Under the pieces are notes generated by a model that did no database searches, was not told where the DNA came from, and worked only from the letters and a program-made list of their open reading frames with translations. Positions 1-64,000 of a stretch of DNA of 64,000 nt are shown here, piece by piece. How positions within the stretch are numbered: position 1 is the stretch's first letter; every line of letters begins with the position of its first letter. Both the position numbers and the translations under genes were made by a program. Source of the stretch: a virus; the IMG/VR virus record IMGVR_UViG_3300042691_052885, positions 1 to 64,000 of that record. One strand, 5' to 3'.

Positions 1-755
1 CAAAGGCTCTTTTCTGTTTTATCGGTGAAATGAAAATTGGTAAGTCAATATGGCTTGCAAATATTGCAGCGAATGCAGTTCGTCAAGGTTTTAATACAAT
101 GGTAATTTCGTTGGAAATGCGGGACCGCAAATTGGTTAAACGTTTAGGCGCAAATCTTCTTGGAGTTTCCATGCGAGATTACGCAAAATCTGCAACCGAT
201 AAGGACAGTATGAAAAAGAAGCTTACCTCTGTTGGCTATGACAGTCTTAAAATTCCAGGAAAACTTTGGGTAAAAGAATTCCCGACATCTTCTGCCGGCG
301 TTCCCGATATTGAAAAGTATCTAAAGAAAATGGAAGAAATGAAAGGCGAAAAGTTTAAGGTAATAGTTTTGGACTACATCAACATTCTTAAGAACTGGAG
401 AAATCCAAACACCGAAAACATGTATATGAAAATCAAGCAAATTGCCGAAGATCTTCGAGCAATGGCAATGAGAAACGACTGGGCAATTATTACCGCAACC
501 CAGGTTAACCGCTCTGGTTTTGGATCGACTGACTTAAACATTACAAACATTTCCGAGTCAGCTGCGCTTGGTCATACTGTGGATGCCATGTTTGGTATCA
601 TACAGGATGAAATTATGCATGCCAATCGGGAGTATACACTCAAACTGTTAGCTAACCGAGATGATGGACATAAAAATAGCCGTAAGAAGTTTCTTATTGA
701 TTACGACTTTATGAGAATTACTGAGGATGAAACTACCGGAATAATATCAGAATAA
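1..755 (+). CDS. 41: Replicative DNA helicase, T4 gp41/DnaB-like (5' partial)
   Basis: Hexameric 5'-3' helicase that unwinds the phage replication fork with the primase. The reading frame is open to the window edge, so the N-terminal domain is missing. The Walker A motif GEMKIGKS lies at nt 24-47, before the first ATG (nt 30), so that ATG is internal and not the start. The sequence after it (ANIAANAVRQGFNTMVISLEM) follows the T4 gp41 and DnaB RecA-fold pattern. A Walker B strand (VIVLDYIN) is near nt 360-384, and ATQVNRSG near nt 500 matches the DnaB-family switch motif. It lies 3 nt before the next gene and heads a helicase-gp47-gp46 block. Family assignment is secure; the missing half cannot be judged. 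Confidence 0.9.
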   Translation, partial: KALFCFIGEMKIGKSIWLANIAANAVRQGFNTMVISLEMRDRKLVKRLGANLLGVSMRDYAKSATDKDSMKKKLTSVGYDSLKIPGKLWVKEFPTSSAGVPDIEKYLKKMEEMKGEKFKVIVLDYINILKNWRNPNTENMYMKIKQIAEDLRAMAMRNDWAIITATQVNRSGFGSTDLNITNISESAALGHTVDAMFGIIQDEIMHANREYTLKLLANRDDGHKNSRKKFLIDYDFMRITEDETTGIISE

Positions 756-758
756 AAC

Positions 759-1184
759 ATGGCAAAAGAAGACAAAATCTTTAACAACCGGTATAACACC
801 GGTGAAATCGAGTACGAACCGTTTCCCAAGATGCGGATTGATACTCCTGACAATTTCGACGTAGTTTCTGACTACAATAACATTGAACTGCAAGAATACC
901 TATTGGAAATCTTTAAGCAGGCTCCTTTTTACGAAGAGTACGTTTCCTTAAAGAAAATACCAAAAGGCGAATCCTGTAAATTGTTTTACTACTTTGAAGA
1001 AACGCTTTCGCAAACCCGCGATATGCGAATGATGGAAAAGTTTATTGCGGTAGCAGACTTTATGGAAATGAGTTACGAAGTTCTCTACAAGGAAATCAGT
1101 ATCAAGCATAAAGAAATAATTCTAAAGGAAATGGATGAAGAGTACGGAATCTTCAAACGCAAAAAAATTCATAGATTATTCTAA
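759..1184 (+). CDS. Hypothetical protein, possible gp33-like late coactivator
   Basis: A 141-aa charged, mostly helical protein between gp41 and gp47; its TAA stop overlaps the gp47 ATG (TAATG). I recognise no domain with certainty. The C-terminal third (MMEKFIAVADFMEMSYEVL, then a basic helix) loosely resembles the helix of T4 gp33 around its MSYLEA motif. The protein ends in a short hydrophobic tail (IHRLF), which could act like the clamp- or polymerase-binding tail of gp33. That reading is weak inference from shape alone. Other possibilities are a helicase-loading or recombination accessory protein, given the neighbours. Confidence 0.6.
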   Translation: MAKEDKIFNNRYNTGEIEYEPFPKMRIDTPDNFDVVSDYNNIELQEYLLEIFKQAPFYEEYVSLKKIPKGESCKLFYYFEETLSQTRDMRMMEKFIAVADFMEMSYEVLYKEISIKHKEIILKEMDEEYGIFKRKKIHRLF

Positions 1185-2272
1185 TGAGGAAAATTGAGGC
1201 AAACAGAATTTGGTTAATAAGTGATACCCATTTAGGCGTCAGAAGTAACTCTCGTGAATGGATGGATAACATTGAATCTTGGTTTAGGAATCATTTTATC
1301 CCTATTCTCAAGGATCACTATAGGGCTGGAGATGTCATCGTACACTGCGGAGATGTATTTGATTCACGTCAGGCAATTAATCTCTATGTAATGAACAAAG
1401 GCATTTCAATTTTTGAAGACCTTGCAGAGATTATGCCAGTGTACATGCTTATTGGCAATCATGATATCTTTATGAAAAGCAGCAATGATATCAATTCCTT
1501 GAAAGTATTTAAGAACAACCCAAACATTACGGTATTTGAGCAGCCGGAAAAGATTCAAATAGGAAACCGCACCGCTTTAATTATGCCGTGGAGAGATGGA
1601 CACGAGGAAGAGGCAAAGGTGCTAAATGATCCAGCAAATTTTGCAGATCTTGTTTTTTGCCACACCGATATTCGTGGTTTTACTTTTAATAAGATGCAAA
1701 AAATCGATGAAGGTAATGATGTTGACACATTCAAAAACTTTCAAAAGGTTTATTCTGGACATATACACTGGGCGCAGCAGTTTAAGAATGTAAGAATGCT
1801 TGGTAGCCCGTATCAACTTACCAGGAGCGATAGCGGAAATGATAAAAACATTTGGTTGCTTGATTTGGAAACATTTGAGGAAACCTCATTTCTAAATAAT
1901 CATTCACCAAAGTTTGTTCGATATAAATTGGGATGGCTTCTTGAACAGCCAATGGAAATCATACAACAAATATTTGAAAACAATTACGTTGACATTATGG
2001 TAGATGCTACCTGGTCTTCCTGGTTTCCGTTTTCTCTGTTTACGGAATCGTTTTCAAACTATAAGAAGATTAACTACATTATTACAACCGATGAAATAGA
2101 AAATGTAGATGACCTTCCTGTAGAAAACGAGGAAATCAATCTTCAAAAATTAATTGAGACTCACATTCAGTCTTTACCGTACAACGACGGTCTTAAAGAA
2201 AAGTTAAATAAAGTCTCACTTCAAATCTATCATAAAATACTACAAAATCTAAGTAGAGGATCAGCGGAATGA
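1184..2272 (+). CDS. 47: Recombination endonuclease subunit gp47 (SbcD/Mre11-like)
   Basis: Metallophosphoesterase subunit of the gp46/gp47 complex, which resects DNA ends for recombination-dependent replication and host DNA breakdown. The five metal-binding blocks are visible in order: SDTHLG (residues 13-18), HCGDVFDSR (54-62), GNHD (91-94), CHTDIRG (about 158-164) and GHIHW (about 190-194). The length of 362 aa fits T4 gp47 (339 aa). The ATG overlaps the preceding stop, and the end overlaps the gp46 start as ATGA, so gp47 and gp46 are probably translationally coupled. Confidence is high. Confidence 0.93.
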   Translation: MRKIEANRIWLISDTHLGVRSNSREWMDNIESWFRNHFIPILKDHYRAGDVIVHCGDVFDSRQAINLYVMNKGISIFEDLAEIMPVYMLIGNHDIFMKSSNDINSLKVFKNNPNITVFEQPEKIQIGNRTALIMPWRDGHEEEAKVLNDPANFADLVFCHTDIRGFTFNKMQKIDEGNDVDTFKNFQKVYSGHIHWAQQFKNVRMLGSPYQLTRSDSGNDKNIWLLDLETFEETSFLNNHSPKFVRYKLGWLLEQPMEIIQQIFENNYVDIMVDATWSSWFPFSLFTESFSNYKKINYIITTDEIENVDDLPVENEEINLQKLIETHIQSLPYNDGLKEKLNKVSLQIYHKILQNLSRGSAE

Positions 2273-3945
2273 AAATACTATCAGTAGAATTTAAGAACTT
2301 TGCGTCTTATGGAAATAGGACTCAAAAAATTTCCTTTGAAGGGTCGGCCGGCGCTTTTTATGTAGTCACTGGTCATAATGGCGCAGGAAAATCCACTATA
2401 TCGGATGTGATTAAGTACGGCCTATACGGAAAACTTGATAACAAAAAGAACCGGGATATTCCAAATCGCTTCAATGGAAATATGTATGTAAAAATTGTAG
2501 TAGAAAAAAGGCCTGGCCTAATCGCTACAATTGAAAGAGGATTAGCACCTAATTTTTTCCGGGTGTTTATTAATGGAGTAGAGTACGACCAGGCCGGAAA
2601 ACGAAATGTGCAAGACTTTTTGGAAGAAGAAATCTTAGGCATCCCTTACTATATTTTCAACAATATTGTTTCGCTTTCAATTAATGACTTTAAGTCTTTT
2701 TTAGGCATGAGTCCGCATGATAAACGACAGATTATTGACAGACTTTTCGGGCTGGAAATTCTTGGTCATTTACGGTGGTATGTAAAAGAGCATCTTAAAG
2801 GTATAAAAGAAGGAGTCACCGGTATTAGCACAGAAATTGCTGTGTTAGAGAGATCAATTGAAACGTCAAGCCGGGAGCTTGAATCTTTATTTGAAAAACT
2901 AAAGTCAGCTGATGAAGAGAAAAAAGGGCAAATTATTGAAAGCATTCAAAAAGTACATGAGTACATCAAGGAGGCTGATAAGAAAATTGAAGAAATTGCA
3001 GAAAAAGAGTCTCGAGTAAAAGAAACTCTTCGAGGCTGGAACAAGCAATTAACTGAAAAGCAATATCAGCTTCGCGCAAAGAAAGAAAAGGACAATCTGT
3101 ATAAAAATGACTGCTGTCCTACATGCGGTTCAGATTTGCATACTGACTTTCATAAATCTCTTATGGAAGAAAACGCAAAAGATATTGAAGCTATTGAATC
3201 CGAACTTACCACTATCAAGGAAACGCTTTCTCAAATGGAAGAAAATTCCAAGAAAATTGATGCAATAAAAACGGATATAACTTCTAAGAAAGCAGCAGCT
3301 CGGCAAAAAGCAATTGCTTTGCAAAAAGAACTCGATTTGTTATCTGACGGCAGTGTTAAAGATGAACAAACAAATTCGTTAAAGAGTATTATTGAGGAAA
3401 GCGAAACCCAAAAAGTGGTGGCTACCAAGAAACGTGATGAGGAAGAAAAGAAAATTAACTTCTACAAAATAGTGGAGGAAATCTTTGGAGACCGCGGAGT
3501 TAAGCTTTCTGCAATTAAAAGAATTGTACCAGTTCTAAACCAGGAAATACGTAAAGTTTTAGCAGAACTGAATGTTGACTACCGTGTAACATTTGAAGAG
3601 GATTTTAGCGTCAAGCTTATGCACATGGGATATGATGTATCGGTGGATCAATTAAGTACCGGCGAAAGAAAGAAGATTGATTTTGCAGTAATTATTGCTC
3701 TCATTCGTATTATGAAAATAAAATTTCATGGATTAAACCTAATCTTCTTGGATGAAATCTTTTCATCCATTGATAGCGATGGTATTTGGCATATTTTAGG
3801 CGTGCTCTCTCGGGCATCGGTAGATTTAGGTATTCATACCTTTGTAATCAATCACAGTAATCTGCCAACAGAGTTGTTTAACTATAAAGTAGAAATTGAA
3901 AAAAAGAACGGGTTTTCCGAGCTTACCATTGAACCAGTAAAGTGA
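2269..3945 (+). CDS. 46: Recombination endonuclease ATPase subunit gp46 (SbcC/Rad50-like)
   Basis: SMC-type ATPase partner of gp47. Walker A is GHNGAGKS (residues 35-42). A coiled coil runs from about 180 to 400 and is interrupted by a zinc-hook motif CPTC (283-286). The ABC signature LSTGERKK lies near 462, and Walker B with its catalytic acid (NLIFLDE) at about 490-496. The 558-aa length equals that of T4 gp46. The start is the ATGA overlap with gp47. A late-promoter-like GATATATAG begins at its stop codon, so late transcription of the next gene starts at the end of this early operon. Confidence 0.95.
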   Translation: MKILSVEFKNFASYGNRTQKISFEGSAGAFYVVTGHNGAGKSTISDVIKYGLYGKLDNKKNRDIPNRFNGNMYVKIVVEKRPGLIATIERGLAPNFFRVFINGVEYDQAGKRNVQDFLEEEILGIPYYIFNNIVSLSINDFKSFLGMSPHDKRQIIDRLFGLEILGHLRWYVKEHLKGIKEGVTGISTEIAVLERSIETSSRELESLFEKLKSADEEKKGQIIESIQKVHEYIKEADKKIEEIAEKESRVKETLRGWNKQLTEKQYQLRAKKEKDNLYKNDCCPTCGSDLHTDFHKSLMEENAKDIEAIESELTTIKETLSQMEENSKKIDAIKTDITSKKAAARQKAIALQKELDLLSDGSVKDEQTNSLKSIIEESETQKVVATKKRDEEEKKINFYKIVEEIFGDRGVKLSAIKRIVPVLNQEIRKVLAELNVDYRVTFEEDFSVKLMHMGYDVSVDQLSTGERKKIDFAVIIALIRIMKIKFHGLNLIFLDEIFSSIDSDGIWHILGVLSRASVDLGIHTFVINHSNLPTELFNYKVEIEKKNGFSELTIEPVK

Positions 3946-3954
3946 GATATATAG
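3946..3954 (+). promoter_or_regulatory. Late-promoter-like motif GATATATAG
   Basis: GATATATAG sits 15 nt before the GTG of the gp15-like structural gene. The same 9-mer precedes other structural operons (5528, 16018, 20580, 26484), and no conserved -35 box is seen, as in T4 late promoters. Recognition by gp55 is inferred. Confidence 0.55.
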
Positions 3955-3969
3955 AAAAAGCCTTTTATA

Positions 3970-5502
3970 GTGCCATCTAACTACCTACATAAGTATAACA
4001 CAGACAATGTACACGCAAGAGCGGTTATCATTGGTTTGGTAAATTTGCTAAACAGCAAGGTTCAATTTGAAAACATTTATTCAGACACTCAAAAAAGTAT
4101 AGTAACTGTACCATTTTACTATAACTTTGGTGGCGACGAACGGTTTTTACAAGACTACTTCTTAGAATGGAATGAATGTGTTACTCAGCAAATGGTAGAT
4201 GGAAACGTTGATCCAATACCTCGTGGAATTGTAACCTTAACTTCAAGCACCATTAATACTAATATGCTTACTAACCGTTTTATACGCGGCAATTACGTAA
4301 AGCAGGTTGGTAATGAAGTTCTTACCTACAATTCATTTATTAATCCAATACCGCTTACAATGAATTTTGAGGTAAAGATTGTGGCGGACACTTCTCTTGA
4401 TGCTTTTAAGATACAACAAGCAGTATTGGAAACTTTCTACAAAACACAGGTGTTTTCAGTGGAATTTAGAGGATTTCGTATTCCATGCCAAGCAGGGTTT
4501 CCTGAAGATCAAGGGATTGAAAAGACATTTGAATTTACGTATCAATCAGAAACCGAGATATCCTTTAATGTTCCTATTGAGCTTGAAACGTATTTCCCGG
4601 TAACAGATCCTACTACGGAAAGGTTTGGCGGAAACCGTATGAATTATCCTGGAGGGCCTAATATTGAATGGATTGCAGATGAGCAATACAATTTACCCAG
4701 GATAACTATTAAGTCGCCAACCGCTGACGAAACCTATTTCTCAGGAGGAAAACTTCCTATAACATGGACAAACACCGGTCCTATAACAAGAATTAATCTT
4801 TTTTATAGAATGGCCGGAGCAACCGAATGGATTCCAATAGTAAAGAACATACAAAATTCAGGATCCTATGTATGGGATGTTCCGTTTTTTAATTCGCAAG
4901 GCGTTAAGGTAGCAAAGGAGCCCACAAAGGTAACAGTGGCTACTACTTCAGGAAAGTTTTCACATTTAAGAGCAATCATTGATTCCACAGGCTCTGTTGA
5001 TAAGATTGTAATACTTAATGGAGGACTTGGATACTATGGTGAAGATGAGGTAAAGGTATTTGATGAAACTAATCAAAATACAATTTCTCCGGTAATTTCA
5101 CCTTCAGTGTCTGGCGGTATTATTGTAGGAACGAATGTTCTAGCAGTTGGCGCAGACTTTACTCCTACTCCTCTGAATAAAATTGAGTTAAAAATTGAAA
5201 ACGCAAATAACGAAAGAGTTTTTGCTATTCTTTCAAAAACTACTCAATTTTATGCAGATACAACGGAAAGCCTTAGCGTTATTGAGAATTTAATACCAAA
5301 CATCTCAGTACCCGAAAACCTGGCCTCTTTGAATTTGCAGGTAGGCCAGCCAATTGAAGGAGCAGGTATACCACAAGGAGCAAAAATTGCATCTATAGAT
5401 GCTGGTTTTAACACTATTGAAATAAATGCCCCAGCAACACAAACATTTACAGAAAACCCTCTGGTAGGCGCTACCTACACAGGAAACATCACAATACAGT
5501 AA
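3970..5502 (+). CDS. Tail sheath stabiliser/tail terminator-like protein (gp15-like) with C-terminal extension
   Basis: Probable tail-completion protein that caps the tail and joins it to the neck. Residues 1-215 follow the T4 gp15 plan: an N-terminal helix with a following VTVPFYYNF strand, a central block (PRGIVTLTSSTINTNMLTNR), the segment INPIPLTMNFEVKI with a helical DAFKIQQAVLETF, and a strand pair ending FNVPIELETYFPV. T4 gp15 is 272 aa. This protein adds about 290 residues, including an Ig-like block (ITIKSPTADETYFSGGKLPITW, about 240-320) of the kind common in Bacteroidota surface proteins. The start is GTG at 3970; no in-frame ATG lies close by. It is the first gene after a late motif. 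The gp15 assignment rests on pattern only. Confidence 0.5.
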   Translation: MPSNYLHKYNTDNVHARAVIIGLVNLLNSKVQFENIYSDTQKSIVTVPFYYNFGGDERFLQDYFLEWNECVTQQMVDGNVDPIPRGIVTLTSSTINTNMLTNRFIRGNYVKQVGNEVLTYNSFINPIPLTMNFEVKIVADTSLDAFKIQQAVLETFYKTQVFSVEFRGFRIPCQAGFPEDQGIEKTFEFTYQSETEISFNVPIELETYFPVTDPTTERFGGNRMNYPGGPNIEWIADEQYNLPRITIKSPTADETYFSGGKLPITWTNTGPITRINLFYRMAGATEWIPIVKNIQNSGSYVWDVPFFNSQGVKVAKEPTKVTVATTSGKFSHLRAIIDSTGSVDKIVILNGGLGYYGEDEVKVFDETNQNTISPVISPSVSGGIIVGTNVLAVGADFTPTPLNKIELKIENANNERVFAILSKTTQFYADTTESLSVIENLIPNISVPENLASLNLQVGQPIEGAGIPQGAKIASIDAGFNTIEINAPATQTFTENPLVGATYTGNITIQ

Positions 5503-5527
5503 TTACAAAAAATCTTTTAAGGACAAA

Positions 5528-5536
5528 GATATATAG
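5528..5536 (+). promoter_or_regulatory. Late-promoter-like motif GATATATAG
   Basis: GATATATAG 26 nt upstream of the ATG at 5563, in a 60-nt intergenic gap. Identical to the motifs at 3946, 16018, 20580, 26484 and 46022. Confidence 0.55.
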
Positions 5537-5562
5537 TTAGAAGAAAATAAAATCAAAGGCAC

Positions 5563-7137
5563 ATGTCTAAACTACAAAATAGAATTGAGAATTTGCAATC
5601 TAAGACTACTTCGACTGCAGTTCTTGAAGCATGCAATGAGGCTATCAACAAGATTCAGAAAAACCAAAGCTTTTCAGTATCTGCTGCGGAGAATCAAATG
5701 TTGGAATCAGAAGTCATTAGTGATTTAGTAGAATCACTTTCAAAAGTTGAAGATGAAGCTGCAAAGCAGTTCGTTTCAATGGTAATGGTTGAAAAGAGAG
5801 TAGAAAATCTCGATAACCTCGGTGTAAAGAAAGCTGTTGCTGCTATTCGCGAGTCAAGCATTGTTAACCACCCAGCATTTACTTACGTATTTGAAAAAGT
5901 TGCCGCTATGGCTAAGCAACCTGAATGGATGGTAATTGAAAGCGCTATTTCTGCTTTAACACCATTTAATTGGGATGCAACGGTTAATGAATGTTTAATT
6001 GCTTTAACTGAAAACGCAGATAAGTATCGTGAAGAAATCAAAATCTACTCTATTGTAGAAAATTTGAAAAAGTCTTCTTCTAGCTATTTGCTTCCTTCTA
6101 TATCAAATTTGTTGGAAAGCTACCTAACAAATCGTGGAAGTTCTGAAAGAGTAAGATTAATGGAAAGAGCTTCTCAGTTCTTATTTGATCCACATGTTAA
6201 GAGTTTACATAACTTTTTAGCAGAATCTGAAAGAGCATTTCATGTTGCTACTAATGATAATAGCTGTACAGTAAACCGCGTTTACTCTCCTATTGTTCTT
6301 TCTGAGGCATGCGAATACTTTATTGTAGAAGGACAAGTTTACAAAAAGTTTGAAGATACTATCAGTATTGCAAATGAGGAAGAAATCAATGCATTGCCCG
6401 AGTCATTTAAGGCAGTTGCTGAAATTCTTTCTTGGGATAACACCGTAGTTTCTGAAGGAAACGTTAAGGTTTATTCAGGAGACAAGATCATTGAGGTTAC
6501 TGAATCTGAAGTAAAAATTAATGGTCACGCCGTAACTACTTCTGATATTCATAAAGTTTATTTGAACTCAGGAGTATTCAAGATGAATGAGCGCAAGCAC
6601 ATCGATGCTATCTTCGTTATTAAAGAAAATTGGAATACAATTTTTGAAATGGATATGGTAAAAACTATCAAATCAAAAGTTGATCCAGCTAAAACGGTTT
6701 CTATCTTTTTTGTAGGCGAAAACATCTACATTAATAAGTCAAACCGTATGATGAATGAAAACGTATTCTATAAGAATTGCACTGCAATTCAAACCAAGAA
6801 TTTGGTTATGGAATATATGAAGACTGACATTTCTTCTACTTTCTCTCAATTGCTAAATGAAGAGGAAAAGCAAATTAAAGAAGCAAATCGTTTGAAAGAA
6901 GAGTTTATTCAAGCAATTAATTATTTGAATGAGCAAAGACAGAAGTTGGAATCTGCTGTTGCTTCAATAGGAGAAAGCCAAGAAATCAAGGATTTGATAT
7001 CTGCAATTGATGAAGAAATCTCTTTCGTTAAAGCTGAGTATTCAAAAGTTTCCGCTGCTCAAACATCAGCAACTACCATTTCTGAAGGTATGGGAGTTAA
7101 TGTTGGCGATGAAGCCACGCTAGGAAAAAAAAAGTAA
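5563..7137 (+). CDS. Unknown late (probably virion or prohead core) protein, 0-frame product
   Basis: A 524-aa acidic, helical protein behind a late motif; I do not recognise the family. Residues 1-220 look like helical repeats. A middle section (about 250-420) has beta character. A coiled coil runs from about 430 to 500. The C-terminus (VNVGDEATLGKKK) reads like the first strand of a small SH3/KOW-like barrel that is cut short by the stop at 7135-7137. That stop follows nine adenines ending in the classic slippery heptamer A AAA AAG (7128-7134) and is followed by a stem-loop. Ribosomes slipping -1 would add 208 residues, giving a 732-aa product that completes the barrel. The neighbours gp15-like, gp55, gp4 and portal suggest a head or neck role. 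Confidence 0.75.
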   Translation: MSKLQNRIENLQSKTTSTAVLEACNEAINKIQKNQSFSVSAAENQMLESEVISDLVESLSKVEDEAAKQFVSMVMVEKRVENLDNLGVKKAVAAIRESSIVNHPAFTYVFEKVAAMAKQPEWMVIESAISALTPFNWDATVNECLIALTENADKYREEIKIYSIVENLKKSSSSYLLPSISNLLESYLTNRGSSERVRLMERASQFLFDPHVKSLHNFLAESERAFHVATNDNSCTVNRVYSPIVLSEACEYFIVEGQVYKKFEDTISIANEEEINALPESFKAVAEILSWDNTVVSEGNVKVYSGDKIIEVTESEVKINGHAVTTSDIHKVYLNSGVFKMNERKHIDAIFVIKENWNTIFEMDMVKTIKSKVDPAKTVSIFFVGENIYINKSNRMMNENVFYKNCTAIQTKNLVMEYMKTDISSTFSQLLNEEEKQIKEANRLKEEFIQAINYLNEQRQKLESAVASIGESQEIKDLISAIDEEISFVKAEYSKVSAAQTSATTISEGMGVNVGDEATLGKKK

Positions 7138-7161
7138 CAATCACAGCAGTTGATTCTGCTG
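7125..7161 (+). promoter_or_regulatory. Probable programmed -1 ribosomal frameshift signal
   Basis: Nine A residues (7125-7133) and a G make the heptamer A AAA AAG in the 0 frame at 7128-7134, the same slippery site as E. coli dnaX. The 0-frame stop TAA follows directly. After a 9-nt spacer, CAGCAG (7144-7149) and CTGCTG (7156-7161) form a 6-bp stem with loop TTGATT. The -1 frame is then open for 208 codons to 7760. Slippery site, spacer and stem fit the standard architecture. A homopolymer sequencing error is the main alternative. Confidence 0.65.
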
Positions 7162-7760
7162 GAAAATTTGTTACTACTGTTGATGAAGAGGGATCTTCAT
7201 ATAAAGCAAAAGTTACTGACTTAAAAGATATTTCTAAGAAAAAACGTGGGGTTCCTGGTAACCCCACGGAAATTATTACACAAGGAGATGGCGTAACTGT
7301 TGCCATTAAAGAAAAAGAGGAAGGTTATGTTCCCGCAACCCTTTCAGTCGAAGCAGGCGGTCTACCTGCTGGATCAAAGGTTTTAGTAAAAGCTATCGAT
7401 TATACATCAAAATCCGACACTGAAAATGTGGAGGTTATTCTTCCTGGGAAAAAATCAGTCTCAGTCAAAAAATCCGATGTAAAACTTTTTGAAGCTGGCG
7501 TATATAATTCTGAAACGGATATAAACAACAATCCTAAAACAGATGAAAACAAGCCAGACGAAACTACTGAAAAACTCCAAAGCATTCTTGATTTGGTGGA
7601 CGGAACTATTGCACACTTGCAAGAACTAAAATCCGCGGTAGATGAAGGAACCTCGCTTTCATCGGAATCATTAGAAAAATGCATAACGGAACTAACAACC
7701 TACAAACAGAATCTGCAGTCGGAGTCGGAGTACTCCCAGAAAGCGGAAGTAAGCGCGTAA
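7134..7760 (+). CDS. -1 frame extension of the 5563 gene (SH3/KOW-like repeats plus coiled coil)
   Basis: This frame is open from the slippery site to the TAA at 7758. It has no ATG start near its 5' end; the first plausible independent start is a GTG at 7428. It encodes two similar beta-rich blocks (VTITAVDSAGKFVTTVDEEG, about 7134-7230, and VLVKAIDYTSKSDTENVEV with SVSVKKSDVKLFE, about 7385-7495), then an acidic linker and a helical tail. The first block needs the 0-frame residues before the shift to be a complete barrel, which argues that the two frames form one protein. The gp55 gene begins inside its last 82 nt in another frame. Confidence 0.6.
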   Translation, partial: VTITAVDSAGKFVTTVDEEGSSYKAKVTDLKDISKKKRGVPGNPTEIITQGDGVTVAIKEKEEGYVPATLSVEAGGLPAGSKVLVKAIDYTSKSDTENVEVILPGKKSVSVKKSDVKLFEAGVYNSETDINNNPKTDENKPDETTEKLQSILDLVDGTIAHLQELKSAVDEGTSLSSESLEKCITELTTYKQNLQSESEYSQKAEVSA

Positions 7761-8116
7761 AGAAAACGCCTTCAAATTACTACATTAATCCTGCCGAGTT
7801 ACGAGAGGAGGTTATTAAGTCAAAAGAAAGAAATGAGCTTACGCCGCGCGCGGTTGCAATGTTTCAAACTATGGCTAAAGAGGCTTCCAAAAAATTAAGA
7901 TACCGTGATGAGGAAGATCGTAAAGACTGCATTGCATTTGCAATGATGGATGTAGTTCGTTATTGGAGAAGCTACAATCCAGAAAAATCAAAAGATCCGT
8001 TTGCATATTTTACGCAAATGATTAAGAATGGTTTTGCAAAAGGCTGGAGAAAATTACATCCGCTTTCTTCAGGAGAAAAGGTATCACTTAGTCACGATAA
8101 CATATATACAATGTGA
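7679..8116 (+). CDS. 55: Late-transcription sigma factor gp55
   Basis: Small sigma-70-family factor that directs RNA polymerase to late promoters, in T4 together with gp33 and the sliding clamp gp45. The match to T4 gp55 runs through the body: NYYINPAELREEVIKSK (T4 YNYVNNKELLQAIIDWK), the helix MFQTMAKEASKKLRYRD, the region-2 core RKDCIAFAMMDVVRYWRSYNPEKSKDP, and AYFTQMIKNGFAKGWRK. At 145 aa it is shorter than T4 gp55 (185 aa) and lacks an obvious C-terminal clamp-binding peptide. The ATG at 7679 is the only candidate start and overlaps the upstream -1 frame by 82 nt. It is the likely reader of the GATATATAG motifs. Confidence 0.85.
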   Translation: MHNGTNNLQTESAVGVGVLPESGSKRVKKTPSNYYINPAELREEVIKSKERNELTPRAVAMFQTMAKEASKKLRYRDEEDRKDCIAFAMMDVVRYWRSYNPEKSKDPFAYFTQMIKNGFAKGWRKLHPLSSGEKVSLSHDNIYTM

Positions 8117-8631
8117 GGCAACAGACTAATAAACATAATGGTCCACAAAGAAGAGGAAGATACCGTCAGGGTTATTACATACCAACAAACCCTACAAAAT
8201 ACATAGGCGATCCTTCCAAAATTATTTTTAGATCTTCATGGGAATACTATTTTTGTAAGTATTGCGATGAAACTCCTGAAATTCTTACATGGTCTTCTGA
8301 GCCTATTGCCATTCCGTATATTAGTCCGCTTGACAATAAAGAACACAGTTATTTTGTAGACTTTTATATGAAGCTTCAGAAAGGCGAAGAACAAATAGAA
8401 TACCTGGTAGAGATTAAGCCTTCCAAATCATTAAAACAACCTATGATGAAAGAAGGCCTAACCACTATAAAACGACTAAAGGAATATAATGAAAATGCAA
8501 AAACTTGGGTGGTCAATCGCGCAAAATTTAGAGCTGCCGAAGAATTTGCTAGAATAACAAACAAAAAATTCATTATAGTAACTGAGGAGTTTTTATTCAA
8601 AAGATCTAATGGAAATGGAAAGTCCCGCTAA
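8113..8631 (+). CDS. 4: Head completion nuclease-like protein gp4
   Basis: T4 gp4 homologue, which finishes packaged heads before tail attachment. Diagnostic stretches are YIPTNPTKYIGDPSKIIFRSSWE, ILTWSSEPIAIPYISP, YFVDFYM, YLVEIKPSKS and FIIVTEEFL. The E...D...E-x-K layout is that of a restriction-endonuclease-fold nuclease. The length of 172 aa fits T4 gp4 (150 aa). The start is GTG at 8113, overlapping the gp55 stop; no in-frame ATG precedes the conserved region. The gp55-gp4-X-portal order differs from T4. Confidence 0.88.
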   Translation: MRQQTNKHNGPQRRGRYRQGYYIPTNPTKYIGDPSKIIFRSSWEYYFCKYCDETPEILTWSSEPIAIPYISPLDNKEHSYFVDFYMKLQKGEEQIEYLVEIKPSKSLKQPMMKEGLTTIKRLKEYNENAKTWVVNRAKFRAAEEFARITNKKFIIVTEEFLFKRSNGNGKSR

Positions 8632-9340
8632 AAGCTATCAATCAAATAAGGATAATGTAGAAATGCGTAAAAACGCGTATCTCTACTTTATGAAAAAATA
8701 CTTTAAGGATCCTTTTAAGGATGACGGGTTTTTGGATTCAACTGAGAGGCTTTCCGGTAAAAAAATGAAAAGGTTTATACCCGGAAAAATTTATACCTTT
8801 AGATATGATCCACTGTATAAAGACATTTTGGATTATTACGACAAACAGCCAATCATACTTTGCTGTGGCCAATGGGACGCGGAAACTACCGGAAATACTA
8901 TAGTCACTGGAATTAACTTGAACTTTTTGCCAGAGATTGCACGGGTAAATACTTTGGAGTACTACTACCAATCGGTAAAGGAAGACTTAAATATGGCTTA
9001 TAGTAAAACTATGCAAACCAATGAAGTTTCATTTATTAAAAAAGCTATACTTGTTTTGCAAGATGTGGTAAAATCATTTAATGTGTTTAACCGAGCTGGA
9101 CAAATAGGTTATCAATTTGCAATGAGAAACTATATAGTAGGCGGGCGTATGCAAAAAGTTTCAATTGTAGAATACGATGATTGGACATGGATTCCGTTTA
9201 TACAAACCAAAGACATTGTAGGAAAAAGCTTAAAGGAAATTCAACAGGAATACATTATGCAAAAAAGAGAACTTGCAAAAAAACAGCCTCCGATATTACG
9301 CGGAGAAAAAACAAAAAAGAGAAAATACACAAACAGATAA
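8609..9340 (+). CDS. Conserved T4-like late protein of unknown function
   Basis: A 243-aa protein between gp4 and the portal. The central motif YTFRYDPLYKDILDYYDKQP followed by GINLNFLPEIAR resembles a family I recall from T4-like phages with a YDPxxKxxLxYYD motif and a GxNLxYLP motif; a precise name cannot be given from sequence alone. The C-terminus (from about 205) is a basic, Lys-rich helix. The ATG at 8609 lies inside the end of gp4 (23-nt overlap), suggesting coupling. A role in head completion or DNA-end protection is guessed from position only. Confidence 0.7.
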   Translation: MEMESPAKSYQSNKDNVEMRKNAYLYFMKKYFKDPFKDDGFLDSTERLSGKKMKRFIPGKIYTFRYDPLYKDILDYYDKQPIILCCGQWDAETTGNTIVTGINLNFLPEIARVNTLEYYYQSVKEDLNMAYSKTMQTNEVSFIKKAILVLQDVVKSFNVFNRAGQIGYQFAMRNYIVGGRMQKVSIVEYDDWTWIPFIQTKDIVGKSLKEIQQEYIMQKRELAKKQPPILRGEKTKKRKYTNR

Positions 9341-9344
9341 ATAC
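9336..9344 (+). promoter_or_regulatory. Possible late-promoter variant GATAAATAC
   Basis: GATAAATAC lies at the stop of the previous gene, 20 nt before the portal ATG. It is intermediate between this phage's GATATATAG and the T4 late box TATAAATA. It is a weaker candidate than the perfect copies. Confidence 0.3.
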
Positions 9345-9364
9345 ATTTGAAATAAGAAAAAGCT

Positions 9365-10972
9365 ATGGCAGGATTTATTGATAGAGTAGGTACAAACCCT
9401 ATATTTGGACAAATATCCAAAAGTTTGAAAAACCTATCGTCACTCGGCATGAAATACGAGGACATGGTGGTTAAACAATCTCGAGCAGTCGGTGTTACCG
9501 AAGCCGAGTTTGGATTGCAGGGTTACTTACCCGAAGAGTTTCTGTATTCCCTTGCGTTATCTGACGTTGGTCAAAAGAAGTTTATTGCATTTTTTGATAA
9601 GGACTATAAGTCAAGAAGAGATTATCTTCGTAAGTTTGCAATGAATCCAGAAATTGAATTCATTCTTGATACAGTGGCAGATGAAGCCATTGTATACGAT
9701 GACACTAATTTCTTTGCAGAAATTGATACCACTCTCCTAAAAGGTATTTTGGATCCGGAAAATGCTAAAGAGATCTTAAATGAAATTAATGCAACCTTCC
9801 GAAAAACATATGCTCACTTTCACTTTAATGAAGGCCATGATGCATGGGGCTATTTCAGACAGTTTTTGATTGATGGCTTTCTTGCATTTGAAATTATTTA
9901 TGATCCCGAAGGAAAGAACGTAATTGGTTTCAAAGAACTTGATGCTACTTCTCTTCGTCCTGGCGTAGAAAAGAGCGGCGATAATATCTATCGCAAAATC
10001 TGGGTACAGTACGAGGATATTCCTTCAATGAAACGCGTACTCCTTGATTCTCAGGTAATTTACATTTCATATGCCAAAGGTAATTTTACAGGACGTATTT
10101 CCTACGCAGAACGTCTGGTTCGTTCGTTTAACCTATTGCGTATCATGGAAAACAGCCGTGTAATTTGGAACATTATGAACAGTAGTTTCCGTCTTAAAAT
10201 GGTGGTTCCTATTGGTACTAAATCTCCGCAAAAGGCTAAGGAGAGCTTGGCAGAAATGATGGCAATCTATAAGGAAGATATCTCTCTTAACTATGATTCA
10301 GGCGAACTTACGGTAAACGGAAAGCCTGCAATGCAGTTCTATAAAAACTATCTCTTCCCGTCAAAGAATGGCGAACAGCCCGAGATTGAAACGATTGGCG
10401 GGGATGGCTATGATCTTAGCGATACTGATGCGTTGAAATACTTTGAGGACAAATTAAAGATGGACTCAAAAATTCCATTTAGCCGTTTTGACAAATCACA
10501 AGATGGTGGATCTTTCAGTATTAGTTCTGACGGAATGGCTCGTGATGAAATAAGGTTTGCCCGCTTTATCAACCGTTTACGTTCGGTATTCCAAGAAGTG
10601 CTGGTTAAACCGGTGTTCTTACAAATCGGCATTAATCATCCGGAACTTGCTGAAGATGAATTGTTCAAATCTGCAATTGCTCTTAAATACATTACCGATA
10701 ACCTATTTGAGGAAATGAAGGAAATGGATGTATTAGAGAAACGTTCATCCTTTATCCAGTCAATGATGGGAATCAACGAAAAACAACCAGATTCTACCGG
10801 TATGATGCAAGACGTTCCGTACTTTGATCCTAAGTTCTTAATTGAAAAGTATTTAGGTCTGACTAAAAATGATATTGATCGTAATGAAGCTTACAAGGAG
10901 GAGCAAAAAATTAAAAATGATGCTGCAATGAAAGCCGCAGCACAAGCCTCTGGAATGGCAGGCATGATGTAA
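9365..10972 (+). CDS. 20: Portal vertex protein gp20
   Basis: Dodecameric portal through which DNA enters and leaves the head and on which the prohead and neck assemble. The 535-aa protein (T4 gp20: 524) shows the gp20 pattern: NPEIEFILDTVADEAIVYDD, LNEINATFRKTYAHF near 140, WGYFRQFLIDGFLAFEIIYD, LDATSLRPG, YAERLVRSFNLLRIMENSRVIW, and the crown/clip section PFSRFDKSQDGGSFS with RFARFINRLRSVFQEVLVKPVF. A Met/Ala-rich tail ends it. A terminator-promoter module follows 8 nt after the stop, so this ends the late head operon. Confidence 0.9.
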   Translation: MAGFIDRVGTNPIFGQISKSLKNLSSLGMKYEDMVVKQSRAVGVTEAEFGLQGYLPEEFLYSLALSDVGQKKFIAFFDKDYKSRRDYLRKFAMNPEIEFILDTVADEAIVYDDTNFFAEIDTTLLKGILDPENAKEILNEINATFRKTYAHFHFNEGHDAWGYFRQFLIDGFLAFEIIYDPEGKNVIGFKELDATSLRPGVEKSGDNIYRKIWVQYEDIPSMKRVLLDSQVIYISYAKGNFTGRISYAERLVRSFNLLRIMENSRVIWNIMNSSFRLKMVVPIGTKSPQKAKESLAEMMAIYKEDISLNYDSGELTVNGKPAMQFYKNYLFPSKNGEQPEIETIGGDGYDLSDTDALKYFEDKLKMDSKIPFSRFDKSQDGGSFSISSDGMARDEIRFARFINRLRSVFQEVLVKPVFLQIGINHPELAEDELFKSAIALKYITDNLFEEMKEMDVLEKRSSFIQSMMGINEKQPDSTGMMQDVPYFDPKFLIEKYLGLTKNDIDRNEAYKEEQKIKNDAAMKAAAQASGMAGMM

Positions 10973-10980
10973 AACATTTT

Positions 10981-11047
10981 GTTAATAACTTTAGACCCAT
11001 AGATTTTTTTCTATGGGTTTTTTGTTTTATTTTTATACTATCAAATT
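10981..11047 (+). promoter_or_regulatory. Terminator-promoter module
   Basis: GTTAATAACTTT (10981-10992), 32 nt, TTTTATTTTTAT (11025-11036), then ACTATCAAATT. The 32 nt hold a terminator: CCCATAGA/TCTATGGG (10996-11003 with 11010-11017), then a T run. It ends the portal operon and starts the 11055 operon. Confidence 0.75.
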
Positions 11048-11054
11048 AAATTAT

Positions 11055-11327
11055 ATGAACACACCAAGATTTAACCGTCACGATCAAATGGATTCTGCAA
11101 CTCGTCGTAGGATTTTAGATCTCATCTCAGATCTATCCATCACTGAAAATTGCAATGCAAGCAATGTAATCAACATGCTCTACGGTGCATTTGATGGTTT
11201 TGATTACTCCGATGAAATATTTGCACAACACACTCTTCTTAACAGCTTAAATGATGGTGGAAACACTCATTTAGTAAATGAAATCTTGGCAATCGCTAAA
11301 ACTATCAAGTCCTATGAAAAACTCTAA
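11055..11327 (+). CDS. Hypothetical protein, 90 aa
   Basis: First gene after a terminator-promoter module. The ATG at 11055 follows the module by 7 nt; longer versions would start inside the promoter. The protein is small and helical with a basic N-terminus (MNTPRFNRHDQMDSATRRR). No family is recognised. Its end overlaps the next gene's ATG (11314) by 14 nt, so the two are probably co-translated. Confidence 0.7.
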   Translation: MNTPRFNRHDQMDSATRRRILDLISDLSITENCNASNVINMLYGAFDGFDYSDEIFAQHTLLNSLNDGGNTHLVNEILAIAKTIKSYEKL

Positions 11328-11928
11328 ATTTGCACCACAGCCTAAGCCTTTCAAAGAGCGGGCAAAAAACTTTGCACAGAGTATGCTATTCTGGAAAGGC
11401 CGACGTAAAGGCATGATTCATACATCCGACGTTAAGTTGGAAGATATCCGTGCTGTGTTTTTTCCGAAGAATTTTCATGAAAAATACCGGTATCTTGGCT
11501 CAATTCCGTGGAATGAAAACGGTTCATTGTTTGCGGCAATGGAATCATTAGTCATTTTTATGGACTATAAAGCTAGACCAGCATGGTGCCCCAGGTGGTT
11601 TTTACGTTTCTTGCACCTGTTTGGCTCTGACAACTCGGTTGTCAGAGTACGTAACCGCCGATTGCATAATCTTCAAAATAGGTTAACTCGTGGCATTTTT
11701 ATGTATGACTACAAAACCAAGTGGGAGTGGTACGACTTACGTATTAGTGTTTCGGGCGACCAACAAATACAAAACTTGGCAGATGATATTGAAGAACGCT
11801 ATTACTATCGAGGAGAACGTCAAGAGTTAAAGGAACGTATCCTGAAGAAAAACCCTGAAAGAAAACAAACTTACTGGGGAAGCAATCGAGAATTGGCCGA
11901 AGAATTAAACTCATTACAAATAGACTAA
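11314..11928 (+). CDS. Conserved phage hypothetical protein, 204 aa
   Basis: Trp- and Arg-rich soluble protein with no membrane segment. Notable stretches are ARPAWCPRWFLRFLHLFGSD, RVRNRRLHNLQNRLTRGI and MYDYKTKWEWYDLRI; the last resembles a motif in uncharacterised proteins of large phages. The C-terminus is strongly charged and helical. The ATG at 11314 was chosen because it gives the usual short overlap with the upstream gene. No function can be assigned; it belongs to an early operon leading to the clamp loader. Confidence 0.65.
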   Translation: MKNSKFAPQPKPFKERAKNFAQSMLFWKGRRKGMIHTSDVKLEDIRAVFFPKNFHEKYRYLGSIPWNENGSLFAAMESLVIFMDYKARPAWCPRWFLRFLHLFGSDNSVVRVRNRRLHNLQNRLTRGIFMYDYKTKWEWYDLRISVSGDQQIQNLADDIEERYYYRGERQELKERILKKNPERKQTYWGSNRELAEELNSLQID

Positions 11929-11939
11929 AACATAAAGAA

Positions 11940-12251
11940 ATGGCATTTCATTTAAGAAGAATTACAGATGGCGCCGGGGATTCCGGTGCTCGTAGCGAAG
12001 CCCTCTCTTGGAAAGAGGATGGCAAACTTGATAAAGTAGTTGACTATAAACCAACTGTTGGCTGCTCAATGCTTGTAGGTTCTATTACCGCAAGATCTTA
12101 CTCAGCCAATGATTATTGGTTAACCACACCAGTTACGGAAATCCTGGAAACAATCGAAAACGAGGACACAACCTATTACAAATTTCGTACCGGCAATTCG
12201 GTTTATGAATGGTGGAACGGGTCATATCCATCAGAAACTTCCAAGAACTAA
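11940..12251 (+). CDS. Hypothetical protein, 103 aa
   Basis: Small protein, probably beta-rich: MLVGSITARSYSANDYWLTTPVTEILE followed by YYKFRTGNSVYEWW, which looks like a small barrel. No recognised family. It sits 11 nt after the 204-aa gene and 39 nt before gp44. A TATAAATA sequence at 12267-12274 in that gap may be a weak promoter, but it lacks the AAAACTTT box at the usual distance. Confidence 0.6.
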   Translation: MAFHLRRITDGAGDSGARSEALSWKEDGKLDKVVDYKPTVGCSMLVGSITARSYSANDYWLTTPVTEILETIENEDTTYYKFRTGNSVYEWWNGSYPSETSKN

Positions 12252-12290
12252 GTATACTTTACTGAATATAAATACTACAATACAATAAAT

Positions 12291-13241
12291 ATGATTCAAG
12301 AGCTCTTTACAGAAAAGTACCGTCCACAAAGTTTGGACCAAACCATTTTACCAACTCGCATTCGTAAAGCTATTGGTGATGGTAAATTACATCAAAATTA
12401 TTTGTTTTACGGGCCTCCCGGTTTAGGTAAAACAACCTTGGCAAAAGTACTTGCCAAAAACTATCCAACTCTTTACATCAACGTTTCTGATGAAAGTTCA
12501 GTGGATGTTATTCGCGAAAAGATTACGAATTGGTGTTCAACCATTAGTCTTCTTGACGGCGCTGAACAATTTAAGGTAGTGCTTCTCGATGAGATGGATG
12601 GTGCATCTGACCAGTTCTATAAAGCACTTCGTGCTACTATCGAAAAATTTGCTGCTACCGCAAGATTTATCGGTACTTGTAATTACATTAACAAGGTTCC
12701 AGATCCGGTTCAATCTCGTTTTACTTGCATCAACTTTGACACAGTTTCTAAAGAAGAAGAAAAAGAAGTAATGTTGGAATTTGCAAAACGAGCATATGCA
12801 ATCTTTCAAAAGTCCGGTATTACAATTTCTAAGGAAGCATTGGGCGAATTTGTTAAACGCAACTTCCCGGATATGCGTTCCATTGTCAACAAAATTCAAA
12901 CCTTTGTGGTACAAGGTGTAACCAATATTGAAGCCGAGGATGTAAAGAAATTGAATTACTCATTCCGTGATTTGTTTGAATTGGTTTCTAAACCTGCGGA
13001 TGCTTACGAAAACTACAAATTCTTAATGGTAAATTACAGCAGCAAAGTAGATGAAGTACTTGCCGCGCTGGGTTCTGAATTACCTGAGTTTATTCGCGAT
13101 AACCATCCCGATAAGGTTGCAAAAATTCCACAAATACTCATAACGGTTGCAAATCATCAGGCGCAAAGAGTACACGTAATTGATCCAGCAGTAACTATGT
13201 TATCTGCGGTGTTTAATTGTCAAATCATTTTCAACTCATGA
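12291..13241 (+). CDS. 44: Sliding-clamp loader large subunit gp44
   Basis: AAA+ ATPase that loads the gp45 clamp on DNA for replication and, in T4, late transcription. The N-terminus FTEKYRPQSLDQTILP is typical of gp44/RFC. Walker A GPPGLGKT is at residues 41-48, Walker B VVLLDEMDGA near 100, sensor 1 FIGTCNYINKVPDPVQSRF near 128-146, and sensor 2 FPDMRSIVNKIQTF near 190. The 316-aa length equals T4 gp44 (319). The stop overlaps the next ATG as ATGA. No clamp gene gp45 lies in the window. Confidence 0.93.
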   Translation: MIQELFTEKYRPQSLDQTILPTRIRKAIGDGKLHQNYLFYGPPGLGKTTLAKVLAKNYPTLYINVSDESSVDVIREKITNWCSTISLLDGAEQFKVVLLDEMDGASDQFYKALRATIEKFAATARFIGTCNYINKVPDPVQSRFTCINFDTVSKEEEKEVMLEFAKRAYAIFQKSGITISKEALGEFVKRNFPDMRSIVNKIQTFVVQGVTNIEAEDVKKLNYSFRDLFELVSKPADAYENYKFLMVNYSSKVDEVLAALGSELPEFIRDNHPDKVAKIPQILITVANHQAQRVHVIDPAVTMLSAVFNCQIIFNS

Positions 13242-13618
13242 TAAGCATTGAAGATATTTTACTGATGGCGCATAACCGTGGAATAAAAGATGCGGTTATG
13301 AAAGCTGTATTGAATTACAATGATCACGAACTTACAAATCGGTATGATAAAGCGTACCACCAAATACTTAAAGAAAAAATGGAAAACGGAACTATTGAAA
13401 AACACGTATTAGAATCTTCTATGTTGGCGTCAGCCACCTACAACTACAATGAAGAAACTCTTCTTATTGAATTTAATAACGGAGCAGAATACTGCTATAC
13501 CGGAATCACCTCTGATGAATTTCGTGATTTTTTGAAAGCGGAATCCAAAGGACAGCACTTTACAAAGAATATCCGAAACAAACCATTCACAAAAGTCAAT
13601 GCAGATCAACCGAACTAA
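13238..13618 (+). CDS. KTSC-domain protein
   Basis: 126 aa from the ATG that overlaps the gp44 stop. The N-terminal 50 residues are helical (DILLMAHNRGIKDAVMKAVL). The C-terminal 60 match the small KTSC domain seen near lysyl-tRNA synthetases and in phages: SSMLASATYNYNEETLLIEF, GAEYCYTGITSDEFRDFL, and a closing GQHFTKNIRNKPF. KTSC is thought to bind nucleic acid but its role is unknown. Its coupling to gp44 raises the possibility of a clamp-loader accessory function; T4 has gp62 in this position, but I see no gp62 similarity here. Confidence 0.75.
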   Translation: MISIEDILLMAHNRGIKDAVMKAVLNYNDHELTNRYDKAYHQILKEKMENGTIEKHVLESSMLASATYNYNEETLLIEFNNGAEYCYTGITSDEFRDFLKAESKGQHFTKNIRNKPFTKVNADQPN

Positions 13619-13853
13619 AGAACTAAAGGCTTATATCCTACAGAAGTATTCTTTTTTGGATTCCAGAAAATTTGATATTGTAAAGGTAGGAGTACGAATC
13701 TATATGTATTATGTAGATCGTGAAGGCAATCTTGCTCGTGAACAGGTATTTCAAGGTCATCTCCCATCAATCCAGGGGGTGCCAAAATTGCGTGAACGGC
13801 TTGATCAATTAATTGAGTATGCCGTTAAAAAATGGCAGGGTGTTAATAACTAA
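13599..13853 (+). CDS. Hypothetical protein, 84 aa
   Basis: Small basic protein overlapping the KTSC gene by 20 nt. It has a helical N-terminus, a beta hairpin (FDIVKVGVRIYMYYVDREGN) and a C-terminal helix (LRERLDQLIEYAVKKW). No family is recognised. Its stop codon TAA is part of the GTTAATAAC sequence of the following promoter module. Confidence 0.65.
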   Translation: MQINRTKELKAYILQKYSFLDSRKFDIVKVGVRIYMYYVDREGNLAREQVFQGHLPSIQGVPKLRERLDQLIEYAVKKWQGVNN

Positions 13854-13904
13854 TTGGCCATACATTTTTCTATTTGAAAAACTTTGGTTATATTTGCAAT
13901 ATAA
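13842..13904 (+). promoter_or_regulatory. Hybrid promoter: GTTAATAAC element plus AAAACTTT-N12-AATATAA
   Basis: GTTAATAACTAA (13842-13853), AAAACTTT (13878-13885), 12 nt, AATATAA (13898-13904), 10 nt before the RNase H ATG. AAAACTTT falls exactly at the end of the 32-nt interval that follows the GTTAATAAC element elsewhere, so this copy links the two promoter classes. No terminator hairpin is present. Confidence 0.65.
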
Positions 13905-13913
13905 ATTAAAACT

Positions 13914-15029
13914 ATGGTACTAATATTTGACGGAAACTACTTATTCTACAAATCGCTCTTCGTATTTTCATCTTACGGATCTAGCGGAAAATTACTTGAA
14001 GATGAAAAGGATCAGGCAATGTTTATGCGTAAAATTGCAACGGACATGTCTTATGCCATCCGTCAATTTGGAAACCCTGATCATGTAATCTTTACAATTG
14101 ATTCCCGTTCTTGGAGAAAAGACATTGAGATCCAGGACGGTTCCTACAAAGGTCACCGTGAAAAAGACGAAAGCAAAGTTAACTGGGACAATTTTTACCA
14201 GTGTATGAATGACTTTGCCAAGGTGCTTATGACTCGTGGATTTATTGTATCGCGTCAGGAAAAAGCGGAAGGCGATGATTTAATGGCTCTCTGGTCCAAG
14301 GCCTTAATGGATAATGGAATGGACTCAGTTATCATTACTGGTGACAAGGACTTAACGCAATGCGTGGATTCCAATAATTCCAATTATGTGCTCGTCTACA
14401 ATCCAAATTCCAAAACTCGTAAAGTTTATGCTCCACAAAATTTCAGTAAGTGGATGTCTAAAGGATCTGACGAAATTGATATTTTCAACGCAGGTTCCTA
14501 CATGAATAATGGCCGTGATTTGATTAATGATGCCTTAAATAATGTGGAGGTAAGCGAAATTGATCCGTTTTACATTGTATTTGAAAAGGTAATCATGGGA
14601 GATGCAGGCGACGCGGTTCCACCTATTTTTACTTGGCAAAAGGACAGCAAAACTTTCCGTATTACTGCTGCTAAATGTTTGCGTATCTGGGAAATTCTAA
14701 ACCTGGTCAAACCAGTAGAAGATATCATGGATTTGCCTAACCGTGCTGCTGAAATTGCAAACGCTATATCTGCTACGGTAAAGCAAAATCCGCCGGTCGA
14801 TCTTATTCGTCACAACTTACAAAGAAACATACAGTTGGTCTATTTGGATGAACGCGTAATTCCTACTCAAATAATTGAAGAATTCCGTCCACACTTTGAG
14901 GCACTATGTAAACGTAAAAAACTTTCTGCTCGTACCTACGATATGCATACTCTATTGGAAGGCACTCGGTATATCAGTGAAGGGAAAACTTTTGAGGCGG
15001 ATATATTCAAAGCATTAGGAGGACGTTAA
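13914..15029 (+). CDS. rnh: Ribonuclease H / 5'-3' exonuclease (T4 rnh-like, FEN family)
   Basis: Flap-endonuclease-family enzyme that removes RNA primers from Okazaki fragments. Acidic metal ligands occur in the expected order: FDGNYLFYKS (D5), TIDSRSWRKD near 64-73, EGDDLMALW near 118-126, and ITGDKDLTQCV near 140-150. A further motif MGDAGDAVPPIFTW near 225 corresponds to the helix-hairpin region of PIN-like exonucleases. At 371 aa it is longer than T4 RNase H (305 aa). It is transcribed from its own promoter. Confidence 0.87.
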   Translation: MVLIFDGNYLFYKSLFVFSSYGSSGKLLEDEKDQAMFMRKIATDMSYAIRQFGNPDHVIFTIDSRSWRKDIEIQDGSYKGHREKDESKVNWDNFYQCMNDFAKVLMTRGFIVSRQEKAEGDDLMALWSKALMDNGMDSVIITGDKDLTQCVDSNNSNYVLVYNPNSKTRKVYAPQNFSKWMSKGSDEIDIFNAGSYMNNGRDLINDALNNVEVSEIDPFYIVFEKVIMGDAGDAVPPIFTWQKDSKTFRITAAKCLRIWEILNLVKPVEDIMDLPNRAAEIANAISATVKQNPPVDLIRHNLQRNIQLVYLDERVIPTQIIEEFRPHFEALCKRKKLSARTYDMHTLLEGTRYISEGKTFEADIFKALGGR

Positions 15030-15030
15030 T

Positions 15031-15399
15031 ATGAAATTACCTAAAAGAGTATTCATTGAAATTCCATCAGCTGACGATTTTGAAAGCATGGAGTATCTTA
15101 ATGCATGGTTTGAAAACAATCGTGAAATGATACACATAACTTCGTTGGATGCATGCTGGCAGTTTGTAAAGAATCCTGGATTGGCCTTAATTACTATATT
15201 TGAAATTTTTGAAAAACCCGAAGACCCAGATATGCAGGCAGATTTACTGGCCTTTATTGATATAGGTATTGATGATGCTATCAAAAATTTAGAGGAAACC
15301 GAAAGTTATTTTGTTTCCATTGAAAATTACGAAAGTGCGGCAAGCGCTGTTGAATGCCGCAAACAAATTGAACTCTTAAATAAAAATGACTATGAATAA
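15031..15399 (+). CDS. Hypothetical protein with UvrB/UvrC-like C-terminal helix pair
   Basis: 122-aa acidic protein one base after the RNase H stop. The last 40 residues (SIENYESAASAVECRKQIE) resemble the UVR motif, a helical hairpin used for protein contacts in UvrB, UvrC and ClpC/McsA. The N-terminal part is unassigned. The late-region protein at 37763 ends in a comparable motif. The function is unknown; the replication operon context suggests a protein-protein adaptor. Confidence 0.65.
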   Translation: MKLPKRVFIEIPSADDFESMEYLNAWFENNREMIHITSLDACWQFVKNPGLALITIFEIFEKPEDPDMQADLLAFIDIGIDDAIKNLEETESYFVSIENYESAASAVECRKQIELLNKNDYE

Positions 15400-15598
15400 A
15401 TTCAAAAAAATCGCAATCTATACATGGATTGCTGTCCAAGTTGTTATTATGATTTGGCTATGGGGTATTTTGTTATACACCGCATTTACTAATCAAAATT
15501 TGCCTGGTTTCATTCACTGGGAATGGTGGGTATTCTTTTTTACTCTAGACTTATGGTCTGCGAAATTCTATAAAGAACTAAATAAAGCTACTGAATAA
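15386..15598 (+). CDS. Small membrane protein, two transmembrane segments
   Basis: 70 aa with two hydrophobic stretches (about 8-33 and 44-58) around a short Gly/Pro loop, and a charged C-terminus. An alternative start is the ATG at 15392. It overlaps the previous gene by 14 nt. No family is recognised. Confidence 0.65.
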   Translation: MTMNKFKKIAIYTWIAVQVVIMIWLWGILLYTAFTNQNLPGFIHWEWWVFFFTLDLWSAKFYKELNKATE

Positions 15599-15605
15599 AA
15601 GAATT

Positions 15606-16019
15606 ATGGAACTATTTGAAATGATAAACTCAATGTTCTCCAAGCGAGACGAGTTTGCTAAAACTACTCTGCATGAAAGAGGACGACACATGTTTATGGT
15701 AAACCGATTGATGGCAATTCAATATCCAGTTCCAGCGCAGTTTCTTAACCATACAAAAATTCATCCTGGAAACGTGGTTACCTACTGGGCAGAAACCGTA
15801 GGTACACGTTTCAGTAGGACTCCTAATTGGATGTGGGTAAAAACTAAGAAGGAAAAGGAGAAGAAAGCCGCTGCCAATCCAATTAATGAATCTACCATAA
15901 AGTACTACTGTCAAAAGAATATGTGCTCACGTCGAGACGTGGATGAAGCCATCAAATTATTAGGAGATCCTTTTATTGAGGAGCTCAGAAGTCTTCAAAC
16001 GCTTATAGAGAAAAACTGA
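15606..16019 (+). CDS. Possible clamp-loader small subunit gp62-like protein
   Basis: 137-aa basic helical protein at the end of the replication operon. RHMFMVNRLMAIQYP resembles the conserved MVNRWLSM-type helix I recall from small clamp-loader subunits of non-coliphage T4-likes, and the protein ends in a helix (FIEELRSLQTLIE). T4 gp62 is 187 aa and highly divergent between phages, so this is inference from one motif and from the shared operon with gp44. The stop codon overlaps the late motif at 16018. Confidence 0.45.
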   Translation: MELFEMINSMFSKRDEFAKTTLHERGRHMFMVNRLMAIQYPVPAQFLNHTKIHPGNVVTYWAETVGTRFSRTPNWMWVKTKKEKEKKAAANPINESTIKYYCQKNMCSRRDVDEAIKLLGDPFIEELRSLQTLIEKN

Positions 16020-16026
16020 TATATAG
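16018..16026 (+). promoter_or_regulatory. Late-promoter-like motif GATATATAG
   Basis: GATATATAG begins within the TGA stop of the upstream gene, 33 nt before the ATG at 16060. A short hairpin, GGCG-TTA-CGCC (16032-16042), lies in the leader between them. Confidence 0.55.
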
Positions 16027-16059
16027 TCAAAGGCGTTACGCCAAAAAAGACTATATTTG

Positions 16060-18051
16060 ATGGTACTTGCAACTCTTAGCCAGATTGGAGACTTTGCTAA
16101 AATTTCTTACAATCATTCTATAAATTACGTCACCAAGTTGACCGGATACGATTATGAGTATTCCGGTGCTGGTGATGTGAAGCTTGAATTTAGGTGGTCA
16201 ACCACTAATCAGATTAAAACTGCTTGGATTGATTTAACCAATGAAAATTTGGTGGATGTTAAACTTGACCCTAACAATGATTTGTGGATTGATTTTCGTG
16301 TTACACTAGTTAGCGGCGGGCCAGTAATGGTTAATGCTATAGGAGTTAAGTACGAGCAGGATCCTATTGCTAAAGACAAATTTCTTGGCTTTAAGCCAAT
16401 TGCAACAGCTTGCCAATGTGGCAATATTACTTCTCTTACAAAAATTGAAAATTTTACATTTAGGCCGTACCAGGTAAACCCGGCAGTTTCTCTTTTTAGA
16501 GATCTCAGCTACACAGTCAATCAATTATTTGGACACAGCGTAGAATACGCAAGAGCGATTCCATTAATGAACGGCCGTGATGTTACTCTAAAGGAATGGA
16601 CTTTATACGATGTAGATGATCCGTGCTGTATTAAGGTATTGGTTCCAAATAATGAATTCCCAGATAACAAAATTAATTTTGGAGCAATGGGATTGGATTT
16701 TGAAATGCCTTTTGAGGTCCACATTCCAAAAGACTATTTTGAAGATATTTTTGGTGTAGGCTCAGGACCTCAGAAAAGAGACATCGTATATTTTCCAATT
16801 ACCAATAGGATCTATGAAGTACAGAGTTCTTATCTTTTCCGTGACTTTATGCAAAAACCGGTATACTGGAAAGTTGCACTAATGAAATACGCGCCAAAAT
16901 CAAATCGTACCGAAACACAAGATCATCGATACTTTTTGGATTCAATATCAGTAGATACCGAAGAGGTATTCGGTCAACAAATAGAGGACGAGGCTTTGGA
17001 AACTACCAAGCCGCAACAGTATGATCCAAAGATAGGATCAAGAGCCTATGATCCTATTCGAGATTCTATAGATGACGCGTTAACTATTACCAGCGCTGAT
17101 GTTAAAAATTACTACACCGTAGTTTCTAATTCGCAATACAATCTAAACAGCATTTACGATGTAACCGAACAAAAAAATGCGGTTGTATACAAATCAGATG
17201 TAGATTTTGGAATAACCGATAACCGCGCATTTCTTGCCTGGTTTAAGGATGAAACTCCAAAATATACAGTGTACCGCGATTTAGTCCAGAGTAATTTTAC
17301 AGTGGTTACAGCAAATGCAGAATACGCTTTAGTTCAATTTAACATAGCGGCTTCCCGTAACTACAAACCCGGAGATTACATCAAGTTTAGTAGGCCTAAT
17401 GGAATCCTTTTTTATGGAGAATGGGTGTCATCTCCAGCCTCCGGGGTACACCGAGTAAACCTTCCTATTGCCGTGTATAACTTTTTACAAGCACAGCACT
17501 CTGGATGGCAGTCGGCTGGATCTTTTTACGCAGAACAAACATTTGAGAAAAACATATTCTGGGGGTACGATCCAATTAATTCAAAAGGTTGGAAATTAGA
17601 TTTAGTAGTTGGAAAATACATTAAGCTCTTTTTGAATAACACAGTTCATTATTTTGTAATGCCAACAACTCTTGCTCCAAATGAATGGTACGCAATATTT
17701 GTTAACCTTTCAAATGAGTATTCACAGGTGTCCATCAATATATGGAAACGCAAATGGATTGAAAACGATCCTACACCGCAGAACACAACTGATTTAGAGA
17801 ATATATATGCTATAGCAAAACAAGTGACAGCAGCAGATTACTCAACAATAAGTGCAGACTGGAGAAAGTATCGATTAATAGGTACTCCGCTTTCAATTAC
17901 CAACATTAGGTTATTTGATTCTCTAGAAAATGACACTGAAAAACAAATGACTCTACTTAACGAAGCAATTGTAGAAGATGCTCAACTCGCAATCATAATT
18001 GATAACGCGTTACCAAGACTTCGTTTACCGTGGATTGCCAAAACCAAATAA
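16060..18051 (+). CDS. Neck protein gp14-like, enlarged, with lectin-like C-terminal region
   Basis: 663 aa directly upstream of the terminase genes, where T4 has 13-14-15. Residues about 215-285 (MPFEVHIPKDYFEDIFGVG, RDIVYFPITNRIYEVQSS, YWKVALMKYAP) follow the T4 gp14 pattern of a DYxYFPLxxxLFEI strand pair ending in a KLxCExFxYS-like strand. From about 430 a second module (GDYIKFSRPNGILFYGEW, GWKLDLVVGKYIKLFLNNT, PNEWYAIFVNLSNEYSQVSI) looks like a concanavalin/LamG-type sandwich. T4 gp14 is only 256 aa. The ATG at 16060 is preferred over a TTG 3 nt earlier. The gp14 call is tentative; a virion role is likely from context. Confidence 0.5.
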   Translation: MVLATLSQIGDFAKISYNHSINYVTKLTGYDYEYSGAGDVKLEFRWSTTNQIKTAWIDLTNENLVDVKLDPNNDLWIDFRVTLVSGGPVMVNAIGVKYEQDPIAKDKFLGFKPIATACQCGNITSLTKIENFTFRPYQVNPAVSLFRDLSYTVNQLFGHSVEYARAIPLMNGRDVTLKEWTLYDVDDPCCIKVLVPNNEFPDNKINFGAMGLDFEMPFEVHIPKDYFEDIFGVGSGPQKRDIVYFPITNRIYEVQSSYLFRDFMQKPVYWKVALMKYAPKSNRTETQDHRYFLDSISVDTEEVFGQQIEDEALETTKPQQYDPKIGSRAYDPIRDSIDDALTITSADVKNYYTVVSNSQYNLNSIYDVTEQKNAVVYKSDVDFGITDNRAFLAWFKDETPKYTVYRDLVQSNFTVVTANAEYALVQFNIAASRNYKPGDYIKFSRPNGILFYGEWVSSPASGVHRVNLPIAVYNFLQAQHSGWQSAGSFYAEQTFEKNIFWGYDPINSKGWKLDLVVGKYIKLFLNNTVHYFVMPTTLAPNEWYAIFVNLSNEYSQVSINIWKRKWIENDPTPQNTTDLENIYAIAKQVTAADYSTISADWRKYRLIGTPLSITNIRLFDSLENDTEKQMTLLNEAIVEDAQLAIIIDNALPRLRLPWIAKTK

Positions 18052-18052
18052 T

Positions 18053-18736
18053 ATGCCAAGAAAAGTTGATCCTGAGAAGAAAGAGCAAATGATGCTCCGA
18101 GATGAATTAGAAAAATTAATTTCCGAAGATACCGAGGTAATAAGATCTCTTACCGCGCAAGCAACGGATATTCTCCCGAGCCGCGCAATTCGTCCATTAG
18201 ATTATCAAAATGTAAAAGTTGAATGCGAAGACTCTGCTGACGATATTGTTAATGCAGTGGCTAACTTTTATTTAGATGAAAAAATTATTGAAAGAACTCC
18301 GTATGTTAAACAAAAAACTGCGGTAGATCACATTACAGTTTCAAATTTGCTTTTCCAAATGAAAACTGCAGAACATGCAATTATCAAATTGTTGGAGCAA
18401 ATTGACGAAGGTAATATGCATCCGCGAACCTTTGAGGTGCTCTCATCATTACAGCGTTCAAAGATGGAAATTGTTAAACACCTTGCCCAGTTTATGATCA
18501 TTATGGAAAACAATTACAAAAACCTTAAGAATGATTATCAAATTAAGGCAGCAGAAACCAGTGATACTGATCATGAAGAGATAGACAGTAACCCTATGCA
18601 GACTCGTGGAACTCGTGGTATGCTAGAGGCTTTGCGTCAAGCGGTTCCCGAGAAAAGAGCGCAAGGACGGATGGACCAAATGGAAGACATAAATTTAGAC
18701 GAAGCATATGGCGAAGGGGAAGGTTTGGACGACTAA
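18053..18736 (+). CDS. 16: Terminase small subunit gp16
   Basis: 227-aa DNA-recognition subunit of the packaging motor. The central part has the gp16 helical pattern: AVDHITVSNLLFQMKTAEHAI, LLEQIDEGNMHPRTFEVLSSL, then a long helix KMEIVKHLAQFMIIMENNYK. The N- and C-terminal parts are charged. The ATG at 18053 is one base after the previous stop; upstream in-frame codons would overlap that gene. The position directly before gp17 supports the call. The gp17 ATG overlaps its last 29 nt. Confidence 0.75.
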   Translation: MPRKVDPEKKEQMMLRDELEKLISEDTEVIRSLTAQATDILPSRAIRPLDYQNVKVECEDSADDIVNAVANFYLDEKIIERTPYVKQKTAVDHITVSNLLFQMKTAEHAIIKLLEQIDEGNMHPRTFEVLSSLQRSKMEIVKHLAQFMIIMENNYKNLKNDYQIKAAETSDTDHEEIDSNPMQTRGTRGMLEALRQAVPEKRAQGRMDQMEDINLDEAYGEGEGLDD

Positions 18737-20567
18737 AAGAATTAATGAGGAATTCAAAAAGATGGAACAGGGGTTGCCCTCTGATACATCCGGCTTTTTT
18801 GAAGGTAACCCTCAATATAAAGGTCCTAATATTGTATTTGAATATACAAAAGAAGAGCTTGCTGATTTAGCACGCTGTGCTGATGATGTAGTTTATTTTG
18901 CAAATAAATTCTGTTATTCTATGACGGATGAAGGGGTACAGCAAATTACTCTTCGTCCGTACCAGGAAAATATGTTAGAGGATTTTCAGGATAACCGATT
19001 TGTGGTAATGCTTGCATCCCGTCAGATTGGTAAAACTGTAACATCATCTATCTTTATTGCCTGGTATTTATGTTTTCACTTTGACCGTAACGTAATGATT
19101 GTAGCTAACAAAATGGCTACAACCACAGAAATTGTGGATAAGGTAAAAACAATCATTAAGAATCTTCCGTTTTTCATTAAACCCGGAGTATCTTCAGCAG
19201 GGGCTACAGGTATGAGATTTGATAACGGTTGCCGTTTATATTCTCAAGCAACTACTAAAACCGCGGCAATCGGATTTACTATTCACTTATTATATGCGGA
19301 TGAGTTTGCACATATCCATCCAAACTTCTTAACACAGTTCTATCGATCCATATATCCTACGCTGTCGTCTTCCAAAATATCGCGGATTATCATATCGTCA
19401 ACACCGAATGGTATGAACCTATTTTACGAATTGTATACCGGAGCGCTGGAAGGCAAAAACAGCTATAAGGCGATACGGGTTGACTGGTGGCAGGTTCCTG
19501 GACGTGATGACAGATGGAAAAAACAAGAGATTGCAAACCTTGGTAGCGAAGAACTCTTTAACCAGGAATACGGAAATCAATTCTTGGCGTCATCGCGATT
19601 GTTGCTCCCAGGTAGAGTATTAGAACTACTTAACCGTGTTTCCAAGAAGTATGTTTACAAGGATCACGAAGCCTTTTACAATAATCCCGAGCTGTTTAAG
19701 GATATGACATGGCATCCAGATTTTGAGCCGGACCGAATTCAAAAAGGAGAAAAATTTGCGGTTGCTATTGATATTGGAGACGGTGTAGGCCGGGATTTTA
19801 GCGTAATCAATGTATTTAAGCTGGAACCTCAATCAATATCCATGATTCGTAAACTAAAAGATTGGCGGGATGAAACCGGGTTTTTTAGGCTTAAACAGGT
19901 TGGTTTATACCGCTCAAATGTGGTATCCGTAGAAGACCTTGCTAATGTGTTGGAAACTCTTATGTTTTCCGTATTTGATGCAGAGGACGTTAAGGCTATA
20001 ATGGAAATTAATTTCAAAGGAAATCTTGTTTACGAAAGAGTAGGTAGAAATCGCGAATTCTTTCCTGAAACTTTTTTGCATACAAAACACAGTATGAGTG
20101 CTCCAATTCTTAAGCCTGGAGTTAAAATGCAAAAAGACAATAAAGAAATCTTTTGCCGAGAGTTGCGTAATCTGGTAATAAACAAAAAGGTTATTATCAA
20201 TGAAGAGCGTACGGTAGTGGAGCTGGCCTCTTTTGGCATTAATTCCGCTGGAAGCTATTCTTCCCAGATTGGAAATGATGATGTTGCAATGTCATGCGTA
20301 AATATGGTAAGTTTCTTTGACTCTACAGATTTTTATGATATGGTTGAAGACATTTATGATGAAACTGCTGACAGCGTTAAACGTGCAATTGAAAAATCCA
20401 TAGAACTTGGCGGCGGCGCGGATGAAATGCCAGAAGGGTTTCAGCTACTTAAAGGGCTGGATGAAAGTTTAGGGTACGCGGTTAGGGACATGGCAGAGCA
20501 AATTAGAGCTCAACAAAAAATCCATCTTAGCAAATCAGGTAACGGCCGAGGCATTGGTAAAATCTGA
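18708..20567 (+). CDS. 17: Terminase large subunit gp17
   Basis: ATP-driven DNA packaging motor and headful nuclease. The adenine-binding motif LRPYQ lies near 82-86. The Walker A variant SRQIGKT is at 104-110 (T4 SRQLGKT). Walker B with its catalytic acid is LLYADE (about 194-199), and the coupling motif ISSTPNG lies near 226-232. The RNase H-fold nuclease begins at FAVAIDIGDGVGRDFSVINVF (about 348-368), with a second acidic site AIMEINFKG near 427 and a third, GNDDVAMSCV, near 523. The length of 619 aa matches T4 gp17 (610). Confidence 0.96.
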   Translation: MAKGKVWTTKRINEEFKKMEQGLPSDTSGFFEGNPQYKGPNIVFEYTKEELADLARCADDVVYFANKFCYSMTDEGVQQITLRPYQENMLEDFQDNRFVVMLASRQIGKTVTSSIFIAWYLCFHFDRNVMIVANKMATTTEIVDKVKTIIKNLPFFIKPGVSSAGATGMRFDNGCRLYSQATTKTAAIGFTIHLLYADEFAHIHPNFLTQFYRSIYPTLSSSKISRIIISSTPNGMNLFYELYTGALEGKNSYKAIRVDWWQVPGRDDRWKKQEIANLGSEELFNQEYGNQFLASSRLLLPGRVLELLNRVSKKYVYKDHEAFYNNPELFKDMTWHPDFEPDRIQKGEKFAVAIDIGDGVGRDFSVINVFKLEPQSISMIRKLKDWRDETGFFRLKQVGLYRSNVVSVEDLANVLETLMFSVFDAEDVKAIMEINFKGNLVYERVGRNREFFPETFLHTKHSMSAPILKPGVKMQKDNKEIFCRELRNLVINKKVIINEERTVVELASFGINSAGSYSSQIGNDDVAMSCVNMVSFFDSTDFYDMVEDIYDETADSVKRAIEKSIELGGGADEMPEGFQLLKGLDESLGYAVRDMAEQIRAQQKIHLSKSGNGRGIGKI

Positions 20568-20579
20568 TAGGAAAGGTGA

Positions 20580-20588
20580 GATATATAG
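20580..20588 (+). promoter_or_regulatory. Late-promoter-like motif GATATATAG
   Basis: GATATATAG 33 nt before the tail sheath ATG, in a 54-nt gap after the terminase. There is no AAAACTTT box upstream. Confidence 0.58.
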
Positions 20589-20621
20589 TTCAGAATATCC
20601 ATAAAATAAAGAGAAGAAAGA

Positions 20622-23600
20622 ATGGCTAAAATCACTCTCGACCTGAATAAATTTAAGGCATCTGGTGTATACACCATCGAATTTGATGCCTCCGAGAGAA
20701 TCGTTGTAACTACCCAAACTATTCGTTTGGTGGTTGGTTTCTCACGCATAGGTCCTATTAACGCACCGGTATTTTTAAGAGACATAAATACCAGTCGCAG
20801 AATTTTTGGAGAAATTGACACCTTCCTTGAGAAGCGTGGATCTTTCTTCCATCGTGCACTTGAGACATGTTTGTCTGTTGGGCCGGTATTTGCACTGAAC
20901 CTAATGCCTCTTAAGAGTAAACCAATTAATGAAGGCGGCGATGCAACAAACTATCGTAGTTTTGCATTGGCGGCTGATGAGGAAAACGGTCCTGTAACCC
21001 GCGCATTAGTAACATCATTCTATAACCAAGAGCGTTTTTGGTTTCCAGATGCTGAGTATGTAATTGCAACACAGGATGCAAAGCCTGTTAACCGTGATTA
21101 TCTAATGACAGTGGTAAACCTTTCACAAGCTCCGTTGTCCGTACTTGTTAGAAAATCTACAAATGCACGTCAATATGAAATTGCTGCAAAGGATTATTAT
21201 GGTTTAGGTAATGTTCCTGACTTTATGAATGACAACGACTTTTTGTCTGACTTCTTCTTGGATCTTATCATTGTAGAAGGCGATTGGACAAATCTTGCCG
21301 TTCTTTCACAAGATCCTAATTATTCAAAGTATTTTGATACTCGCGGAATTAAGGCTGATCAATTAGATGCTTTCCTTTCTTTGGATAACATTACACTAGT
21401 AGGTGCATTTACTGGAACAATCATTCCTGATTTTGTAGATAACAATGGTTCAAACCAAAACCTTGAAACTATTGTTAATGCTGCTGTTGGATTGACTGGA
21501 ACTTTTATTGCAATCAACAATGCAAAGATTGAAGATTACGCAAATAGCTTACATAAAATTGATACCATTGGTAATACCTTAATCAGTACTACTGATGATA
21601 CAATTGACTTCTTATCTTACAACACCCCAATTAAGAGTATTGTTGAATTTACTGGAGCTGAGGATTTGAATCCTGCTGGTTCTATTGATGTAACAACTTA
21701 TCAAAATCTTGATAATTCTACTTCAAACGCGTTTATTAAGTCATATCCTTTTGGCGGAGCTAGCGGTAAATTTAATAACGTATTGGTGTTGCCAAAGCCT
21801 GAGCCTGGTGATACTACGTTTTTACCAAGCCAGTATCAATATATCTTGGATAATTTAAGTTCAAATTCTTTGATTCTTACTTATGGTGTAGATACATTGC
21901 AAACTGAAAAACCAAGTGACTATGTAAAGGTTGAAAACGTAATTGATACTGGTACCTCTATTGAAATACAGTTAAGTACGCCTCTTCATACCACAACAAA
22001 CTATGAGGACAGCTTTATTTTTACAGGTTCCGCTACCGCGGTTCCTTCTGCTGCTAATCAAATTGCAGTAACTGACTTAACACCAAAAGACGATTCCAAC
22101 GGTGCACCTCACGTTCCGCAACAATACGATATTCTTTTGGTAGAAGCACCGGGTTTCTATAAATACTACGAGGTTCAATCTTATGTTGCAGGATCTAATG
22201 GTGGAACCGTTACTGTTAAGGACGACGTTGCTAATACATTATCTCCACAAGCTCCTTATTATCTTTCAAGGTATGCTGGAAAAGGCTTGAGCATTGATGA
22301 TTACTCATCTTATGTTCAGCCCGCGGACATTAAAGTTACATTGTTTGCTGTTGACTATACAGCTACTGCTGATAATTATGCCGTAACTGGCAATGCAACA
22401 AATATCAATGCAAATAACTCGGTTCCTTCACAGGGATACAACGCGCCTTTTCAATTATCTGACACAAGAATATCTGAAATCTCAATTGCATTTACACCTA
22501 CCGTAACTGTAAACAGTTTTGAAGGTATTGGAAGTCTTCTAAATCCAGGCAGCGTGCCTATTAACCCTGGTACCGGTTGGGACAGTATTGCTGCCACTGC
22601 ATATAACGTTACGCAAGATCTTACTGAATCTGGTCCGTTTTATCTAAAAGAAATTAATACTGCAGCGTTTCCTTCTGCTGGAACAAATTATGTAGTTCTT
22701 GTAGATGCTACAGGTGCTGATGTTGATTGGGGCGCAGCATCTTGGGCTTCTGGAGATACTATTAAGATTACAATGACTCAGTCCGGTGTTTCATTTACTG
22801 GAATACTTGACGTTGGATTAATTAGCATTGAAGGCGTTGACATCAATAAGCTTCAATATATTGAGTCTTATTCCAATTCAAAAATCACAAAGTCTGCAAA
22901 TACAGGTTTGCTTGTTAATGAGGATAGCGTTAAATACTACTCTGGAAATTCTACTTACAATTACTTGGGTATTATTAAGAACTGGAGTAAGTCTGCAACA
23001 ACTGGAGAAAAATACATTTATTCTCAAGTTGCTTATGGTATAAAAGGTACAAAGGTTGTTCAGTACACTGATACTACTTTGTCAACCCGTGCTAACTTAA
23101 CCTATGCAGAATTGAATAATACTTATGAAGATTCAATTGTATACGCCGATGGATCTGGAACAACAAATGACTTGGCAGTTTATTCTTCTGTTGCAAAAAA
23201 TATCAGTTCTAATGTAGAAATAATTGGAACTCTTTATGGCGGCGGAAAGAAATTCCAAGTAAGCAATGCAAATTCTTTGAATTTGAATGTAGGTGATTTG
23301 ATTGTGGATAGCAGCGTAACTCCTAAACTTACCCGTGTAACTCAAAAGGTAAAGAAAGTGAATCCAGCTACTGGCGCTGTTACATATGAATACACTGTAT
23401 TGGATGTTCCCGCAGTTGATACTGTAACAAACACCATTACTAAGTTTACTCCTATTCAACAATTCTGTGATCGTTTACAATTTAGTTTGTTAAACGGATA
23501 TGTATTGACTGATTATCATTTACCAAACAATACCGATACACAAATTGACAAAATCTATAGTGTAATTGAAAACACCAATATCGGCAAAACACTTGCAAGC

Positions 23601-24545
23601 CGCGATATTATTTCCTTCCGTTACATTATTGATACATTTAATGGCGGTATTGCACCTCAGATGGGTCCAAAATCAATCTTATCAAGATTGGCTAAAAACC
23701 GTCAAAAGTGTATGGCAATCTTGAATGCTCCATCAATTAAACAATTTGTTGAAAGCACAGATCCAAGATTTACTGAATTGCCAGATCCAAATGCTGGAAT
23801 TCCAAAGCCAGTTCTTAATACTGATTATATTGCAACTGGTGGTAATTTGAGTCTTGGTCCAAGCTTCCGTTTTACTCTACCTGATGAAGATAACGGTGCT
23901 AAATTTATTGGTGTATTCTCACCAAACATTATTATCCGTGAAAATAACAAAAATAAGAGCATTCCTCCAGCAGCTGACGTATCAAATAACTTTGTTCGTA
24001 AGTTTATCAATGGTCAACCATATTCAATTGTGGCTGGTCCAAGAAGAGGAGTTATTTCTAATCCAAAATTTGCTGGTTTAGAGTATGAATTCTTATTGCA
24101 AGATCGTGAAAATCTTGAGCCAATCGGTATCAATCCAATTGTTACTGTAAAAGGTATCGGACCAATGATCTTCGCTAACCAAACCGCTTATCAAAAGACA
24201 TTGTCTGCATTTAATAACTTACACGTTAGAGATTTGCTAATCACTATTGAAGAAGCAGTAGAAGATGTACTTGCACAGTATTTGTTTGAGTTCAACGACG
24301 CATCAACTCGTCTTGAAATCCGTACAATTGTTGAGAACTACCTTGACACTGTAAGAAATGCTGGCGGTGTTTATGACTTTGCTGTTATCATGGATGAAAC
24401 TAACAATACTCCTGCAATCATTGACCAAAACTTTGGTATCATTGATATCGGACTTGAGCCAGCAAGAGGATTGCAAAAGTTCATCAACCGTGTAACAATA
24501 TTGAAGACTGGTGCAATCTCTTCAGGTGGATTCAGCGCAGCATAA
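20622..24545 (+). CDS. 18: Tail sheath protein gp18, very large form
   Basis: Contractile sheath subunit. The N-terminal region (RLVVGFSRIGPINAPVFLRD, FGEIDTFLEKRGSFFHRAL) and the C-terminal region (YQKTLSAFNNLHVRDLLITIEEAVEDVL, ENYLDTVRNAGGVYDFAVIMDE, DIGLEPARGLQKFINRVTIL) are clearly gp18. The C-terminal part forms the handshake strands and attachment to the tube. At 1307 aa it is twice T4 gp18 (659 aa). About 600 extra residues, Ser/Thr/Asn-rich and beta-like, fill roughly 330-950. They probably form surface-exposed insertion domains on the outside of the sheath. Third-codon A/T use is high, as expected for a strongly expressed late gene. Confidence 0.93.
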   Translation: MAKITLDLNKFKASGVYTIEFDASERIVVTTQTIRLVVGFSRIGPINAPVFLRDINTSRRIFGEIDTFLEKRGSFFHRALETCLSVGPVFALNLMPLKSKPINEGGDATNYRSFALAADEENGPVTRALVTSFYNQERFWFPDAEYVIATQDAKPVNRDYLMTVVNLSQAPLSVLVRKSTNARQYEIAAKDYYGLGNVPDFMNDNDFLSDFFLDLIIVEGDWTNLAVLSQDPNYSKYFDTRGIKADQLDAFLSLDNITLVGAFTGTIIPDFVDNNGSNQNLETIVNAAVGLTGTFIAINNAKIEDYANSLHKIDTIGNTLISTTDDTIDFLSYNTPIKSIVEFTGAEDLNPAGSIDVTTYQNLDNSTSNAFIKSYPFGGASGKFNNVLVLPKPEPGDTTFLPSQYQYILDNLSSNSLILTYGVDTLQTEKPSDYVKVENVIDTGTSIEIQLSTPLHTTTNYEDSFIFTGSATAVPSAANQIAVTDLTPKDDSNGAPHVPQQYDILLVEAPGFYKYYEVQSYVAGSNGGTVTVKDDVANTLSPQAPYYLSRYAGKGLSIDDYSSYVQPADIKVTLFAVDYTATADNYAVTGNATNINANNSVPSQGYNAPFQLSDTRISEISIAFTPTVTVNSFEGIGSLLNPGSVPINPGTGWDSIAATAYNVTQDLTESGPFYLKEINTAAFPSAGTNYVVLVDATGADVDWGAASWASGDTIKITMTQSGVSFTGILDVGLISIEGVDINKLQYIESYSNSKITKSANTGLLVNEDSVKYYSGNSTYNYLGIIKNWSKSATTGEKYIYSQVAYGIKGTKVVQYTDTTLSTRANLTYAELNNTYEDSIVYADGSGTTNDLAVYSSVAKNISSNVEIIGTLYGGGKKFQVSNANSLNLNVGDLIVDSSVTPKLTRVTQKVKKVNPATGAVTYEYTVLDVPAVDTVTNTITKFTPIQQFCDRLQFSLLNGYVLTDYHLPNNTDTQIDKIYSVIENTNIGKTLASRDIISFRYIIDTFNGGIAPQMGPKSILSRLAKNRQKCMAILNAPSIKQFVESTDPRFTELPDPNAGIPKPVLNTDYIATGGNLSLGPSFRFTLPDEDNGAKFIGVFSPNIIIRENNKNKSIPPAADVSNNFVRKFINGQPYSIVAGPRRGVISNPKFAGLEYEFLLQDRENLEPIGINPIVTVKGIGPMIFANQTAYQKTLSAFNNLHVRDLLITIEEAVEDVLAQYLFEFNDASTRLEIRTIVENYLDTVRNAGGVYDFAVIMDETNNTPAIIDQNFGIIDIGLEPARGLQKFINRVTILKTGAISSGGFSAA

Positions 24546-24552
24546 TAAATAG
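24544..24552 (+). promoter_or_regulatory. Possible late-promoter variant AATAAATAG
   Basis: AATAAATAG starts in the sheath stop codon and lies 27 nt before the tube ATG. It differs from the perfect motif at two positions. It could give extra tube transcripts, which would suit the high copy number of the tube protein. Confidence 0.3.
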
Positions 24553-24579
24553 AGAAAGAAAAAATAAAAGCATAAAGCA

Positions 24580-25137
24580 ATGGCAGGTTTACCCCACTAT
24601 AGAAATTCGCAAGCCTCGATGGCTAAATACGAACCGTTGTACCACGCACAGTTCGAAATCCTTCTTACCCCTCCACCCGCAGTTGGTGGATGGGATCTTG
24701 TTATGGAACAAGTACTAAAAGTTGATGGTATTGAAGTCAACAAGCTACCTGGTACTATTGAACAAAAATACAAATCAGCAAAACGTTCTTTTGCGGGTGG
24801 TATGGTTGATGATACAACAGTAGAGGTTAAACTTGATTTTGAAGTCAACCTTGATGATAACAACTCCGCTTACGTTTACAAGGCTCTTCGTAAATGGACC
24901 GATTTAATTTACGATCCTCAAACCGGTCGTATGGGTCTAAAGAGAGACTACACTGGTGGACCAATGATTATCAACTACTTTAATAAAGCTGGTGATATCT
25001 ACCGTCAAGTAAGATTTGCTTCAGTATTCCCTGTAACTCCGCTTCCTCCAATTGGATCAGATTACAGCGATAATGAAATTTACCGCATTCAAGGTTTTAC
25101 TCTTAGAGCAGACTACTGGGAAGAAACCATTCTTTAA
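24580..25137 (+). CDS. 19: Tail tube protein gp19
   Basis: Subunit of the inner tail tube. At 185 aa it is close to T4 gp19 (163). The pattern matches: YEPLYHAQFEILLTPP, VDGIEVNKLPGTIEQKYKSAKRSFAGG, TTVEVKLDFEVNLDDN, VYKALRKWTDLIYDPQTGRMG, and the closing IYRIQGFTLRADYWEE. It directly follows the sheath gene, as in T4, and is followed by a strong terminator. Confidence 0.93.
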   Translation: MAGLPHYRNSQASMAKYEPLYHAQFEILLTPPPAVGGWDLVMEQVLKVDGIEVNKLPGTIEQKYKSAKRSFAGGMVDDTTVEVKLDFEVNLDDNNSAYVYKALRKWTDLIYDPQTGRMGLKRDYTGGPMIINYFNKAGDIYRQVRFASVFPVTPLPPIGSDYSDNEIYRIQGFTLRADYWEETIL

Positions 25138-25172
25138 GAAATCATCTCTGGGTATTCTATTACTCAGACCAA

Positions 25173-25200
25173 GAGGGAACCAAAAGTTCCCTCTTTTTTT
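25173..25200 (+). terminator. Rho-independent terminator after tail tube
   Basis: Stem GAGGGAAC (25173-25180) with GTTCCCTC (25186-25193), loop CAAAA, then seven T (25194-25200). It ends the sheath-tube operon. Confidence 0.85.
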
Positions 25201-25211
25201 GTCAAAAAACT

Positions 25212-25238
25212 AAAACTTTTTCAAAGTTGGTTATATAG
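25212..25238 (+). promoter_or_regulatory. Promoter, AAAACTTT-N12-TATATAG
   Basis: AAAACTTT (25212-25219), 12 nt, TATATAG (25232-25238), 18 nt before the ATG at 25257. It has the upstream box of the early/middle class and the downstream box of the late class, so the gene may be served by both polymerase forms. Confidence 0.55.
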
Positions 25239-25256
25239 AATAACAAATCTATTTTT

Positions 25257-26213
25257 ATGAGTCAAGACTTACTACACAATTCAAACACAGAAGATGAAGC
25301 ACGCCGTTTAGTAGAACAGGCCGAATCTTCAATGGCTCCCGAGCCCGCAATTACCAGTCTTGGTAAAGCGCAAAAATTTATGCACCAGGAGGAATCGCCT
25401 CTTGCCGGAGATATTGGATGGAAAAATGTTCCATTACAAAATTTGCCTTCACAAGGATTCTTTTATCCAGAAGGAACCGAAATTACTATCAGATCTGCAT
25501 CAGTTGCGGAAATTCGTCACTGGTCTACCATTGATGAAAACGATGCATTGGCAATTGACGATATGTTAAATTTCGTTGTAGAAAAATGCTGCCGTATCCG
25601 TATGTCTGGTCGTCCTGCAAACTTTAAGGATTTGAAAGAAATTGATCGTTTCTATCTTATTTTTGCAATCCGTGATTATACCTTTAAGAACGGAGAAAAC
25701 AAATTGTTTACATCTGTTGAAAACGAAGATGGCACAGAAGAAAGAGTTGAAATTACAAAAGACGTAATTAATTACTTCAATCCAGATGATACATTAATGA
25801 AGTACTACAATTCAGATAAGAAATGCTTTGTATTTCAAATGAAATCCGGAGATGTATTTGAATTACACTTTCCAAGCCTTGGTGTTATGGCGTTTATTAA
25901 GTCTTATGCGAAAGCAAAGGCTCAAAAAAATCAGCAGTTTGATAAAGCATTTTTGAAATATGCTCCGTTTTTGCTTGCTGAATGGCGAGGCTTAACTGAA
26001 AGAGAATATGACAGAGCTCTACAAGAATCTGTTACCTGGTCCATTCAAAAAATCTCGTTGATGGATAAGATTACCAATATGCTGGCGAGTTCAATCAACC
26101 CCGAAGTTCGCTACATGAAGGCAAGTGGCGAGGAGGGCACTATACCGCTTTCCTTTCGAGGAGGGATTAAGTCTCTTTTCCTTATTCCAGATATCCTTGA
26201 CGAATTGGTCTGA
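25257..26213 (+). CDS. Baseplate hub/tail assembly chaperone-like protein (gp26-like)
   Basis: 318 aa. The block NVPLQNLPSQGFFYPEGTEITIRSASVAEIRHWSTIDENDA (about 57-98) is typical of the T4 gp26-type baseplate family, in which an LPSxGxxYPxGxxxxIR motif leads a helical domain. The rest (LNFVVEKCCRIRM, DRFYLIFAIRDYTF, FPSLGVMAFIKSYAKAK, TWSIQKISLMDKITNM) is helical and fits a tape-measure chaperone. It lies immediately before an overlapping second frame and the tape-measure gene, the usual place for tail assembly chaperones in long-tailed phages. The gp26 link is moderately secure; the chaperone role is inference. Confidence 0.55.
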   Translation: MSQDLLHNSNTEDEARRLVEQAESSMAPEPAITSLGKAQKFMHQEESPLAGDIGWKNVPLQNLPSQGFFYPEGTEITIRSASVAEIRHWSTIDENDALAIDDMLNFVVEKCCRIRMSGRPANFKDLKEIDRFYLIFAIRDYTFKNGENKLFTSVENEDGTEERVEITKDVINYFNPDDTLMKYYNSDKKCFVFQMKSGDVFELHFPSLGVMAFIKSYAKAKAQKNQQFDKAFLKYAPFLLAEWRGLTEREYDRALQESVTWSIQKISLMDKITNMLASSINPEVRYMKASGEEGTIPLSFRGGIKSLFLIPDILDELV

Positions 26214-26451
26214 GATTGAGTATTATTTGCTTAAGCAACTAAAACTACAACCTAGTGAATTGGACCGTCTTGAATTTTGGAGAGCGGAAACCTTAATTGA
26301 AATTCATAAGGATAAGACAGAAGAGGAAAACCGAAGAAGGAAAAAGGAAAATGAGCAGCAGGGCGCGTCGGTACCAAGTATGGGATCCTTTATGAATCAA
26401 CAACAGAGCATGTACAAAAATTTAAGTAGTGGCTTAAAAATGCCAAAGTAA
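26125..26451 (+). CDS. Second tail assembly chaperone-like frame overlapping the gp26-like gene
   Basis: The frame is open in +1 relative to the gp26-like gene, and 89 nt overlap. The only start codon is GTG at 26125. From the position of the upstream stop it reads LTNWSEIEYYLLKQLKLQPSELDRLEFWRAETLIEIHKDKTEEE, the compact helical pattern of the T part of G/GT tail chaperones, followed by a charged, Gln/Met-rich tail. The residues encoded inside the overlap look non-native. The protein may therefore be made by +1 (or -2) frameshifting from the gp26-like frame within about 26150-26210, or from the GTG. The region ends in a terminator. Confidence 0.6.
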   Translation: MARRALYRFPFEEGLSLFSLFQISLTNWSEIEYYLLKQLKLQPSELDRLEFWRAETLIEIHKDKTEEENRRRKKENEQQGASVPSMGSFMNQQQSMYKNLSSGLKMPK

Positions 26452-26483
26452 AGCTTGGGGAACTCCCAAGCTTTTTCTTTTTT
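26451..26483 (+). terminator. Rho-independent terminator
   Basis: AAGCTTGGG (26451-26459), loop GAACT, CCCAAGCTT (26465-26473), then a T-rich run to 26483. The late motif GATATATAG begins at the next base, so termination and late initiation are back to back. Confidence 0.85.
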
Positions 26484-26492
26484 GATATATAG
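26484..26492 (+). promoter_or_regulatory. Late-promoter-like motif GATATATAG
   Basis: GATATATAG 18 nt before the tape-measure ATG, directly after a terminator T run. Confidence 0.58.
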
Positions 26493-26510
26493 AAAAAGTC
26501 TCGTTAATAC

Positions 26511-29500
26511 ATGGCAGCAAGAGATACCGCTCTTCTCGGTGAAATCCTTAGTACGCAAAAAGCAATTCTTGCTAAGCTCAATGAAATGGGCCGGGAAAAG
26601 GAAGATGAGAAAAAAGCTGGAGCGCCTGGCTCGCCAAATGTTCCAGGTGCACCAAATACACAGATTCAAAATGGGGGTGGCGTTGGCGGTTTTAACGAAA
26701 TGCTTGCTGAGCTTAAGAGTCTGAATGAAACAAATAAAGAGCAGCTCACAGTATTAAAAAGTATTGACAAAAAAATTGCAGGCGGATCTGGTACTGGTGG
26801 CGGCATAAAGGTTGATAATACCATAGGAGAAAAACTAGAATCAATTGGCGGCGGTATGGTATCGTTGGCAGTTGGCATGGTTGCCTTAGTTGGCGGATTG
26901 CTGTTTACTCTTTTGTTGGTTCCAGCCGCGCCATTTCTTTTAATCTCCTTGACGGTATTAGCGCTATCAATAAAAGTGCTGACCTCAATATATGAAAAGT
27001 TAGGAGGCGAAGAATTTGCACAGACAATAGTAAACGGAAAGAAGGCCTTGTTTGGCATGGCAACTGGCATAGGAATGTTTACGCTTTCCATTGTGTTGTC
27101 TTCACTTGCACTTGAATTAGTAAGTGGTGGTCAGTTAGCCGTTCTTGGATTAACGATGGTTGGTTTTGCTGGTCTGTTTTTCTTATTAGGAAAAGGCGGC
27201 GAAACTATTCAAAAAGGAGCAAAGGCAGCCGCATGGATGGGAATTGGAATGGCTTCAATTGCTCTTGGTATAGTTTCCCTTGCAATTGGTATCAGAGCAG
27301 CCGGCGAAATACTAACGGGCAACGGGGCAAACGCATTAGTTGGCGGTCTTGCTGCTATTGGTATAGTATCGGTATCAGCAATTGTTTTTGGGATAATCGG
27401 CCTTGCTGGAAATACTATACGAGAAGGCGCAATGACGGTGGGTGTTATGGGTCTTGGACTTGCTGCATTTGGTCTTGGACTTGCGGTTTATCTTACACAA
27501 ATTGCTGGAATTCTTGGTGTTGGCGGCGGCGGAATTGCAGGCGGTACAAAAATATCTGGAGGATTCTTTGAAACCGTAGGATCCATGTTAGTTGGTCTTG
27601 GCGTAATTGCAGTAGGTGCAGTAACCCTTGCCTTATACGGAACTATATTTGCTCTTGCCGGGCAGGCTGAATTAGGAATACCCGAAGCCATTTTGATGGG
27701 ATCAATATCAATGGCAGCGGCTTCTCTGTCTCTTATAGTTTTTGGGTTTGGACTTGATTACTATTTAGGTGTGGTTGCTAAACATGCCGGAGTATCTGGC
27801 GAAGGTAAAGAAATGTCAATTACCGCGGAATCTTTTGTTAGCGGTGGAGTTGTAATGGCTGGAGGCTTAGGTCTTCTTTTAGGCGTTGGTAGTTTGTTTG
27901 CGCTAGCAGGTACGGTATCTCCGCTTATTATTTTAGGAGCAGCTGCAATCGGTGCTACTGGAGTGGCAATACTTTCATTAGGATTTGGCATTAATAAGTT
28001 TATGGAACTGGTGCCGCCTGGCTCAAATATAGGAGAAGAGCTGGAAACAAATCTTGTAACTATACGGGATGCCATGCTGGCATTTGTAGGTCAAGAGGAT
28101 ATTAATAGTGGTGGAGTTGTTGGCGCGTTCAAAGGGCTTCTTAAAGGGGCAGCAACTGGTGGCGCATTAGCTTTCGCTATATTAAATGCCATGATGTTAG
28201 GCCCGGCACTTAGCAGTATTGCTTCGGGTATTGGATCATGGGCAAATCTTCAGAACATTCCAAAAATTAAAGGTTATGACGATAAAGGTCAACCGATATA
28301 TGATACTACACAAACTGCAAATGTTGATCAGGCATTAAAGAATATAACTGAGTACTTACCAAAAATAATGCAGCCGTTTGTGGATTTGTCAAATACCGCA
28401 AATCTGCAACAGGAAGAAAGCCTGCTTTCAATGATGACTGGAATTAATTTCGGTACATCACCGTTTAATCGAGGTATACGCGCTGCGGCTGGTATTGGTG
28501 AAACCTTAAGTTCAATTGCTCAAGGTTTAAGCGTATTTTCAAATCTTACGCAAGCCCCAAAAATAATAGGTTACGACGACAGAGGTCAGCCTATTTTTGA
28601 TAAAGGCCAGACTGTTAATATGCTGGATGCAACCAAGAATCTATTTGATATTCTTAGTGTTGATGGTCCAGGCAGTGTAATTGCTCCGTTTGTAAATTTA
28701 TCAAAAGAGGCAGGACTACAAGAAGGTGGTTCTTGGCTGAAAATGATAATAGGCACAGATTTTGGTTCTTCTCCTTTTGAACGCGGTATAACTATCAGTG
28801 GAAAAATTGGAGCAACCTTAAGTGCAATTGCAAAAGGTGTAGGTGTATTTGCAAATTTAACGCAAGCTCCACTAATTACTGGGTATGACGAAAACGGGCA
28901 ACCTATTTTTGGTGGAACCATTAATGCATTAGATGCAATCGGCAATTTAGGAAAGATTCTTGGTACAACCGGTGAAGGTAGTTTGGTTGCTCCGTTTATT
29001 GCTCTTGGGCAAAACGCTGCACTCGATGAACCGTTTTCGCTTGGCGGATACATGATGAAAATGATGTACGGTGTTTCCACTGGTGAATCCGATTTTGATA
29101 AAGGTTTGCGAGTTGCGCTATCAATGGGAGAAGTGGTATCAAATTTTGGAGCGGGCTTAGGGCAGCTTGCAAATCTTGCCTCCATTCCAGTAATTAAAAG
29201 CTATGATAAACAAGGTCGTCCAGTTTACGGCGAACCAATAAACGGCCTATCTGCAATTTCCAATTTAGGAACTATAATGGGTCAGTTAATGCAAGAATTT
29301 GCAAAGGCGTCCAAAACCATTGGCCCATACGGGGATCCCGAATCAATGGAAGCAATCGGTCCACTTGTTAGTGGAGTTCTTGGTGGAATTGTGGAATCAC
29401 TAGATATTTTCTCCAATCCGGATAAGCTTAAGAAGATAAAAGGTTACGATGCAAATGGCAAGCCAATCTATTATGAAGATCAGTTTGTAAGCGTCAATCA

Positions 29501-30446
29501 GGTAATAACAAATATGATTAATGTTATTACACGAATGGTAAAAGCTTTAGCAGATCCTGCAATTGTAGACGCGTTAGATGAACTTGATCTTGCGGATGAT
29601 GGAATGGAAATTGGACCGTTCTTAACGCAATTCATAGAGCCAATACAAAAATTAGTCGAAGTTGAAAAGACCGCTGGCAATACTCTTAATAACATTGGTT
29701 GGGGAATTGGTGAAGGCATTAAATACATTGCAATTGCTGCTAAATTTACCCAAGAAGCCAACATTCAAAGCAGCCTAAAAGATGTAGGTAAAGGACTTGG
29801 AGTATACGCTGAGAGTTTAGGTGAATTGGCAGAGGTTGCTACTGATATTAAAGAAAAGGAATTAGATCCATTTAAGTCAATTTATTCTACACTAGAAATA
29901 AATGTAAAAGATCCCAAGAAGAGAACTTATCTTGCACAGTTTACTGATGAAATTACTCGTCTGTCCTGGACCGCTACCGCGTTTGAAAAGTTTGTAAACT
30001 CTTTTGGAAAAATGGCAAAGGACATGAAAATCTTTGCTGAAAACTTTAAGATTATGGATTCCGACGCTATTAATGCGTTTAGCACCTGGACAGAATCTAT
30101 TGTTACCTTAAGCACAGCAAACCCTGAAACGTTTTCCGCAAATGTTATCACTGCTAATAAAGCTATTAATGCCGGATTTGGAATGAATGATGGAAATACC
30201 GGTACGATGGAACCATCCGATGCTGTAACTGGAAATGTACCTGCCGCGCAAAAAACGGCGGCAATTAAGGACGCTAATAATCCAAACGCGGCAGCAGCTC
30301 CTGGCGTAGCAAAGACAGAAAAACCTGGTACTATTGATTACGCAAAATTGCAGCAAGCGTTTCAAGCAGCTCTGGAAGCTGCAACTGTTGACGTTAAGGT
30401 ATCATCCACTGATGCCGAAATAATAATAGGAAACAGAAGAAAATAA
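26511..30446 (+). CDS. Tape-measure-like tail protein
   Basis: 1311-aa protein in the tail operon behind the chaperone-like genes; a tape measure sets tail length and sits inside the tube. Residues 1-95 are a charged coiled-coil start with a Gly-rich linker. About 110-520 contain roughly ten hydrophobic Gly/Ala-rich segments (MVSLAVGMVALVGGLLFTLLL and similar) typical of tape measures that later enter the host membrane. About 580-1000 hold five imperfect repeats around a GYDxxGQPIxx motif. The C-terminal 300 are helical and soluble. T4 gp29 is 590 aa without such segments, so this resembles siphophage tape measures more. At about 1.5 angstrom per residue, the length implies a tail near 200 nm. 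Confidence 0.72.
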   Translation: MAARDTALLGEILSTQKAILAKLNEMGREKEDEKKAGAPGSPNVPGAPNTQIQNGGGVGGFNEMLAELKSLNETNKEQLTVLKSIDKKIAGGSGTGGGIKVDNTIGEKLESIGGGMVSLAVGMVALVGGLLFTLLLVPAAPFLLISLTVLALSIKVLTSIYEKLGGEEFAQTIVNGKKALFGMATGIGMFTLSIVLSSLALELVSGGQLAVLGLTMVGFAGLFFLLGKGGETIQKGAKAAAWMGIGMASIALGIVSLAIGIRAAGEILTGNGANALVGGLAAIGIVSVSAIVFGIIGLAGNTIREGAMTVGVMGLGLAAFGLGLAVYLTQIAGILGVGGGGIAGGTKISGGFFETVGSMLVGLGVIAVGAVTLALYGTIFALAGQAELGIPEAILMGSISMAAASLSLIVFGFGLDYYLGVVAKHAGVSGEGKEMSITAESFVSGGVVMAGGLGLLLGVGSLFALAGTVSPLIILGAAAIGATGVAILSLGFGINKFMELVPPGSNIGEELETNLVTIRDAMLAFVGQEDINSGGVVGAFKGLLKGAATGGALAFAILNAMMLGPALSSIASGIGSWANLQNIPKIKGYDDKGQPIYDTTQTANVDQALKNITEYLPKIMQPFVDLSNTANLQQEESLLSMMTGINFGTSPFNRGIRAAAGIGETLSSIAQGLSVFSNLTQAPKIIGYDDRGQPIFDKGQTVNMLDATKNLFDILSVDGPGSVIAPFVNLSKEAGLQEGGSWLKMIIGTDFGSSPFERGITISGKIGATLSAIAKGVGVFANLTQAPLITGYDENGQPIFGGTINALDAIGNLGKILGTTGEGSLVAPFIALGQNAALDEPFSLGGYMMKMMYGVSTGESDFDKGLRVALSMGEVVSNFGAGLGQLANLASIPVIKSYDKQGRPVYGEPINGLSAISNLGTIMGQLMQEFAKASKTIGPYGDPESMEAIGPLVSGVLGGIVESLDIFSNPDKLKKIKGYDANGKPIYYEDQFVSVNQVITNMINVITRMVKALADPAIVDALDELDLADDGMEIGPFLTQFIEPIQKLVEVEKTAGNTLNNIGWGIGEGIKYIAIAAKFTQEANIQSSLKDVGKGLGVYAESLGELAEVATDIKEKELDPFKSIYSTLEINVKDPKKRTYLAQFTDEITRLSWTATAFEKFVNSFGKMAKDMKIFAENFKIMDSDAINAFSTWTESIVTLSTANPETFSANVITANKAINAGFGMNDGNTGTMEPSDAVTGNVPAAQKTAAIKDANNPNAAAAPGVAKTEKPGTIDYAKLQQAFQAALEAATVDVKVSSTDAEIIIGNRRK
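28262..29480 (+). repeat. Five imperfect protein repeats in the tape-measure gene
   Basis: The core IxGYDxxGQPIxx is encoded at about 28262, 28559, 28872, 29190 and 29433. Spacing is 297, 313, 318 and 243 nt. Each core is preceded by a SxxANLxxxP segment and followed by an NxLxAxxNL helix. The DNA copies have diverged, so the repeats are old or under protein-level selection. Confidence 0.75.
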
Positions 30447-30452
30447 AGCAAA

Positions 30453-30461
30453 TATAAATAG
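30453..30461 (+). promoter_or_regulatory. Possible late-promoter variant TATAAATAG
   Basis: TATAAATAG starts 5 nt after the tape-measure stop and lies 5 nt before the next ATG. Its first eight bases equal the T4 late promoter box. The very short distance to the ATG means a transcript would be nearly leaderless. Confidence 0.3.
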
Positions 30462-30466
30462 AGTAT

Positions 30467-30781
30467 ATGTCACGATTTGCAAACTTTAAAGATTGGAAAA
30501 CTGGAAAAAAAGTACAGGTGTCCGAAGAGGAAACAATTAAAAATGAAGAGCAGATTCAGCCAAATTCTGAGCTGCTTGCTCTTATTGAAGATTTGGAGAA
30601 AAAAAGAAATGAAGCCTCTCGAGCTAATGATGGAATTGGAAGACAAATTCATGATTTGGATATTCGAATTGCAAAACTTGAAATGCAAAAGAATGAAATG
30701 ATTGCCAAGAAAAAAGAGTTAGAAGAAGCCAAAACTATTTCCGAAACTCGTAAACGTGTACCCCGAACAAACCATGAGTAA
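30467..30781 (+). CDS. Coiled-coil hypothetical protein
   Basis: 104 aa. Residues 35-95 form a heptad-patterned, highly charged coiled coil (LLALIEDLEKKRNEA, HDLDIRIAKLEMQKNEMI). The N-terminus (MSRFANFKDWKTGKK) is aromatic. It follows the tape measure by 20 nt and overlaps the next ATG by 8 nt. Perhaps a tail or baseplate component; no family is recognised. Confidence 0.65.
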   Translation: MSRFANFKDWKTGKKVQVSEEETIKNEEQIQPNSELLALIEDLEKKRNEASRANDGIGRQIHDLDIRIAKLEMQKNEMIAKKKELEEAKTISETRKRVPRTNHE

Positions 30782-30974
30782 GAAAAAACACACAACCACA
30801 TTTGAGGAGTTTGATAAGGCCAATACAGATAATTGGGCGCCTCCCGAGTATTTAGTTAAACCACAGCCAGGAGATAAAGGATTTGCAATAGTAAAGTCCG
30901 GGTTTAACAATATGACTAGTCATTTTAAGCCAGGAATTAAAGATGCCGGTTTGGATCTTCCAGAGGATGAATAA
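30774..30974 (+). CDS. Hypothetical protein, 66 aa
   Basis: Small polar protein with Pro/Lys- and Asp-rich segments (DNWAPPEYLVKPQPGDKGFA) and an acidic end. The ATG at 30774 overlaps the upstream stop; an earlier in-frame start at 30756 is less likely. It is the last gene of the tail operon. No family is recognised. Confidence 0.6.
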   Translation: MSKKKHTTTFEEFDKANTDNWAPPEYLVKPQPGDKGFAIVKSGFNNMTSHFKPGIKDAGLDLPEDE

Positions 30975-30998
30975 GAATACATCTAGGCAATTTTAATC

Positions 30999-31080
30999 TT
31001 TTTGATAAGATAAACTATATCAAATGCCGTTAAGTACCTCTATGGTCACTAGATGAACTAAGAATAGCTCCGTAGAGTAC
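30999..31080 (+). promoter_or_regulatory. Candidate promoter and structured 5' leader of the CapA-like gene
   Basis: TTTTTG (30999-31004), 12 nt, ATATCAAAT (31017-31025) resembles the -35/-10 part of the terminator-promoter modules, one base closer. It is followed by an 11-bp stem, 31034-31045 with 31070-31080, with a single bulged C, one G-T pair and a 24-nt loop. The coding start is 21 nt beyond the stem. No tRNA-like T arm is present. The stem could be a regulatory or protective leader structure. Confidence 0.4.
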
Positions 31081-31101
31081 AATTAAGTAATAAACAAAAA
31101 T

Positions 31102-32157
31102 ATGTCCTTTTTAAGCTTTACATCGTTTGTTAACCAAAAAATACCGGCAAGGATCGGTTTTTTTGGCGATATTTTTTGTAACACTTCAAAAGCTCTTAAA
31201 ACCGTTGCAGAAAAGGATCCTTTTCTTTTTATTAATGGATGGCTATCTACATTAAATTACAAAACAGTAAACCTTGAAACTACTTTAGGAAAGCAAACTA
31301 CAAACTTTCCCAGGTTTTCAGCAGACGAGTCTTTTGCAAGCTTTATTAAAAAGCATTTTGATTTAGTGTTTACTGCAAATAACCATTGTTTTGATTATGA
31401 ATTACCTGGACTGTTAAACACAGTTGATGTTTTAGAAAAATACCGAATCCCGTACTTGGGTACAAATAAGCCTACCAAGATTCAAAGGCAAATTAACATT
31501 AGTGTAAATGGGCATAAAATATCGTATTTGTGCTACACTGCTACTGTTAATGGAAAAATTATGGATAGCGGTCCATTTCAAAATTATACGCCTACCAGTA
31601 AAACCAAGAATTTAATTAGTTTTTATGATGAAGACCTGGTAAAATCTGATATTGAAAAGGCAAAAGAGTCTTCAGATATTGTTGTAATTGAAATGCATAA
31701 AAGAAAGGGCAGTGATGAAGATGAGCATTCTGATAACCCTACAGAAGAACGAAAAGTTTTTATAGAAGAACTGCTAGATTTTGGCGCAGACATTATAGTA
31801 GGCGGGCATCCACACGAATTTCAAGGAGGCAAGGTTTTTGCAGATGGAAAGGCAATTACGTATTCTCTCGGAAGCATATTTAGTGACATGGGTCGAGATG
31901 AATACGATGCAGGATGCATTATGGTATTAAAGATTGACGCGTTTGAAAACCGCTCATATTCTTTTTTACCAACCGCAACTATTAATACAGATGATTTTGG
32001 CTTGGTGGTTCTTCCGCTTGCACAAATAGCGGAAGGCGTTTACAATTTTTTGCCAAATGATGTTACAAAAAAGTATTCGGAAAAACTGAAAAGCATGCGT
32101 TCAGTTCTGCAAAGAAATAATTTAGAAGAAGAAATCATTCCACAACATTTGTTGTAA
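31102..32157 (+). CDS. CapA/PgsA-family metallophosphatase-like protein
   Basis: 351 aa of the poly-gamma-glutamate capsule (PGA_cap/CapA) family, calcineurin-like enzymes acting on capsular or cell-surface polymers. Motifs in order: RIGFFGDIF (about 17-25), YKTVNLETTLG (about 54-64), VFTANNHCFDYELPGLLNTVDVL (about 91-113), YLGTNKP, VIEMHKRKG near 195, and IIVGGHPHEFQGGKVF plus ITYSLGSIFSD (about 230-262). There is no signal peptide, so it would act in the cytoplasm or in the virion. It may help counter or remodel host capsule, but the substrate is unknown. A structured leader precedes it. Confidence 0.75.
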   Translation: MSFLSFTSFVNQKIPARIGFFGDIFCNTSKALKTVAEKDPFLFINGWLSTLNYKTVNLETTLGKQTTNFPRFSADESFASFIKKHFDLVFTANNHCFDYELPGLLNTVDVLEKYRIPYLGTNKPTKIQRQINISVNGHKISYLCYTATVNGKIMDSGPFQNYTPTSKTKNLISFYDEDLVKSDIEKAKESSDIVVIEMHKRKGSDEDEHSDNPTEERKVFIEELLDFGADIIVGGHPHEFQGGKVFADGKAITYSLGSIFSDMGRDEYDAGCIMVLKIDAFENRSYSFLPTATINTDDFGLVVLPLAQIAEGVYNFLPNDVTKKYSEKLKSMRSVLQRNNLEEEIIPQHLL

Positions 32158-32172
32158 TTTTGTATGTTTAGC

Positions 32173-32199
32173 AAAACTTTTTTCCTGTTTTGAATATAA
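32173..32199 (+). promoter_or_regulatory. Promoter, AAAACTTT-N12-AATATAA
   Basis: AAAACTTT (32173-32180), 12 nt, AATATAA (32193-32199), 5 nt before the ATG at 32205. Spacing is identical to the copies at 13878, 32969 (one mismatch), 34455 and 46356. Confidence 0.65.
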
Positions 32200-32204
32200 C
32201 ATAT

Positions 32205-32438
32205 ATGGAAAACAACTTAAAACAGAAAATTGACTCTTTTAAGAAACAGGAGTCCGCAAAAACTATTTTTTATGCGTTAGCAGTAGTATGCATGGAATCA
32301 TTCCTTGTATTCTGGGGCTGGAACACAATGGAAAACTCATTTGGTTTTACGCATCTTTCATATCTTGATGTGTTATCAATTATGGTTGGCGTTCGTGCAC
32401 TGTGTATGTTACTAATTGATCCATATACAACAAAATGA
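32205..32438 (+). CDS. Small membrane protein, two transmembrane segments
   Basis: 77 aa with a charged N-terminus (ENNLKQKIDSFKKQESAK) and two hydrophobic spans (about 21-41 and 52-70). The ATG at 32205 was chosen since an upstream TTG lies within the promoter. Its stop overlaps the next ATG (ATGA). No family is recognised. Confidence 0.65.
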   Translation: MENNLKQKIDSFKKQESAKTIFYALAVVCMESFLVFWGWNTMENSFGFTHLSYLDVLSIMVGVRALCMLLIDPYTTK

Positions 32439-32989
32439 AAAAGAGAGTAATACTGGTAGGGCACGGAGCTTCAGGTAAAGATCACGCCCGTAAAATTTTG
32501 CAAAAGGTTCTTCGAATGCCTTATCAAGTTTCGTATACTACACGGCCGCCAAGAGAAGGTGAAGAAGATGGAAAGGACTATTTCTTTATTTCCGAAGAGC
32601 AGTTTAATAAGATGGCAGCATCGGATCAATGGTATGAGTATGTTACATTCAATGGATGGCATTACGGAACCACTAAAGAGCAGTTTTATACAGATGGCTC
32701 CGTGTTTATTATGACACCAACTGGGCTGTCCCATTTAACGCCAAAAGATCGAGCAGACTCCTTGGTGTTTTTCTTTAATATAGATGAAGAAATACGCAGA
32801 GAACGAATGAGCCAAAGAGTTGGTAACGCGGATTCGGTGGAAAGACGTTTGGAAGCAGATCGTAAAGATTTTCATAACTTTACGGATTGGGATGAACAAA
32901 TAAAAAATCCTGGGTTTGAGTTGGCGGATGTTGCACATTCAATTAGAAAAAATGTTGTAATACCAATTGAAACTTTTTTTAACGCGTGA
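32435..32989 (+). CDS. Guanylate kinase-like protein
   Basis: 184 aa with a guanylate kinase plan: P-loop GHGASGKD (about 8-15, with Asp where Ser/Thr is usual), the GMP-binding stretch SYTTRPPREGEEDGKDYFFISEEQF (about 33-57), WYEYVTFNGWHYGTT (about 67-81), and a lid-like segment RRERMSQRVGNAD. It would make GDP/dGDP for phage nucleotide pools. The Ser/Thr-to-Asp change at the end of the P-loop could alter Mg-ATP binding and is worth noting. It is coupled to the membrane gene by an ATGA overlap. Confidence 0.75.
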   Translation: MKKRVILVGHGASGKDHARKILQKVLRMPYQVSYTTRPPREGEEDGKDYFFISEEQFNKMAASDQWYEYVTFNGWHYGTTKEQFYTDGSVFIMTPTGLSHLTPKDRADSLVFFFNIDEEIRRERMSQRVGNADSVERRLEADRKDFHNFTDWDEQIKNPGFELADVAHSIRKNVVIPIETFFNA

Positions 32990-32995
32990 ATATAA
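32969..32995 (+). promoter_or_regulatory. Promoter, GAAACTTT-N12-AATATAA
   Basis: GAAACTTT (32969-32976), 12 nt, AATATAA (32989-32995), lying across the end of the kinase gene, 20 nt before the ATG at 33016. Confidence 0.55.
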
Positions 32996-33015
32996 AGTAA
33001 AACAATAAAAGAAAA

Positions 33016-33297
33016 ATGGAACGTAAATTTGAACTAAAGCCTGAGTTTAAGGCTATGGCGTTGGAAGCTTTATCAAAATTAAGCTTTTCACAAGTACATC
33101 AAGTAGCTGGCTTGATTAAGAGAGAAACTACCGTGTATACGGAAACTGAGGCAAATGCCGTTGTTGGCTTCTTGGGAGAAATGGCGTATCGCGATGTTGC
33201 CCATATCTTTGAAGCAATGCCTAAATTGGTAGTTGAAGTTACCGATGAAAACCCAGAGGTGGAAGAACCACAAAAGGACGAGGCTGTAGCCAATTAA
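33016..33297 (+). CDS. Hypothetical protein, 93 aa
   Basis: Helical protein (FKAMALEALSKLSFSQVHQVAGLI, then ETEANAVVGFLGEM) with an acidic, Pro/Glu-rich tail. It has its own promoter and terminator, so it is a single-gene unit. No family is recognised. Confidence 0.65.
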   Translation: MERKFELKPEFKAMALEALSKLSFSQVHQVAGLIKRETTVYTETEANAVVGFLGEMAYRDVAHIFEAMPKLVVEVTDENPEVEEPQKDEAVAN

Positions 33298-33314
33298 GTT
33301 TTTGAAAGCATATT

Positions 33315-33346
33315 GCCAGAGGATACAAAGTCCTCTGGCTTATTTG
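33315..33346 (+). terminator. Rho-independent terminator
   Basis: GCCAGAGGA (33315-33323) pairs with TCCTCTGGC (33331-33339) around loop TACAAAG, followed by a short T-rich run. Confidence 0.75.
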
Positions 33347-33347
33347 T

Positions 33348-33411
33348 GTTAATAACTTTATCACAAATAGTTTTTTTCTTTAATTAAAATGTATTATTTT
33401 TATCCTATCAA
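33348..33411 (+). promoter_or_regulatory. Promoter module without hairpin (sigma factor operon)
   Basis: GTTAATAACTTT (33348-33359), exactly 32 nt, TATTATTTTTAT (33392-33403), CCTATCAA (33404-33411), 15 nt before the sigma gene ATG. The 32-nt interval has no terminator hairpin here, yet its length is kept. Confidence 0.7.
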
Positions 33412-33425
33412 TAAAAAACAAATAT

Positions 33426-34049
33426 ATGTCAAAAACGAAATCACCGCTACAAGAATTAGGAATCAATTTTTTCAACTCGAGATCTGAATCAGATTTCAAC
33501 AAAGTTTACTACCGACTAAAGCCTACCGTAAACTATTACCTTCGCGATTTGCTACCATCATTTGATGATCGCGAGGAAGCACTAGCAAATACCTTTTCAA
33601 AAGTATGGACTAAAATTCATATGTATGATCCGTATTGGAATTTCAGTACCTGGGTTTACCGTATTGCTCGTAACGAGGCTCTTCTTATGTTAAGGCATAC
33701 TCGTCGAAATTATTCTATTCAAGCAATGGAAGAACGTGGAATTAAAATGGATTCTAAAGTAGCGCCAGTCCAACCGCAATATGAAAGCAACTCGCAAAAT
33801 CTTGATGCTATTGATTCCCTTTATGATTTTGCAATTACCGAAATCTCTAATTTGCCAGAAACATATCGAATTGTAATGGAAAAGCGCGAGATTGAAAAGA
33901 AAAAATACGAGGATATATCTGCTGAACTAGGGTGGAAACACAATACCGTAAGAACTCGCATCCGTAAAGGTCGCGAACTCTTAAAGAAAAGTTTATTGGA
34001 AAAATATCCACAACTTGTACGTGATTTTGAAAAACAAGAAGAAATATGA
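33426..34049 (+). CDS. ECF-type RNA polymerase sigma factor
   Basis: 207-aa sigma-70-family factor with the two-domain ECF layout. Region 2 includes DREEALANTFSKVWTKIHMYDPYWNFSTWVYRIARNEALLMLR (about 47-90), with the conserved Trp/Arg helix that melts the -10. Region 4 is ITEISNLPETYRIVMEKREIEKKKYEDISAELGWKHNTVRTRIRKGRELLKKSL (about 138-192), a helix-turn-helix that reads the -35. The phage also encodes gp55, so it carries two different sigma factors. This one is in an early-type operon and may control the AAAACTTT class or another set. The next gene overlaps by ATGA. Confidence 0.88.
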   Translation: MSKTKSPLQELGINFFNSRSESDFNKVYYRLKPTVNYYLRDLLPSFDDREEALANTFSKVWTKIHMYDPYWNFSTWVYRIARNEALLMLRHTRRNYSIQAMEERGIKMDSKVAPVQPQYESNSQNLDAIDSLYDFAITEISNLPETYRIVMEKREIEKKKYEDISAELGWKHNTVRTRIRKGRELLKKSLLEKYPQLVRDFEKQEEI

Positions 34050-34456
34050 GAAAAATTTGGTACGACTTAAAAGTTTTTTACATACTTCGCAGCGAAGTTA
34101 TTAAGCATCGAAACTCTCCGGACTGGGCAAAATACAATTTACGCCATGATTGGCTATATCGGGTTTATACGGTGGTGAACCCCACAGAAGCCGATAAAGG
34201 CGATGATGATAAAATGATTGAAATGAAAGCAATTGATAGGCTTACTCCTATAAGTAAATACATTCTTTCGATGGGGTTAGGCGAAATTGTTACGTTATCA
34301 ATGGAACGTGTACCTGATACCAATTCTTTTTTGGCAGTATACTATCCAATTTATCGTTGGCTATCGCTCTGGAGAATTTTAAGTAGATCCGTTATGCTAA
34401 TTATTTTAATAAGCTTATTGGCGTCTTACTGGAACGATATTGTTTCATTTTTCTAA
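34046..34456 (+). CDS. Membrane protein coupled to the ECF sigma factor
   Basis: 136 aa, coupled to the sigma gene by an ATGA overlap. Soluble, charged residues 1-105 are followed by one C-terminal transmembrane helix (about 115-133, SVMLIILISLLASYW). Cellular ECF sigma factors are often followed by membrane anti-sigma factors, so a regulator role is possible. However, the topology (C-terminal anchor) and the lack of a zinc anti-sigma motif (HxxxCxxC) make this only a positional guess. Confidence 0.6.
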   Translation: MRKIWYDLKVFYILRSEVIKHRNSPDWAKYNLRHDWLYRVYTVVNPTEADKGDDDKMIEMKAIDRLTPISKYILSMGLGEIVTLSMERVPDTNSFLAVYYPIYRWLSLWRILSRSVMLIILISLLASYWNDIVSFF

Positions 34457-34481
34457 AACTTTTTGAAATCACTGAATATAA
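34455..34481 (+). promoter_or_regulatory. Promoter, AAAACTTT-N12-AATATAA
   Basis: AAAACTTT (34455-34462) starts in the previous stop codon; 12 nt; AATATAA (34475-34481), 18 nt before the ATG at 34500. Confidence 0.65.
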
Positions 34482-34499
34482 ACATCAAATATAACATAT

Positions 34500-35042
34500 A
34501 TGGAAAAGAACACAGGAAAAATGCACGTGGTTAAAAATGAAAAAGCCACTAAGTCCATTAAGGACATGACAGCCGATGAGCGTAAAGAGGCAATTGCTTC
34601 TCTTGAGCAGGAAATTAATCAGCGCAATCGTGAAATTGCGGAAAAATTCTATGTAGTAGAAGGAAGCGACCGAGTTGCTAAAGCGGTATTGAAATTTATG
34701 ACCGAGGAGGCTAAATGGAAATTTACTGAAGCAATTGGCGTGGTTGAATGCATTAAGGAAATTGAAAAGGCGTTGGATAAAACTAAAGGTGGAAAAGAAT
34801 TCTTTTTGCAGGTTCTTCCTCTTGAAGCAATTTGGTTTTTCATCAATAAAGTAGAAGGCACTGGTTTGGAATCCGCGGTGTACTACCAGGATAATTTGTT
34901 AAAGCCAATTGGCGATGCTCTTGGAAGAGTTAAAGCAGACCGTGATGCAGTTAACCAAATGACAATGGACTTGGGAAGCCTTGAGGTTGGCGCTGATTTT
35001 GAAGCCGAACCCGAACAGCAACCCGCTGATGTAAATGCGTAA
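34500..35042 (+). CDS. Hypothetical protein, 180 aa
   Basis: Soluble, helical protein with a charged coiled-coil-like start (SIKDMTADERKEAIASLEQEINQRNREIAEKF), a central helical part and an acidic Ala/Glu/Pro tail. No family is recognised. It is the first gene of a two-gene unit ended by the terminator at 35357. Confidence 0.65.
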   Translation: MEKNTGKMHVVKNEKATKSIKDMTADERKEAIASLEQEINQRNREIAEKFYVVEGSDRVAKAVLKFMTEEAKWKFTEAIGVVECIKEIEKALDKTKGGKEFFLQVLPLEAIWFFINKVEGTGLESAVYYQDNLLKPIGDALGRVKADRDAVNQMTMDLGSLEVGADFEAEPEQQPADVNA

Positions 35043-35045
35043 TTT

Positions 35046-35336
35046 ATGGGAAGCATTAATCAGTTCCTTGATAACCACTACAGAAAGATCTTTTTCTTTC
35101 TGTTAGTGGCAATCTTCTTAAATACCTGTGGGAATCCTAACAAGGTAACAAATAGAAGACTTGATACTCTCACTGCAAAAATTGATTCTTTGCAGAGGAT
35201 CACGGTAACTCAAAAAGATCTTCAAGCAGAAGGTTTGCGAGTTGAAAAGAGAATGATCCAATCTACCGATAGAAAAATGATGGATGTTCAACGTCAAACA
35301 GCAATTGATGAAGAACTTAAATCTTTAGAAAAATAA
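35046..35336 (+). CDS. Membrane-anchored or lipoprotein-like coiled-coil protein
   Basis: 96 aa with an N-terminal hydrophobic segment (about 14-27, IFFFLLVAIFLNTCGNP) and a Cys at its end that is a poor lipobox match (LNTC). The rest is coiled coil (TLTAKIDSLQRI, then helices to the end). This would suit an envelope or lysis accessory protein such as a spanin-like component, but that is guesswork. Confidence 0.6.
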   Translation: MGSINQFLDNHYRKIFFFLLVAIFLNTCGNPNKVTNRRLDTLTAKIDSLQRITVTQKDLQAEGLRVEKRMIQSTDRKMMDVQRQTAIDEELKSLEK

Positions 35337-35356
35337 TAGTTACAATAAACATTCAA

Positions 35357-35381
35357 GGAGAGGGTTATCCTCTCCTTTTTT
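35357..35381 (+). terminator. Rho-independent terminator
   Basis: GGAGAGG (35357-35363), loop GTTAT, CCTCTCC (35369-35375), TTTTTT. A late-type motif starts 3 nt later. Confidence 0.85.
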
Positions 35382-35383
35382 GT

Positions 35384-35393
35384 GAATATATAG
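35384..35393 (+). promoter_or_regulatory. Late-promoter-like motif GAATATATAG
   Basis: The late motif with one extra A (GAATATATAG), 6 nt before the ATG at 35400. It heads an operon of probable virion proteins. Confidence 0.45.
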
Positions 35394-35399
35394 TTTGAT

Positions 35400-36056
35400 A
35401 TGAAGAACAAATTAACTCATAACTTTATTATAGGCACATTTGTATCACTGTATGTAGTGGTCAGCCTTATTTCAACCATTCACGTTATTGACTTTTTTAA
35501 GTTGAGTAACCCTGATTGGCTGGCAATTTCTCTTGCAATTGCGTTTGAAATTGGAGCAGCCGCTTCGCTTGCTGCATTAATTGCTCTTAAACGAATGAGT
35601 AAGTGGATGGTATGGGGAGTCTTTATTATATTGGCAGCCATGCAAATGATGGGAAACACATATTACGCCTTTACACATTTGCATGATTTTCAAGGATGGT
35701 CGGAGTTGTTTGGCCTTAATGAAGAAGAACTCATTTATCAAAAGAGAATGCTATCAATTATCAGTGGTGCAATACTTCCACTGATTGCTCTTGGGTTTAT
35801 CAAATCCTTGGTGGACTATATACGTCCTGAGGAATTGCAAGATTCAAAGGTTGAAAAACTGAAAGAAGATTTTGAGGACTATTTGGATGATTACATTGAA
35901 AGCAAGGAAACAAAATCTCCAATTAGCAATATTGAAGAGGAGCCGCTAACCAGTGAAAGTACGGAGTTAACTCAAGAAGATATCAATTTCTACAAAGAAA
36001 AAACTAAAGGCGATAATTCGCCAGAAAATCCCCAGGTTCTTCCTGGCGTAAACTAA
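35400..36056 (+). CDS. Multispanning membrane protein
   Basis: 218 aa with four transmembrane segments (about 10-30, 42-63, 71-90 and 116-140), then an acidic soluble tail (about 145-218, VEKLKEDFEDYLDDYIESKE). It is the first gene of a late operon of probable structural proteins. Holin-like and assembly-site roles are both conceivable; nothing in the sequence decides. Confidence 0.65.
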   Translation: MKNKLTHNFIIGTFVSLYVVVSLISTIHVIDFFKLSNPDWLAISLAIAFEIGAAASLAALIALKRMSKWMVWGVFIILAAMQMMGNTYYAFTHLHDFQGWSELFGLNEEELIYQKRMLSIISGAILPLIALGFIKSLVDYIRPEELQDSKVEKLKEDFEDYLDDYIESKETKSPISNIEEEPLTSESTELTQEDINFYKEKTKGDNSPENPQVLPGVN

Positions 36057-36066
36057 CCAATAACAA

Positions 36067-37233
36067 ATGTCTGTAAAACCAAAACTAGTATGCCCACCTG
36101 ATTATAGCATTCTGTCGCTAAGATTTACCGAGTGTAAAAAATTAGGTGTTGTAAAAGGCATTAATACTCTAGTTCAGTATGACCTAAGTAATTTTTTCAT
36201 ACCTCTAACAAATTATTCTGACCGCAGATTTACGGTAAAAGGCGGCACCAAGAAAAAATTAGATATTGGTGACCTTGCGGTTTACGGAGAAATTCAGGAG
36301 TCATACAGCTTTAAGTCGTCTTCAATTGATTCGATTGAAAATGGCACATCACATTCATTTCAGATTTTTGATGAAACTGGAACCACCTCATTGGCATTAA
36401 TTACGTTTACCGTGGATTTTGATGATCCTGCATACCAGGATTTTGCCACAGGATTTCAAACCGCGTTTTCGCAAAACACAGTAATGGACAATATAATAAA
36501 TGTCACATACAGTGTTACCGATTCTACTGGGTTTACAGTTACCGCAGCAAAACCTGGAGTTCAATACCGTTATACTATGATTTATGACACAGTGTCATGG
36601 TCTACACCGGTTCCATATACAACTCCTGGCACACTGGTAACTCCGCATTTGAAATATCCAGAAGGCCGAGTACGTGGTTTTTTCCTTTTTGCTGATTATG
36701 CAAAAGTTGATACCAAAACATGCACATGCGGTTGTACCGATGCGTCCGGCGATTTGTTATCAAATGTAAAGAATTTCAAATGGGCGTGGGATGGCGATTA
36801 TCAAAAGAAGCAGCCAGCAAATACACTTACCGGAGTATTGATTAACGCGGATTCTTCATCAGCATCACAAAGAAATCTTAATGGTACACAAACGTTTCAA
36901 TGGTTATCAACCGGAGCATATGCGCCGTATCAAATAAAGGTAGGAGATCTGATCACTCTTAATTCTTCTTCCAATAGTCCGTACGCGTATATTACAGAAA
37001 TTGATGGCTATAACATTACGGTAGATCGTCAAGGCTTTGGAAATGGAACAAATACCGACGCAATAGTAAAGAAATACTTTCCGTCAGAAATTGAGTGGAA
37101 AGTTGCAGGTGAAATGCTGTACATACCAGGCGGTCAGGATGTTTATGATACAGACCGTTTGCTGACTGAAACTATTTGGATTCACAACCCTCAAGGGTTT
37201 GATATACCTTTCAATGTAATTGTAATAAGTTAA
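36067..37233 (+). CDS. Probable virion structural protein, 388 aa
   Basis: Beta-rich, Thr/Ser/Tyr-rich protein of the kind seen in tail or baseplate adhesins. A cysteine cluster (TKTCTCGCTDASG, about 218-230) may bind metal or form disulfides. No family is recognised. The gp14-like gene also has a Cys-rich motif (ATACQCGN), which may be shared chemistry between neck/tail parts. It is grouped with the following gene by a 3-nt gap. Confidence 0.65.
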   Translation: MSVKPKLVCPPDYSILSLRFTECKKLGVVKGINTLVQYDLSNFFIPLTNYSDRRFTVKGGTKKKLDIGDLAVYGEIQESYSFKSSSIDSIENGTSHSFQIFDETGTTSLALITFTVDFDDPAYQDFATGFQTAFSQNTVMDNIINVTYSVTDSTGFTVTAAKPGVQYRYTMIYDTVSWSTPVPYTTPGTLVTPHLKYPEGRVRGFFLFADYAKVDTKTCTCGCTDASGDLLSNVKNFKWAWDGDYQKKQPANTLTGVLINADSSSASQRNLNGTQTFQWLSTGAYAPYQIKVGDLITLNSSSNSPYAYITEIDGYNITVDRQGFGNGTNTDAIVKKYFPSEIEWKVAGEMLYIPGGQDVYDTDRLLTETIWIHNPQGFDIPFNVIVIS

Positions 37234-37236
37234 AAT

Positions 37237-37737
37237 ATGATAGTAGCAAAAAAATTCTGGCCAATTAAGGTTGCAAACTTTGCACCTGAGGCTAACCCGG
37301 TTTTAACCCTTTTTGGAAATGCAAACTCCACAGGCACTTCAATAGTAGCGGTAAAGAGAGAAGAGTTTAACGCAATAATTGCAGTAGGCATTGACAACGT
37401 ACGAGTTATTGATCAAATACATGGGGATGCGCTTGATAAGACTATTGTTTCTGCAGATTCTGATACTTTGACAATAGAATTTTCTGGAAAGGTTTGTGAT
37501 ACCGGGCAAGTGCAAATTATGCTGGTTGATATTTCGCGTCCAGTTGCTGGAAGAGATATCGAAATTCAGGCAATGCTTTGTCTAAACTCGAGTCATAGTG
37601 AGTTTATATTTAAGGATGAAAATCACCGGCAGGTAAGAATACCACCAGCAACAATGGTAAAGGGAGCAATTTATTATTTCCAAATAAGAGAAGTTGTAAA
37701 TTGCAGTGAGGGAGACTTTATAGGTTACGCTTCGTAA
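37237..37737 (+). CDS. Probable virion structural protein, 166 aa
   Basis: Beta-rich small protein (SIVAVKREEFNAIIAVGIDNVRV, TLTIEFSGKVCDTGQVQIMLVD). No family is recognised. It may partner the 388-aa protein in a tail or head decoration, judged only by the shared operon. Confidence 0.6.
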   Translation: MIVAKKFWPIKVANFAPEANPVLTLFGNANSTGTSIVAVKREEFNAIIAVGIDNVRVIDQIHGDALDKTIVSADSDTLTIEFSGKVCDTGQVQIMLVDISRPVAGRDIEIQAMLCLNSSHSEFIFKDENHRQVRIPPATMVKGAIYYFQIREVVNCSEGDFIGYAS

Positions 37738-37762
37738 GAAGCCCTAAAATAACTTATTGGCC

Positions 37763-38188
37763 ATGAAAGATGTAAAAAAGGCCATTAACCGAGTGATCAC
37801 TTCAATTGATTGGAGAAAGATCAAATCATACCACGCAAAATTAGGCATACGCTGGGAATACGAGGTTGATAAGGAAATAATAAGAAAAGTCCCATCAATT
37901 CCAGAGCTAAAAGAGGAACTCTCATCTATTTTGTTTCACATGGATGAAGAAAACCTTGAGTACATATCGTACGGAAGCTGGGTAATTTTTTGGGATCGTG
38001 AAACAAATGGAGACATCCGTGTAATTTTTAGACTGGCAGACTTCTCATTTGAGGATTCAGCAGGTACCAAAGAAGATCTGGAAAGCGCTCTGCAAAAAGC
38101 AGTAGAAAGCGAGGACTATGAGTACGCTGCACTCATTCGTGATGAGATAAATAATAAGAACAAAGATGCCAGTAACAATATCAAATAG
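37763..38188 (+). CDS. Hypothetical protein with UVR-like C-terminal motif
   Basis: 141 aa. The C-terminal stretch ALQKAVESEDYEYAALIRDEIN matches the UvrB/UvrC helical-hairpin motif well (xEDYExAAxLRDxI). The N-terminal part is mixed alpha/beta. The ATG at 37763 is preferred to a TTG 6 nt upstream. The next ATG overlaps its end by 23 nt. A protein-contact role is inferred from the motif. Confidence 0.65.
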   Translation: MKDVKKAINRVITSIDWRKIKSYHAKLGIRWEYEVDKEIIRKVPSIPELKEELSSILFHMDEENLEYISYGSWVIFWDRETNGDIRVIFRLADFSFEDSAGTKEDLESALQKAVESEDYEYAALIRDEINNKNKDASNNIK

Positions 38189-38624
38189 AAACGTTGGTTC
38201 AGGAAACGGATCCCTTATGGTTCCGTTGGTTGCCAATAACCCTGCTTTCAAAGTAGAAATCTTACCGGTTGACGGAAGGTTAGAACAGAAACCGTTTGCC
38301 AAAGACGGAACAAAAGAAATTGAAAGTATTAAGGTCGGCGATCTTGTTCGTGGCGATATTGTCAATTCTTCAAAAAATATCAAAGGGAAGGTTTTGCAAA
38401 TCAATCGGCAAAACGGAGAAATTGTTTCGTATAAAGTCTTGGACGCTGATGGCGAAGAGGTTTTAGTTGATCCAACAACTGCTCAAAAGTTTGTAGATCA
38501 CGGTCAAGAATCCGGTTCGACTGATAGCCCAGAAGTCCATAAAAATCAACAAGGACTGTATGGAGAATCATACCAAGTCAAGACCTTTGAAAGCTGGATC
38601 TCTGAAAATGCTAGTTCGCTCTAG
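38166..38624 (+). CDS. Hypothetical protein, possible virion-internal protein
   Basis: 152 aa with a central small barrel-like region (IKVGDLVRGDIVNSS, GKVLQINRQNGEIVSYKVLD, EEVLVDPTTAQKF) similar in style to KOW/SH3 modules. The C-terminal peptide VKTFESWISENASS resembles the KTFxxFxxE-type peptides found on T4-like internal proteins and may be a packaging tag; this is a loose comparison. It is the last gene of the late operon. Confidence 0.6.
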   Translation: MPVTISNRNVGSGNGSLMVPLVANNPAFKVEILPVDGRLEQKPFAKDGTKEIESIKVGDLVRGDIVNSSKNIKGKVLQINRQNGEIVSYKVLDADGEEVLVDPTTAQKFVDHGQESGSTDSPEVHKNQQGLYGESYQVKTFESWISENASSL

Positions 38625-38688
38625 TATAGGTCTAACTCCTACCTCTACTGATACTCTTTTTATACACCTTCTGAAAAAAGTTTTCAAT

Positions 38689-38757
38689 GTTAATAACTTT
38701 TTGTTAAAACATTTTTCTATGTGGTTCTTTTGTATTATTTTTATTCTATCAAATTAA
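38689..38757 (+). promoter_or_regulatory. Promoter module without hairpin (smpB operon)
   Basis: GTTAATAACTTT (38689-38700), exactly 32 nt, TATTATTTTTAT (38733-38744), TCTATCAAATTAA. There is no GC stem in the interval. The 64 nt between the previous stop and this module show no clear terminator. Confidence 0.72.
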
Positions 38758-38767
38758 TACTGATAAC

Positions 38768-39025
38768 ATGAGAACGTATTCAACTAACACATACTTTGAA
38801 ACTCAAGCTGCTGCAATTCATTGCATAGAGGAATCCATTGAAAAGAGAAAGTATCAAATGGTTCCGACCGATAGCTTGAGATTTGAACACGTTTCCTACG
38901 AAACAACCGTTCACTACAATATTCCGCTACAACGTACCGATGGCAAAAACACTAAGCGTTGGTTACATATTCAAATGTACCGAATGCCATCTGGAAGATA
39001 TGAAGCAAACTACTACTTATCATAA
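38768..39025 (+). CDS. Hypothetical protein, 85 aa
   Basis: Small mixed alpha/beta protein (AAAIHCIEESIEKRKYQMV, then strands YETTVHYNIPL and RWLHIQMYRM). It is the first gene of the SmpB operon; its last base is the first of the smpB ATG. No family is recognised. Confidence 0.65.
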   Translation: MRTYSTNTYFETQAAAIHCIEESIEKRKYQMVPTDSLRFEHVSYETTVHYNIPLQRTDGKNTKRWLHIQMYRMPSGRYEANYYLS

Positions 39026-39462
39026 TGAAAAAAGCAGTTAACATTGAAAACCGCAAGGCTCGGTATGAATATCATTTTCTGGAAGAATATGAAGTAGGAG
39101 TTTGCCTGGTAGGCAGTGAGGTTAAGAGCATTAAAGACGCTCGGGTAACAATGGTAGATGCCTTTTGCTATTTTGATAGCGGAGAGCTCTTTGTTAAAGA
39201 TCTTACAATTACTCCGATTGACAAAAACTATACTCACGAACCAAAACGATTGCGTAAACTATTGCTTCACCGAAAGCAGTTAACATCCCTTGAAAAAGGA
39301 CTAACCGTTGGTAAAACTATTGTACTTACACGTATAAAAGAATCTAACGGTAAAATAAAGTTTTGCATTGCGTTGGCTCAAGGTAAAAAAGATTACGATA
39401 AGCGCCAAACAATTAAAAAACGCGAGGCGGATCGTGAAATAAAAAATGAAAGCCATGCATAA
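39025..39462 (+). CDS. smpB: SmpB, SsrA (tmRNA)-binding protein
   Basis: 145 aa with the full SmpB signature: NIENRKARYEYHFLEEYEVGVCLVGSEVKSIKDARVTMVDAF (about 6-47), HEPKRLRKLLLHRKQLTSLE (about 73-92), a GLTVGKTIVLTRIKESNGKIKFCIALAQGKKDYDKR core, and the basic C-terminal tail TIKKREADREIK that enters the ribosome mRNA channel. SmpB brings tmRNA to stalled ribosomes. No tmRNA gene is visible in the window, so it would work with host or distal phage RNA, or act to redirect rescue. It sits in a short early operon. Confidence 0.93.
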   Translation: MKKAVNIENRKARYEYHFLEEYEVGVCLVGSEVKSIKDARVTMVDAFCYFDSGELFVKDLTITPIDKNYTHEPKRLRKLLLHRKQLTSLEKGLTVGKTIVLTRIKESNGKIKFCIALAQGKKDYDKRQTIKKREADREIKNESHA

Positions 39463-39730
39463 GCAACCTAAAATGTGGGATATTATTGCAACCGCCGATG
39501 GGCCTAACTGCATCAATATTGAAATACACGAAGAGCTTATTATAGAAAAAGCTCACATTAAAGTTCTTGGGCAAAACCGAAATTTGCTATTGTCCAGTAA
39601 CATTACTGAAAGAAACATTAAGTTTTGTGTGGAAACCGGAACACCTACATTTGTAGAACTAAGTACCTGCTGTGGTACCGTTGTTACCTACGTAAAAGGC
39701 TCAGGCTATGAAGCGTATAAACTTAACTAA
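39446..39730 (+). CDS. Hypothetical protein, 94 aa
   Basis: Beta-rich protein overlapping smpB by 17 nt. A Cys pair (ELSTCCGTVVTYV) lies near the C-terminus. ATG at 39446, or 39455. No family is recognised. A terminator-promoter module follows 2 nt after the stop. Confidence 0.6.
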   Translation: MKAMHKQPKMWDIIATADGPNCINIEIHEELIIEKAHIKVLGQNRNLLLSSNITERNIKFCVETGTPTFVELSTCCGTVVTYVKGSGYEAYKLN

Positions 39731-39732
39731 TT

Positions 39733-39800
39733 GTTAATAACTATAGTCCCAAAGATTTTTTTCTTTGGGTTTTTTGTATTATTTTTATCTTATCAAATTA
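39733..39800 (+). promoter_or_regulatory. Terminator-promoter module
   Basis: GTTAATAACTAT (39733-39744), 32 nt holding CCCAAAGA/TCTTTGGG plus T run, TATTATTTTTAT (39777-39788), CTTATCAAATTA. It separates the smpB and 39808 operons. Confidence 0.78.
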
Positions 39801-39807
39801 ATTAAAT

Positions 39808-40113
39808 ATGAAACCAACAAATCAATCATCAAACGGAACAAGTTTCCACGGTGAGGTATTTAATGCCTCAGTAAATGATCTGAAAAAAATCTGTGGAGAA
39901 CCTGCCATTGTACAAAACGACGGTTCCGACAAGGTAAACTTTGAATGGGAAATGGAAACCGAAAACGGCGATGTTTTTACAATTTATGATTGGAAAGAAT
40001 ACCGTAAGCTTAGCGAAACCGAAATTGTTGAATGGCACATTGGCGGTCATAACAGTGGTGTAACATTTCAAGCGGTAAATGAAATTGCAGACGCATTAAA
40101 CAATTTAAGATAA
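39808..40113 (+). CDS. Hypothetical protein, paralogue of the 59130 gene
   Basis: 101 aa. The core KVNFEWEMETENGDVFTIYDWKEYR and a preceding LKKICGEPAIVQ are matched in the protein at 59130 (VQFGWDMQTEEGDFFAVFDWKENR, LIAVCGEPSHRG). So the phage has two copies of a small family whose function I do not know. Its stop overlaps the next ATG (ATGA-type). Confidence 0.7.
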   Translation: MKPTNQSSNGTSFHGEVFNASVNDLKKICGEPAIVQNDGSDKVNFEWEMETENGDVFTIYDWKEYRKLSETEIVEWHIGGHNSGVTFQAVNEIADALNNLR

Positions 40114-40562
40114 TGAAAGCACGTATATACCTAGATGACGTCCGCACTCCAAAGGAGCCAGGGTGGACCGTAGTTCGCAATTATGAAGAATTTGTGGACG
40201 TTGTAACTAAAATTGGTTTGGAAAATATTGAGGTGGTTACCTTGGATCATGACCTTGGCGATACTGCTATGCAGGAATACTTTAATAATGTAAGCCCAAA
40301 CTACACATTGGATTACGCTAACATTAAGGAAAAGACCGGTCTTGACTGCGCAAAATGGCTAATTGACCACTACCTTGATAATTATGTTACGCTGGAAAGC
40401 CGCCGAGAAAAACGTGATAGCGGAATTGTTTTTCCAAACGTATACACCCATTCAGCAAACCCGATTGGCTCTGCTAATATCATGGGTTACATCAATAACT
40501 TTTTAATGAATGAAGCGCAACCACAAATATGTGTACGCGTTAACATTCCACACACAGTGTAA
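40113..40562 (+). CDS. Cyclic-phosphate processing receiver-domain (cREC) protein
   Basis: 149 aa of a receiver-like fold. Conserved blocks are YLDDVRTPKEPGWTVVRNYEEF (about 5-26), VVTLDHDLGD (about 41-50), TGLDCAKWLIDHYLD (about 74-88) and VYTHSANPIGSANIMGYINNF (about 111-131). This is the pattern of the predicted cyclic-phosphate processing receiver domain found with RNA-repair genes. It would act on 2',3'-cyclic phosphate ends of broken RNA. The phage also encodes a kinase-like protein (59547) and an RNA ligase (60554), which fits such a role, though the enzymatic activity is predicted only. Confidence 0.75.
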   Translation: MKARIYLDDVRTPKEPGWTVVRNYEEFVDVVTKIGLENIEVVTLDHDLGDTAMQEYFNNVSPNYTLDYANIKEKTGLDCAKWLIDHYLDNYVTLESRREKRDSGIVFPNVYTHSANPIGSANIMGYINNFLMNEAQPQICVRVNIPHTV

Positions 40563-40581
40563 ATTCTTAAAATCAAATAAT

Positions 40582-40800
40582 ATGAACAAAATCTCAAAGC
40601 AGCTGCAAAAAGCAGAAACCGAAGTTAAAGAAATTGAAATGAACCTTTTGTGGCATGACCGCGCGGTTCGTCACCGTGGTTTTACCAATTATTCTGGTAT
40701 GATGTCTAAGGAGGAGGCTACTGAGTCTCGCGAGCGTCGCACCAGCTTAAGAAACTTCATTCGTGAAACTCGCAAATCAGTTAAGCAGAATGGAAACTAA
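40582..40800 (+). CDS. Hypothetical protein, 72 aa
   Basis: Basic helical protein (KQLQKAETEVKEIEMNLLWHD, Arg-rich second half). ATG at 40582, after an AT-rich gap; a longer frame would start inside the previous gene. No family is recognised. Confidence 0.6.
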   Translation: MNKISKQLQKAETEVKEIEMNLLWHDRAVRHRGFTNYSGMMSKEEATESRERRTSLRNFIRETRKSVKQNGN

Positions 40801-41164
40801 TTACCCTGCACCTGTCATGGATTGGATGGAATCAATCCATGACACTTTATCTCAACCAGATGCTGAGACAAATGAACCCAGTTTTTATCAGGATTGCGGT
40901 ATTGTTGAGGAGCATGGAAAAGAGGCGCTGTTTAGCCTAATCGGCCCTCCTTCTTTTGCCTCTTGGATTGATACTGGAAATCCTGCTATTAATATGGATC
41001 AAATGTCTGCCGCGTTGGAAAAGGTTCCAATTGCCGCTGCTCTCATTGGACTAAAGAAAAAAGGTTTGCTTGAATCTATTGAAGATGAAAACGGTGAAGA
41101 GGTATTTTGGTTATCTGACACTGGAAAAAAGGCGGCACAACTATTAAAAACCCGAGAAATATGA
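40790..41164 (+). CDS. Hypothetical protein with winged-helix-like C-terminus
   Basis: 124 aa. The last 55 residues (ALIGLKKKGLLESIEDENGEEVFWLSDTGKKAAQLL) read like a winged-helix DNA-binding domain: recognition helix, wing and final helix. The N-terminal half is acidic. The ATG at 40790 overlaps the previous stop by 11 nt; a GTG at 40763 is less likely. Regulator role inferred. Confidence 0.6.
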   Translation: METNYPAPVMDWMESIHDTLSQPDAETNEPSFYQDCGIVEEHGKEALFSLIGPPSFASWIDTGNPAINMDQMSAALEKVPIAAALIGLKKKGLLESIEDENGEEVFWLSDTGKKAAQLLKTREI

Positions 41165-41301
41165 GTTGGATATTTGCACTTATTTGTTTTTGGGCAGGCT
41201 CCATTTTTGGTTTAACCGTTGCTGCATTAGCAGTCGCAGCCAGCAAAAATTCAGAGGCAGAAGAAAAGGAAAATGAAATTCTTAAAAAGGAAGAAAAATG
41301 A
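41161..41301 (+). CDS. Small single-span membrane protein, 46 aa
   Basis: ATG at 41161 overlaps the upstream stop and its stop overlaps the next ATG (both ATGA). Residues 2-27 form one transmembrane helix (IFALICFWAGSIFGLTVAAL) and the tail is Glu/Lys-rich. Tight coupling on both sides and a sensible topology support a real gene despite its size. Confidence 0.65.
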   Translation: MSWIFALICFWAGSIFGLTVAALAVAASKNSEAEEKENEILKKEEK

Positions 41302-41783
41302 TATGTAAGTGTGGTGAAACCGTGCATCCCGTAAGAATTGGTATGGGCTACCGTACATGCGTTGACTGCTCTACCGAAAAGAAATGGGGAGTGGTCTCGG
41401 TGGTTTACCATAAAACGGGGAATACTGTAGAAGTGGTAAAAGATCCTGAGGTTGCTGCTCGCGTAAATGCAATGAGTATGCGTACGGGATTTGGAGTACT
41501 GAAAGGTATGACTGGCAATTACGCCAAACTGAACAGCGGTCCAGCAAAACCGGTGGAAACCTTGCCTGAAAAGCCAATAACTGACCGTGTACTTTCCAGA
41601 AAGCCGATTGAGACTGACTGGGTTCGCGTAGGCGAAGAGGCAACTGAAATTGCGGAATCCTACGGTATAGAAGCAGCGGAACACCATTTGCAAAAAGCCC
41701 GAGATGAAAAGCGGATATATCGCTTAGATCATGAAAGATTATTAGAAATCATAAAACACATCAACAATGAAAGAACAATTTAG
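41298..41783 (+). CDS. Zinc-finger-like hypothetical protein, 161 aa
   Basis: N-terminal CKCGETVHPVRIGMGYRTCVDC (about 3-24) is a four-Cys ribbon similar to the DksA/TraR type finger. The middle is flexible, and the C-terminal helix (EEATEIAESYGIEAAEHHLQKA) is charged. It may bind nucleic acid or RNA polymerase; no family is certain. Confidence 0.6.
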   Translation: MICKCGETVHPVRIGMGYRTCVDCSTEKKWGVVSVVYHKTGNTVEVVKDPEVAARVNAMSMRTGFGVLKGMTGNYAKLNSGPAKPVETLPEKPITDRVLSRKPIETDWVRVGEEATEIAESYGIEAAEHHLQKARDEKRIYRLDHERLLEIIKHINNERTI

Positions 41784-42324
41784 TATTGGTGGAAAAACCA
41801 TACAAGTAACCGATGATACAACTCGATCATTTGAAGGCGATATTGTTATCACGGATCCATGCTATTTTATTAGCGATTCCATTTGGCAAAAACTTTGCGA
41901 AATTTGGTTTAACGAAGATGGCACGGCTTCTCCGTATGCAGAGGCTGGCACAATTTACATTGATGGCAAACCTATTCTCTACTCTTCAACTGCGCATGGC
42001 GATGGCGCTTATCGAGTAACCGGCGTTCCGCGAGTAAAGCATCCGGAATTTGGTGTTGACTCGGGTACTATGGCGATAGTTTCGCTTGAAGATTTTGAGG
42101 CTCTTACCAATGATAAAATTCAACCAGGGTTGCACGCACTTGTCCTTGATTTTGATGGTAATGTTTGCGCCGATGAAGAAGGAAATTTTGTTGGCGACCT
42201 GGAAGTAAATACTTCTGCGTGGGGAGAAGATGAAGATACCTATGATGACAATGAGGATGACACCTGGGAAGAAGACAATAAGTCATGGAATTCTTATGGT
42301 GATGACGAGGATGATGATTATTAA
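41767..42324 (+). CDS. Hypothetical protein with ITDPCY motif and acidic tail
   Basis: 185 aa. FEGDIVITDPCYFISD (about 22-37) is a motif seen in small phage and bacterial proteins of unknown function, followed by Gly/Asp-rich strands (DGAYRVTG, GTMAIVSLEDFE). The last 45 residues are almost all acidic (about half Asp/Glu), as in DNA mimics or solubility tails. It overlaps the previous gene by 17 nt. No function is assigned. Confidence 0.65.
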   Translation: MKEQFSIGGKTIQVTDDTTRSFEGDIVITDPCYFISDSIWQKLCEIWFNEDGTASPYAEAGTIYIDGKPILYSSTAHGDGAYRVTGVPRVKHPEFGVDSGTMAIVSLEDFEALTNDKIQPGLHALVLDFDGNVCADEEGNFVGDLEVNTSAWGEDEDTYDDNEDDTWEEDNKSWNSYGDDEDDDY

Positions 42325-42334
42325 ATTTCAAATT

Positions 42335-42401
42335 GTTAATAACTTTAGACCCAAAGATTTTTTTCTCTGGGTTTTTTGTATTATTTTTATCCTATCAAAT
42401 T
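42335..42401 (+). promoter_or_regulatory. Terminator-promoter module
   Basis: GTTAATAACTTT (42335-42346), 32 nt with CCCAAAGA/TCTCTGGG (one imperfect pair) and T run, TATTATTTTTAT (42379-42390), CCTATCAAATT, 10 nt before the ATG at 42411. Confidence 0.78.
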
Positions 42402-42410
42402 AATACTGAT

Positions 42411-42644
42411 ATGGAAAACAACATTGAATATCTTGAGGTTACAGAAGGAAACCTCCGAGCGGTAAAATGCACCGATGATTTTGGCGGCCCTAATATGTGG
42501 AGGCTTTACGTTAAAAGAACCGACGGCTTTTTTGACAGCGTACAATGGATGTATGTTGGAAACGTTCAAAAATTTTTCTCCAAAAAATTGCCGGTATATG
42601 AGGAGGCTCAATCAGAAAAGAAATATAAATTAATCAAAAAATAA
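42411..42644 (+). CDS. Hypothetical protein, 77 aa
   Basis: Small beta-rich protein (IEYLEVTEGNLRAVKC, NMWRLYVKRTDGFFDSVQW). ATG at 42411 directly after the promoter module. No family is recognised. Confidence 0.65.
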   Translation: MENNIEYLEVTEGNLRAVKCTDDFGGPNMWRLYVKRTDGFFDSVQWMYVGNVQKFFSKKLPVYEEAQSEKKYKLIKK

Positions 42645-42648
42645 GAGT

Positions 42649-42984
42649 ATGAAGTTTACACACAAAGATCTAACAATAGATCGAACACACCCAGATTTAG
42701 TAATTCTTTGCAGGTTCACAGGAACTAAACCTGATGATTTGCGAGGAACGTCATCCTCAGTTCCAGGCGGAAGCATTTCCGGAAACTACCTAAAGGACCA
42801 TTCGGTTAGAACCTGGACTAACATGGATATTGAAAAGCTTAAGCAACAAATTCGCGATGCTAACCGTTTAACGGAAGAATATGAATTTGAATATGTTGGC
42901 GTTTCTGACTACGAAGTTGAATGGGATAATGACCGAATATGGCCTGCAGATTTCCGTTTCGTATCCCGTAAAAAGAAAGCTTAA
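42649..42984 (+). CDS. Hypothetical protein, 111 aa
   Basis: Soluble mixed protein (VILCRFTGTKPDDLRG, MDIEKLKQQIRDANRL). No family is recognised. It is followed by a 74-nt gap with no clear terminator or promoter; a GTTAACACT sequence at 42988 is a poor remnant of the module. Confidence 0.6.
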   Translation: MKFTHKDLTIDRTHPDLVILCRFTGTKPDDLRGTSSSVPGGSISGNYLKDHSVRTWTNMDIEKLKQQIRDANRLTEEYEFEYVGVSDYEVEWDNDRIWPADFRFVSRKKKA

Positions 42985-43058
42985 TCTGTTAACACTGGGA
43001 TCACTGGATCAAAACTCTTAATACTTAAAAGCATATAAAATAGTAAACCATATACAAA

Positions 43059-43367
43059 ATGTCAGATATCACTAAAGATCACTCTATGACCTACCATTTA
43101 TTCGGCGAGGCATACCAGGTAACTCTACAAAAAAGTACCTACAAAAATGGCGGAACTGCCATACAATTATTTGATGCGGTGGACGGATTTCCGTTTGCAA
43201 CCGCAACTACCTGGATGCCTGACTTGGCGGAAAATGAAGTAGCAATAAAAAACTATTCTGAAAATGTAGGTATGCTCAACTTTCTTATGGAAAACGGAAT
43301 TGTAGAAGCGCCTCACCGTGAAATTGAATCTGGATTTACAATTGTACCTGTATGCAAACTGAAGTAA
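43059..43367 (+). CDS. Hypothetical protein, 102 aa (possibly DUF4313-like)
   Basis: Beta-alpha protein. NGGTAIQLFDAVDGFPFATATTW followed by VAIKNYSENVGMLNFLMENGIVE resembles small mobile-element proteins I associate with DUF4313, not verified. The UV endonuclease ATG overlaps its last 16 nt. Confidence 0.6.
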   Translation: MSDITKDHSMTYHLFGEAYQVTLQKSTYKNGGTAIQLFDAVDGFPFATATTWMPDLAENEVAIKNYSENVGMLNFLMENGIVEAPHREIESGFTIVPVCKLK

Positions 43368-44317
43368 TTCCTTACCATAACCGCGTTGGCTATGCCTGTA
43401 TCAATATGACGCTAGCCCAAGAAGGAATTATGACAAATCGTGATGCAATCAAAAGAACATTTGAAATTAAAGGTCTTTCGCATATCAGTAAGCTGGCGCT
43501 TGCAAATGTAACTGACTTGGAAAAAATTGTTCACTGGAATGAACAAAATGGTTTTAAGTTTTACCGTGTATCATCGGGCCTATTTCCTTGGATGACGGAA
43601 TACAATTTTGAGGATTTGCCTGACTGGGAAGAAATCAAAGTGGTGCTGCGCAGAATTGGTAAGGCGGTTACCCGCGCTGGTGGCACAGGTCAAAGGTTGG
43701 AATTTCACCCAAGCCATTTTACTATTCTCGCTTCGCCTAATCCCAAGACTGTTGAAAAATCCATTAAAGATCTGGAACAGCACAGCCGCATCTTTGATGA
43801 AATGGGTTTGGAGCCATCTCATTGGAATCCTCTAAATATCCATGTAGGTGGAGCGTACGGAAATAAGGAAGAAGCAGCGCATCGTTGGTGTACAAACTTT
43901 TTGCGTCTGTCGGAAAATTGCCGTAAACGTGTGGTGGTGGAAAATGATGACAAGGCCAATATGTATTCCGTGGTGGATCTTCATAATATGATCTACCAAA
44001 AAGTAGGTGTTCCAATTACCTTTGACATCTTTCATCATACTTTTTGTACTGGCGACTTGTCCTCACAGGAGGCTGCGGATCTTGCGGCAAGTACCTGGAA
44101 AGACGCTCCGATGGTAATTCACTGGTCTTCTTCAAAAAGAAATTATGAAACGCCTGACGCCAAAACGGTAGCACACGCGGATTACATATATGACGAATTT
44201 AATGACTGGGAAACTGGTGGTTGGTTTATGTGTGAGTCGAAAGCCAAAGAACTTAGTGTTTTGGAATACTGGGAAAAGGGCCCACGTCCACAGTTGTTAA
44301 CAGAGAAAAAACTATAA
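43352..44317 (+). CDS. uvdE: UV damage endonuclease (UvdE)
   Basis: 321-aa TIM-barrel UV endonuclease that nicks 5' of pyrimidine dimers in an alternative excision pathway. Conserved blocks: RVGYACINMTL (about 11-21), LALANVTDLEKIVHWNEQNGFKFYRVSSGLFPW (about 47-79), LEFHPSHFTIL (about 114-124), WNPLNIHVGGAYGNKEEAAHRW (about 157-178), RVVVENDDK (about 193-201), and FDIFHHTF (about 225-232). The metal-binding His, Glu and Asp residues are present. The start ATG overlaps the upstream gene. T4 uses DenV instead, so this is a non-T4 repair solution. Confidence 0.92.
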   Translation: MQTEVIPYHNRVGYACINMTLAQEGIMTNRDAIKRTFEIKGLSHISKLALANVTDLEKIVHWNEQNGFKFYRVSSGLFPWMTEYNFEDLPDWEEIKVVLRRIGKAVTRAGGTGQRLEFHPSHFTILASPNPKTVEKSIKDLEQHSRIFDEMGLEPSHWNPLNIHVGGAYGNKEEAAHRWCTNFLRLSENCRKRVVVENDDKANMYSVVDLHNMIYQKVGVPITFDIFHHTFCTGDLSSQEAADLAASTWKDAPMVIHWSSSKRNYETPDAKTVAHADYIYDEFNDWETGGWFMCESKAKELSVLEYWEKGPRPQLLTEKKL

Positions 44318-44339
44318 ACATCAATTGTATAAAAGAATT

Positions 44340-45680
44340 ATGAAACCAAAATATACGCCCGACACCATAAAGGCAATGATTAAAAATCCAAATCATGGTA
44401 CGCCGGAAGCTGCCGAGTATTCCGAGGGCTTTTCTTTGAGAGAATACGGAAGACCCCGTTCTTTTGACTATGTTAATCAGGTTCAACTGTATTCCAATGA
44501 ATTCCCGGAAATACAAAAAGATCCGGATGTTCTTAAAATTCCTATGTACGCTCACACGGTAAAGTACAATGTGGCGTATAATTATTTGAAAGAGGACGGC
44601 TGGGATGTTTGTTGGCTACGCAGTACATACACGGTACGCGAAATGGAAAAGCCAAACATGGTTTATATGACCAATCCCAAGTACCGTGGTTACTTATTGG
44701 AATTTGATTTGTCAGGGTATTCCATAGGAGCGGTAAAGCGTAAAAAATTCCAGCAACGGGAGGAAAATGCAATTGCTCCAAATATGCTAAAGCCCGATAG
44801 CAGATACAATGTTATTGTGACTGATATTACCGCAATTGATGAAATGACCCTGTATACTCCAGGTAGAAATACGGAATACTGGAACGGGGAAATGGTTCAA
44901 GGGCTAATGGATTTTTTGAATGCAAATTGCGAAAAAAATGTTGACTATGAAGAGTCATCGGTTAACATTATTGTTGCAACCCGTGAAGGCTATAATGTCA
45001 AAAACTTTTCATTAGAAGCAGCTGCTCGAGAGTTTAACTTTCCAGATTTGCATTATGGAGAAGGCTTTCAAAGTTTTCATGAGAATCTTCTTACCCGCAT
45101 TAACGATGAAACCAAAGGCCTGGTACTTTTTCATGGAGATCCTGGAACTGGTAAAACCCAATACATCCGTCATTTGCTGCAAAAAATGAGTTCACTCAAT
45201 AAGGCAGTTCTCTATTCTCCACCCGCGGTTACCGCTTCACTGGCAGAACCTCAAATGATTAATTTCATTTCGGATTGGATCATGGAAGAAAACCGCGATT
45301 GCATACTGCTGATTGAGGATGCGGAACCGCTATTGGAATCACGTTCTGGTGGAGCCGATGGCCGAAGCAGTGGAATCTCAAATTTGCTGAATATCACCGA
45401 TGGAATCCTAAATGATATCTTGGGACTGATGGTAATTGCCACCTTTAATACAAGCATTGATAACATTGATTCGGCGCTGCTGCGTCCTGGACGTCTGATT
45501 GCTCGAAAGGAATTTAAGAAAATGCCTCGGGAGCGCGCATACGAATTGGCAAAAGAATTAGGTTTGGAATTCAGTACGGATAAACCTGAAGTTTCTATTG
45601 CGGAATTCTACAATGGTTCAAACGATTCACGAGTTCTTACTCACGAGCATAAGGAAACAAAAAAGAAAATGGGCTTCTAA
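44340..45680 (+). CDS. AAA+ ATPase of unknown role
   Basis: 446 aa. Residues 1-240 are an unassigned domain. Then comes an AAA+ module: Walker A GDPGTGKT (about 266-273), Walker B CILLIEDAEPLL (about 322-333), sensor 1 VIATFNTSIDNID (about 366-378), and an arginine-finger-like LRPGRLIARKEF. This arrangement resembles BCS1/FtsH-like single-ring ATPases without a protease domain. The ATG at 44340 is used; a TTG 15 nt earlier is possible. It may remodel a protein or replication complex; the substrate is unknown. Confidence 0.75.
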   Translation: MKPKYTPDTIKAMIKNPNHGTPEAAEYSEGFSLREYGRPRSFDYVNQVQLYSNEFPEIQKDPDVLKIPMYAHTVKYNVAYNYLKEDGWDVCWLRSTYTVREMEKPNMVYMTNPKYRGYLLEFDLSGYSIGAVKRKKFQQREENAIAPNMLKPDSRYNVIVTDITAIDEMTLYTPGRNTEYWNGEMVQGLMDFLNANCEKNVDYEESSVNIIVATREGYNVKNFSLEAAAREFNFPDLHYGEGFQSFHENLLTRINDETKGLVLFHGDPGTGKTQYIRHLLQKMSSLNKAVLYSPPAVTASLAEPQMINFISDWIMEENRDCILLIEDAEPLLESRSGGADGRSSGISNLLNITDGILNDILGLMVIATFNTSIDNIDSALLRPGRLIARKEFKKMPRERAYELAKELGLEFSTDKPEVSIAEFYNGSNDSRVLTHEHKETKKKMGF

Positions 45681-45693
45681 ATTAAACAACAAT

Positions 45694-46023
45694 ATGAAAA
45701 CAAAAAGATTATTCTTAGCAATCCGTAAAGCACGCAAAGCATTTACTAAATCTATTATTGATGATGTGGATGATTACCGTGTATTCAAGAAAAAGGCTCC
45801 GTATCACAGCAGATCTGCTTCGGTTGAAATGACAGAAAAAGATGAGCATCAGCTAACTCCAAAAGAAAAGATATTTGCATTGGAGCAGGCCATTCATAAA
45901 GTTCGTCTATGTGTTATGGATAACGAAGGCGAAAGCCGTGGCCGTCTCACTCGTGAGCAGTCATATATGCTTTGCGTATTCAAAAAGGAAATGGACGCTA
46001 TAAAAAGTGGAGAGGTTTATTGA
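45694..46023 (+). CDS. Hypothetical protein, 109 aa
   Basis: Basic N-terminus (MKTKRLFLAIRKARKAFTK), a helical C-terminal half (KEKIFALEQAIHKVRLCV). No family is recognised. The stop codon overlaps a GATATATAG motif. Confidence 0.6.
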   Translation: MKTKRLFLAIRKARKAFTKSIIDDVDDYRVFKKKAPYHSRSASVEMTEKDEHQLTPKEKIFALEQAIHKVRLCVMDNEGESRGRLTREQSYMLCVFKKEMDAIKSGEVY

Positions 46024-46030
46024 TATATAG
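46022..46030 (+). promoter_or_regulatory. Late-promoter-like motif GATATATAG
   Basis: Perfect 9-mer within the early accessory region, upstream of the small membrane protein at 46090. If functional, that gene would be expressed late, which suits a lysis or envelope role. Confidence 0.45.
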
Positions 46031-46089
46031 AATGCTTAACTATCGAATAGCAACTAGGCCTTCTAAAAAATATACCCCTATGGACAGTA

Positions 46090-46323
46090 GTGACAGTTCC
46101 ACACCACAAAAAAGCGAGCCTTCCCCGGCCATCAACTTTAGCGCTCATCATTGCAACGTTCTTCAATCCTCTTGGATTCGACGCACTTTTTGCTTTGGCG
46201 ATGAAATGGACTGGTTCTTTTCTAATAACGGACCTCATTTTTTATTGCGTATCAATCCTCTTTTTCTGTTTGTATTACATCTTATCGAAAAGAGAAAAGC
46301 ATAAACACAACAACATTCAATAA
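46090..46323 (+). CDS. Small membrane protein, GTG start, overlapping alternative frame
   Basis: 77 aa with two hydrophobic spans (about 17-38 and 43-65): TLALIIATFFNPLGFDALFALAM and DLIFYCVSILFFCLYYILS, then a Lys/His tail. This frame looks like a real membrane protein. A second frame (46032-46304, starting MLNYRIATRP) covers the same DNA but its C-terminal part looks random. The native N-terminus could come from that frame by a shift near 46110. A terminator follows at 46329. Confidence 0.5.
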   Translation: MTVPHHKKASLPRPSTLALIIATFFNPLGFDALFALAMKWTGSFLITDLIFYCVSILFFCLYYILSKREKHKHNNIQ

Positions 46324-46328
46324 GAAAG

Positions 46329-46351
46329 CCCAGAGTAATCTGGGTTTTTTT
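46329..46351 (+). terminator. Rho-independent terminator
   Basis: CCCAGA (46329-46334), loop GTAA, TCTGGG (46339-46344), seven T. It is followed 5 nt later by an AAAACTTT promoter. Confidence 0.8.
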
Positions 46352-46355
46352 ATGA

Positions 46356-46382
46356 AAAACTTTTTACATCAAAAGAATATAA
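46356..46382 (+). promoter_or_regulatory. Promoter, AAAACTTT-N12-AATATAA
   Basis: AAAACTTT (46356-46363), 12 nt, AATATAA (46376-46382), 5 nt before the ATG at 46388, the same distance as at 32173. Confidence 0.65.
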
Positions 46383-46387
46383 CTAAT

Positions 46388-46564
46388 ATGGATAAAAAAT
46401 TGGTAGAAACCGTAGCTCTTCTTGAAAAGAAACTAAAGTATTTAGAGGACAGAGTTAAGGCTTTGGAAAAAGCCAATTCCATGCATGCAAAACAGTTAAA
46501 AGAACATGGCGTTCAAATGGTGCATGCTCGCAAATCCGCAAAAAAGAAAACACCGTCCGTATGA
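46388..46564 (+). CDS. Coiled-coil hypothetical protein, 58 aa
   Basis: Residues 3-45 form a strong coiled coil (LVETVALLEKKLKYLEDRV); the tail is basic (HARKSAKKK). It starts right after the promoter and overlaps the next ATG (ATGA). No family is recognised. Confidence 0.65.
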   Translation: MDKKLVETVALLEKKLKYLEDRVKALEKANSMHAKQLKEHGVQMVHARKSAKKKTPSV

Positions 46565-46869
46565 AAATAATTAAGCATCGTAATCTGAATGATTGCAAAG
46601 TTTTAGTAGAATCAGAAAAAGGTGGAAAACACTATGCATTGGTCCAAACATCAATGAGGAAAGTTTGGAGTTGGAAAGCAGGCTGGCATTGGAAAGAAAC
46701 AACCAAAGACATATACTATATTTTGTGGGGGAACGAGCCCAACTACGAAACTATGGGGTACACGGGAGTATTTACTGAAAAAGGCAATGCTGTAAAGAGT
46801 CAGTCAAATGCAATTAGTCTGTTTACAAAAATGATGATTGCCGGTGAACACCTCCATTTTAAGATGTAA
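46561..46869 (+). CDS. Hypothetical protein, 102 aa
   Basis: Trp/Tyr-rich protein (VWSWKAGWHWKETTKDIYYILWG) with a closing helix (AISLFTKMMIAGEHL). No family is recognised. Coupled to both neighbours (ATGA upstream, shared base downstream). Confidence 0.6.
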   Translation: MKIIKHRNLNDCKVLVESEKGGKHYALVQTSMRKVWSWKAGWHWKETTKDIYYILWGNEPNYETMGYTGVFTEKGNAVKSQSNAISLFTKMMIAGEHLHFKM

Positions 46870-47081
46870 TGAGAAGGATTTTTCAAAACGGAGATAAGTA
46901 CTACGTAGTTATTAGAGAAATTCCGTTACATAACTTTATGCGAAAGGACGGTAGCATTGTTTCCGAGGCCTTTAACGGTTGGAAGGAGCATTTAGGTGCA
47001 GAACATGTTCTGAAAAACAGTACTCACTTTCTCTTTTGCCACACAGTAGATGATATTAATTACCAAGAAATACCAGAATAA
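46869..47081 (+). CDS. Hypothetical protein, 70 aa
   Basis: Small mixed protein (FQNGDKYYVVIREIPLHNFM). No family is recognised. It is part of a four-gene unit from 46388 to 47296. Confidence 0.6.
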   Translation: MRRIFQNGDKYYVVIREIPLHNFMRKDGSIVSEAFNGWKEHLGAEHVLKNSTHFLFCHTVDDINYQEIPE

Positions 47082-47083
47082 CT

Positions 47084-47296
47084 ATGAATGAACGCGTTAA
47101 AATTTTGTTGCCTCTTTTTGTTTTTGCAATATTGTTAGCACTTAAAATGTTTGGTGGTCCTACTTTTGAAAGCATGAGTTGGTGGACCGTAACCATGCCA
47201 TTATGGATCGGACCAGTTGTAATATGCATTGCACTTGTATGTGTGATTGCCTTTTCGATTGTAATGAGCTTTTTTGATGATGGTGTGGACCGTTAA
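47084..47296 (+). CDS. Small membrane protein (TM Fragile-X-F-like pattern)
   Basis: 70 aa with two transmembrane helices (about 7-23 and 37-62) and the connecting motif SWWTVTMPLWIGPVVI, which resembles small phage membrane proteins annotated as transmembrane Fragile-X-F family. The function of that family is unknown. Confidence 0.68.
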   Translation: MNERVKILLPLFVFAILLALKMFGGPTFESMSWWTVTMPLWIGPVVICIALVCVIAFSIVMSFFDDGVDR

Positions 47297-47300
47297 AATT

Positions 47301-47367
47301 GTTAATAACTAATTGCCCAAACATTTTTTTCTTTGGGTTTTTGGTATTATTTTTATCCTATCAAATT
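47301..47367 (+). promoter_or_regulatory. Terminator-promoter module
   Basis: GTTAATAACTAA (47301-47312), 32 nt with CCCAAA/TTTGGG stem and T run, TATTATTTTTAT (47345-47356), CCTATCAAATT. Confidence 0.78.
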
Positions 47368-47378
47368 AATAATTAAAT

Positions 47379-48251
47379 ATGCGTAACAAACAATCACTTT
47401 TTAATCGGGCATGCGAATTTGTCAATACCGTTCCCGTAGGTTCCGCCTTCACAAGTAAAGAATACATTGGTGCAATTGGCAACTATGAAAATTCAACACC
47501 TTGGAAACGCGGTAATGGAAACCGTCATTACAACTGTCATCAGTACAAAGGGTACCTAAAGAAAGCCGGGTTTATTAGTAAAATTGAACATGGCGTTTGG
47601 GGAGTAGACCGACACATTCCAAATTGGTTTGATTTTGGCCACCTATCGGTATTGTTAGGTTACGGCCCTCCCGTATACAAAGGTATGAACTACACGGATA
47701 TCATTGCTCAGCTTGATCATGATGCTCACCATCCAAACGGAGTTAAACCACGAAAAAAATTGGCTAAGTTATACTCAACTAACCGTGAAACCTACGAATT
47801 CTTTATCCGCCGTGTAAAGGATATGGAAATCAATCTTTTCAAAACCAAGAATGAATTGGCTGCATTTATTGAAGAAATCAAATGGCCTGGTATTGCAAGC
47901 GATGGCTCAAAGCCAACATACGCGGTTAAAGGAAACTACCAACCAATTATCGATCACTTATTGGCTGACGGTTGGATTACTCAATTCTTTGACGGCTACC
48001 GATATTCATACACCGTAAATTATGATAAGCCGTATTCTGCAATGGTTAATAAAAGCAGCGAGTCAAAACCCGCTGGCCGTAAACAGGTTCGCGCCGCAGT
48101 GGTATCAGCAATCAGAACGGTGCCGCCTAACAAAACTAATTCTATTGATACTTCAAAAATGTTAAACCGTCTTGAAGCAATGGAACGGGTTGCAATAGCA
48201 ATGGCTGAACAATTAGGTGAACTTATTCAAATCGTAAAAACACAATCATAA
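47379..48251 (+). CDS. Hypothetical protein, 290 aa, possible DNA-binding
   Basis: Two segments look like winged-helix units: YKGYLKKAGFISKIEHGVWGVDRHIP (about 52-77) and NYQPIIDHLLADGWITQFFDGYRYSYTV (about 186-213). The C-terminal 50 residues are coiled coil (MLNRLEAMERVAIAMAEQLGE), suggesting an oligomer. No family is recognised; a DNA-binding regulator is an inference. Confidence 0.65.
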   Translation: MRNKQSLFNRACEFVNTVPVGSAFTSKEYIGAIGNYENSTPWKRGNGNRHYNCHQYKGYLKKAGFISKIEHGVWGVDRHIPNWFDFGHLSVLLGYGPPVYKGMNYTDIIAQLDHDAHHPNGVKPRKKLAKLYSTNRETYEFFIRRVKDMEINLFKTKNELAAFIEEIKWPGIASDGSKPTYAVKGNYQPIIDHLLADGWITQFFDGYRYSYTVNYDKPYSAMVNKSSESKPAGRKQVRAAVVSAIRTVPPNKTNSIDTSKMLNRLEAMERVAIAMAEQLGELIQIVKTQS

Positions 48252-48263
48252 AAATTAATTACT

Positions 48264-48644
48264 ATGGGATTAGACATGTATGCTTACCGTACATCGGTAA
48301 AACTTAGCAAATCGGTAGATTTCGCTAATGAAATTGAATGGGGAACCGCGACTGAATTCGCATATTGGAGAAAGCATCCAAACCTACACGGATGGATGGA
48401 AAACCTCTATTACAAAAAAGGCGGAGAGTCCGAATTTAATTGCGTTCCGGTAGAACTTGTTGCAGAAGATTTGGATCGTCTTGAGAAAGACATTAAAGCA
48501 GGAAATCTTCCACACACTGGTGGATTTTTCTTTGGTAATTCTGACGGCAGCAATGAAGAAACAAAAAAAGATTTGGAATTTGTAAACACGGCTCGTCAAG
48601 CAATCCTCGAAGGCGACCGTGTTTTTTACGATAGCTGGTGGTGA
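48264..48644 (+). CDS. Conserved phage protein, MGLDMY family
   Basis: 126 aa starting MGLDMYAYRT, then FAYWRKHPNLHGWMENLYY, VPVELVAEDLDRLEKDI, and a Gly-rich GGFFFGNSDG. This small family is common in phages and is often mislabelled as phosphoglycerate kinase; it has no kinase features. The function is unknown. Confidence 0.7.
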   Translation: MGLDMYAYRTSVKLSKSVDFANEIEWGTATEFAYWRKHPNLHGWMENLYYKKGGESEFNCVPVELVAEDLDRLEKDIKAGNLPHTGGFFFGNSDGSNEETKKDLEFVNTARQAILEGDRVFYDSWW

Positions 48645-48648
48645 AAAT

Positions 48649-49068
48649 ATGAAAATTAAAGACGGGAATAAAATTCCTGACCTGGTGGTATGGACGGAAG
48701 CTGACGGATTTGACGCCCGCTTAAAAAAGTACCCTACAAATCTAGGTGCGCCGGCTTTCGAGGCTCCTAATATGCAGCTTGCCAAAGCCGGCGCCGCTCA
48801 AAAAATGCTATCGGTATTTGAGCGGGAACGCCTTGAAATTATTGAAAAGATGAAGGACCTTTATGAAGAGTATGAAACTTCAATGATGGTATGGAACTCA
48901 AAAATTTCCTTTGAACCAATTGTTGGCCATACATATCATTTATACGAGTTCTCTTCCGGTAAAACTCTTTCATTGATTTCACCAAGCGAGTGGAAAAAAC
49001 AGGATTGCTATATTGGCAGTTATACATTGACATCCGAAAACAAATGGAAAATTGTTAATAACTTTTAA
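48649..49068 (+). CDS. DUF2452-like protein
   Basis: 139 aa. The pattern PDLVVWTEADGFDARLKKYPTNLGAPAFEAP, a middle helix, and ISFEPIVGHTYHLYEFSSGKTLSLISPSEW near the end resembles DUF2452 proteins of Bacteroidota. This again points to the host group. ATG at 48649. The last residues and the stop are encoded by the GTTAATAAC element of the following promoter module. Confidence 0.7.
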   Translation: MKIKDGNKIPDLVVWTEADGFDARLKKYPTNLGAPAFEAPNMQLAKAGAAQKMLSVFERERLEIIEKMKDLYEEYETSMMVWNSKISFEPIVGHTYHLYEFSSGKTLSLISPSEWKKQDCYIGSYTLTSENKWKIVNNF

Positions 49069-49120
49069 CCCAAACATTTTTTTCTTTGGGTTTTTGGTAT
49101 TATTTTTATCCTATCAAATT
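49054..49120 (+). promoter_or_regulatory. Terminator-promoter module overlapping the gene end
   Basis: GTTAATAACTTT (49054-49065) encodes the C-terminal VNNF of the previous protein; 32 nt with CCCAAA/TTTGGG stem; TATTATTTTTAT (49098-49109); CCTATCAAATT. Confidence 0.78.
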
Positions 49121-49130
49121 TATTAAAAAT

Positions 49131-49493
49131 ATGAACTACACAAATTTTTCTAAATCGCGTAAAAACGCAATTGAGTACATCTGCATTTCTATGAATGTGC
49201 AAGACATCACAACTCCACGCCAGGAAAAAAACGGAACAACCATGTTGTATGATCCAATTTCCGAAGCAAAATACACTTTGCATACAAACGGTTACATTCG
49301 CCGTTACACACAAAAACAATTTTGGCCTTACTCTGGACAATGGGTTGGATATCAATTGAACCGCACTAAAAAAGTTTTTGGCGGAACTGAAAGAATTATG
49401 GCTTCTGCCGATGAGCAGATTGTAATTCTTATCAATGCAATTGTTAACTACCGCACCTCGTATCTTAAATGCTTTAACCATACAAATTACTAA
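49131..49493 (+). CDS. Hypothetical protein, 120 aa
   Basis: Basic, Tyr-rich protein (TLHTNGYIRRYTQKQFWPYSG, then SADEQIVILINAIVNYR). The ATG at 49131 follows the promoter module. No family is recognised. Confidence 0.62.
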   Translation: MNYTNFSKSRKNAIEYICISMNVQDITTPRQEKNGTTMLYDPISEAKYTLHTNGYIRRYTQKQFWPYSGQWVGYQLNRTKKVFGGTERIMASADEQIVILINAIVNYRTSYLKCFNHTNY

Positions 49494-49981
49494 TGGGAAC
49501 CAACTATTACCGCATACCTTCTGAAGAGGAAATGCAAAAACGCAAAGACGATTTGCTGAAAAGAATAGAAGAGATGGACATATCCGCTTCCGCGGCTTCC
49601 ACAAATTTTTGCATCACAAATCCAGATGGGTGGGAACAATACAGTCCATGGGATCTTTTTACAGAAGGTACCCGAGTACACTTAGGAAAACGCTCAGGCG
49701 GCTGGAAGTTTACTTGGAATTTCCATGAAGAGGAATACTACCAAGATAAAGCCACGCTGGAAGCTTATGTTCGAAGTGGCCGTGTAATTGATGAATACGG
49801 TGAAGAACTTACACCTGATGAATTTTTGGAAATGGCGTATAATTGGTGTATTGATGGATGGGACAGCCAAACCTATTATGAAGAACATCCGGAAAGCAGT
49901 ATAGGCTGGATTGATTACAGTAAGCATATTGATCGCTACGTTGACGGTTTACGTGTATTTTCATCAACAGATTTTTGCTAA
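49493..49981 (+). CDS. Conserved phage protein, MGTNYY family
   Basis: 162 aa. It begins MGTNYYRIP and contains VHLGKRSGGWKFTWNF (about 62-77) and a helical, Trp-rich C-terminal part. Small proteins with MGTNYY and HLGKxxxGWxF motifs are widespread in phages and have no assigned function. Overlaps neighbours by one base at each end. Confidence 0.68.
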   Translation: MGTNYYRIPSEEEMQKRKDDLLKRIEEMDISASAASTNFCITNPDGWEQYSPWDLFTEGTRVHLGKRSGGWKFTWNFHEEEYYQDKATLEAYVRSGRVIDEYGEELTPDEFLEMAYNWCIDGWDSQTYYEEHPESSIGWIDYSKHIDRYVDGLRVFSSTDFC

Positions 49982-50448
49982 TGGCACTGGATAAAAACAA
50001 GGTTTGCAATGTTATGCTAGGCATGATGGGTGAACGGATTGTTGCCAAAATTCTACGGGATCGCGGACAACAAGTGGAAGAATCGCTGGACCCTTTTGAC
50101 GCAGAAAAAGATATGTTTGTTGACGGTGAACGGGTAGAAGTAAAAACCCAGGTTCCAATATTGACAGAAAATTCATTTGCGGTATCGGTTAGGCAGAGGA
50201 CTAAATTGTACAATTGCAGATACGTCTATTTTGTTAGTGTTCCGCCTTCCAAATGGCCGGATGAACTTGGCGGAAATGTATACGAATTGGACATGGCGGC
50301 TGACGTAAAGGCGTACCGGTGGTCAACAAATAATGGTAGAGAAATGATATGCTTTCCACGAAATCAATCTGCTATGAAACTCATTGGAAAGGTCACAGAT
50401 GAGCGGCTGATAAATACAATGAAAGATCTATCAACCTCTTATTTGTAA
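49981..50448 (+). CDS. Possible PD-(D/E)XK nuclease-like protein
   Basis: 155 aa. A helical start with GMMGERIVAKILRDRG is followed by DPFDAEKDMFVDGERVEVKTQV (about 37-58). The spacing of E near the first helix, D and E-V-K gives an E...D...ExK core like restriction-fold nucleases and Holliday resolvases. YVYFVSVPPS follows as the next strand. It could be a repair or restriction-type nuclease; the substrate is unknown. ATG at 49981. Confidence 0.6.
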   Translation: MALDKNKVCNVMLGMMGERIVAKILRDRGQQVEESLDPFDAEKDMFVDGERVEVKTQVPILTENSFAVSVRQRTKLYNCRYVYFVSVPPSKWPDELGGNVYELDMAADVKAYRWSTNNGREMICFPRNQSAMKLIGKVTDERLINTMKDLSTSYL

Positions 50449-50453
50449 TTTGA

Positions 50454-51203
50454 ATGCAGCAACTCTACGTTTACATACCTTCATATTTTGGTAGTGGAGA
50501 AAAACGCAAAGAGAGAATACGCATTCATAATCAGCAATTAAATTGGTTATTGCAGTCGCCAAGAGTAAAACACATTTTTGTGTGTTCACAGGATTACCAT
50601 TTTGGCGAAAAGAAAAAGCACGAAAAGATTTCATATATAGATCATCCACAAATTTCCCCTGCCTCTGCTCGAAATGTTTTGCTAGAACATTTTTACCAAT
50701 CGGAAAATCCATTAGCAGTTTTTCTTGACAACGACATTTTTTCCGAGGACTACAGTTTTGATTTCTTTTGCAGATTTGCAGATGCGGTAAAGGAACACAC
50801 GGATTACAATGTACTAATGTTTGCTGGGCAGAAAGAAAGTCCGTCCACAAAAATTGCATGCCGGGTTAGTCCTACCACTTCATTCATTACCCAGTTTTTC
50901 TTTATCACAAAGAACACTGAACAGTATTTTGATGAAGCGCTAAAAGATATGGAGGACTATGAATTCGGTATACGTTTAAGATGCAATGGAGGCCAGTTAT
51001 ACAGCGCAGAGGATCATGGATTTTATCATCACACGTACGAAAACAGCGTAATATACGAATCATGGAGCGAACGCCAAACAAAGTATTCCGGCGTTAGAAA
51101 TGAAATACACGAAAGATACGCAAAAATACTTGGGCTGCCTCTGTATCACTGGTTAGCTTTGCAGGAACACAAAAATATCACAATACAATTGAATAGGCTA
51201 TGA
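50454..51203 (+). CDS. Glycosyltransferase-like protein (GT-A fold)
   Basis: 249 aa. The N-terminus YVYIPSYFGSGEKRKERIRIHNQQL and the block LAVFLDNDIFSEDYSFDFF (about 87-105), with a DxD-type DND, suggest a GT-A nucleotide-sugar transferase. DMEDYEFGIRLRCNGGQLYSAEDHGFYHHT (about 165-195) resembles the acceptor side with an ED and His motif. It lies immediately before the secreted T9SS protein with an ATGA overlap, so it may modify that protein or another surface partner. Confidence 0.6.
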   Translation: MQQLYVYIPSYFGSGEKRKERIRIHNQQLNWLLQSPRVKHIFVCSQDYHFGEKKKHEKISYIDHPQISPASARNVLLEHFYQSENPLAVFLDNDIFSEDYSFDFFCRFADAVKEHTDYNVLMFAGQKESPSTKIACRVSPTTSFITQFFFITKNTEQYFDEALKDMEDYEFGIRLRCNGGQLYSAEDHGFYHHTYENSVIYESWSERQTKYSGVRNEIHERYAKILGLPLYHWLALQEHKNITIQLNRL

Positions 51204-52780
51204 AAAAACTATTACTACTCTTATTGCTAATTCCAACATTGGTTTTTGGCCAATGCGCTGGAAATCAGTCATTCACGCTTAACCCGGCGCCAGTAAACGG
51301 TACATATCAGCCAGGCACCGTAGTAACTATGTGTTATACCATGAATGGCTGGGACACTGGCTTTGGATCTAATTGGATAGAAGGATTCGGTATTACGTTA
51401 GGTCCAGGCTGGGTTTCCTATACTCCGGTATCAGGACCCGATGACTGTGGAGGCGCTGTTGTAGATCAGGGCTGGCTTTGGCTCGAGACCATAACCAATA
51501 ACGCAGGCACACTTACGGTAGGTCCAGGCTATTTTTATGAAGGTCCTACTGGCGTAATTGATGGCAACCCAGGAAATGATTGGGGAGACTTTGGTACCAA
51601 TTGTTTGTGGACTTTTTGCGTTCAATTACAGGTGTCTGACGAATGTGATCCATTATCGCTGTTAATAGAAGTAACGCCATACGCCGATGGCACAATGGGT
51701 AGCTGGGGAAATGAAGCTTGCTTTGATCCACCGTTTCAGGTGTTTGGAGGCACGATAGCCGGCGGTGATGTTAATACGGATCCAATAACTCCGTGCCCAG
51801 ATACGGTTTGCGATTTTACAACATCAGTATACGCTGTAAACAATACGCCAGGATCTATTTATGATTGGCAATTAAGTGGAGGAGGCGCGCTAACAACTGA
51901 TGGAGGACACGATGTTTCGGTATATTGGGGTGACGTTGATGGCGATTATATTTTAAGCGTTCAGGAAACCACTGCCGACGGCTGTGTAGGAGAGATCCAA
52001 ACTTGTAGTGTACACTTGGTTAATCATAATAATTTTGTAACTCTTGGCGTTTCCGAGTACCGTTTATGTCCAGGCGAAATAGTTCCTCTGTTTGCAAGTC
52101 CATCAAACGGAGTATGGACCGGTGAACATGTTGTAGGACCGTTTTTTAATGCCGATGAACCAGGCATATTTTATCCAACTTATCAATTGGATGTGTACGG
52201 TTGCCTATTTACTGGAACCACTACGGTATATGTAAGACCACCCTTTGAAGCGCTCCCAATTACGGCGTCAAGCAATTTTATTGATTTTTGCTATCAACCG
52301 TATCGCCAAATATATGAAGCACCGGATTCTGCGGGTTTTACATATACCTGGTATGTGGATGGAGAAATCTTTAATGGAGTTGGACCAATTATAGAAGTGG
52401 ATTATCCTGACAGCTCAATGAGCCATACTATAGAAGTTTTTGCAACCGATTCAATTGGATGTAAAAGCGAAAAAACTGGAATACTTATAGATACTCAAGC
52501 CTGCTTACGTCTGTATGTTCCTCAATCGTTTACGCCAAACAATGATGGATATAACGATGCTTTTACTGTTGTAGGATCAGCAATATATGAACCAAGACTT
52601 ACAGTGTATAATCGATGGGGAGCGCCTATATTCTTTTCAAATTCTCTAAGACCTGGGTGGAACGGCAATGATGGTAACGGATATTATTGCGAACCTGGAA
52701 TCTACCCCTGGTACTTTTCATACAAAGATGATCGAGGCTTTAACCATTCAACTCAAGGACATGTGGTACTTATTCGATAA
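51200..52780 (+). CDS. Secreted protein with T9SS/gliding-motility C-terminal sorting domain
   Basis: 526 aa. Residues 1-18 are a signal peptide (MKKLLLLLLLIPTLVFG then Q) of Bacteroidota style. Residues 20-190 form a Cys- and Trp-rich beta domain. About 195-435 contain PKD/Ig-like modules (VYAVNNTPGSIYDWQLSGGG; FTYTWYVDGEIFNG). The last 89 residues match the gliding-motility-associated C-terminal domain that directs type B export by the type IX secretion system: VPQSFTPNNDGYNDAFTV, LTVYNRWGAPIFFS, GWNGNDGNGYYCEPGIYPW, and a final strand ending VVLIR. Such cargo is crossed through the outer membrane by host machinery. In a phage genome it could modify the host surface, block adsorption or act in spread. 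Coupled to a glycosyltransferase-like gene. Confidence 0.9.
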   Translation: MKKLLLLLLLIPTLVFGQCAGNQSFTLNPAPVNGTYQPGTVVTMCYTMNGWDTGFGSNWIEGFGITLGPGWVSYTPVSGPDDCGGAVVDQGWLWLETITNNAGTLTVGPGYFYEGPTGVIDGNPGNDWGDFGTNCLWTFCVQLQVSDECDPLSLLIEVTPYADGTMGSWGNEACFDPPFQVFGGTIAGGDVNTDPITPCPDTVCDFTTSVYAVNNTPGSIYDWQLSGGGALTTDGGHDVSVYWGDVDGDYILSVQETTADGCVGEIQTCSVHLVNHNNFVTLGVSEYRLCPGEIVPLFASPSNGVWTGEHVVGPFFNADEPGIFYPTYQLDVYGCLFTGTTTVYVRPPFEALPITASSNFIDFCYQPYRQIYEAPDSAGFTYTWYVDGEIFNGVGPIIEVDYPDSSMSHTIEVFATDSIGCKSEKTGILIDTQACLRLYVPQSFTPNNDGYNDAFTVVGSAIYEPRLTVYNRWGAPIFFSNSLRPGWNGNDGNGYYCEPGIYPWYFSYKDDRGFNHSTQGHVVLIR

Positions 52781-53042
52781 ACTAAAATGCTCCATTAGGA
52801 TTCACCAATGGAAAACCTTTTTTGTAACCAATGGCAACATTATGAGAGAATGCAAACATTGCAAAACTCGTCAATATATGATGTTGGATAAGGCCAACCG
52901 TGAATTTACATGGGTGTCAAAACCAAAGTGGAAAACCGTAAATTACACTACAGAAATTATTGACTATCGAATAAAAAAGAAAAGCCAGACAAAACTTTTT
53001 ACACTTTCGAGAATAAAAAACTTATGGAATTCAAAAACTTAA
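52761..53042 (+). CDS. Hypothetical protein with CxxC finger, 93 aa
   Basis: Basic protein with CKHC (about 32-35) and a KTFFVTNGNIMRECKHCKTRQ context like half of a zinc ribbon. ATG at 52761 overlaps the T9SS gene by 20 nt. No family is recognised. Confidence 0.55.
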   Translation: MWYLFDKLKCSIRIHQWKTFFVTNGNIMRECKHCKTRQYMMLDKANREFTWVSKPKWKTVNYTTEIIDYRIKKKSQTKLFTLSRIKNLWNSKT

Positions 53043-53332
53043 ATTTCTCTCCCAGAATGTTTGGTGATGGTTGGGGTTGCCAAACGCAAATTGGAAATTA
53101 TGTACTCAGTGTACAGGCAGGGGAAGGCCTCTACTGTTCGCCCCGCGCTAACTTGGATTCTCCTGATTTGTATAAAACTTTTGAAGTTGCGGTATGGGAA
53201 TCTGGAGACTCGCAGGGCTGGGCGACTCAAATGTTTTTTCCGGAAAATGGAGATGACGTAGTATCAAATGTTACCCGAAAACAAATTACCGAGCTTATGA
53301 AAAAAATGGAAATGTATGGCACAGAAAAATGA
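53024..53332 (+). CDS. Hypothetical protein, 102 aa
   Basis: Beta-rich protein (GCQTQIGNYVLSVQAG, FEVAVWESGDSQGWATQMFF) ending in a helix. No family is recognised. It overlaps both neighbours by about 17-19 nt. Confidence 0.62.
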   Translation: MEFKNLNFSPRMFGDGWGCQTQIGNYVLSVQAGEGLYCSPRANLDSPDLYKTFEVAVWESGDSQGWATQMFFPENGDDVVSNVTRKQITELMKKMEMYGTEK

Positions 53333-53594
53333 ACCCCGCGAAATCTATTTGATGATTATTTTTGCATTGCTTATTTTACTGATAGCTACTGCAAGTTCTC
53401 CGATAAAAAAACCAAAAAAGATAGAAAGAACAGCAAAACCTATTGCATATCAATATTTGAATGATTCGGTAAAAGTTTGGTTTGTATGGACTGACAGCTC
53501 TGCAAATAAAATAATGAGCGCAGACACATCGGTGTTTTATCACAAGAGTCAGGCTCCAGGAATTAATGATATTGTAACTATTAAAATTCGCTAA
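53316..53594 (+). CDS. Single-span membrane protein, 92 aa
   Basis: One transmembrane helix (about 10-28, IYLMIIFALLILLIATASS) near the N-terminus, then a basic linker and a soluble part (YLNDSVKVWFVWTDSS). Possibly periplasmic. No family is recognised. Confidence 0.6.
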   Translation: MAQKNEPREIYLMIIFALLILLIATASSPIKKPKKIERTAKPIAYQYLNDSVKVWFVWTDSSANKIMSADTSVFYHKSQAPGINDIVTIKIR

Positions 53595-53596
53595 TA

Positions 53597-54802
53597 ATGA
53601 ATTCAATTGATACTCAATATAAGCAACTGCTTAAAGACATATTAGATTTTGGCTCCGATAAGTCAGATCGTACTGGTGTTGGAACTCGATCCATTTTTGG
53701 CTATACCATTAGGCATAATATGCAGGACGGCTTTCCTCTTCTCACCACAAAGAAAATGTATTGGAAAGGTATTGTAACAGAACTACTATGGTTTTTAAGA
53801 GGCGATACCAACATTAAATTCCTTGTTGATAATGATTGTCATATTTGGGATGGTGATGCCTATAAAGCCTATCAAAATCATTTTGTCGGGCACGAAGATA
53901 TTCCTTCAAAGGATTGGTTTATACATGAGATTAAGACTAATGATGAGTTTGCTAAGAAGTGGGGTGAATTAGGACCTGTGTATGGTAAGCAATGGAAAAA
54001 TTGGAAAACATTCTTTACTCAAAAACAAGGTATAGACCAAATACAAAACCTAATCAATGACCTTAAAACAAACCCAGACAGTAGACGACTAATGGTTTCG
54101 GCTTGGAATGTAGGTGAATTAAACGAAATGGTTCTTCCGCCTTGTCATTATGGATTTCAGGTTTATACAAGAGAGTTGACTTGGGAAGAGCAAGTACAGT
54201 GGGTGATGAAGAATACTAATGTTGAATTAGAAAATTTCTACATTGTTGAAGAGATTGCTAAAGATTCAACTCCTAAGCGAGCAATCTCTCTAATGTGGAA
54301 TCAACGTTCAGTAGATACATTCTTAGGTTTACCATTCAACATCGCCTCTTACGGTTTGTTACTTGAAATCATTGCTAAAGCAGTTAATATGGTTCCTGAC
54401 CAGCTGATTGGAAATTTAGGTGATGTTCATCTCTACAATAATCATTTTGAGGCAGCAAATGAAGTAATAGGAAGACCTTACGATCATACAGAACGTGAGG
54501 CTATGTTAAAGGCTGCAATGGGTACCGAAGATTACGAATACGCAATTTCACAACTCGCACCGTTTGGAGGAGGCATGGGTTTGCATTACGATCACCATAA
54601 AATTCCTAAAACAACTCGTGAACCGTACACACTGCCGAAGTTGGTAATCAATACTGAGTTTTGGCCAACGGAATCTGGAGAATGCGGAGTAGGTCCTTTG
54701 CATTCTAACATTGATACACTTATCAATAATATGCAGATTGATGACTTTCAAATAGTAGGTTATCAGTCGCATTCAGCAGTAAAAGCAAAACTCAATAACT
54801 AA
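53597..54802 (+). CDS. thyA: Thymidylate synthase ThyA with two insertions
   Basis: Makes dTMP from dUMP and methylene-tetrahydrofolate. Conserved: DRTGVGTRSIFG (about 24-35), LLWFLRGDTNIKFL, GPVYGKQW (about 126-133), catalytic Cys in PPCHYGFQVY (C183), and FLGLPFNIASYGLL (about 242-254). At 401 aa it is much longer than the usual 264. The extra residues lie at about 191-228 and 300-345 (TEREAMLKAAMGTEDYEYA, APFGGGMGLHYDHH). N248 in FNIASY is the residue that selects dUMP; dCMP hydroxymethylases carry Asp there, so this is a thymidylate synthase rather than a T4 gp42 analogue. Confidence 0.93.
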   Translation: MNSIDTQYKQLLKDILDFGSDKSDRTGVGTRSIFGYTIRHNMQDGFPLLTTKKMYWKGIVTELLWFLRGDTNIKFLVDNDCHIWDGDAYKAYQNHFVGHEDIPSKDWFIHEIKTNDEFAKKWGELGPVYGKQWKNWKTFFTQKQGIDQIQNLINDLKTNPDSRRLMVSAWNVGELNEMVLPPCHYGFQVYTRELTWEEQVQWVMKNTNVELENFYIVEEIAKDSTPKRAISLMWNQRSVDTFLGLPFNIASYGLLLEIIAKAVNMVPDQLIGNLGDVHLYNNHFEAANEVIGRPYDHTEREAMLKAAMGTEDYEYAISQLAPFGGGMGLHYDHHKIPKTTREPYTLPKLVINTEFWPTESGECGVGPLHSNIDTLINNMQIDDFQIVGYQSHSAVKAKLNN

Positions 54803-54803
54803 T

Positions 54804-55211
54804 ATGAATCTTGACGAAAGAAAAAGCCGAGTTAAAAAAATGTCGGCGCTAAAAACACAAGCTCACCGTGCATGGGAAGCTGGAGATAATGATGGCGATC
54901 CCAATGAACGTGACTACTGGGTTCATGGTTATGTTGCTGCAATTTTAGGAACTAGCGGAAAACGTTTAGGCCTGCTAAATTTTGAAGGCGACGTGTTATC
55001 AATAACAAAAGAACATCATGGAGCCATTCACGTATATGATCAATGGAGTCACGTAGTTATGGTATGTACTCGTGAAGAACTGGATGAATGGCTTGATGGA
55101 AAATGGGCATGGACCGACAGCAGCGGCAAAATTTGGAATTACACGACCGAGCATGAGGATGCCCGTACGCCTATTGAAAAAATTCATCACTTTTTAGACA
55201 CAAATAAATAA
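54804..55211 (+). CDS. Hypothetical protein, 135 aa
   Basis: Soluble protein with an acidic/basic helical start (ERKSRVKKMSALKTQAHRAWEAGDNDGD) and a strand-rich middle (VLSITKEHHGAIHVYDQWSHVVMV). One base after thyA. No family is recognised. Confidence 0.6.
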   Translation: MNLDERKSRVKKMSALKTQAHRAWEAGDNDGDPNERDYWVHGYVAAILGTSGKRLGLLNFEGDVLSITKEHHGAIHVYDQWSHVVMVCTREELDEWLDGKWAWTDSSGKIWNYTTEHEDARTPIEKIHHFLDTNK

Positions 55212-55214
55212 AAC

Positions 55215-55868
55215 ATGCAAAGATACGATATCATTAATAAGCTCATTAAGGAAAATAATTTTAAGAGCTATTTAGAAATCGGAGTGCGCAATCCCGCATA
55301 CTGTTTTGATTTAATTGATTGTGAAACAAAAGAAGGTGTTGACCCAGGAATTGAATTTGAAGCAAATCCGGTTAAATATCCGTATGAGTCTGATACTTTT
55401 TTTGAAAAGCTTGAAAGCAATGAATTGGATAAAGATCCGGATTTTAAGTGGGATATCATCTTTATAGATGGTTTACATGTAAGTTATCAAGTTTTGCGTG
55501 ATATAAAAAATTCATTAAAACATTTAAGTCCAAATGGATTTATTGTTTTGCATGATTGCAATCCGCAAGATATCTTTTTTGCTCGTGAAGACTATTCTGT
55601 TAATGGCAGGCCTGCTGCATGGAATGGCACTGTTTGGAAAGCATTGCATTATTTAAGAGTCAACTCGTCTTTGGATATTTGTACCTTAAACACAGATTGC
55701 GGTTGCGGAATTATTCGGTTTGAAAACCCAGATAAACCAAGGCCTTCTATAGAATTTGATAATCATTTTTATGAGTATAATACAATGTCAAAAAAACGCA
55801 GAAAAGATCTTGGATTAATTGAATTGCATGAATTCGAAGATTGGCTTACATACAAATTACGTGTATAA
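55215..55868 (+). CDS. Class I SAM methyltransferase-like protein
   Basis: 217 aa. Motif I is SYLEIGVRNPAYCFD (about 18-32). A later block KWDIIFIDGLHVSYQVLRDIKNSLKHLSPNGFIVLHDCNP (about 76-115) is the Methyltransf_24-type pattern found next to glycosyltransferases, where a DG-H and a final HDC bind metal or substrate. It probably O-methylates a sugar. First gene of the cassette leading to the two-domain glycosyltransferase. Confidence 0.78.
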   Translation: MQRYDIINKLIKENNFKSYLEIGVRNPAYCFDLIDCETKEGVDPGIEFEANPVKYPYESDTFFEKLESNELDKDPDFKWDIIFIDGLHVSYQVLRDIKNSLKHLSPNGFIVLHDCNPQDIFFAREDYSVNGRPAAWNGTVWKALHYLRVNSSLDICTLNTDCGCGIIRFENPDKPRPSIEFDNHFYEYNTMSKKRRKDLGLIELHEFEDWLTYKLRV

Positions 55869-55895
55869 CATTTTATCATATAAAACAAATACCAC

Positions 55896-56165
55896 ATGGA
55901 AAACAACATTAGTCCAAATGAGGCAAAAGACCGAGAAGATTACACCTTTGGCGCACTAGTTTTTGCAAAGGCTTTACACCATATTCTTAAAGAAGGCATG
56001 GGTGTTGCTATTGAAATTGAGGAATCCGAAAAGCATTCGTCATTTCCAGAATCTACCAAGTTTATCGTGTATTCCTTAAACGGAACAATACAAATAGAAC
56101 CAGCAACTCAGCCGCTAGAGCCGGGTGAAGTTTTTAATGTTTTAGATTGGCAAAACAATTTATGA
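55896..56165 (+). CDS. Hypothetical protein, 89 aa
   Basis: Small protein (FGALVFAKALHHILKEGMGVAIEIEESEKH, then a beta pair). Its TGA stop overlaps the next ATG (ATGA). No family is recognised. Confidence 0.6.
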   Translation: MENNISPNEAKDREDYTFGALVFAKALHHILKEGMGVAIEIEESEKHSSFPESTKFIVYSLNGTIQIEPATQPLEPGEVFNVLDWQNNL

Positions 56166-56788
56166 GCACCGAAGAAATTTTTAAGTCAACAACGGATTGG
56201 CCGTCCTTTGTATGCGTAGACAATTTTTATGATAACCCTGATGCAGTTCGAAATTTTGCGCTTTCACAAGAATTTATAGCGCATGAGCAGTATCACAAAG
56301 GAAAGAGAACTGAGGTCTTATACCGTCCAGAAAGTCTAAAACAAAAGTTTGAAAAAATCCTTGGAAGGAAAATTACAAAGTGGGTTGATTACGGCGTAAA
56401 CGGCTGTTTTCAGCACTGCGTTGCAAAAGACCAAATAGTTTATCATTATGATACACAGAATTACGCCGGTGTAATTTACCTAACGCCCGACGCCCCGCCA
56501 GAAAGTGGAACCACTTTTTATCGTTCTCGACGAAACAAATTAATGAAGATTCTGAATTCAAAGCAAGCATTGGCAACGGGAAAATCTTTCAATCAATTGC
56601 AAGCGGAAACTTTCTACAATGGGTTTTTTGATAAAACACAGTTTGAAATGGTGGACACCGTTGGCAATGTTTACAATCGTTTAGTCTTATGGGATGCTCA
56701 TATTTTGCATGCGGCAACTTCTTATTTTGGAACCAATCTTCAAAATTCAAGACTATTCCATCTTTTCTTTTTTGATGTTGAAAAATAA
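56162..56788 (+). CDS. 2-oxoglutarate/Fe(II) oxygenase-like protein
   Basis: 208 aa. The double-stranded beta-helix core shows QIVYHYDTQNYAGVIYLTPDAPPESGTTFYRS (about 97-128) with HxD, and RLVLWDAHILHAATSYFG near 180 with the distal His. A downstream SRLFHLFFFD could hold the 2OG-binding Arg. This resembles DUF6445-type oxygenases. It would hydroxylate a small molecule, sugar, protein or base; the substrate is unknown. The ATG at 56162 overlaps the preceding stop. Confidence 0.72.
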   Translation: MSTEEIFKSTTDWPSFVCVDNFYDNPDAVRNFALSQEFIAHEQYHKGKRTEVLYRPESLKQKFEKILGRKITKWVDYGVNGCFQHCVAKDQIVYHYDTQNYAGVIYLTPDAPPESGTTFYRSRRNKLMKILNSKQALATGKSFNQLQAETFYNGFFDKTQFEMVDTVGNVYNRLVLWDAHILHAATSYFGTNLQNSRLFHLFFFDVEK

Positions 56789-56796
56789 TAATCATT

Positions 56797-57288
56797 ATGG
56801 CAAACAATAACTTTCCAATATACGCGGATGATCGAGGATTTATTTCAGTGTTTGAAATTTTTAGCGGATGCGTACAAATAAACACGTCATACAATAAAAA
56901 CAAATACACCTTTCGCGGAATTCACACTCAAATAAACGGAGCTGAACAAACCAAGGTTATTCGAGTTTTATCCGGTAAAGCGCTAGTAATTACAATTAAT
57001 CTTAATAGGTCCTCACAAAATTTTGGCGAAATTTCCGAAACTTTATTGGAAGTAGGCCAGGAAATTACAGTGCCGAAAGGATTTGGAAATTCTTTTTTGA
57101 CATTGGAAGATAACACATTAATTCAATACGGCGTAGATTATCCGTATTCACCGGAAAATGAAAAACGCATTAATTGGAAAAGCATACCTGACATTAAGAA
57201 AACCGTGATTTCGTATTCGCAAGGAAACCCTATTACAATTAGTGAACAGGACAATACTGCTCCGCTTTTCCAATTCTCGGATTTTTAA
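56797..57288 (+). CDS. RmlC-like cupin (dTDP-4-dehydrorhamnose 3,5-epimerase-like)
   Basis: 163 aa. The RmlC plan is visible: DDRGFISVFEIF, KYTFRGIHTQ (catalytic-type His in FRGIHxQ, about 38-46), EQTKVIRVLSGKALVITINL, VGQEITVPKGFGNSFLTLED, and YSPENEKRINWKSIPDI. RmlC enzymes epimerise dTDP-keto sugars on the way to rhamnose and other deoxysugars. The GFAHGF motif has changed to GFGNSF, so the exact reaction may differ. Part of the glycan cassette. Confidence 0.78.
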   Translation: MANNNFPIYADDRGFISVFEIFSGCVQINTSYNKNKYTFRGIHTQINGAEQTKVIRVLSGKALVITINLNRSSQNFGEISETLLEVGQEITVPKGFGNSFLTLEDNTLIQYGVDYPYSPENEKRINWKSIPDIKKTVISYSQGNPITISEQDNTAPLFQFSDF

Positions 57289-57297
57289 TACTGCACT

Positions 57298-59133
57298 ATG
57301 AAAAAATTAGCATTTGTTACCAGATGCGTTCGTCAAAATAATTTAGAAGCAATTGCAAAATCTCTCAAGTCTGCAATTGAAAAAGGCCATGAATGGCATG
57401 TAATTTTTGACTCTTCTGCAATAACACAGATTGAAACTAAATCTATAGAAATACTTCAAAAAGCCAACGCACATTTTTATTTTAGAAGTAGCACCCCGCA
57501 AAATTTTGGGTATGACAACATTAACTATGTTATTTCTGAAAAAATAGAAGGCGATCCATGGTTACATATTATTGATGACGATAATACCTTGCATCCGGAT
57601 CTGGTAAAAGAATTTGAGTCTTTAGAAGAGCTTACACCGTGTATTGTAATTAATCAGTATGTAGGCGGAAAGGACTTTACAAAATTAGAGGTTCGAGAAG
57701 CCAAGCCAGAAAATATGAAATGGCAAGGCGTGGATATTGCCCAGGTGTTAATACAAAAAAGTTTTTTGCTAGAGAAGACAAAGGGCTTTTTAATGGGTTA
57801 TTCTGGAGATGGCTACACAATTGAAAAACTTCATAAAGACTATCCAGAAAGTTTTAGCTACATTGAAAAAATACTCTGCTATTACAATGATTTGGAAAAG
57901 CCATTTGGGTCTGAGCCGCGAATTCTTTATTTAGGTGATCTACCAAATACTGCACAGACCTGCAAATCATCGGCGCCTTTTGAATCTGATAAGCTAAACA
58001 TTTTATACGAGCCTACTGAAGAAAATCTAACAAAAAGAATTAAGGAATTTAATCCCGACGCAATCATAACGCGTTCATCTGATTGGCGCAATTTTTCAAA
58101 GTTAACGCGAATGCCAGAAAACATTCGAAGAAAATGGATGCATTTTCAAAATGATGTTGATGATAATAAGGGGGATAACATTTACAATGTAGCAATGCAT
58201 GCAATGCTGGAACCCGATACAAAACTTGCATCAATATTTACATCGGCGTACAACATTAAGGATAAAATACTTAGAACATACAAATCAATTGCAGCGCAAA
58301 CATACCAAAATTGGGAGTGGGTAATTGTAAACGACTCTACCGATGGCGGTGCAACACAAAAAGTTCTTGACCAATTAAGTGAGCAAGATCCACGAGTTAA
58401 AGTATATGAGTTTCGAAAGAAGTCAGGCGGCGTTGTAGGGGAAGCGAAATATCGAGCAGCTGCTTTATGTAAAGGCGAATACTTAATGGAAATGGATCAT
58501 GACGATGAGCTTACAGAAGATGCGGTTGAGCTAATGGTAAAAGCATTCACGGAATACCCTGATGCCGGATTTGTTTATTCGGATTGTATAGAAAGCGATG
58601 AAAAATTAGCCACCCGCAAATATCCAAAAGGGTTTGCATTTGACTATGGAAATTATTATGAAGATACAATAAGAGGACATAAAGTTTCTGTATGTGCATG
58701 CGTTCCAGTAAACCCAAAAACAATTAGGCATATTGTAGGTGTACCTAATCATTTTAGAGCATGGCGTCGTACACACTATTTTGAAATCCGTGGACATAAC
58801 CGAGGATTGACAATTGCGGATGACTACGAATTGATTGTTAGATCCTTTCTTACAACTCGATTTGTAAGAATTCCAAAATGTTGCTACATACAGTATTACC
58901 ATACCGGTAATACACAAAATGCAAATGGTGGTGCAACTCGAAAAGACATTCAAAGAAGAGTAAAAACTATTGCAAACCATTACAATGAAAGAATTGCAAA
59001 AAGATTTGAAGAGCTTGGAATGGAAGACTGGGCTTACAAAGAAAATCCGCGTAGCCCTCTTAATGTTAAAAGCATTATGGACGCGCCAGACGCGGCATAT
59101 ACATTAGAAATCAAAATAAAGGAAACAATATGA
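57298..59133 (+). CDS. Two-domain glycosyltransferase (GT2 C-terminal domain)
   Basis: 611 aa. The N-terminal 200 form a GT-A-like domain with WLHIIDDDNTLHPDLV (about 82-97). About 205-300 are a linker domain. The C-terminal GT2 domain begins ASIFTSAYNIKDKILRTYKSIAAQTYQNWEWVIVNDSTDGG (about 306-346), has YLMEMDHDDELTEDAV (about 396-411) with the DxD metal site, and RAWRRTHYFEIRGHNRGLTIADDYEL (about 486-511) near the acceptor base. Two sugar-transfer sites in one protein suggest stepwise assembly of a disaccharide. It follows the RmlC-like and oxygenase genes and overlaps the next gene by ATGA. Confidence 0.82.
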   Translation: MKKLAFVTRCVRQNNLEAIAKSLKSAIEKGHEWHVIFDSSAITQIETKSIEILQKANAHFYFRSSTPQNFGYDNINYVISEKIEGDPWLHIIDDDNTLHPDLVKEFESLEELTPCIVINQYVGGKDFTKLEVREAKPENMKWQGVDIAQVLIQKSFLLEKTKGFLMGYSGDGYTIEKLHKDYPESFSYIEKILCYYNDLEKPFGSEPRILYLGDLPNTAQTCKSSAPFESDKLNILYEPTEENLTKRIKEFNPDAIITRSSDWRNFSKLTRMPENIRRKWMHFQNDVDDNKGDNIYNVAMHAMLEPDTKLASIFTSAYNIKDKILRTYKSIAAQTYQNWEWVIVNDSTDGGATQKVLDQLSEQDPRVKVYEFRKKSGGVVGEAKYRAAALCKGEYLMEMDHDDELTEDAVELMVKAFTEYPDAGFVYSDCIESDEKLATRKYPKGFAFDYGNYYEDTIRGHKVSVCACVPVNPKTIRHIVGVPNHFRAWRRTHYFEIRGHNRGLTIADDYELIVRSFLTTRFVRIPKCCYIQYYHTGNTQNANGGATRKDIQRRVKTIANHYNERIAKRFEELGMEDWAYKENPRSPLNVKSIMDAPDAAYTLEIKIKETI

Positions 59134-59459
59134 AAAAAGCAGAAACTAGACCCGAGGCAAAAGACCTTGTTTTTACAAACCATCGAGTTTTAGCATCCGT
59201 AAACCAATTGATTGCTGTTTGCGGCGAACCTTCACATCGCGGAAAAGTTGAAGAGGAAGTTCAATTTGGTTGGGATATGCAAACTGAAGAAGGCGACTTC
59301 TTTGCAGTATTTGACTGGAAAGAAAACCGTGAATTCCCAGAAGACGAAATTCTTATTTGGAATATAGCATCGCAAAATGCGTACGCGTCTGCAATCGGGC
59401 AAGAGGAAGTGTTAGAAGCGCTGGATAAACATGCCGCAAATTCTCAGCCTGCGGAATAG
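59130..59459 (+). CDS. Hypothetical protein, paralogue of the 39808 gene
   Basis: 109 aa. It shares with the 39808 protein a CGEP motif, a core WDMQTEEGDFFAVFDWKENR and a following W-x-IxxxN segment. It is coupled to the glycosyltransferase gene (ATGA). Function unknown; two copies in one phage imply recent or selected duplication. Confidence 0.7.
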   Translation: MKKAETRPEAKDLVFTNHRVLASVNQLIAVCGEPSHRGKVEEEVQFGWDMQTEEGDFFAVFDWKENREFPEDEILIWNIASQNAYASAIGQEEVLEALDKHAANSQPAE

Positions 59460-59470
59460 GCGTAAATTTT

Positions 59471-59537
59471 GTTAACAACTAATTACCCAAAGATTTTTTT
59501 CTTTGGGTTTTTTGTTTTATTTTTATACTATCAAATT
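59471..59537 (+). promoter_or_regulatory. Terminator-promoter module
   Basis: GTTAACAACTAA (59471-59482), 32 nt with perfect CCCAAAGA/TCTTTGGG stem and T run, TTTTATTTTTAT (59515-59526), ACTATCAAATT. It starts the RNA-repair operon. Confidence 0.78.
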
Positions 59538-59546
59538 AATACTGAT

Positions 59547-59933
59547 ATGGAAAAAACACTGTTCTTACTTCGTGGCTTACCAGGCGCTGGTAAATCTACA
59601 TTAGCAAAAGCGCTAGGCGTAAAACAATTTGAAGCGGATATGTATTTTGTCAATGAAAATGGCGAATACAATTTCAATCCTGCCAAAATCCGAGATGCTC
59701 ACCAATGGTGCCAAAACAATGTTGCTCATACAATGAGCTTTGGAGTTCCTGTGGCTGTATCAAATACGTTTACGCAGGAATGGGAAATGGACGCTTACTA
59801 CGAATTGGCGGAAAAATACGGATATACCGTTTTTTCTCTTATTGTAGAAAATAGACACGGTGGTAAGAACATTCACGGATGTCCTGACGAGCACGTTGAG
59901 GTAATGAGAAACAGATTTCAAATACAACTATAA
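59547..59933 (+). CDS. P-loop kinase, polynucleotide-kinase-like
   Basis: 128 aa. Walker A GLPGAGKST (about 9-17), FEADMYFVNENGEYNF (about 29-44) with an acidic catalytic-type Asp, VSNTFTQEWEMDAYYELAEKYGYTVFSLIVEN (about 70-101). This is the compact kinase fold shared by T4 Pnk N-domain and NEDD4-binding protein 2-like phage kinases. It would phosphorylate 5'-OH ends. The RNA ligase is three genes downstream in the same operon. Confidence 0.8.
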   Translation: MEKTLFLLRGLPGAGKSTLAKALGVKQFEADMYFVNENGEYNFNPAKIRDAHQWCQNNVAHTMSFGVPVAVSNTFTQEWEMDAYYELAEKYGYTVFSLIVENRHGGKNIHGCPDEHVEVMRNRFQIQL

Positions 59934-60290
59934 ATGAAAAACATTAACAACATTAACTTTGACAAGTACAAACATACGTCTATCAAAGTTGAGAAGGTAG
60001 AGGATACTAAGTTTGATGGTGATCATCTAAACGGGTACAATCCTGGATTTAAGATTGACGGTTGTTTGATTAACTTAACACTATCCAACCAACATTGTTG
60101 CTTATTTGTGGACTACGGAGATAGATGGTTCCATACATCTGAAGTTCGTAAGCAGGAAGAGTGTGAAGGTTATGACTTATTGCACACACTTAACTCAGTG
60201 TACAAGGTAACACCAAACTTCGTAGCTATTCCAGGAGCGCAAGAAAAGTACTCACTAACATTAGAAAGCGATGGCGAAGAGGTTGAGTAG
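59934..60290 (+). CDS. Hypothetical protein, 118 aa
   Basis: Beta-rich soluble protein (GCLINLTLSNQHCCLFVDYGDRWFHTSEVRK). It is directly adjacent to the kinase with no gap. No family is recognised. Confidence 0.62.
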   Translation: MKNINNINFDKYKHTSIKVEKVEDTKFDGDHLNGYNPGFKIDGCLINLTLSNQHCCLFVDYGDRWFHTSEVRKQEECEGYDLLHTLNSVYKVTPNFVAIPGAQEKYSLTLESDGEEVE

Positions 60291-60564
60291 GCAAGAGAAG
60301 ATTGATCAAGCAATCAAGGACCTAATCAACAAGATGTTTGAGATTGCTGGTCATGATGTTACCTATGAAGATATCATAGGAAGAACAGACAACTGGTACA
60401 CCAACTGGACTATGACTATGGCTCAGGCTGAGGAGTGGAAAGGTTGGGGTGTAGAATACCTACGCAAGAGTTTGAGAATGTCTAAACAAGCAGCAGAACG
60501 AGAAATGTTGTGGGCGAATTTACAATGGGGATTAAAATACGAAGACTATAGAGATGGAAAATAA
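60271..60564 (+). CDS. Hypothetical protein, 97 aa
   Basis: Helical, basic protein (KIDQAIKDLINKMFEIAGHDV; SKQAAEREMLWANLQWGL). It overlaps both neighbours (20 and 11 nt). No family is recognised; the RNA-repair operon context is the only clue. Confidence 0.62.
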   Translation: MAKRLSRQEKIDQAIKDLINKMFEIAGHDVTYEDIIGRTDNWYTNWTMTMAQAEEWKGWGVEYLRKSLRMSKQAAEREMLWANLQWGLKYEDYRDGK

Positions 60565-61675
60565 TAACTCAGTGTGCTATGTAGCACGCATAAACGAAAT
60601 CAAACCAATCCCAGGTGCTGATAACATCGAACAAGGCGTAATCGGAGGATGGAATTGTATTTTCAAGAAAGGGGAATACAAAGTAAATGACTTGGTAGCC
60701 ATTGCTACAACAGATGCTGTTATACCCCAAGGGCTTTCAGATGCAATGAACGTGACTAATTACTTACGCAAAGGACAACGTGTACGTACTGTGAAGCTGA
60801 GAGGGGTATATTCCGAGTGTTTAGTAATTCCTAACCAATTTTTACCGGTTGGCTACAACCCAGAAGGTAAGGATCTGATGGATTCGTTGAGTATCTTCAA
60901 ATACGAACCACCGGTAGTACAAGTACAATTGGCGTCAGGGCGTAAGATCAGATACCACCAAAATCCTAACTTCCATGTCTATTACAAGTTTCCAAACTTA
61001 AAAAATGTGGCTGGAATGTTTAATGAAAACGATGCTGTAGAAATTACTCGTAAGTTGCATGGTACAAATGCTCGTTACGGTATTGTAAAGAAGACCAGGC
61101 TTTCCATTTTAGATCGAATAAAGAAATTCTTGAGAATCGGAAAACATATCGAATATGAATTTGTATACGGCTCTCATAACGTAGAAAAAGGATCGGATTC
61201 ACAAGGTTTTTATGACACGGATGTTTGGAAGACAATTGCAGAAAAACATAACATTCGAGAAAAGCTTTGGAATTTATTTGATTTGTCAAAGGACCTATAT
61301 GATATTCAAGAAGGAATTGTAATTTACGGAGAAATCTATGGTCCTGGAATCCAGAAAAATTATGACTATGGATTGACTGAATTAAAATACGCAGGATTTG
61401 ATGTTACAATCAATGGTCAATATTGTGAAGGCGCCAGAAGTTTTGCAATTCATAATATCATGGGACTTGATTATGTTCCTGAATTGTATATTGGTCTTTG
61501 GTCGCAGGAAATACAAGACAAATACACTTTCAATAACTTTATTGAAGGAACCCAAATTCCGCATGAAGGTATTGTTATCAAATCTATAGATGGCAATCGA
61601 CAAAAAGTTGCTAAGGTAATTAATCCGGATTATTTGATCTATGGAGAAAAGCATGATGTTGGCGACAGCCATTAA
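60554..61675 (+). CDS. RNA ligase (DRB0094/Rnl5-like)
   Basis: 373 aa. An N-terminal OB-like domain (VARINEIKPIPGADNIE, about 10-26; FKKGEYKVNDLVAIATTDAVIPQ, about 37-59) precedes the nucleotidyltransferase domain. The adenylated Lys motif is EITRKLHGTNARYG (about 163-176, KxHGT); motif III/IIIa is IVIYGEIYG (about 256-264), motif IV IPHEGIVIKS (about 335-344) and motif V KVINPDYL. The N-terminal domain is diagnostic for this RNA-ligase family. It seals RNA after end healing, e.g. tRNA cut by host defences. Confidence 0.87.
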   Translation: MENNNSVCYVARINEIKPIPGADNIEQGVIGGWNCIFKKGEYKVNDLVAIATTDAVIPQGLSDAMNVTNYLRKGQRVRTVKLRGVYSECLVIPNQFLPVGYNPEGKDLMDSLSIFKYEPPVVQVQLASGRKIRYHQNPNFHVYYKFPNLKNVAGMFNENDAVEITRKLHGTNARYGIVKKTRLSILDRIKKFLRIGKHIEYEFVYGSHNVEKGSDSQGFYDTDVWKTIAEKHNIREKLWNLFDLSKDLYDIQEGIVIYGEIYGPGIQKNYDYGLTELKYAGFDVTINGQYCEGARSFAIHNIMGLDYVPELYIGLWSQEIQDKYTFNNFIEGTQIPHEGIVIKSIDGNRQKVAKVINPDYLIYGEKHDVGDSH

Positions 61676-61679
61676 TTTT

Positions 61680-61747
61680 GTTAATAACTTTAGGCCCAGA
61701 GATTTTTTTCTCTGGGTTTTTTGTATTATTTTTATCCTATCAAATTT
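61680..61747 (+). promoter_or_regulatory. Terminator-promoter module
   Basis: GTTAATAACTTT (61680-61691), 32 nt with CCCAGAGA/TCTCTGGG (compensatory change keeps the stem) and T run, TATTATTTTTAT (61724-61735), CCTATCAAATT. Confidence 0.8.
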
Positions 61748-61756
61748 ATACTGAAT

Positions 61757-61963
61757 ATGAATAACACAACAAATACTTACACATTCCTTGGAACCCGCTG
61801 GGTACCTGGTTACAACGATTTTGATTTTGATGATTTCACAATTATCGCTACCAATGAAACGGAGGCATGGGATATTCTTTGGAAATTGAGTGGAAGATTT
61901 ACCTGGGGAGAAGTCAACCTGGTGTACATTAACGGTGAGTTGGTTGAAAGGGAAAATTGTTAA
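61757..61963 (+). CDS. Hypothetical protein, 68 aa
   Basis: Single-gene unit between two terminator-promoter modules. Asp/Phe-rich (GYNDFDFDDFTIIATNETEAWD) with WGEVNLVYINGELV at the end; reminiscent of small phage barrels but unassigned. Its stop codon is part of the next GTTAATAAC element. Confidence 0.65.
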   Translation: MNNTTNTYTFLGTRWVPGYNDFDFDDFTIIATNETEAWDILWKLSGRFTWGEVNLVYINGELVERENC

Positions 61964-62026
61964 TAACTTTTGGCCAAAACATTTTTTTCTTTGGGTTTTT
62001 GGTATTATTTTTATCCTAACAAAATT
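61959..62026 (+). promoter_or_regulatory. Terminator-promoter module
   Basis: GTTAATAACTTT (61959-61970), 32 nt with a weaker stem (CCAAAA/TTTGGG) and T run, TATTATTTTTAT (62003-62014), CCTAACAAAATT, 9 nt before the RadA-like ATG. Confidence 0.72.
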
Positions 62027-62034
62027 AATCATAT

Positions 62035-63240
62035 ATGGAACTAACTGTTGCAAAACAAACATTCAAAAAGGTATCAGACATTGAGGTACCAGAAAAACTC
62101 TTTAACACCATCAAAACCGATTCTCCGGAACTGGACAATGTCCTTTCGGAAATAGGTGGTATGGTCCCATCGCAAGTTGTACTGGTAACGGGGAATCCTG
62201 GATCTGGAAAAACAACTCTTTGCGCGGTGGTAGGTTCCCGAATTGCGGAACGCGATTCCCGCCCGGTAGTTTTCCTTTCCTATGAAATGTCCGACTTCCA
62301 ATTAAAACTGCAGGCCAAGAAAATTGCAGGTTTCAATTCGCTGCTTGTAAGTACTCACGAGTTTCATACACAGCCTGGCGGTATTGATACCTTGTTCCAA
62401 GCCCTGGATAGTCTGGATCCATCAATGGTTATTGTGGACTCACTACAGAAAATGGCTTCTAAAATGCCAGATGGTCCAACCCGCGGACAAGTGGTTTTGG
62501 TGGAGCGGTTTACCAAATGGGCCAAGACCTCCTTTACGCCAGTTATGCTGATTGGCCACAACGATAAAGGTGGAAACTATGCAGGTCCATCGTTCCTCAA
62601 ACACGAGGTGGACTCACATATGACGGTATGGTTTGACAAGGAAATCCGTGAGCGTCTCTTTTCCATGAGTAAGAACCGTTTTGGTGGAAACATGGAAAGT
62701 TATTCTTTCCGCATCACTCCCGACGGAGTCTTTATCGGTTCGGAATGGTGGAATCTTGTAGACAGCCAGACTTCCGATGATGTTCGGGATATGATAATGG
62801 ACTACAAAGGCAGTTCCACTGGGGAATCGCTAAACTGGGAAAAGTTTAAGGATTCCGCGGAAACCTTGGTTTCCTACCTTAACCGTAAGCACGCCGAGCG
62901 GTTCCCGACAAACACCTTTATTGGTTCCACTGATAAGATCAAACTCACGTGGGAAGGCCGCCGTGCTTTTTGCAACTACAAAACTGGTCAAATCAATTTC
63001 GGTAAGAAGTTTTTTGATCGGGTAACTGACAAATCTTGGGATCGCGTAGGCTACCGTTCCGAGCGTCCGTTTATCCATGCACACGTAAAGAACAAGGAGG
63101 AGGCCGCCCTTTGGGTTATCCTACATGAATGGGTGCATCTCTTCAAAGGTTATCAGCATCATACCAAGAAAATGTGGAAAGAAATCTCTCGAATTGCAAA
63201 TGAGGAATCCTGGTTATGGTCTGTGCCTGCCACGGCATAA
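62035..63240 (+). CDS. RadA-like RecA-fold ATPase fused to HExxH metalloprotease-like domain
   Basis: 401 aa. Residues 25-265 are a RadA/Sms-like ATPase: Walker A GNPGSGKT (53-60), VVFLSYEMSDFQLKLQAKK (about 78-96), Walker B-type SMVIVDSLQKM (about 129-139), MLIGHNDKGGNYAGPSFLKHEVDSHM, and the RadA-specific KNRFGG (about 213-218). The RadA zinc finger and Lon-like domain are absent. In place of the latter, residues 300-401 read like a SprT/WLM-type zinc protease: a strand region WEGRRAFCNYKTGQINFGKKFF, then WVILHEWVHLFKGYQHHTKKMW with HExxH at 364-368 and His 375/376 as third ligand. RadA drives branch migration; SprT-like proteases cut DNA-protein crosslinks. The protein may combine both tasks. 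Own promoter. Confidence 0.82.
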   Translation: MELTVAKQTFKKVSDIEVPEKLFNTIKTDSPELDNVLSEIGGMVPSQVVLVTGNPGSGKTTLCAVVGSRIAERDSRPVVFLSYEMSDFQLKLQAKKIAGFNSLLVSTHEFHTQPGGIDTLFQALDSLDPSMVIVDSLQKMASKMPDGPTRGQVVLVERFTKWAKTSFTPVMLIGHNDKGGNYAGPSFLKHEVDSHMTVWFDKEIRERLFSMSKNRFGGNMESYSFRITPDGVFIGSEWWNLVDSQTSDDVRDMIMDYKGSSTGESLNWEKFKDSAETLVSYLNRKHAERFPTNTFIGSTDKIKLTWEGRRAFCNYKTGQINFGKKFFDRVTDKSWDRVGYRSERPFIHAHVKNKEEAALWVILHEWVHLFKGYQHHTKKMWKEISRIANEESWLWSVPATA

Positions 63241-63289
63241 TCATTTAATATAAGATTAACATTCAGTTAATACCTAGTTAACATTGAGG

Positions 63290-63316
63290 TATTATTTTTA
63301 TTCTATCAAAATTAAT
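63290..63316 (+). promoter_or_regulatory. Promoter, TATTATTTTTAT-TCTATCAAA element without GTTAATAAC box at the usual place
   Basis: TATTATTTTTAT (63290-63301) and TCTATCAAAATTAAT match the downstream half of the modules. There is no hairpin and no GTTAATAACTTT 32 nt upstream (the site reads TAATATAAGATT). Instead GTTAA/TTAAC repeats at 63257-63282 crowd the region, which may be operator sites. Confidence 0.55.
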
Positions 63317-63321
63317 AAAAA

Positions 63322-63630
63322 ATGGAAAAACACAATCTTCAATTAACTGACAAAGAAAACAAAGTTTTGGAAACCTTCATCAGTAGCCTCTATGCTGAAC
63401 CCGGTTTTTCTGACGTAGATGCACATGATCTCTCAAGAGATACTGGAATCTCTACCCGTTCAATCCGCGGAGTACTCTCTTCCTTGGTTCAAAAAGGCAT
63501 TATTACAATCGTTGGAAACTATGCTGGTTATCAAATCATCTACCTTAATGAAAGTTACTGGTACTTACATCCTGAATGGAAAACCGAATACGAGTTTAGA
63601 ACAGAGAATTACGTTGCATCAAAATCTTAA
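63322..63630 (+). CDS. Winged-helix DNA-binding protein, 102 aa
   Basis: NKVLETFISSLYAEPGF, then VDAHDLSRDTGISTRSIRGVLSSLVQKGIITIVGN (about 34-68), is a helix-turn-helix with recognition helix (STRSIRGVLSSL) and a wing (IITIVGNYAGYQIIYL). It resembles MarR/ArsR-type regulators. Its promoter region carries repeated GTTAAC-like sequences, so autoregulation is possible. Confidence 0.72.
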   Translation: MEKHNLQLTDKENKVLETFISSLYAEPGFSDVDAHDLSRDTGISTRSIRGVLSSLVQKGIITIVGNYAGYQIIYLNESYWYLHPEWKTEYEFRTENYVASKS

Positions 63631-63633
63631 GTT

Positions 63634-63963
63634 ATGAATTACTCAGAAATTACAACCGCTCTTGGCAAATCCATGGATACATTATCAGACAGCGATTTGC
63701 GCTCACTCAACAATATGTTGGTAGACGAAATTAATAGCCGAATTGCTAAAGCCCGTCAAACCATTAAACGCACTCTTGGAAAAGGCGCCCAGGTAACTGT
63801 GGATGATCCTCGTTGCGCTGGCAAAACATACACCATCGAAAAGATTTCTGCCAAAATGGCGCTGCTCATAGAAAATGGTTCGGAATACCAGCATCCAGTT
63901 TTTGGCACGTCGGTTTCCAAGAAAATCCGTGCTTCACTTACAATGATTAAGGCTGCAATATGA
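63634..63963 (+). CDS. Hypothetical protein, 109 aa
   Basis: Helical first half (MDTLSDSDLRSLNNMLVDEINSRI) and a small barrel-like second half (GAQVTVDDPRCAGKTYTIEKISAKMALLIENG), a module common in small phage proteins. No function is assigned. Its stop overlaps the next ATG. Confidence 0.65.
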   Translation: MNYSEITTALGKSMDTLSDSDLRSLNNMLVDEINSRIAKARQTIKRTLGKGAQVTVDDPRCAGKTYTIEKISAKMALLIENGSEYQHPVFGTSVSKKIRASLTMIKAAI

Positions 63964-64000
63964 AAACTGTAGAATTAACATTGCAAGAGATCCAAATGGC
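63960..64000 (+). CDS. Start of a gene cut by the window edge
   Basis: ATG at 63960 overlaps the previous TGA (ATGA) and is open for 13 codons to the window end (MKTVELTLQEIQMA). Too short to identify. Confidence 0.5.
   Translation, partial: MKTVELTLQEIQM

Follow-up and report, generated by a model that had tools for sequence, protein, structure and literature searches.

What use could a tailed phage have for a protein that ends in the sorting domain of a bacterial type IX secretion system (T9SS)? The question is raised by one open reading frame in the 64,000-nucleotide stretch analysed here (the window: positions 1 to 64,000 of IMG/VR virus record IMGVR_UViG_3300042691_052885). Its phage context is certain, as the contig belongs to a T4-like phage with a portal (phrog_213), a terminase (PF03237), a sheath C-terminal domain (PF17482) and a clamp loader. 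The frame was found just as the first-pass annotation had described it, including a Cys-rich region (17 Cys in the protein), and can be divided as follows.

51200 to 52780, plus strand: A-B-C fusion protein of 526 aa, predicted T9SS type B cargo
51200 to 51250, plus strand: signal peptide, residues 1-17, with a signal peptidase I cut predicted from sequence before Q18 (Q-rule)
51251 to 51790, plus strand: module A, residues 18-197, a beta-sandwich with a DGNPGNDWGD motif and the best-conserved module
51791 to 52261, plus strand: module B, about residues 198-354, a PKD-like / Ig-like spacer that is its own gene in other phages
52262 to 52510, plus strand: Ig-like part of module C, about residues 355-437; in other phages a separate gene C of ~188 aa
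52511 to 52777, plus strand: T9SS type B sorting domain, residues 438-526, over cut-off for PF13585 and TIGR04131

The sorting domain itself, claimed earlier as an 89-residue C-terminal element, exceeds curated cut-offs in HMM searches, including that with TIGR04131. The last 89 residues match CHU_C PF13585 (E 1.9e-13, 50.8 bits, cut-off 27), residues 440-526 of 526 match TIGR04131 (E 2.9e-10, 40.1 bits, cut-off 35), and both matches extend to the last residue of the protein, which is the only TIGR04131 match in the whole 66,254-base virus record. Sequence marks of the frame are MKKLLLLLLLIPTLVFG directly before the Q near the N terminus, then FTPNNDGYNDAF, YNRWGAPIFF and GWNGNDGNG, and a terminal VVLIR. 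TIGR04131 also scores above cut-off in 49 of the 50 related viral records, the exception (L062) being a contig that ends inside the second gene. At the other end of the protein, the Bacteroidota-style signal peptide proposed at first reading is consistent with the Q-rule, since a Gln directly follows the predicted cut; the same holds in 104 of 105 module A homologues, where the point reads Q-C-x-G and the Q is invariant in the alignment. This is the Bacteroidetes rule for signal peptidase I substrates (PMC5837995), and it has already been seen in other exported proteins of Porphyromonas phages (PMC10367356). The curated models, the Q-rule signal peptide and the recurrence of the sorting domain bear out the suggestion of a phage gene product that would be addressed to the host T9SS, and the sorting domain together with the N-terminal Sec signal peptide supports the assignment of the window protein, on sequence grounds, as a T9SS type B substrate. 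Length counts against export: certain type B C-terminal domains (CTDs) require up to 235 residues for it (PMC12618676), whereas C in the phages has about 188 aa. The proposed PKD-like module stood only in part, as PF19408 scores 22.7 bits in the window protein, below its cut-off of 25, and 35.4 bits, above 25, in the homologous split B of locus L086. SprB repeats (PF13573) gave no match in the window protein; a bacterial relative (L028) has them.

The main point was absent from the first-pass annotation: the window protein reads as a fusion of three subunits, A, B and C, with the internal signal peptides absent, and most related phages encode these subunits separately. The protein was first met as separate genes in L020 and L021. 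Of the 58 non-redundant A modules in all fetched loci, 37 stand alone as genes of ~197 aa and 19 share one chain with the sorting domain. Stand-alone A is followed on its 3' side by B (~187 aa, PKD-like) and then by C (~188 aa, Ig-like plus CHU_C, the latter with 50.8 bits in the split C of L086), an order found in 32 of 32 non-redundant split loci with enough sequence; in the other five of the 37 split loci (L021, L055, L062, L070, L073) the contig edge comes before C could be complete. Each subunit has a signal peptide of its own, while the T9SS domain is on C alone. Most split loci have a 1-nt overlap of B with C, and the gaps between A and B are mostly 2-19 nt. At the A-B junction the window has NTDPITPCPDTVC, where L020 has TSPISHN at the end of one gene, a signal peptide at the start of the next and QFSCPDTVC after it.

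How would the separate chains be held together? Because they form a single chain in the window phage, separate A, B and C very likely assemble into one complex. A C-terminal tail of the form I/V-x-H-N/D is common to 37 of 37 A and 32 of 32 B proteins, modules that are otherwise unlike; of the 3836 ORFs at these loci, 120 have this ending, and those listed that exceed 70 aa are all A or B. The free I-x-H-[N/D] tails are likely the joints of the complex. Structure prediction of the N-terminal domain, suggested in the earlier annotation, gave a confident beta-sandwich for a split A homologue (pLDDT 88.6, pTM 0.85) and no convincing solved relative: the fold search of module A had no PDB match at E <= 0.001 and, among viral predicted proteins, one match (Virus NIOZ-UU157, E 1.1e-9). 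The last ~16 residues of the modelled A are without secondary structure, which would fit a docking tail. We tentatively suggest, at somewhat under even odds, that A and B, themselves devoid of a sorting domain, travel through T9SS in partnership with C, the I-x-H-[N/D] tail serving for docking, and that the window fusion is the covalent version of that piggyback complex.

By portal and terminase, the nearest phages are uncultured huge phages, the Lak phages of Prevotella, Tenacibaculum phages PTm1/PTm5 and Sphingomonas phage PAU, the last being about as close as the phages of Tenacibaculum, Flavobacterium and Prevotella; the terminase is also near that of Flavobacterium phage MaF61. These neighbours make a Bacteroidota host likely, and the Q-rule fits such a host. 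For module A the closest named phage is an uncultured huge phage only, and thus no cultured phage-host pair was found.

What would such a protein do for the phage? We favour, with a probability of about 0.72, a phage-borne counterpart of a Bacteroidota surface protein, namely an adhesin-like complex displayed on the infected cell, with a superinfection block or altered attachment as the likely benefit. Its sequence-supported parts are the Q-rule Sec-type signal peptide, the A head, an Ig/PKD-like stalk made of B and the first part of C, and the C-terminal sorting domain. The protein would be exported by Sec, its sorting domain would then enter the host SprA translocon, and a host shuttle of the PorP/SprF family would pull it out and hold it on the outer membrane, so that the A head would be displayed on the infected cell surface, with the subunits joined in one complex where they are separate. 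The benefit would most plausibly be a superinfection block, by covering or displacing surface adhesins or receptors; altered adhesion or gliding would be our second choice and a shuttle decoy the third.

A related possibility is that the protein aids release or spread, as an adhesin sticking infected cells to neighbours or to particles so that progeny meet new hosts. Its architecture is that of adhesin-type T9SS proteins, with a GhpA-like stalk, and module A heads similar proteins on bacterial chromosomes; we nevertheless consider this explanation rather unlikely. The bacterial relatives also speak to the origin of the module. An IMG/VR scan returned 24 viral loci, most of them full-length relatives with 32-63% identity and few partial or split, and a profile of the N-terminal module confirmed at least 122 viral candidates, of which the best 80 were kept. 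A pattern scan for module A found 2 loci in 84,980 genomes against the 122 viral matches. A profile search found it in 73 of 395 bacterial genomes of one class, and the notion that module A is phage-only was withdrawn. In most examples examined, bacterial A belongs to a large chromosomal protein with the same sorting domain at its end, and is located at the N terminus of that protein or close to it; a PorP/SprF gene adjoins two of the bacterial module A genes examined. As large T9SS type B proteins encoded on Bacteroidota chromosomes can begin with module A, phages appear to have taken it from their hosts. In a tree of A the phage modules cluster almost completely, interrupted by a single bacterial row on a long branch whose placement is unsure; the modules of L022/L024 and of the huge phage LR756502 (L026) are instead grouped with bacterial rows, away from the main phage clade. 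This placement suggests that hosts were the likely source of module A, probably at least three times.

An alternative that we find improbable is a decoy cargo: the protein would occupy the SprA translocon or the SprF shuttles and keep host adhesins (SprB) from the surface, so that gliding would stop and phage adsorption via the gliding machinery would fail. Shuttles are shared among type B CTDs, which can cross-talk (PMC12618676), SprB remains inside cells that lack SprF (PMC12635249), and phage genomes bring no shuttle of their own. No PorP/SprF shuttle gene was found in any of the 50 viral records by a search that, as a positive control, returned 6 and 8 matches in two Bacteroidota genomes, and a phage-encoded SprF partner was accordingly rejected. 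As a rule a type B CTD depends on a cognate shuttle, although orphan substrates exist and can share one (PMC12618676, PMC9143113). Export would therefore depend on a host shuttle and on cross-talk, and the missing adjacent shuttle gene is compatible with type B membership. Among the sampled bacterial CTDs, the one closest to the window CTD has about 42% identity. For a decoy, however, the CTD alone would suffice, yet A is the most constrained module. Summed pairwise dN/dS is 0.20 for A, 0.28 for B, 0.46 for C and 0.47 for the fused genes, and 0.34 and 0.37 for the sorting domain in fused homologues and in C respectively; the pairs are not independent and the values are descriptive. These ratios indicate purifying selection on A, B, C and the fused genes, and the strong constraint on A favours a binding role for it over a pure decoy.

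It is very improbable that the protein is a virion component, an Ig-like decoration or fibre of the particle in which the sorting domain is incidental. The A-B-C genes do lie between tail tube and baseplate hub genes in L086 and L067 and between terminase and portal in L022. Against this, every subunit has its own signal peptide and would thus be removed from the cytoplasm, the site of virion assembly, and the gene position varies: A-B-C follows baseplate-type genes in L020 and adjoins thymidylate synthase in L011, L012 and the window, where the gene is flanked by a nuclease-like gene (49975) and thymidylate synthase (53597), the same neighbours as in the 202-kb viral contig L012. A-B-C behaves as a mobile surface-protein module. 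The homologue at the same position in L012, together with the many viral contigs, ruled out an assembly artefact. Least tenable of all is a functionless passenger, a captured host gene, for although A is of bacterial type and at least two further captures, in L022/L024 and in the huge phage L026, are placed apart from the main phage clade, purifying selection largely refutes it and the three-gene order is strictly conserved across divergent phages. Dozens of related viruses make the protein as three exported pieces, which points to a kept viral tool rather than a stray gene, and a surface-displayed complex remains our preferred reading.

Two elements upstream of the gene call for separate comment.

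49052 to 49149, plus strand: repeated intergenic hairpin/leader cassette, likely start of the transcription unit of the cargo gene; next copy at 59469
50454 to 51203, plus strand: glycosyltransferase-like ORF upstream of the cargo gene, with a 4-nt start-codon overlap (ATGA)

The intergenic cassette, of ~75 nt, occurs in about 11-12 copies, all on the plus strand (window positions 10979, 13841, 33346, 38687, 39731, 42333, 47299, 49052, 59469, 61678, 61957 and 63288). It consists of TTGTTAATAAC, a hairpin such as CCCAAAGA-loop-TCTTTGGG with a T run, and TTATTTTTATCCTATCAAA directly before the start codon; its stems show compensating changes (CCCATAGA/TCTATGGG, CCCAGAGA/TCTCTGGG), and its core motif was observed 11 times against 0.04 expected. 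From its layout it looks like a terminator-plus-promoter unit. One exact form of it was absent from the fetched loci, and a scan for sigma-70 promoters and terminators around the cargo gene showed no excess over shuffles. A match to TTG-N-TANNTTTG at 51130 has counterparts in 3 of 56 upstream regions of homologues against 0.5 expected, which is too weak to claim. The glycosyltransferase-like gene had been described as translationally coupled to the cargo gene; the ATGA overlap is real, the overlap is specific to this phage, and the assignment is weak (23.7 bits against a 370-bit cut-off; PF13632 E 0.03). The ORF has no relatives in the fetched loci, and on that ground its functional coupling to the cargo was ruled out. 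Elsewhere in the window, the product of 57298-59133 has 611 aa, with residues ~303-446 forming a GT2-type glycosyltransferase domain behind a long additional N-terminal region, and 20622-24545 encodes a 1307-aa protein in which only the C-terminal tail-sheath domain (PF17482) is recognizable and which far exceeds the usual sheath length.

Further exported or unusual proteins occur at the related loci. Genes with PKD and Por_Secre_tail domains are inserted between A and B in L063 (6556-7764) and L079 (1868-3088), with PF18962, the type A T9SS signal, at 29.4 and 27.0 bits against 27; with type A tails at or over the cut-off, these phages would carry both cargo classes. A gene in L069 (2063-3307) resembles these inserts in size and place, and L020 (6612-7454) has an Omp28-domain lipoprotein inside the A-B-C operon. 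Several T9SS type B cargos, among them one of 1670 aa with an internal module A, are encoded by the huge phages L026 (LR756502.1 508903-521532; 642 kb) and L027 (LR745206.1 21358-33963; 635 kb). A second type B cargo, of 1040 aa, is present in L104 (9232-12354), and a protein of >1600 aa with B-like repeats lies upstream of A-B-C in L088 (1-4836).

Phage T9SS cargo was predicted before (2019-2020), and it is the tripartite tailed design that appears to be new: the literature searched, which excluded most subscription papers and all preprints, yielded no report of a type B, three-subunit cargo with such C-terminal tails. An isolated prediction, that phages use the host T9SS, thereby becomes a conserved system with clear parts in many phages. 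With it one could ask whether phages use T9SS to reshape the surfaces of Bacteroidota, and whether assembled complexes that include partners with no sorting domain can be exported by T9SS. The C subunit, at about 188 aa, is a small type B cargo of natural origin, suited to studies of shuttle recognition.

The closest known counterparts are the type B T9SS substrates (TIGR04131 / CHU_C), such as SprB of F. johnsoniae and PG1035 of P. gingivalis, with which the protein shares a Sec signal peptide, a repetitive Ig/PKD-like body and a type B domain at the extreme C terminus. Unlike these, it is phage-encoded, is small compared with SprB and has no adjacent PorP/SprF gene, and most related phages use three chains, two of them without a sorting domain. 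The stalk is related, by sequence and fold, to the PKD-like repeats of extracellular GhpA of Aureispira (PDB 9flp and others), which is a bacterial protein of 5898 residues whose sequence match is mainly at profile positions after module A. In crAss-like phages a T9SS sorting domain has been annotated on phage proteins, one of them fused to a BACON domain (PMC6949934); the domain and the phages are different there, and no three-gene design was reported. Phage genes with T9SS sorting domains were also described in Cryophage (Bellas et al. 2020, PMC7468147), for which use of the host system was proposed, with superinfection exclusion among the ideas. That case concerns a single 76-kb phage in which two enzymes and a PA14 protein carry a type A domain, whereas the proteins described here would form a type B adhesin-like complex found across many phages.

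Follow-up and report, generated by a model that had tools for sequence, protein, structure and literature searches.

A phage gene that joins a RadA-like ATPase core to a C-terminal zinc-peptidase-like domain

We describe a phage gene whose 401-residue product joins a RadA/Sms-type ATPase core to a C-terminal domain resembling the small zinc peptidases of the WLM/SprT/abylysin kind. The gene lies in a 64,000-nucleotide stretch (hereafter the window; positions 1 to 64,000 of virus record IMGVR_UViG_3300042691_052885), taken from a 66,254-base virus record. This architecture is well supported, and we rate it as novel in its pairing of two kinds that are each known; from it we infer a protease activity and its substrate. 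In our judgement, the chances are about even that the protein is a RadA-type hexameric translocase on single-stranded DNA equipped with WLM/SprT/abylysin-like proteases that cut proteins blocking the DNA.

The fusion is encoded by one frame at 62035..63240 on the plus strand, and every motif that the original prediction had located was found at its place: Walker A GNPGSGKT at residues 53–60, KNRFG at 213–217, HEWVH at 364–368, the pair H375-H376 and KMW at 379–381, with the numbering of K59 and E365 also right. Contig L001 matches the window without a difference across 5,408 bases. Contig L002 represents a second, independent phage, with other genes upstream of the fusion and an orthologue of 89% protein identity (dN/dS about 0.04). 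Given the identical sequence in L001 and the independent orthologue with its low dN/dS, the frame is no artefact of assembly; it is one intact, real gene. Taken half by half, dN/dS between the two phages is ~0.034 for the RadA part and ~0.040 for the C-terminal part, and thus both halves of the fusion are under purifying selection.

Directly upstream of the gene lies a repeated terminator-plus-promoter-like cassette (61957..62031, plus strand), and a further copy of the promoter-like core (63290..63310, plus strand) precedes the gene downstream. The window contains 11 copies of the core where 0.07 would be expected, and L002 has a similar element ahead of its fusion orthologue. As the core stands both before and after the fusion gene, the sequence suggests that the gene probably forms its own transcription unit. 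The cassette, a terminator hairpin followed by a promoter-like element (GTTAATAACTTT ... TATTATTTTTATNCTATCAAA), recurs before genes at window positions 10969, 33336, 38677, 39721, 42333, 47299, 49052, 59469, 61678, 61957 and 63288. The window also encodes a sigma-factor-like protein (33426-34049, plus strand) with Sigma70 regions 2 and 4, which possibly reads a phage promoter class.

The N-terminal half is a RadA/Sms-type RecA-fold ATPase core spanning residues 14–232 (62074..62730, plus strand), as judged from matches to RadA models and structures. The NCBIfam RadA model matches residues 8–232 at 4.6e-29, scoring 101.5 bits against a curated equivalog cut-off of 403 bits; the solved RadA structure PDB 5lkm matches at 5.9e-20, and the Pfam KaiC family at 3.5e-12. 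Identity to bacterial RadA/Sms is about 30%, with 57% of the query covered. Walker A (62191..62214), a catalytic-type glutamate, E84 (62284..62286; SYEMS, where RadA has SGEES), Walker B MVIVDS at residues 131–136 (62425..62442) and KNRFG (62671..62685), all on the plus strand, align with their counterparts in cellular RadA. Walker A and KNRFG each fall in a 26-residue run unchanged between the two phages, with only synonymous changes around Walker A. The segment FKKVSDIEVPEKLFNTIKT (residues 10–28; 62062..62118, plus strand), which alignments showed to be common to other phage RadA-like cores, sits at the site of the RadA inter-protomer clasp and, by analogy with RadA (PMC5512693), may act as such a clasp.

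It is in this core, with its Walker A, catalytic glutamate, Walker B and KNRFG, that the fusion resembles bacterial RadA/Sms, which has in addition a C4 zinc finger and a Lon-like domain; the fusion instead carries the zinc-peptidase-like domain. Its ORF starts at the core, with the first cysteine at residue 63 and no N-terminal C4 zinc finger, and RadA models and structures match nothing past residue 232, so that the Lon-like (S5 domain 2) domain is absent. Alignment of full-length cellular RadA thus bore out the earlier remark that both elements are missing, but their loss is not special to this protein. A scan of viral contigs turned up RadA-like cores of roughly 260–350 residues that have neither zinc finger nor Lon domain and end in variable tails (L012–L023), in many uncultivated phages. 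Three of the four Lon-less phage cores tested matched PHROG 26214, a family of unknown function. These proteins resemble the fusion in the core (24–30% identity), and several share an N-terminal VSDIExP segment; unlike the fusion, however, they have tails that are short or different in sequence, none of them with an HExxH. Since cores of this reduced type are common in uncultivated phages, the peculiarity of the fusion is its tail only.

The tail forms a WLM/SprT/abylysin-like zinc-peptidase-like domain at residues ~260–401 (62812..63237, plus strand), supported by a phmmer match to proabylysin, an AF2 model and VIA-align. It contains HEWVH (63124..63138, plus strand), with two predicted zinc ligands and the predicted catalytic E365, and HHTKKMW (residues 375–381; 63157..63177, plus strand), in which alignment to 4jiu marks H376 as the predicted third ligand. 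Proabylysin was the sole PDB sequence match of the domain (phmmer, E 0.016), and the alignment lays HEWVHLFKGYQHHTKKMW on HELAHLKAETSYHSSSFW with equal spacing, which makes H376 the likely third zinc ligand. The resulting pattern, HExxH-x7-H-x3-[FM]-W, has the spacing of abylysin. For an HExxH by itself the six frames of the window contain two where 2.9 are expected, a count not above chance; the longer pattern HExxH-x(5-12)-H-x3-[FMLYW][WKR] is expected 0.02 times in the six frames and was found once, in the fusion ORF. No Pfam, NCBIfam or PHROG model, including Pfam SprT-like (PF10263) and WLM, reached the domain at its cut-off, and the only Pfam match, at E 0.18, was to the M78 metallopeptidases, with 12.0 bits where the cut-off is 22. 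The proposal of a SprT/WLM-type fusion thus gains from the sequence, from purifying selection and from a fold predicted with moderate confidence, but no model of either family is reached, and membership of the domain in the SprT/WLM family is unproven.

The AF2 model of residues 260–401 has a pLDDT of 61 and a pTM of 0.64, with pLDDT rising to about 80 in the pair of helices that carry the predicted active site; the alignment behind it held fragments of SprT-like phage proteins chosen by a similar motif, which biases the model towards that fold. VIA-align gave Z scores of 7.8, 7.7 and 7.4 for Wss1, 7.8 for YbeY, 6.7 for abylysin, 6.5 for jannalysin, 6.2 for selecase and about 4 for IrrE/PprI, where a Z below 8 can be accounted for by a common arrangement. 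Almost all of the leading rows were small zinc enzymes. In Foldseek, abylysin was the top PDB match, with no E-value significant, and most of the named matches near the top of the viral library were SprT-like or IrrE-like. The structural comparison therefore yields a resemblance to Wss1 and abylysin, qualified by the tie of YbeY with Wss1, the pLDDT of 61 and the Foldseek E-values. Both lines of comparison lead to the minigluzincins abylysin and jannalysin and to the WLM protease Wss1, through the abylysin motif spacing and through the high places that Wss1 and abylysin take in the structural lists; the sequence similarity to these proteases is weak (E 0.016), however, and they stand without a RadA core. 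Two further attempts were discarded: a full-protein AF2 model built from two sequences reached a pLDDT of only 40, and splitting the SprT-like rows into fragments made the alignment worse.

Conservation points to the same residues. Residues 350–388, which take in the HExxH...MW helices, form the longest run unchanged between the two phages in the whole protein; its codons show 14 synonymous changes and none that alters an amino acid, and the next two longest hold KNRFG and Walker A; the predicted active regions are therefore its most constrained parts. If changes were placed uniformly in the C-terminal part, a run of at least 39 residues would arise in 2% of cases, which is support rather than proof, and the whole result is one comparison between the two distinct orthologues known. 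Conservation of the HExxH had been named as a check on the peptidase reading, and the motif is unchanged in L002, the one independent orthologue.

The fusion is rare. Scans of viral contigs located it on three contigs from two distinct phages; no relative of the C-terminal domain was detected in the cellular genome contigs scanned, the phage records searched held no such fusion, and a literature search for RadA with SprT or a metalloprotease found no report of one. The scans used short patterns that mostly reach close relatives, and distant examples may exist; distant cores, when aligned, proved too divergent to serve as a query for scanning. Several candidates were rejected. Scanning genome contigs with the core gave three loci, namely two full-length cellular RadA proteins and one SRP54/Ffh-like GTPase, none of them a fusion; a search of 395 Bacteroidota genomes yielded a single weak match, at a locus without a metallopeptidase-like HExxH; and a tblastn match in Aeromonas phage Atoyac23 (E 1) fell in a kinase-like frame with no HExxH seen and was taken as chance. 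A HEW pattern scan returned SprT-like phage proteins, chance matches and the fusion's own family, and a HEL scan returned one good free-standing protein (L106), whose motif reads HExxH-x7-H-x3-FW.

The SprT-like phage proteins form a compact family on 29 viral contigs, several of them above 300 kb (L074–L102; match at about 5001), with the signature HEWAHAxAWNH...HDASWGVAY and a Pfam SprT-like match below cut-off. They resemble the fusion tail in the HEW-x-H and in a similar order of strands and helices (hhalign probability 81%), a likeness that is partly selected, because the family was found by motif pattern. With the motif held fixed, 3 of 1000 shuffles scored as high as the tail did against this family, a modest similarity. 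Unlike H376 of the fusion, the conserved third histidine of the family comes later, in HDASWGVAY, and the flanking DNA examined held no RadA-like core. Because the similarity is modest and the third histidine is placed differently, we claim no direct kinship between this family and the fusion tail.

What such a protein might do can be considered from its cellular counterparts. Branch migration by E. coli RadA depends on its zinc finger as well as on Walker A and KNRFG (PMC4786428), and pneumococcal RadA is a hexameric single-stranded DNA helicase, in which the C-terminal Lon-like domain is inferred to stand at the front of the moving ring (PMC5512693). Wss1 and SPRTN, grouped with the minigluzincins, process proteins on DNA, with the ATPase Cdc48 as the partner of Wss1 (PMC4559962). 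Combining the RadA hexamer, the need for KNRFG and the Wss1/Cdc48 literature, we think of the fusion as a DNA-tracking protease. Its ATPase half is predicted to form a hexameric ring on single-stranded DNA, along which it would travel to power branch migration or unwinding in the manner of bacterial RadA. The peptidase-like domain would occupy the place of the Lon-like domain, putting up to six peptidase sites, presumably zinc-binding, on the face inferred as leading in pneumococcal RadA. During phage recombination or replication, these sites may then cut proteins that block the DNA, whether crosslinked, tightly bound or of host origin. That the fusion clears proteins from recombination intermediates, as first suggested, is thus a reasonable inference; the fuller version, in which a single polypeptide tracks DNA with a leading ring of WLM/SprT-like proteases and removes blocks or DNA–protein crosslinks from recombination or replication intermediates, is one that we hold tentatively, leaning somewhat against it. 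The requirement of RadA for its zinc finger and C-terminal domain, neither of which the fusion has, speaks against this reading. Wss1–Cdc48 and related DNA–protein-crosslink proteases offer a parallel: they likewise combine an ATPase with a small zinc protease on DNA-bound protein (PMC4559962), but as separate proteins and with an AAA+ unfoldase for the ATPase, whereas the fusion is one chain with a RecA-fold DNA motor. If active, the fusion would offer a simple one-chain model for coupling DNA translocation to proteolysis, for which yeast uses separate Wss1 and Cdc48.

Other readings have to be weighed against this one. The protease might act on proteins of the host or of its defences, the ATPase core serving only to target it to DNA, which would make the fusion a factor for phage takeover or counter-defence. 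SprT-like peptidases do occur in jumbo phages, and their patchy distribution has led to the suggestion that they cut host proteins (PMC7824862); the fusion, too, is rare and patchy and has its own promoter-like cassette. We nevertheless consider this reading unlikely, as the fusion has kept the full set of motor motifs of an active RadA, more than targeting alone would call for, and no host target is known. We give somewhat less credence to a C-terminal domain whose peptidase fold is dead or plays a structural part, holding the ring together without catalysis. There is a precedent at the same position in the Lon-like domain of RadA, which has lost the catalytic residues of Lon and serves as a hexamer scaffold (PMC4786428, PMC5512693), and a domain put in its stead could do likewise; the fusion has at that position a different protease fold that is apparently intact, with the catalytic glutamate and each of the three predicted ligands in place and the active-site helices its most constrained part. 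Moreover, other phage RadA-like cores, such as the 260-residue L012, manage without a folded C-terminal scaffold.

The remaining two readings concern the identity of the C-terminal domain, and we find both improbable. In one, the fusion is a DNA-damage switch of the IrrE/PprI kind, whose ATPase senses single-stranded DNA and whose peptidase cuts a repressor. In its favour, the one Pfam hint (M78, E 0.18) is to the IrrE-like family, the structural comparison lists IrrE/PprI, and the viral matches include IrrE-like phage proteins; the match to Wss1 and abylysin is better, though (Z 6.7–7.8, against about 4), and it is abylysin and its relatives that show the H-x3-[FM]-W signature. A shade more doubtful still is a YbeY-like metallonuclease, despite the tie with Wss1 at Z 7.8. 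The YbeY motif is H-x3-H-x5-H, and YbeY is not known to have the catalytic glutamate of HExxH; the stretch HLFKGYQH of the fusion recalls the H-L-x-G-Y-D-H of YbeY. In the fusion, however, that glutamate is present and unchanged, the spacing is longer than in the YbeY motif and places the third histidine as in abylysin, and the sequence matches are to peptidases only.

The window also encodes a terminase, a tail sheath protein, a clamp loader, a helicase-like protein and a phosphoesterase/ATPase that we read as gp46/47-like, a set that places the virus among the T4-like phages. The terminases nearest to that of the window include those of phages of Bacteroidota. A 526-residue phage ORF at 51200-52780 (plus strand) ends in a type IX secretion signal domain of the CHU_C type (1.9e-13), besides a weak PKD-like match; this indicates a host among the Bacteroidota, whose type IX secretion system would sort the phage protein. 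The host of this T4-like phage is thus probably a member of the Bacteroidota. Elsewhere in the window, a 1311-residue ORF (26511-30446), possibly a tape-measure-like protein, contains four copies of a 49-base repeat between 28242 and 29217, spaced about 300 bases apart.
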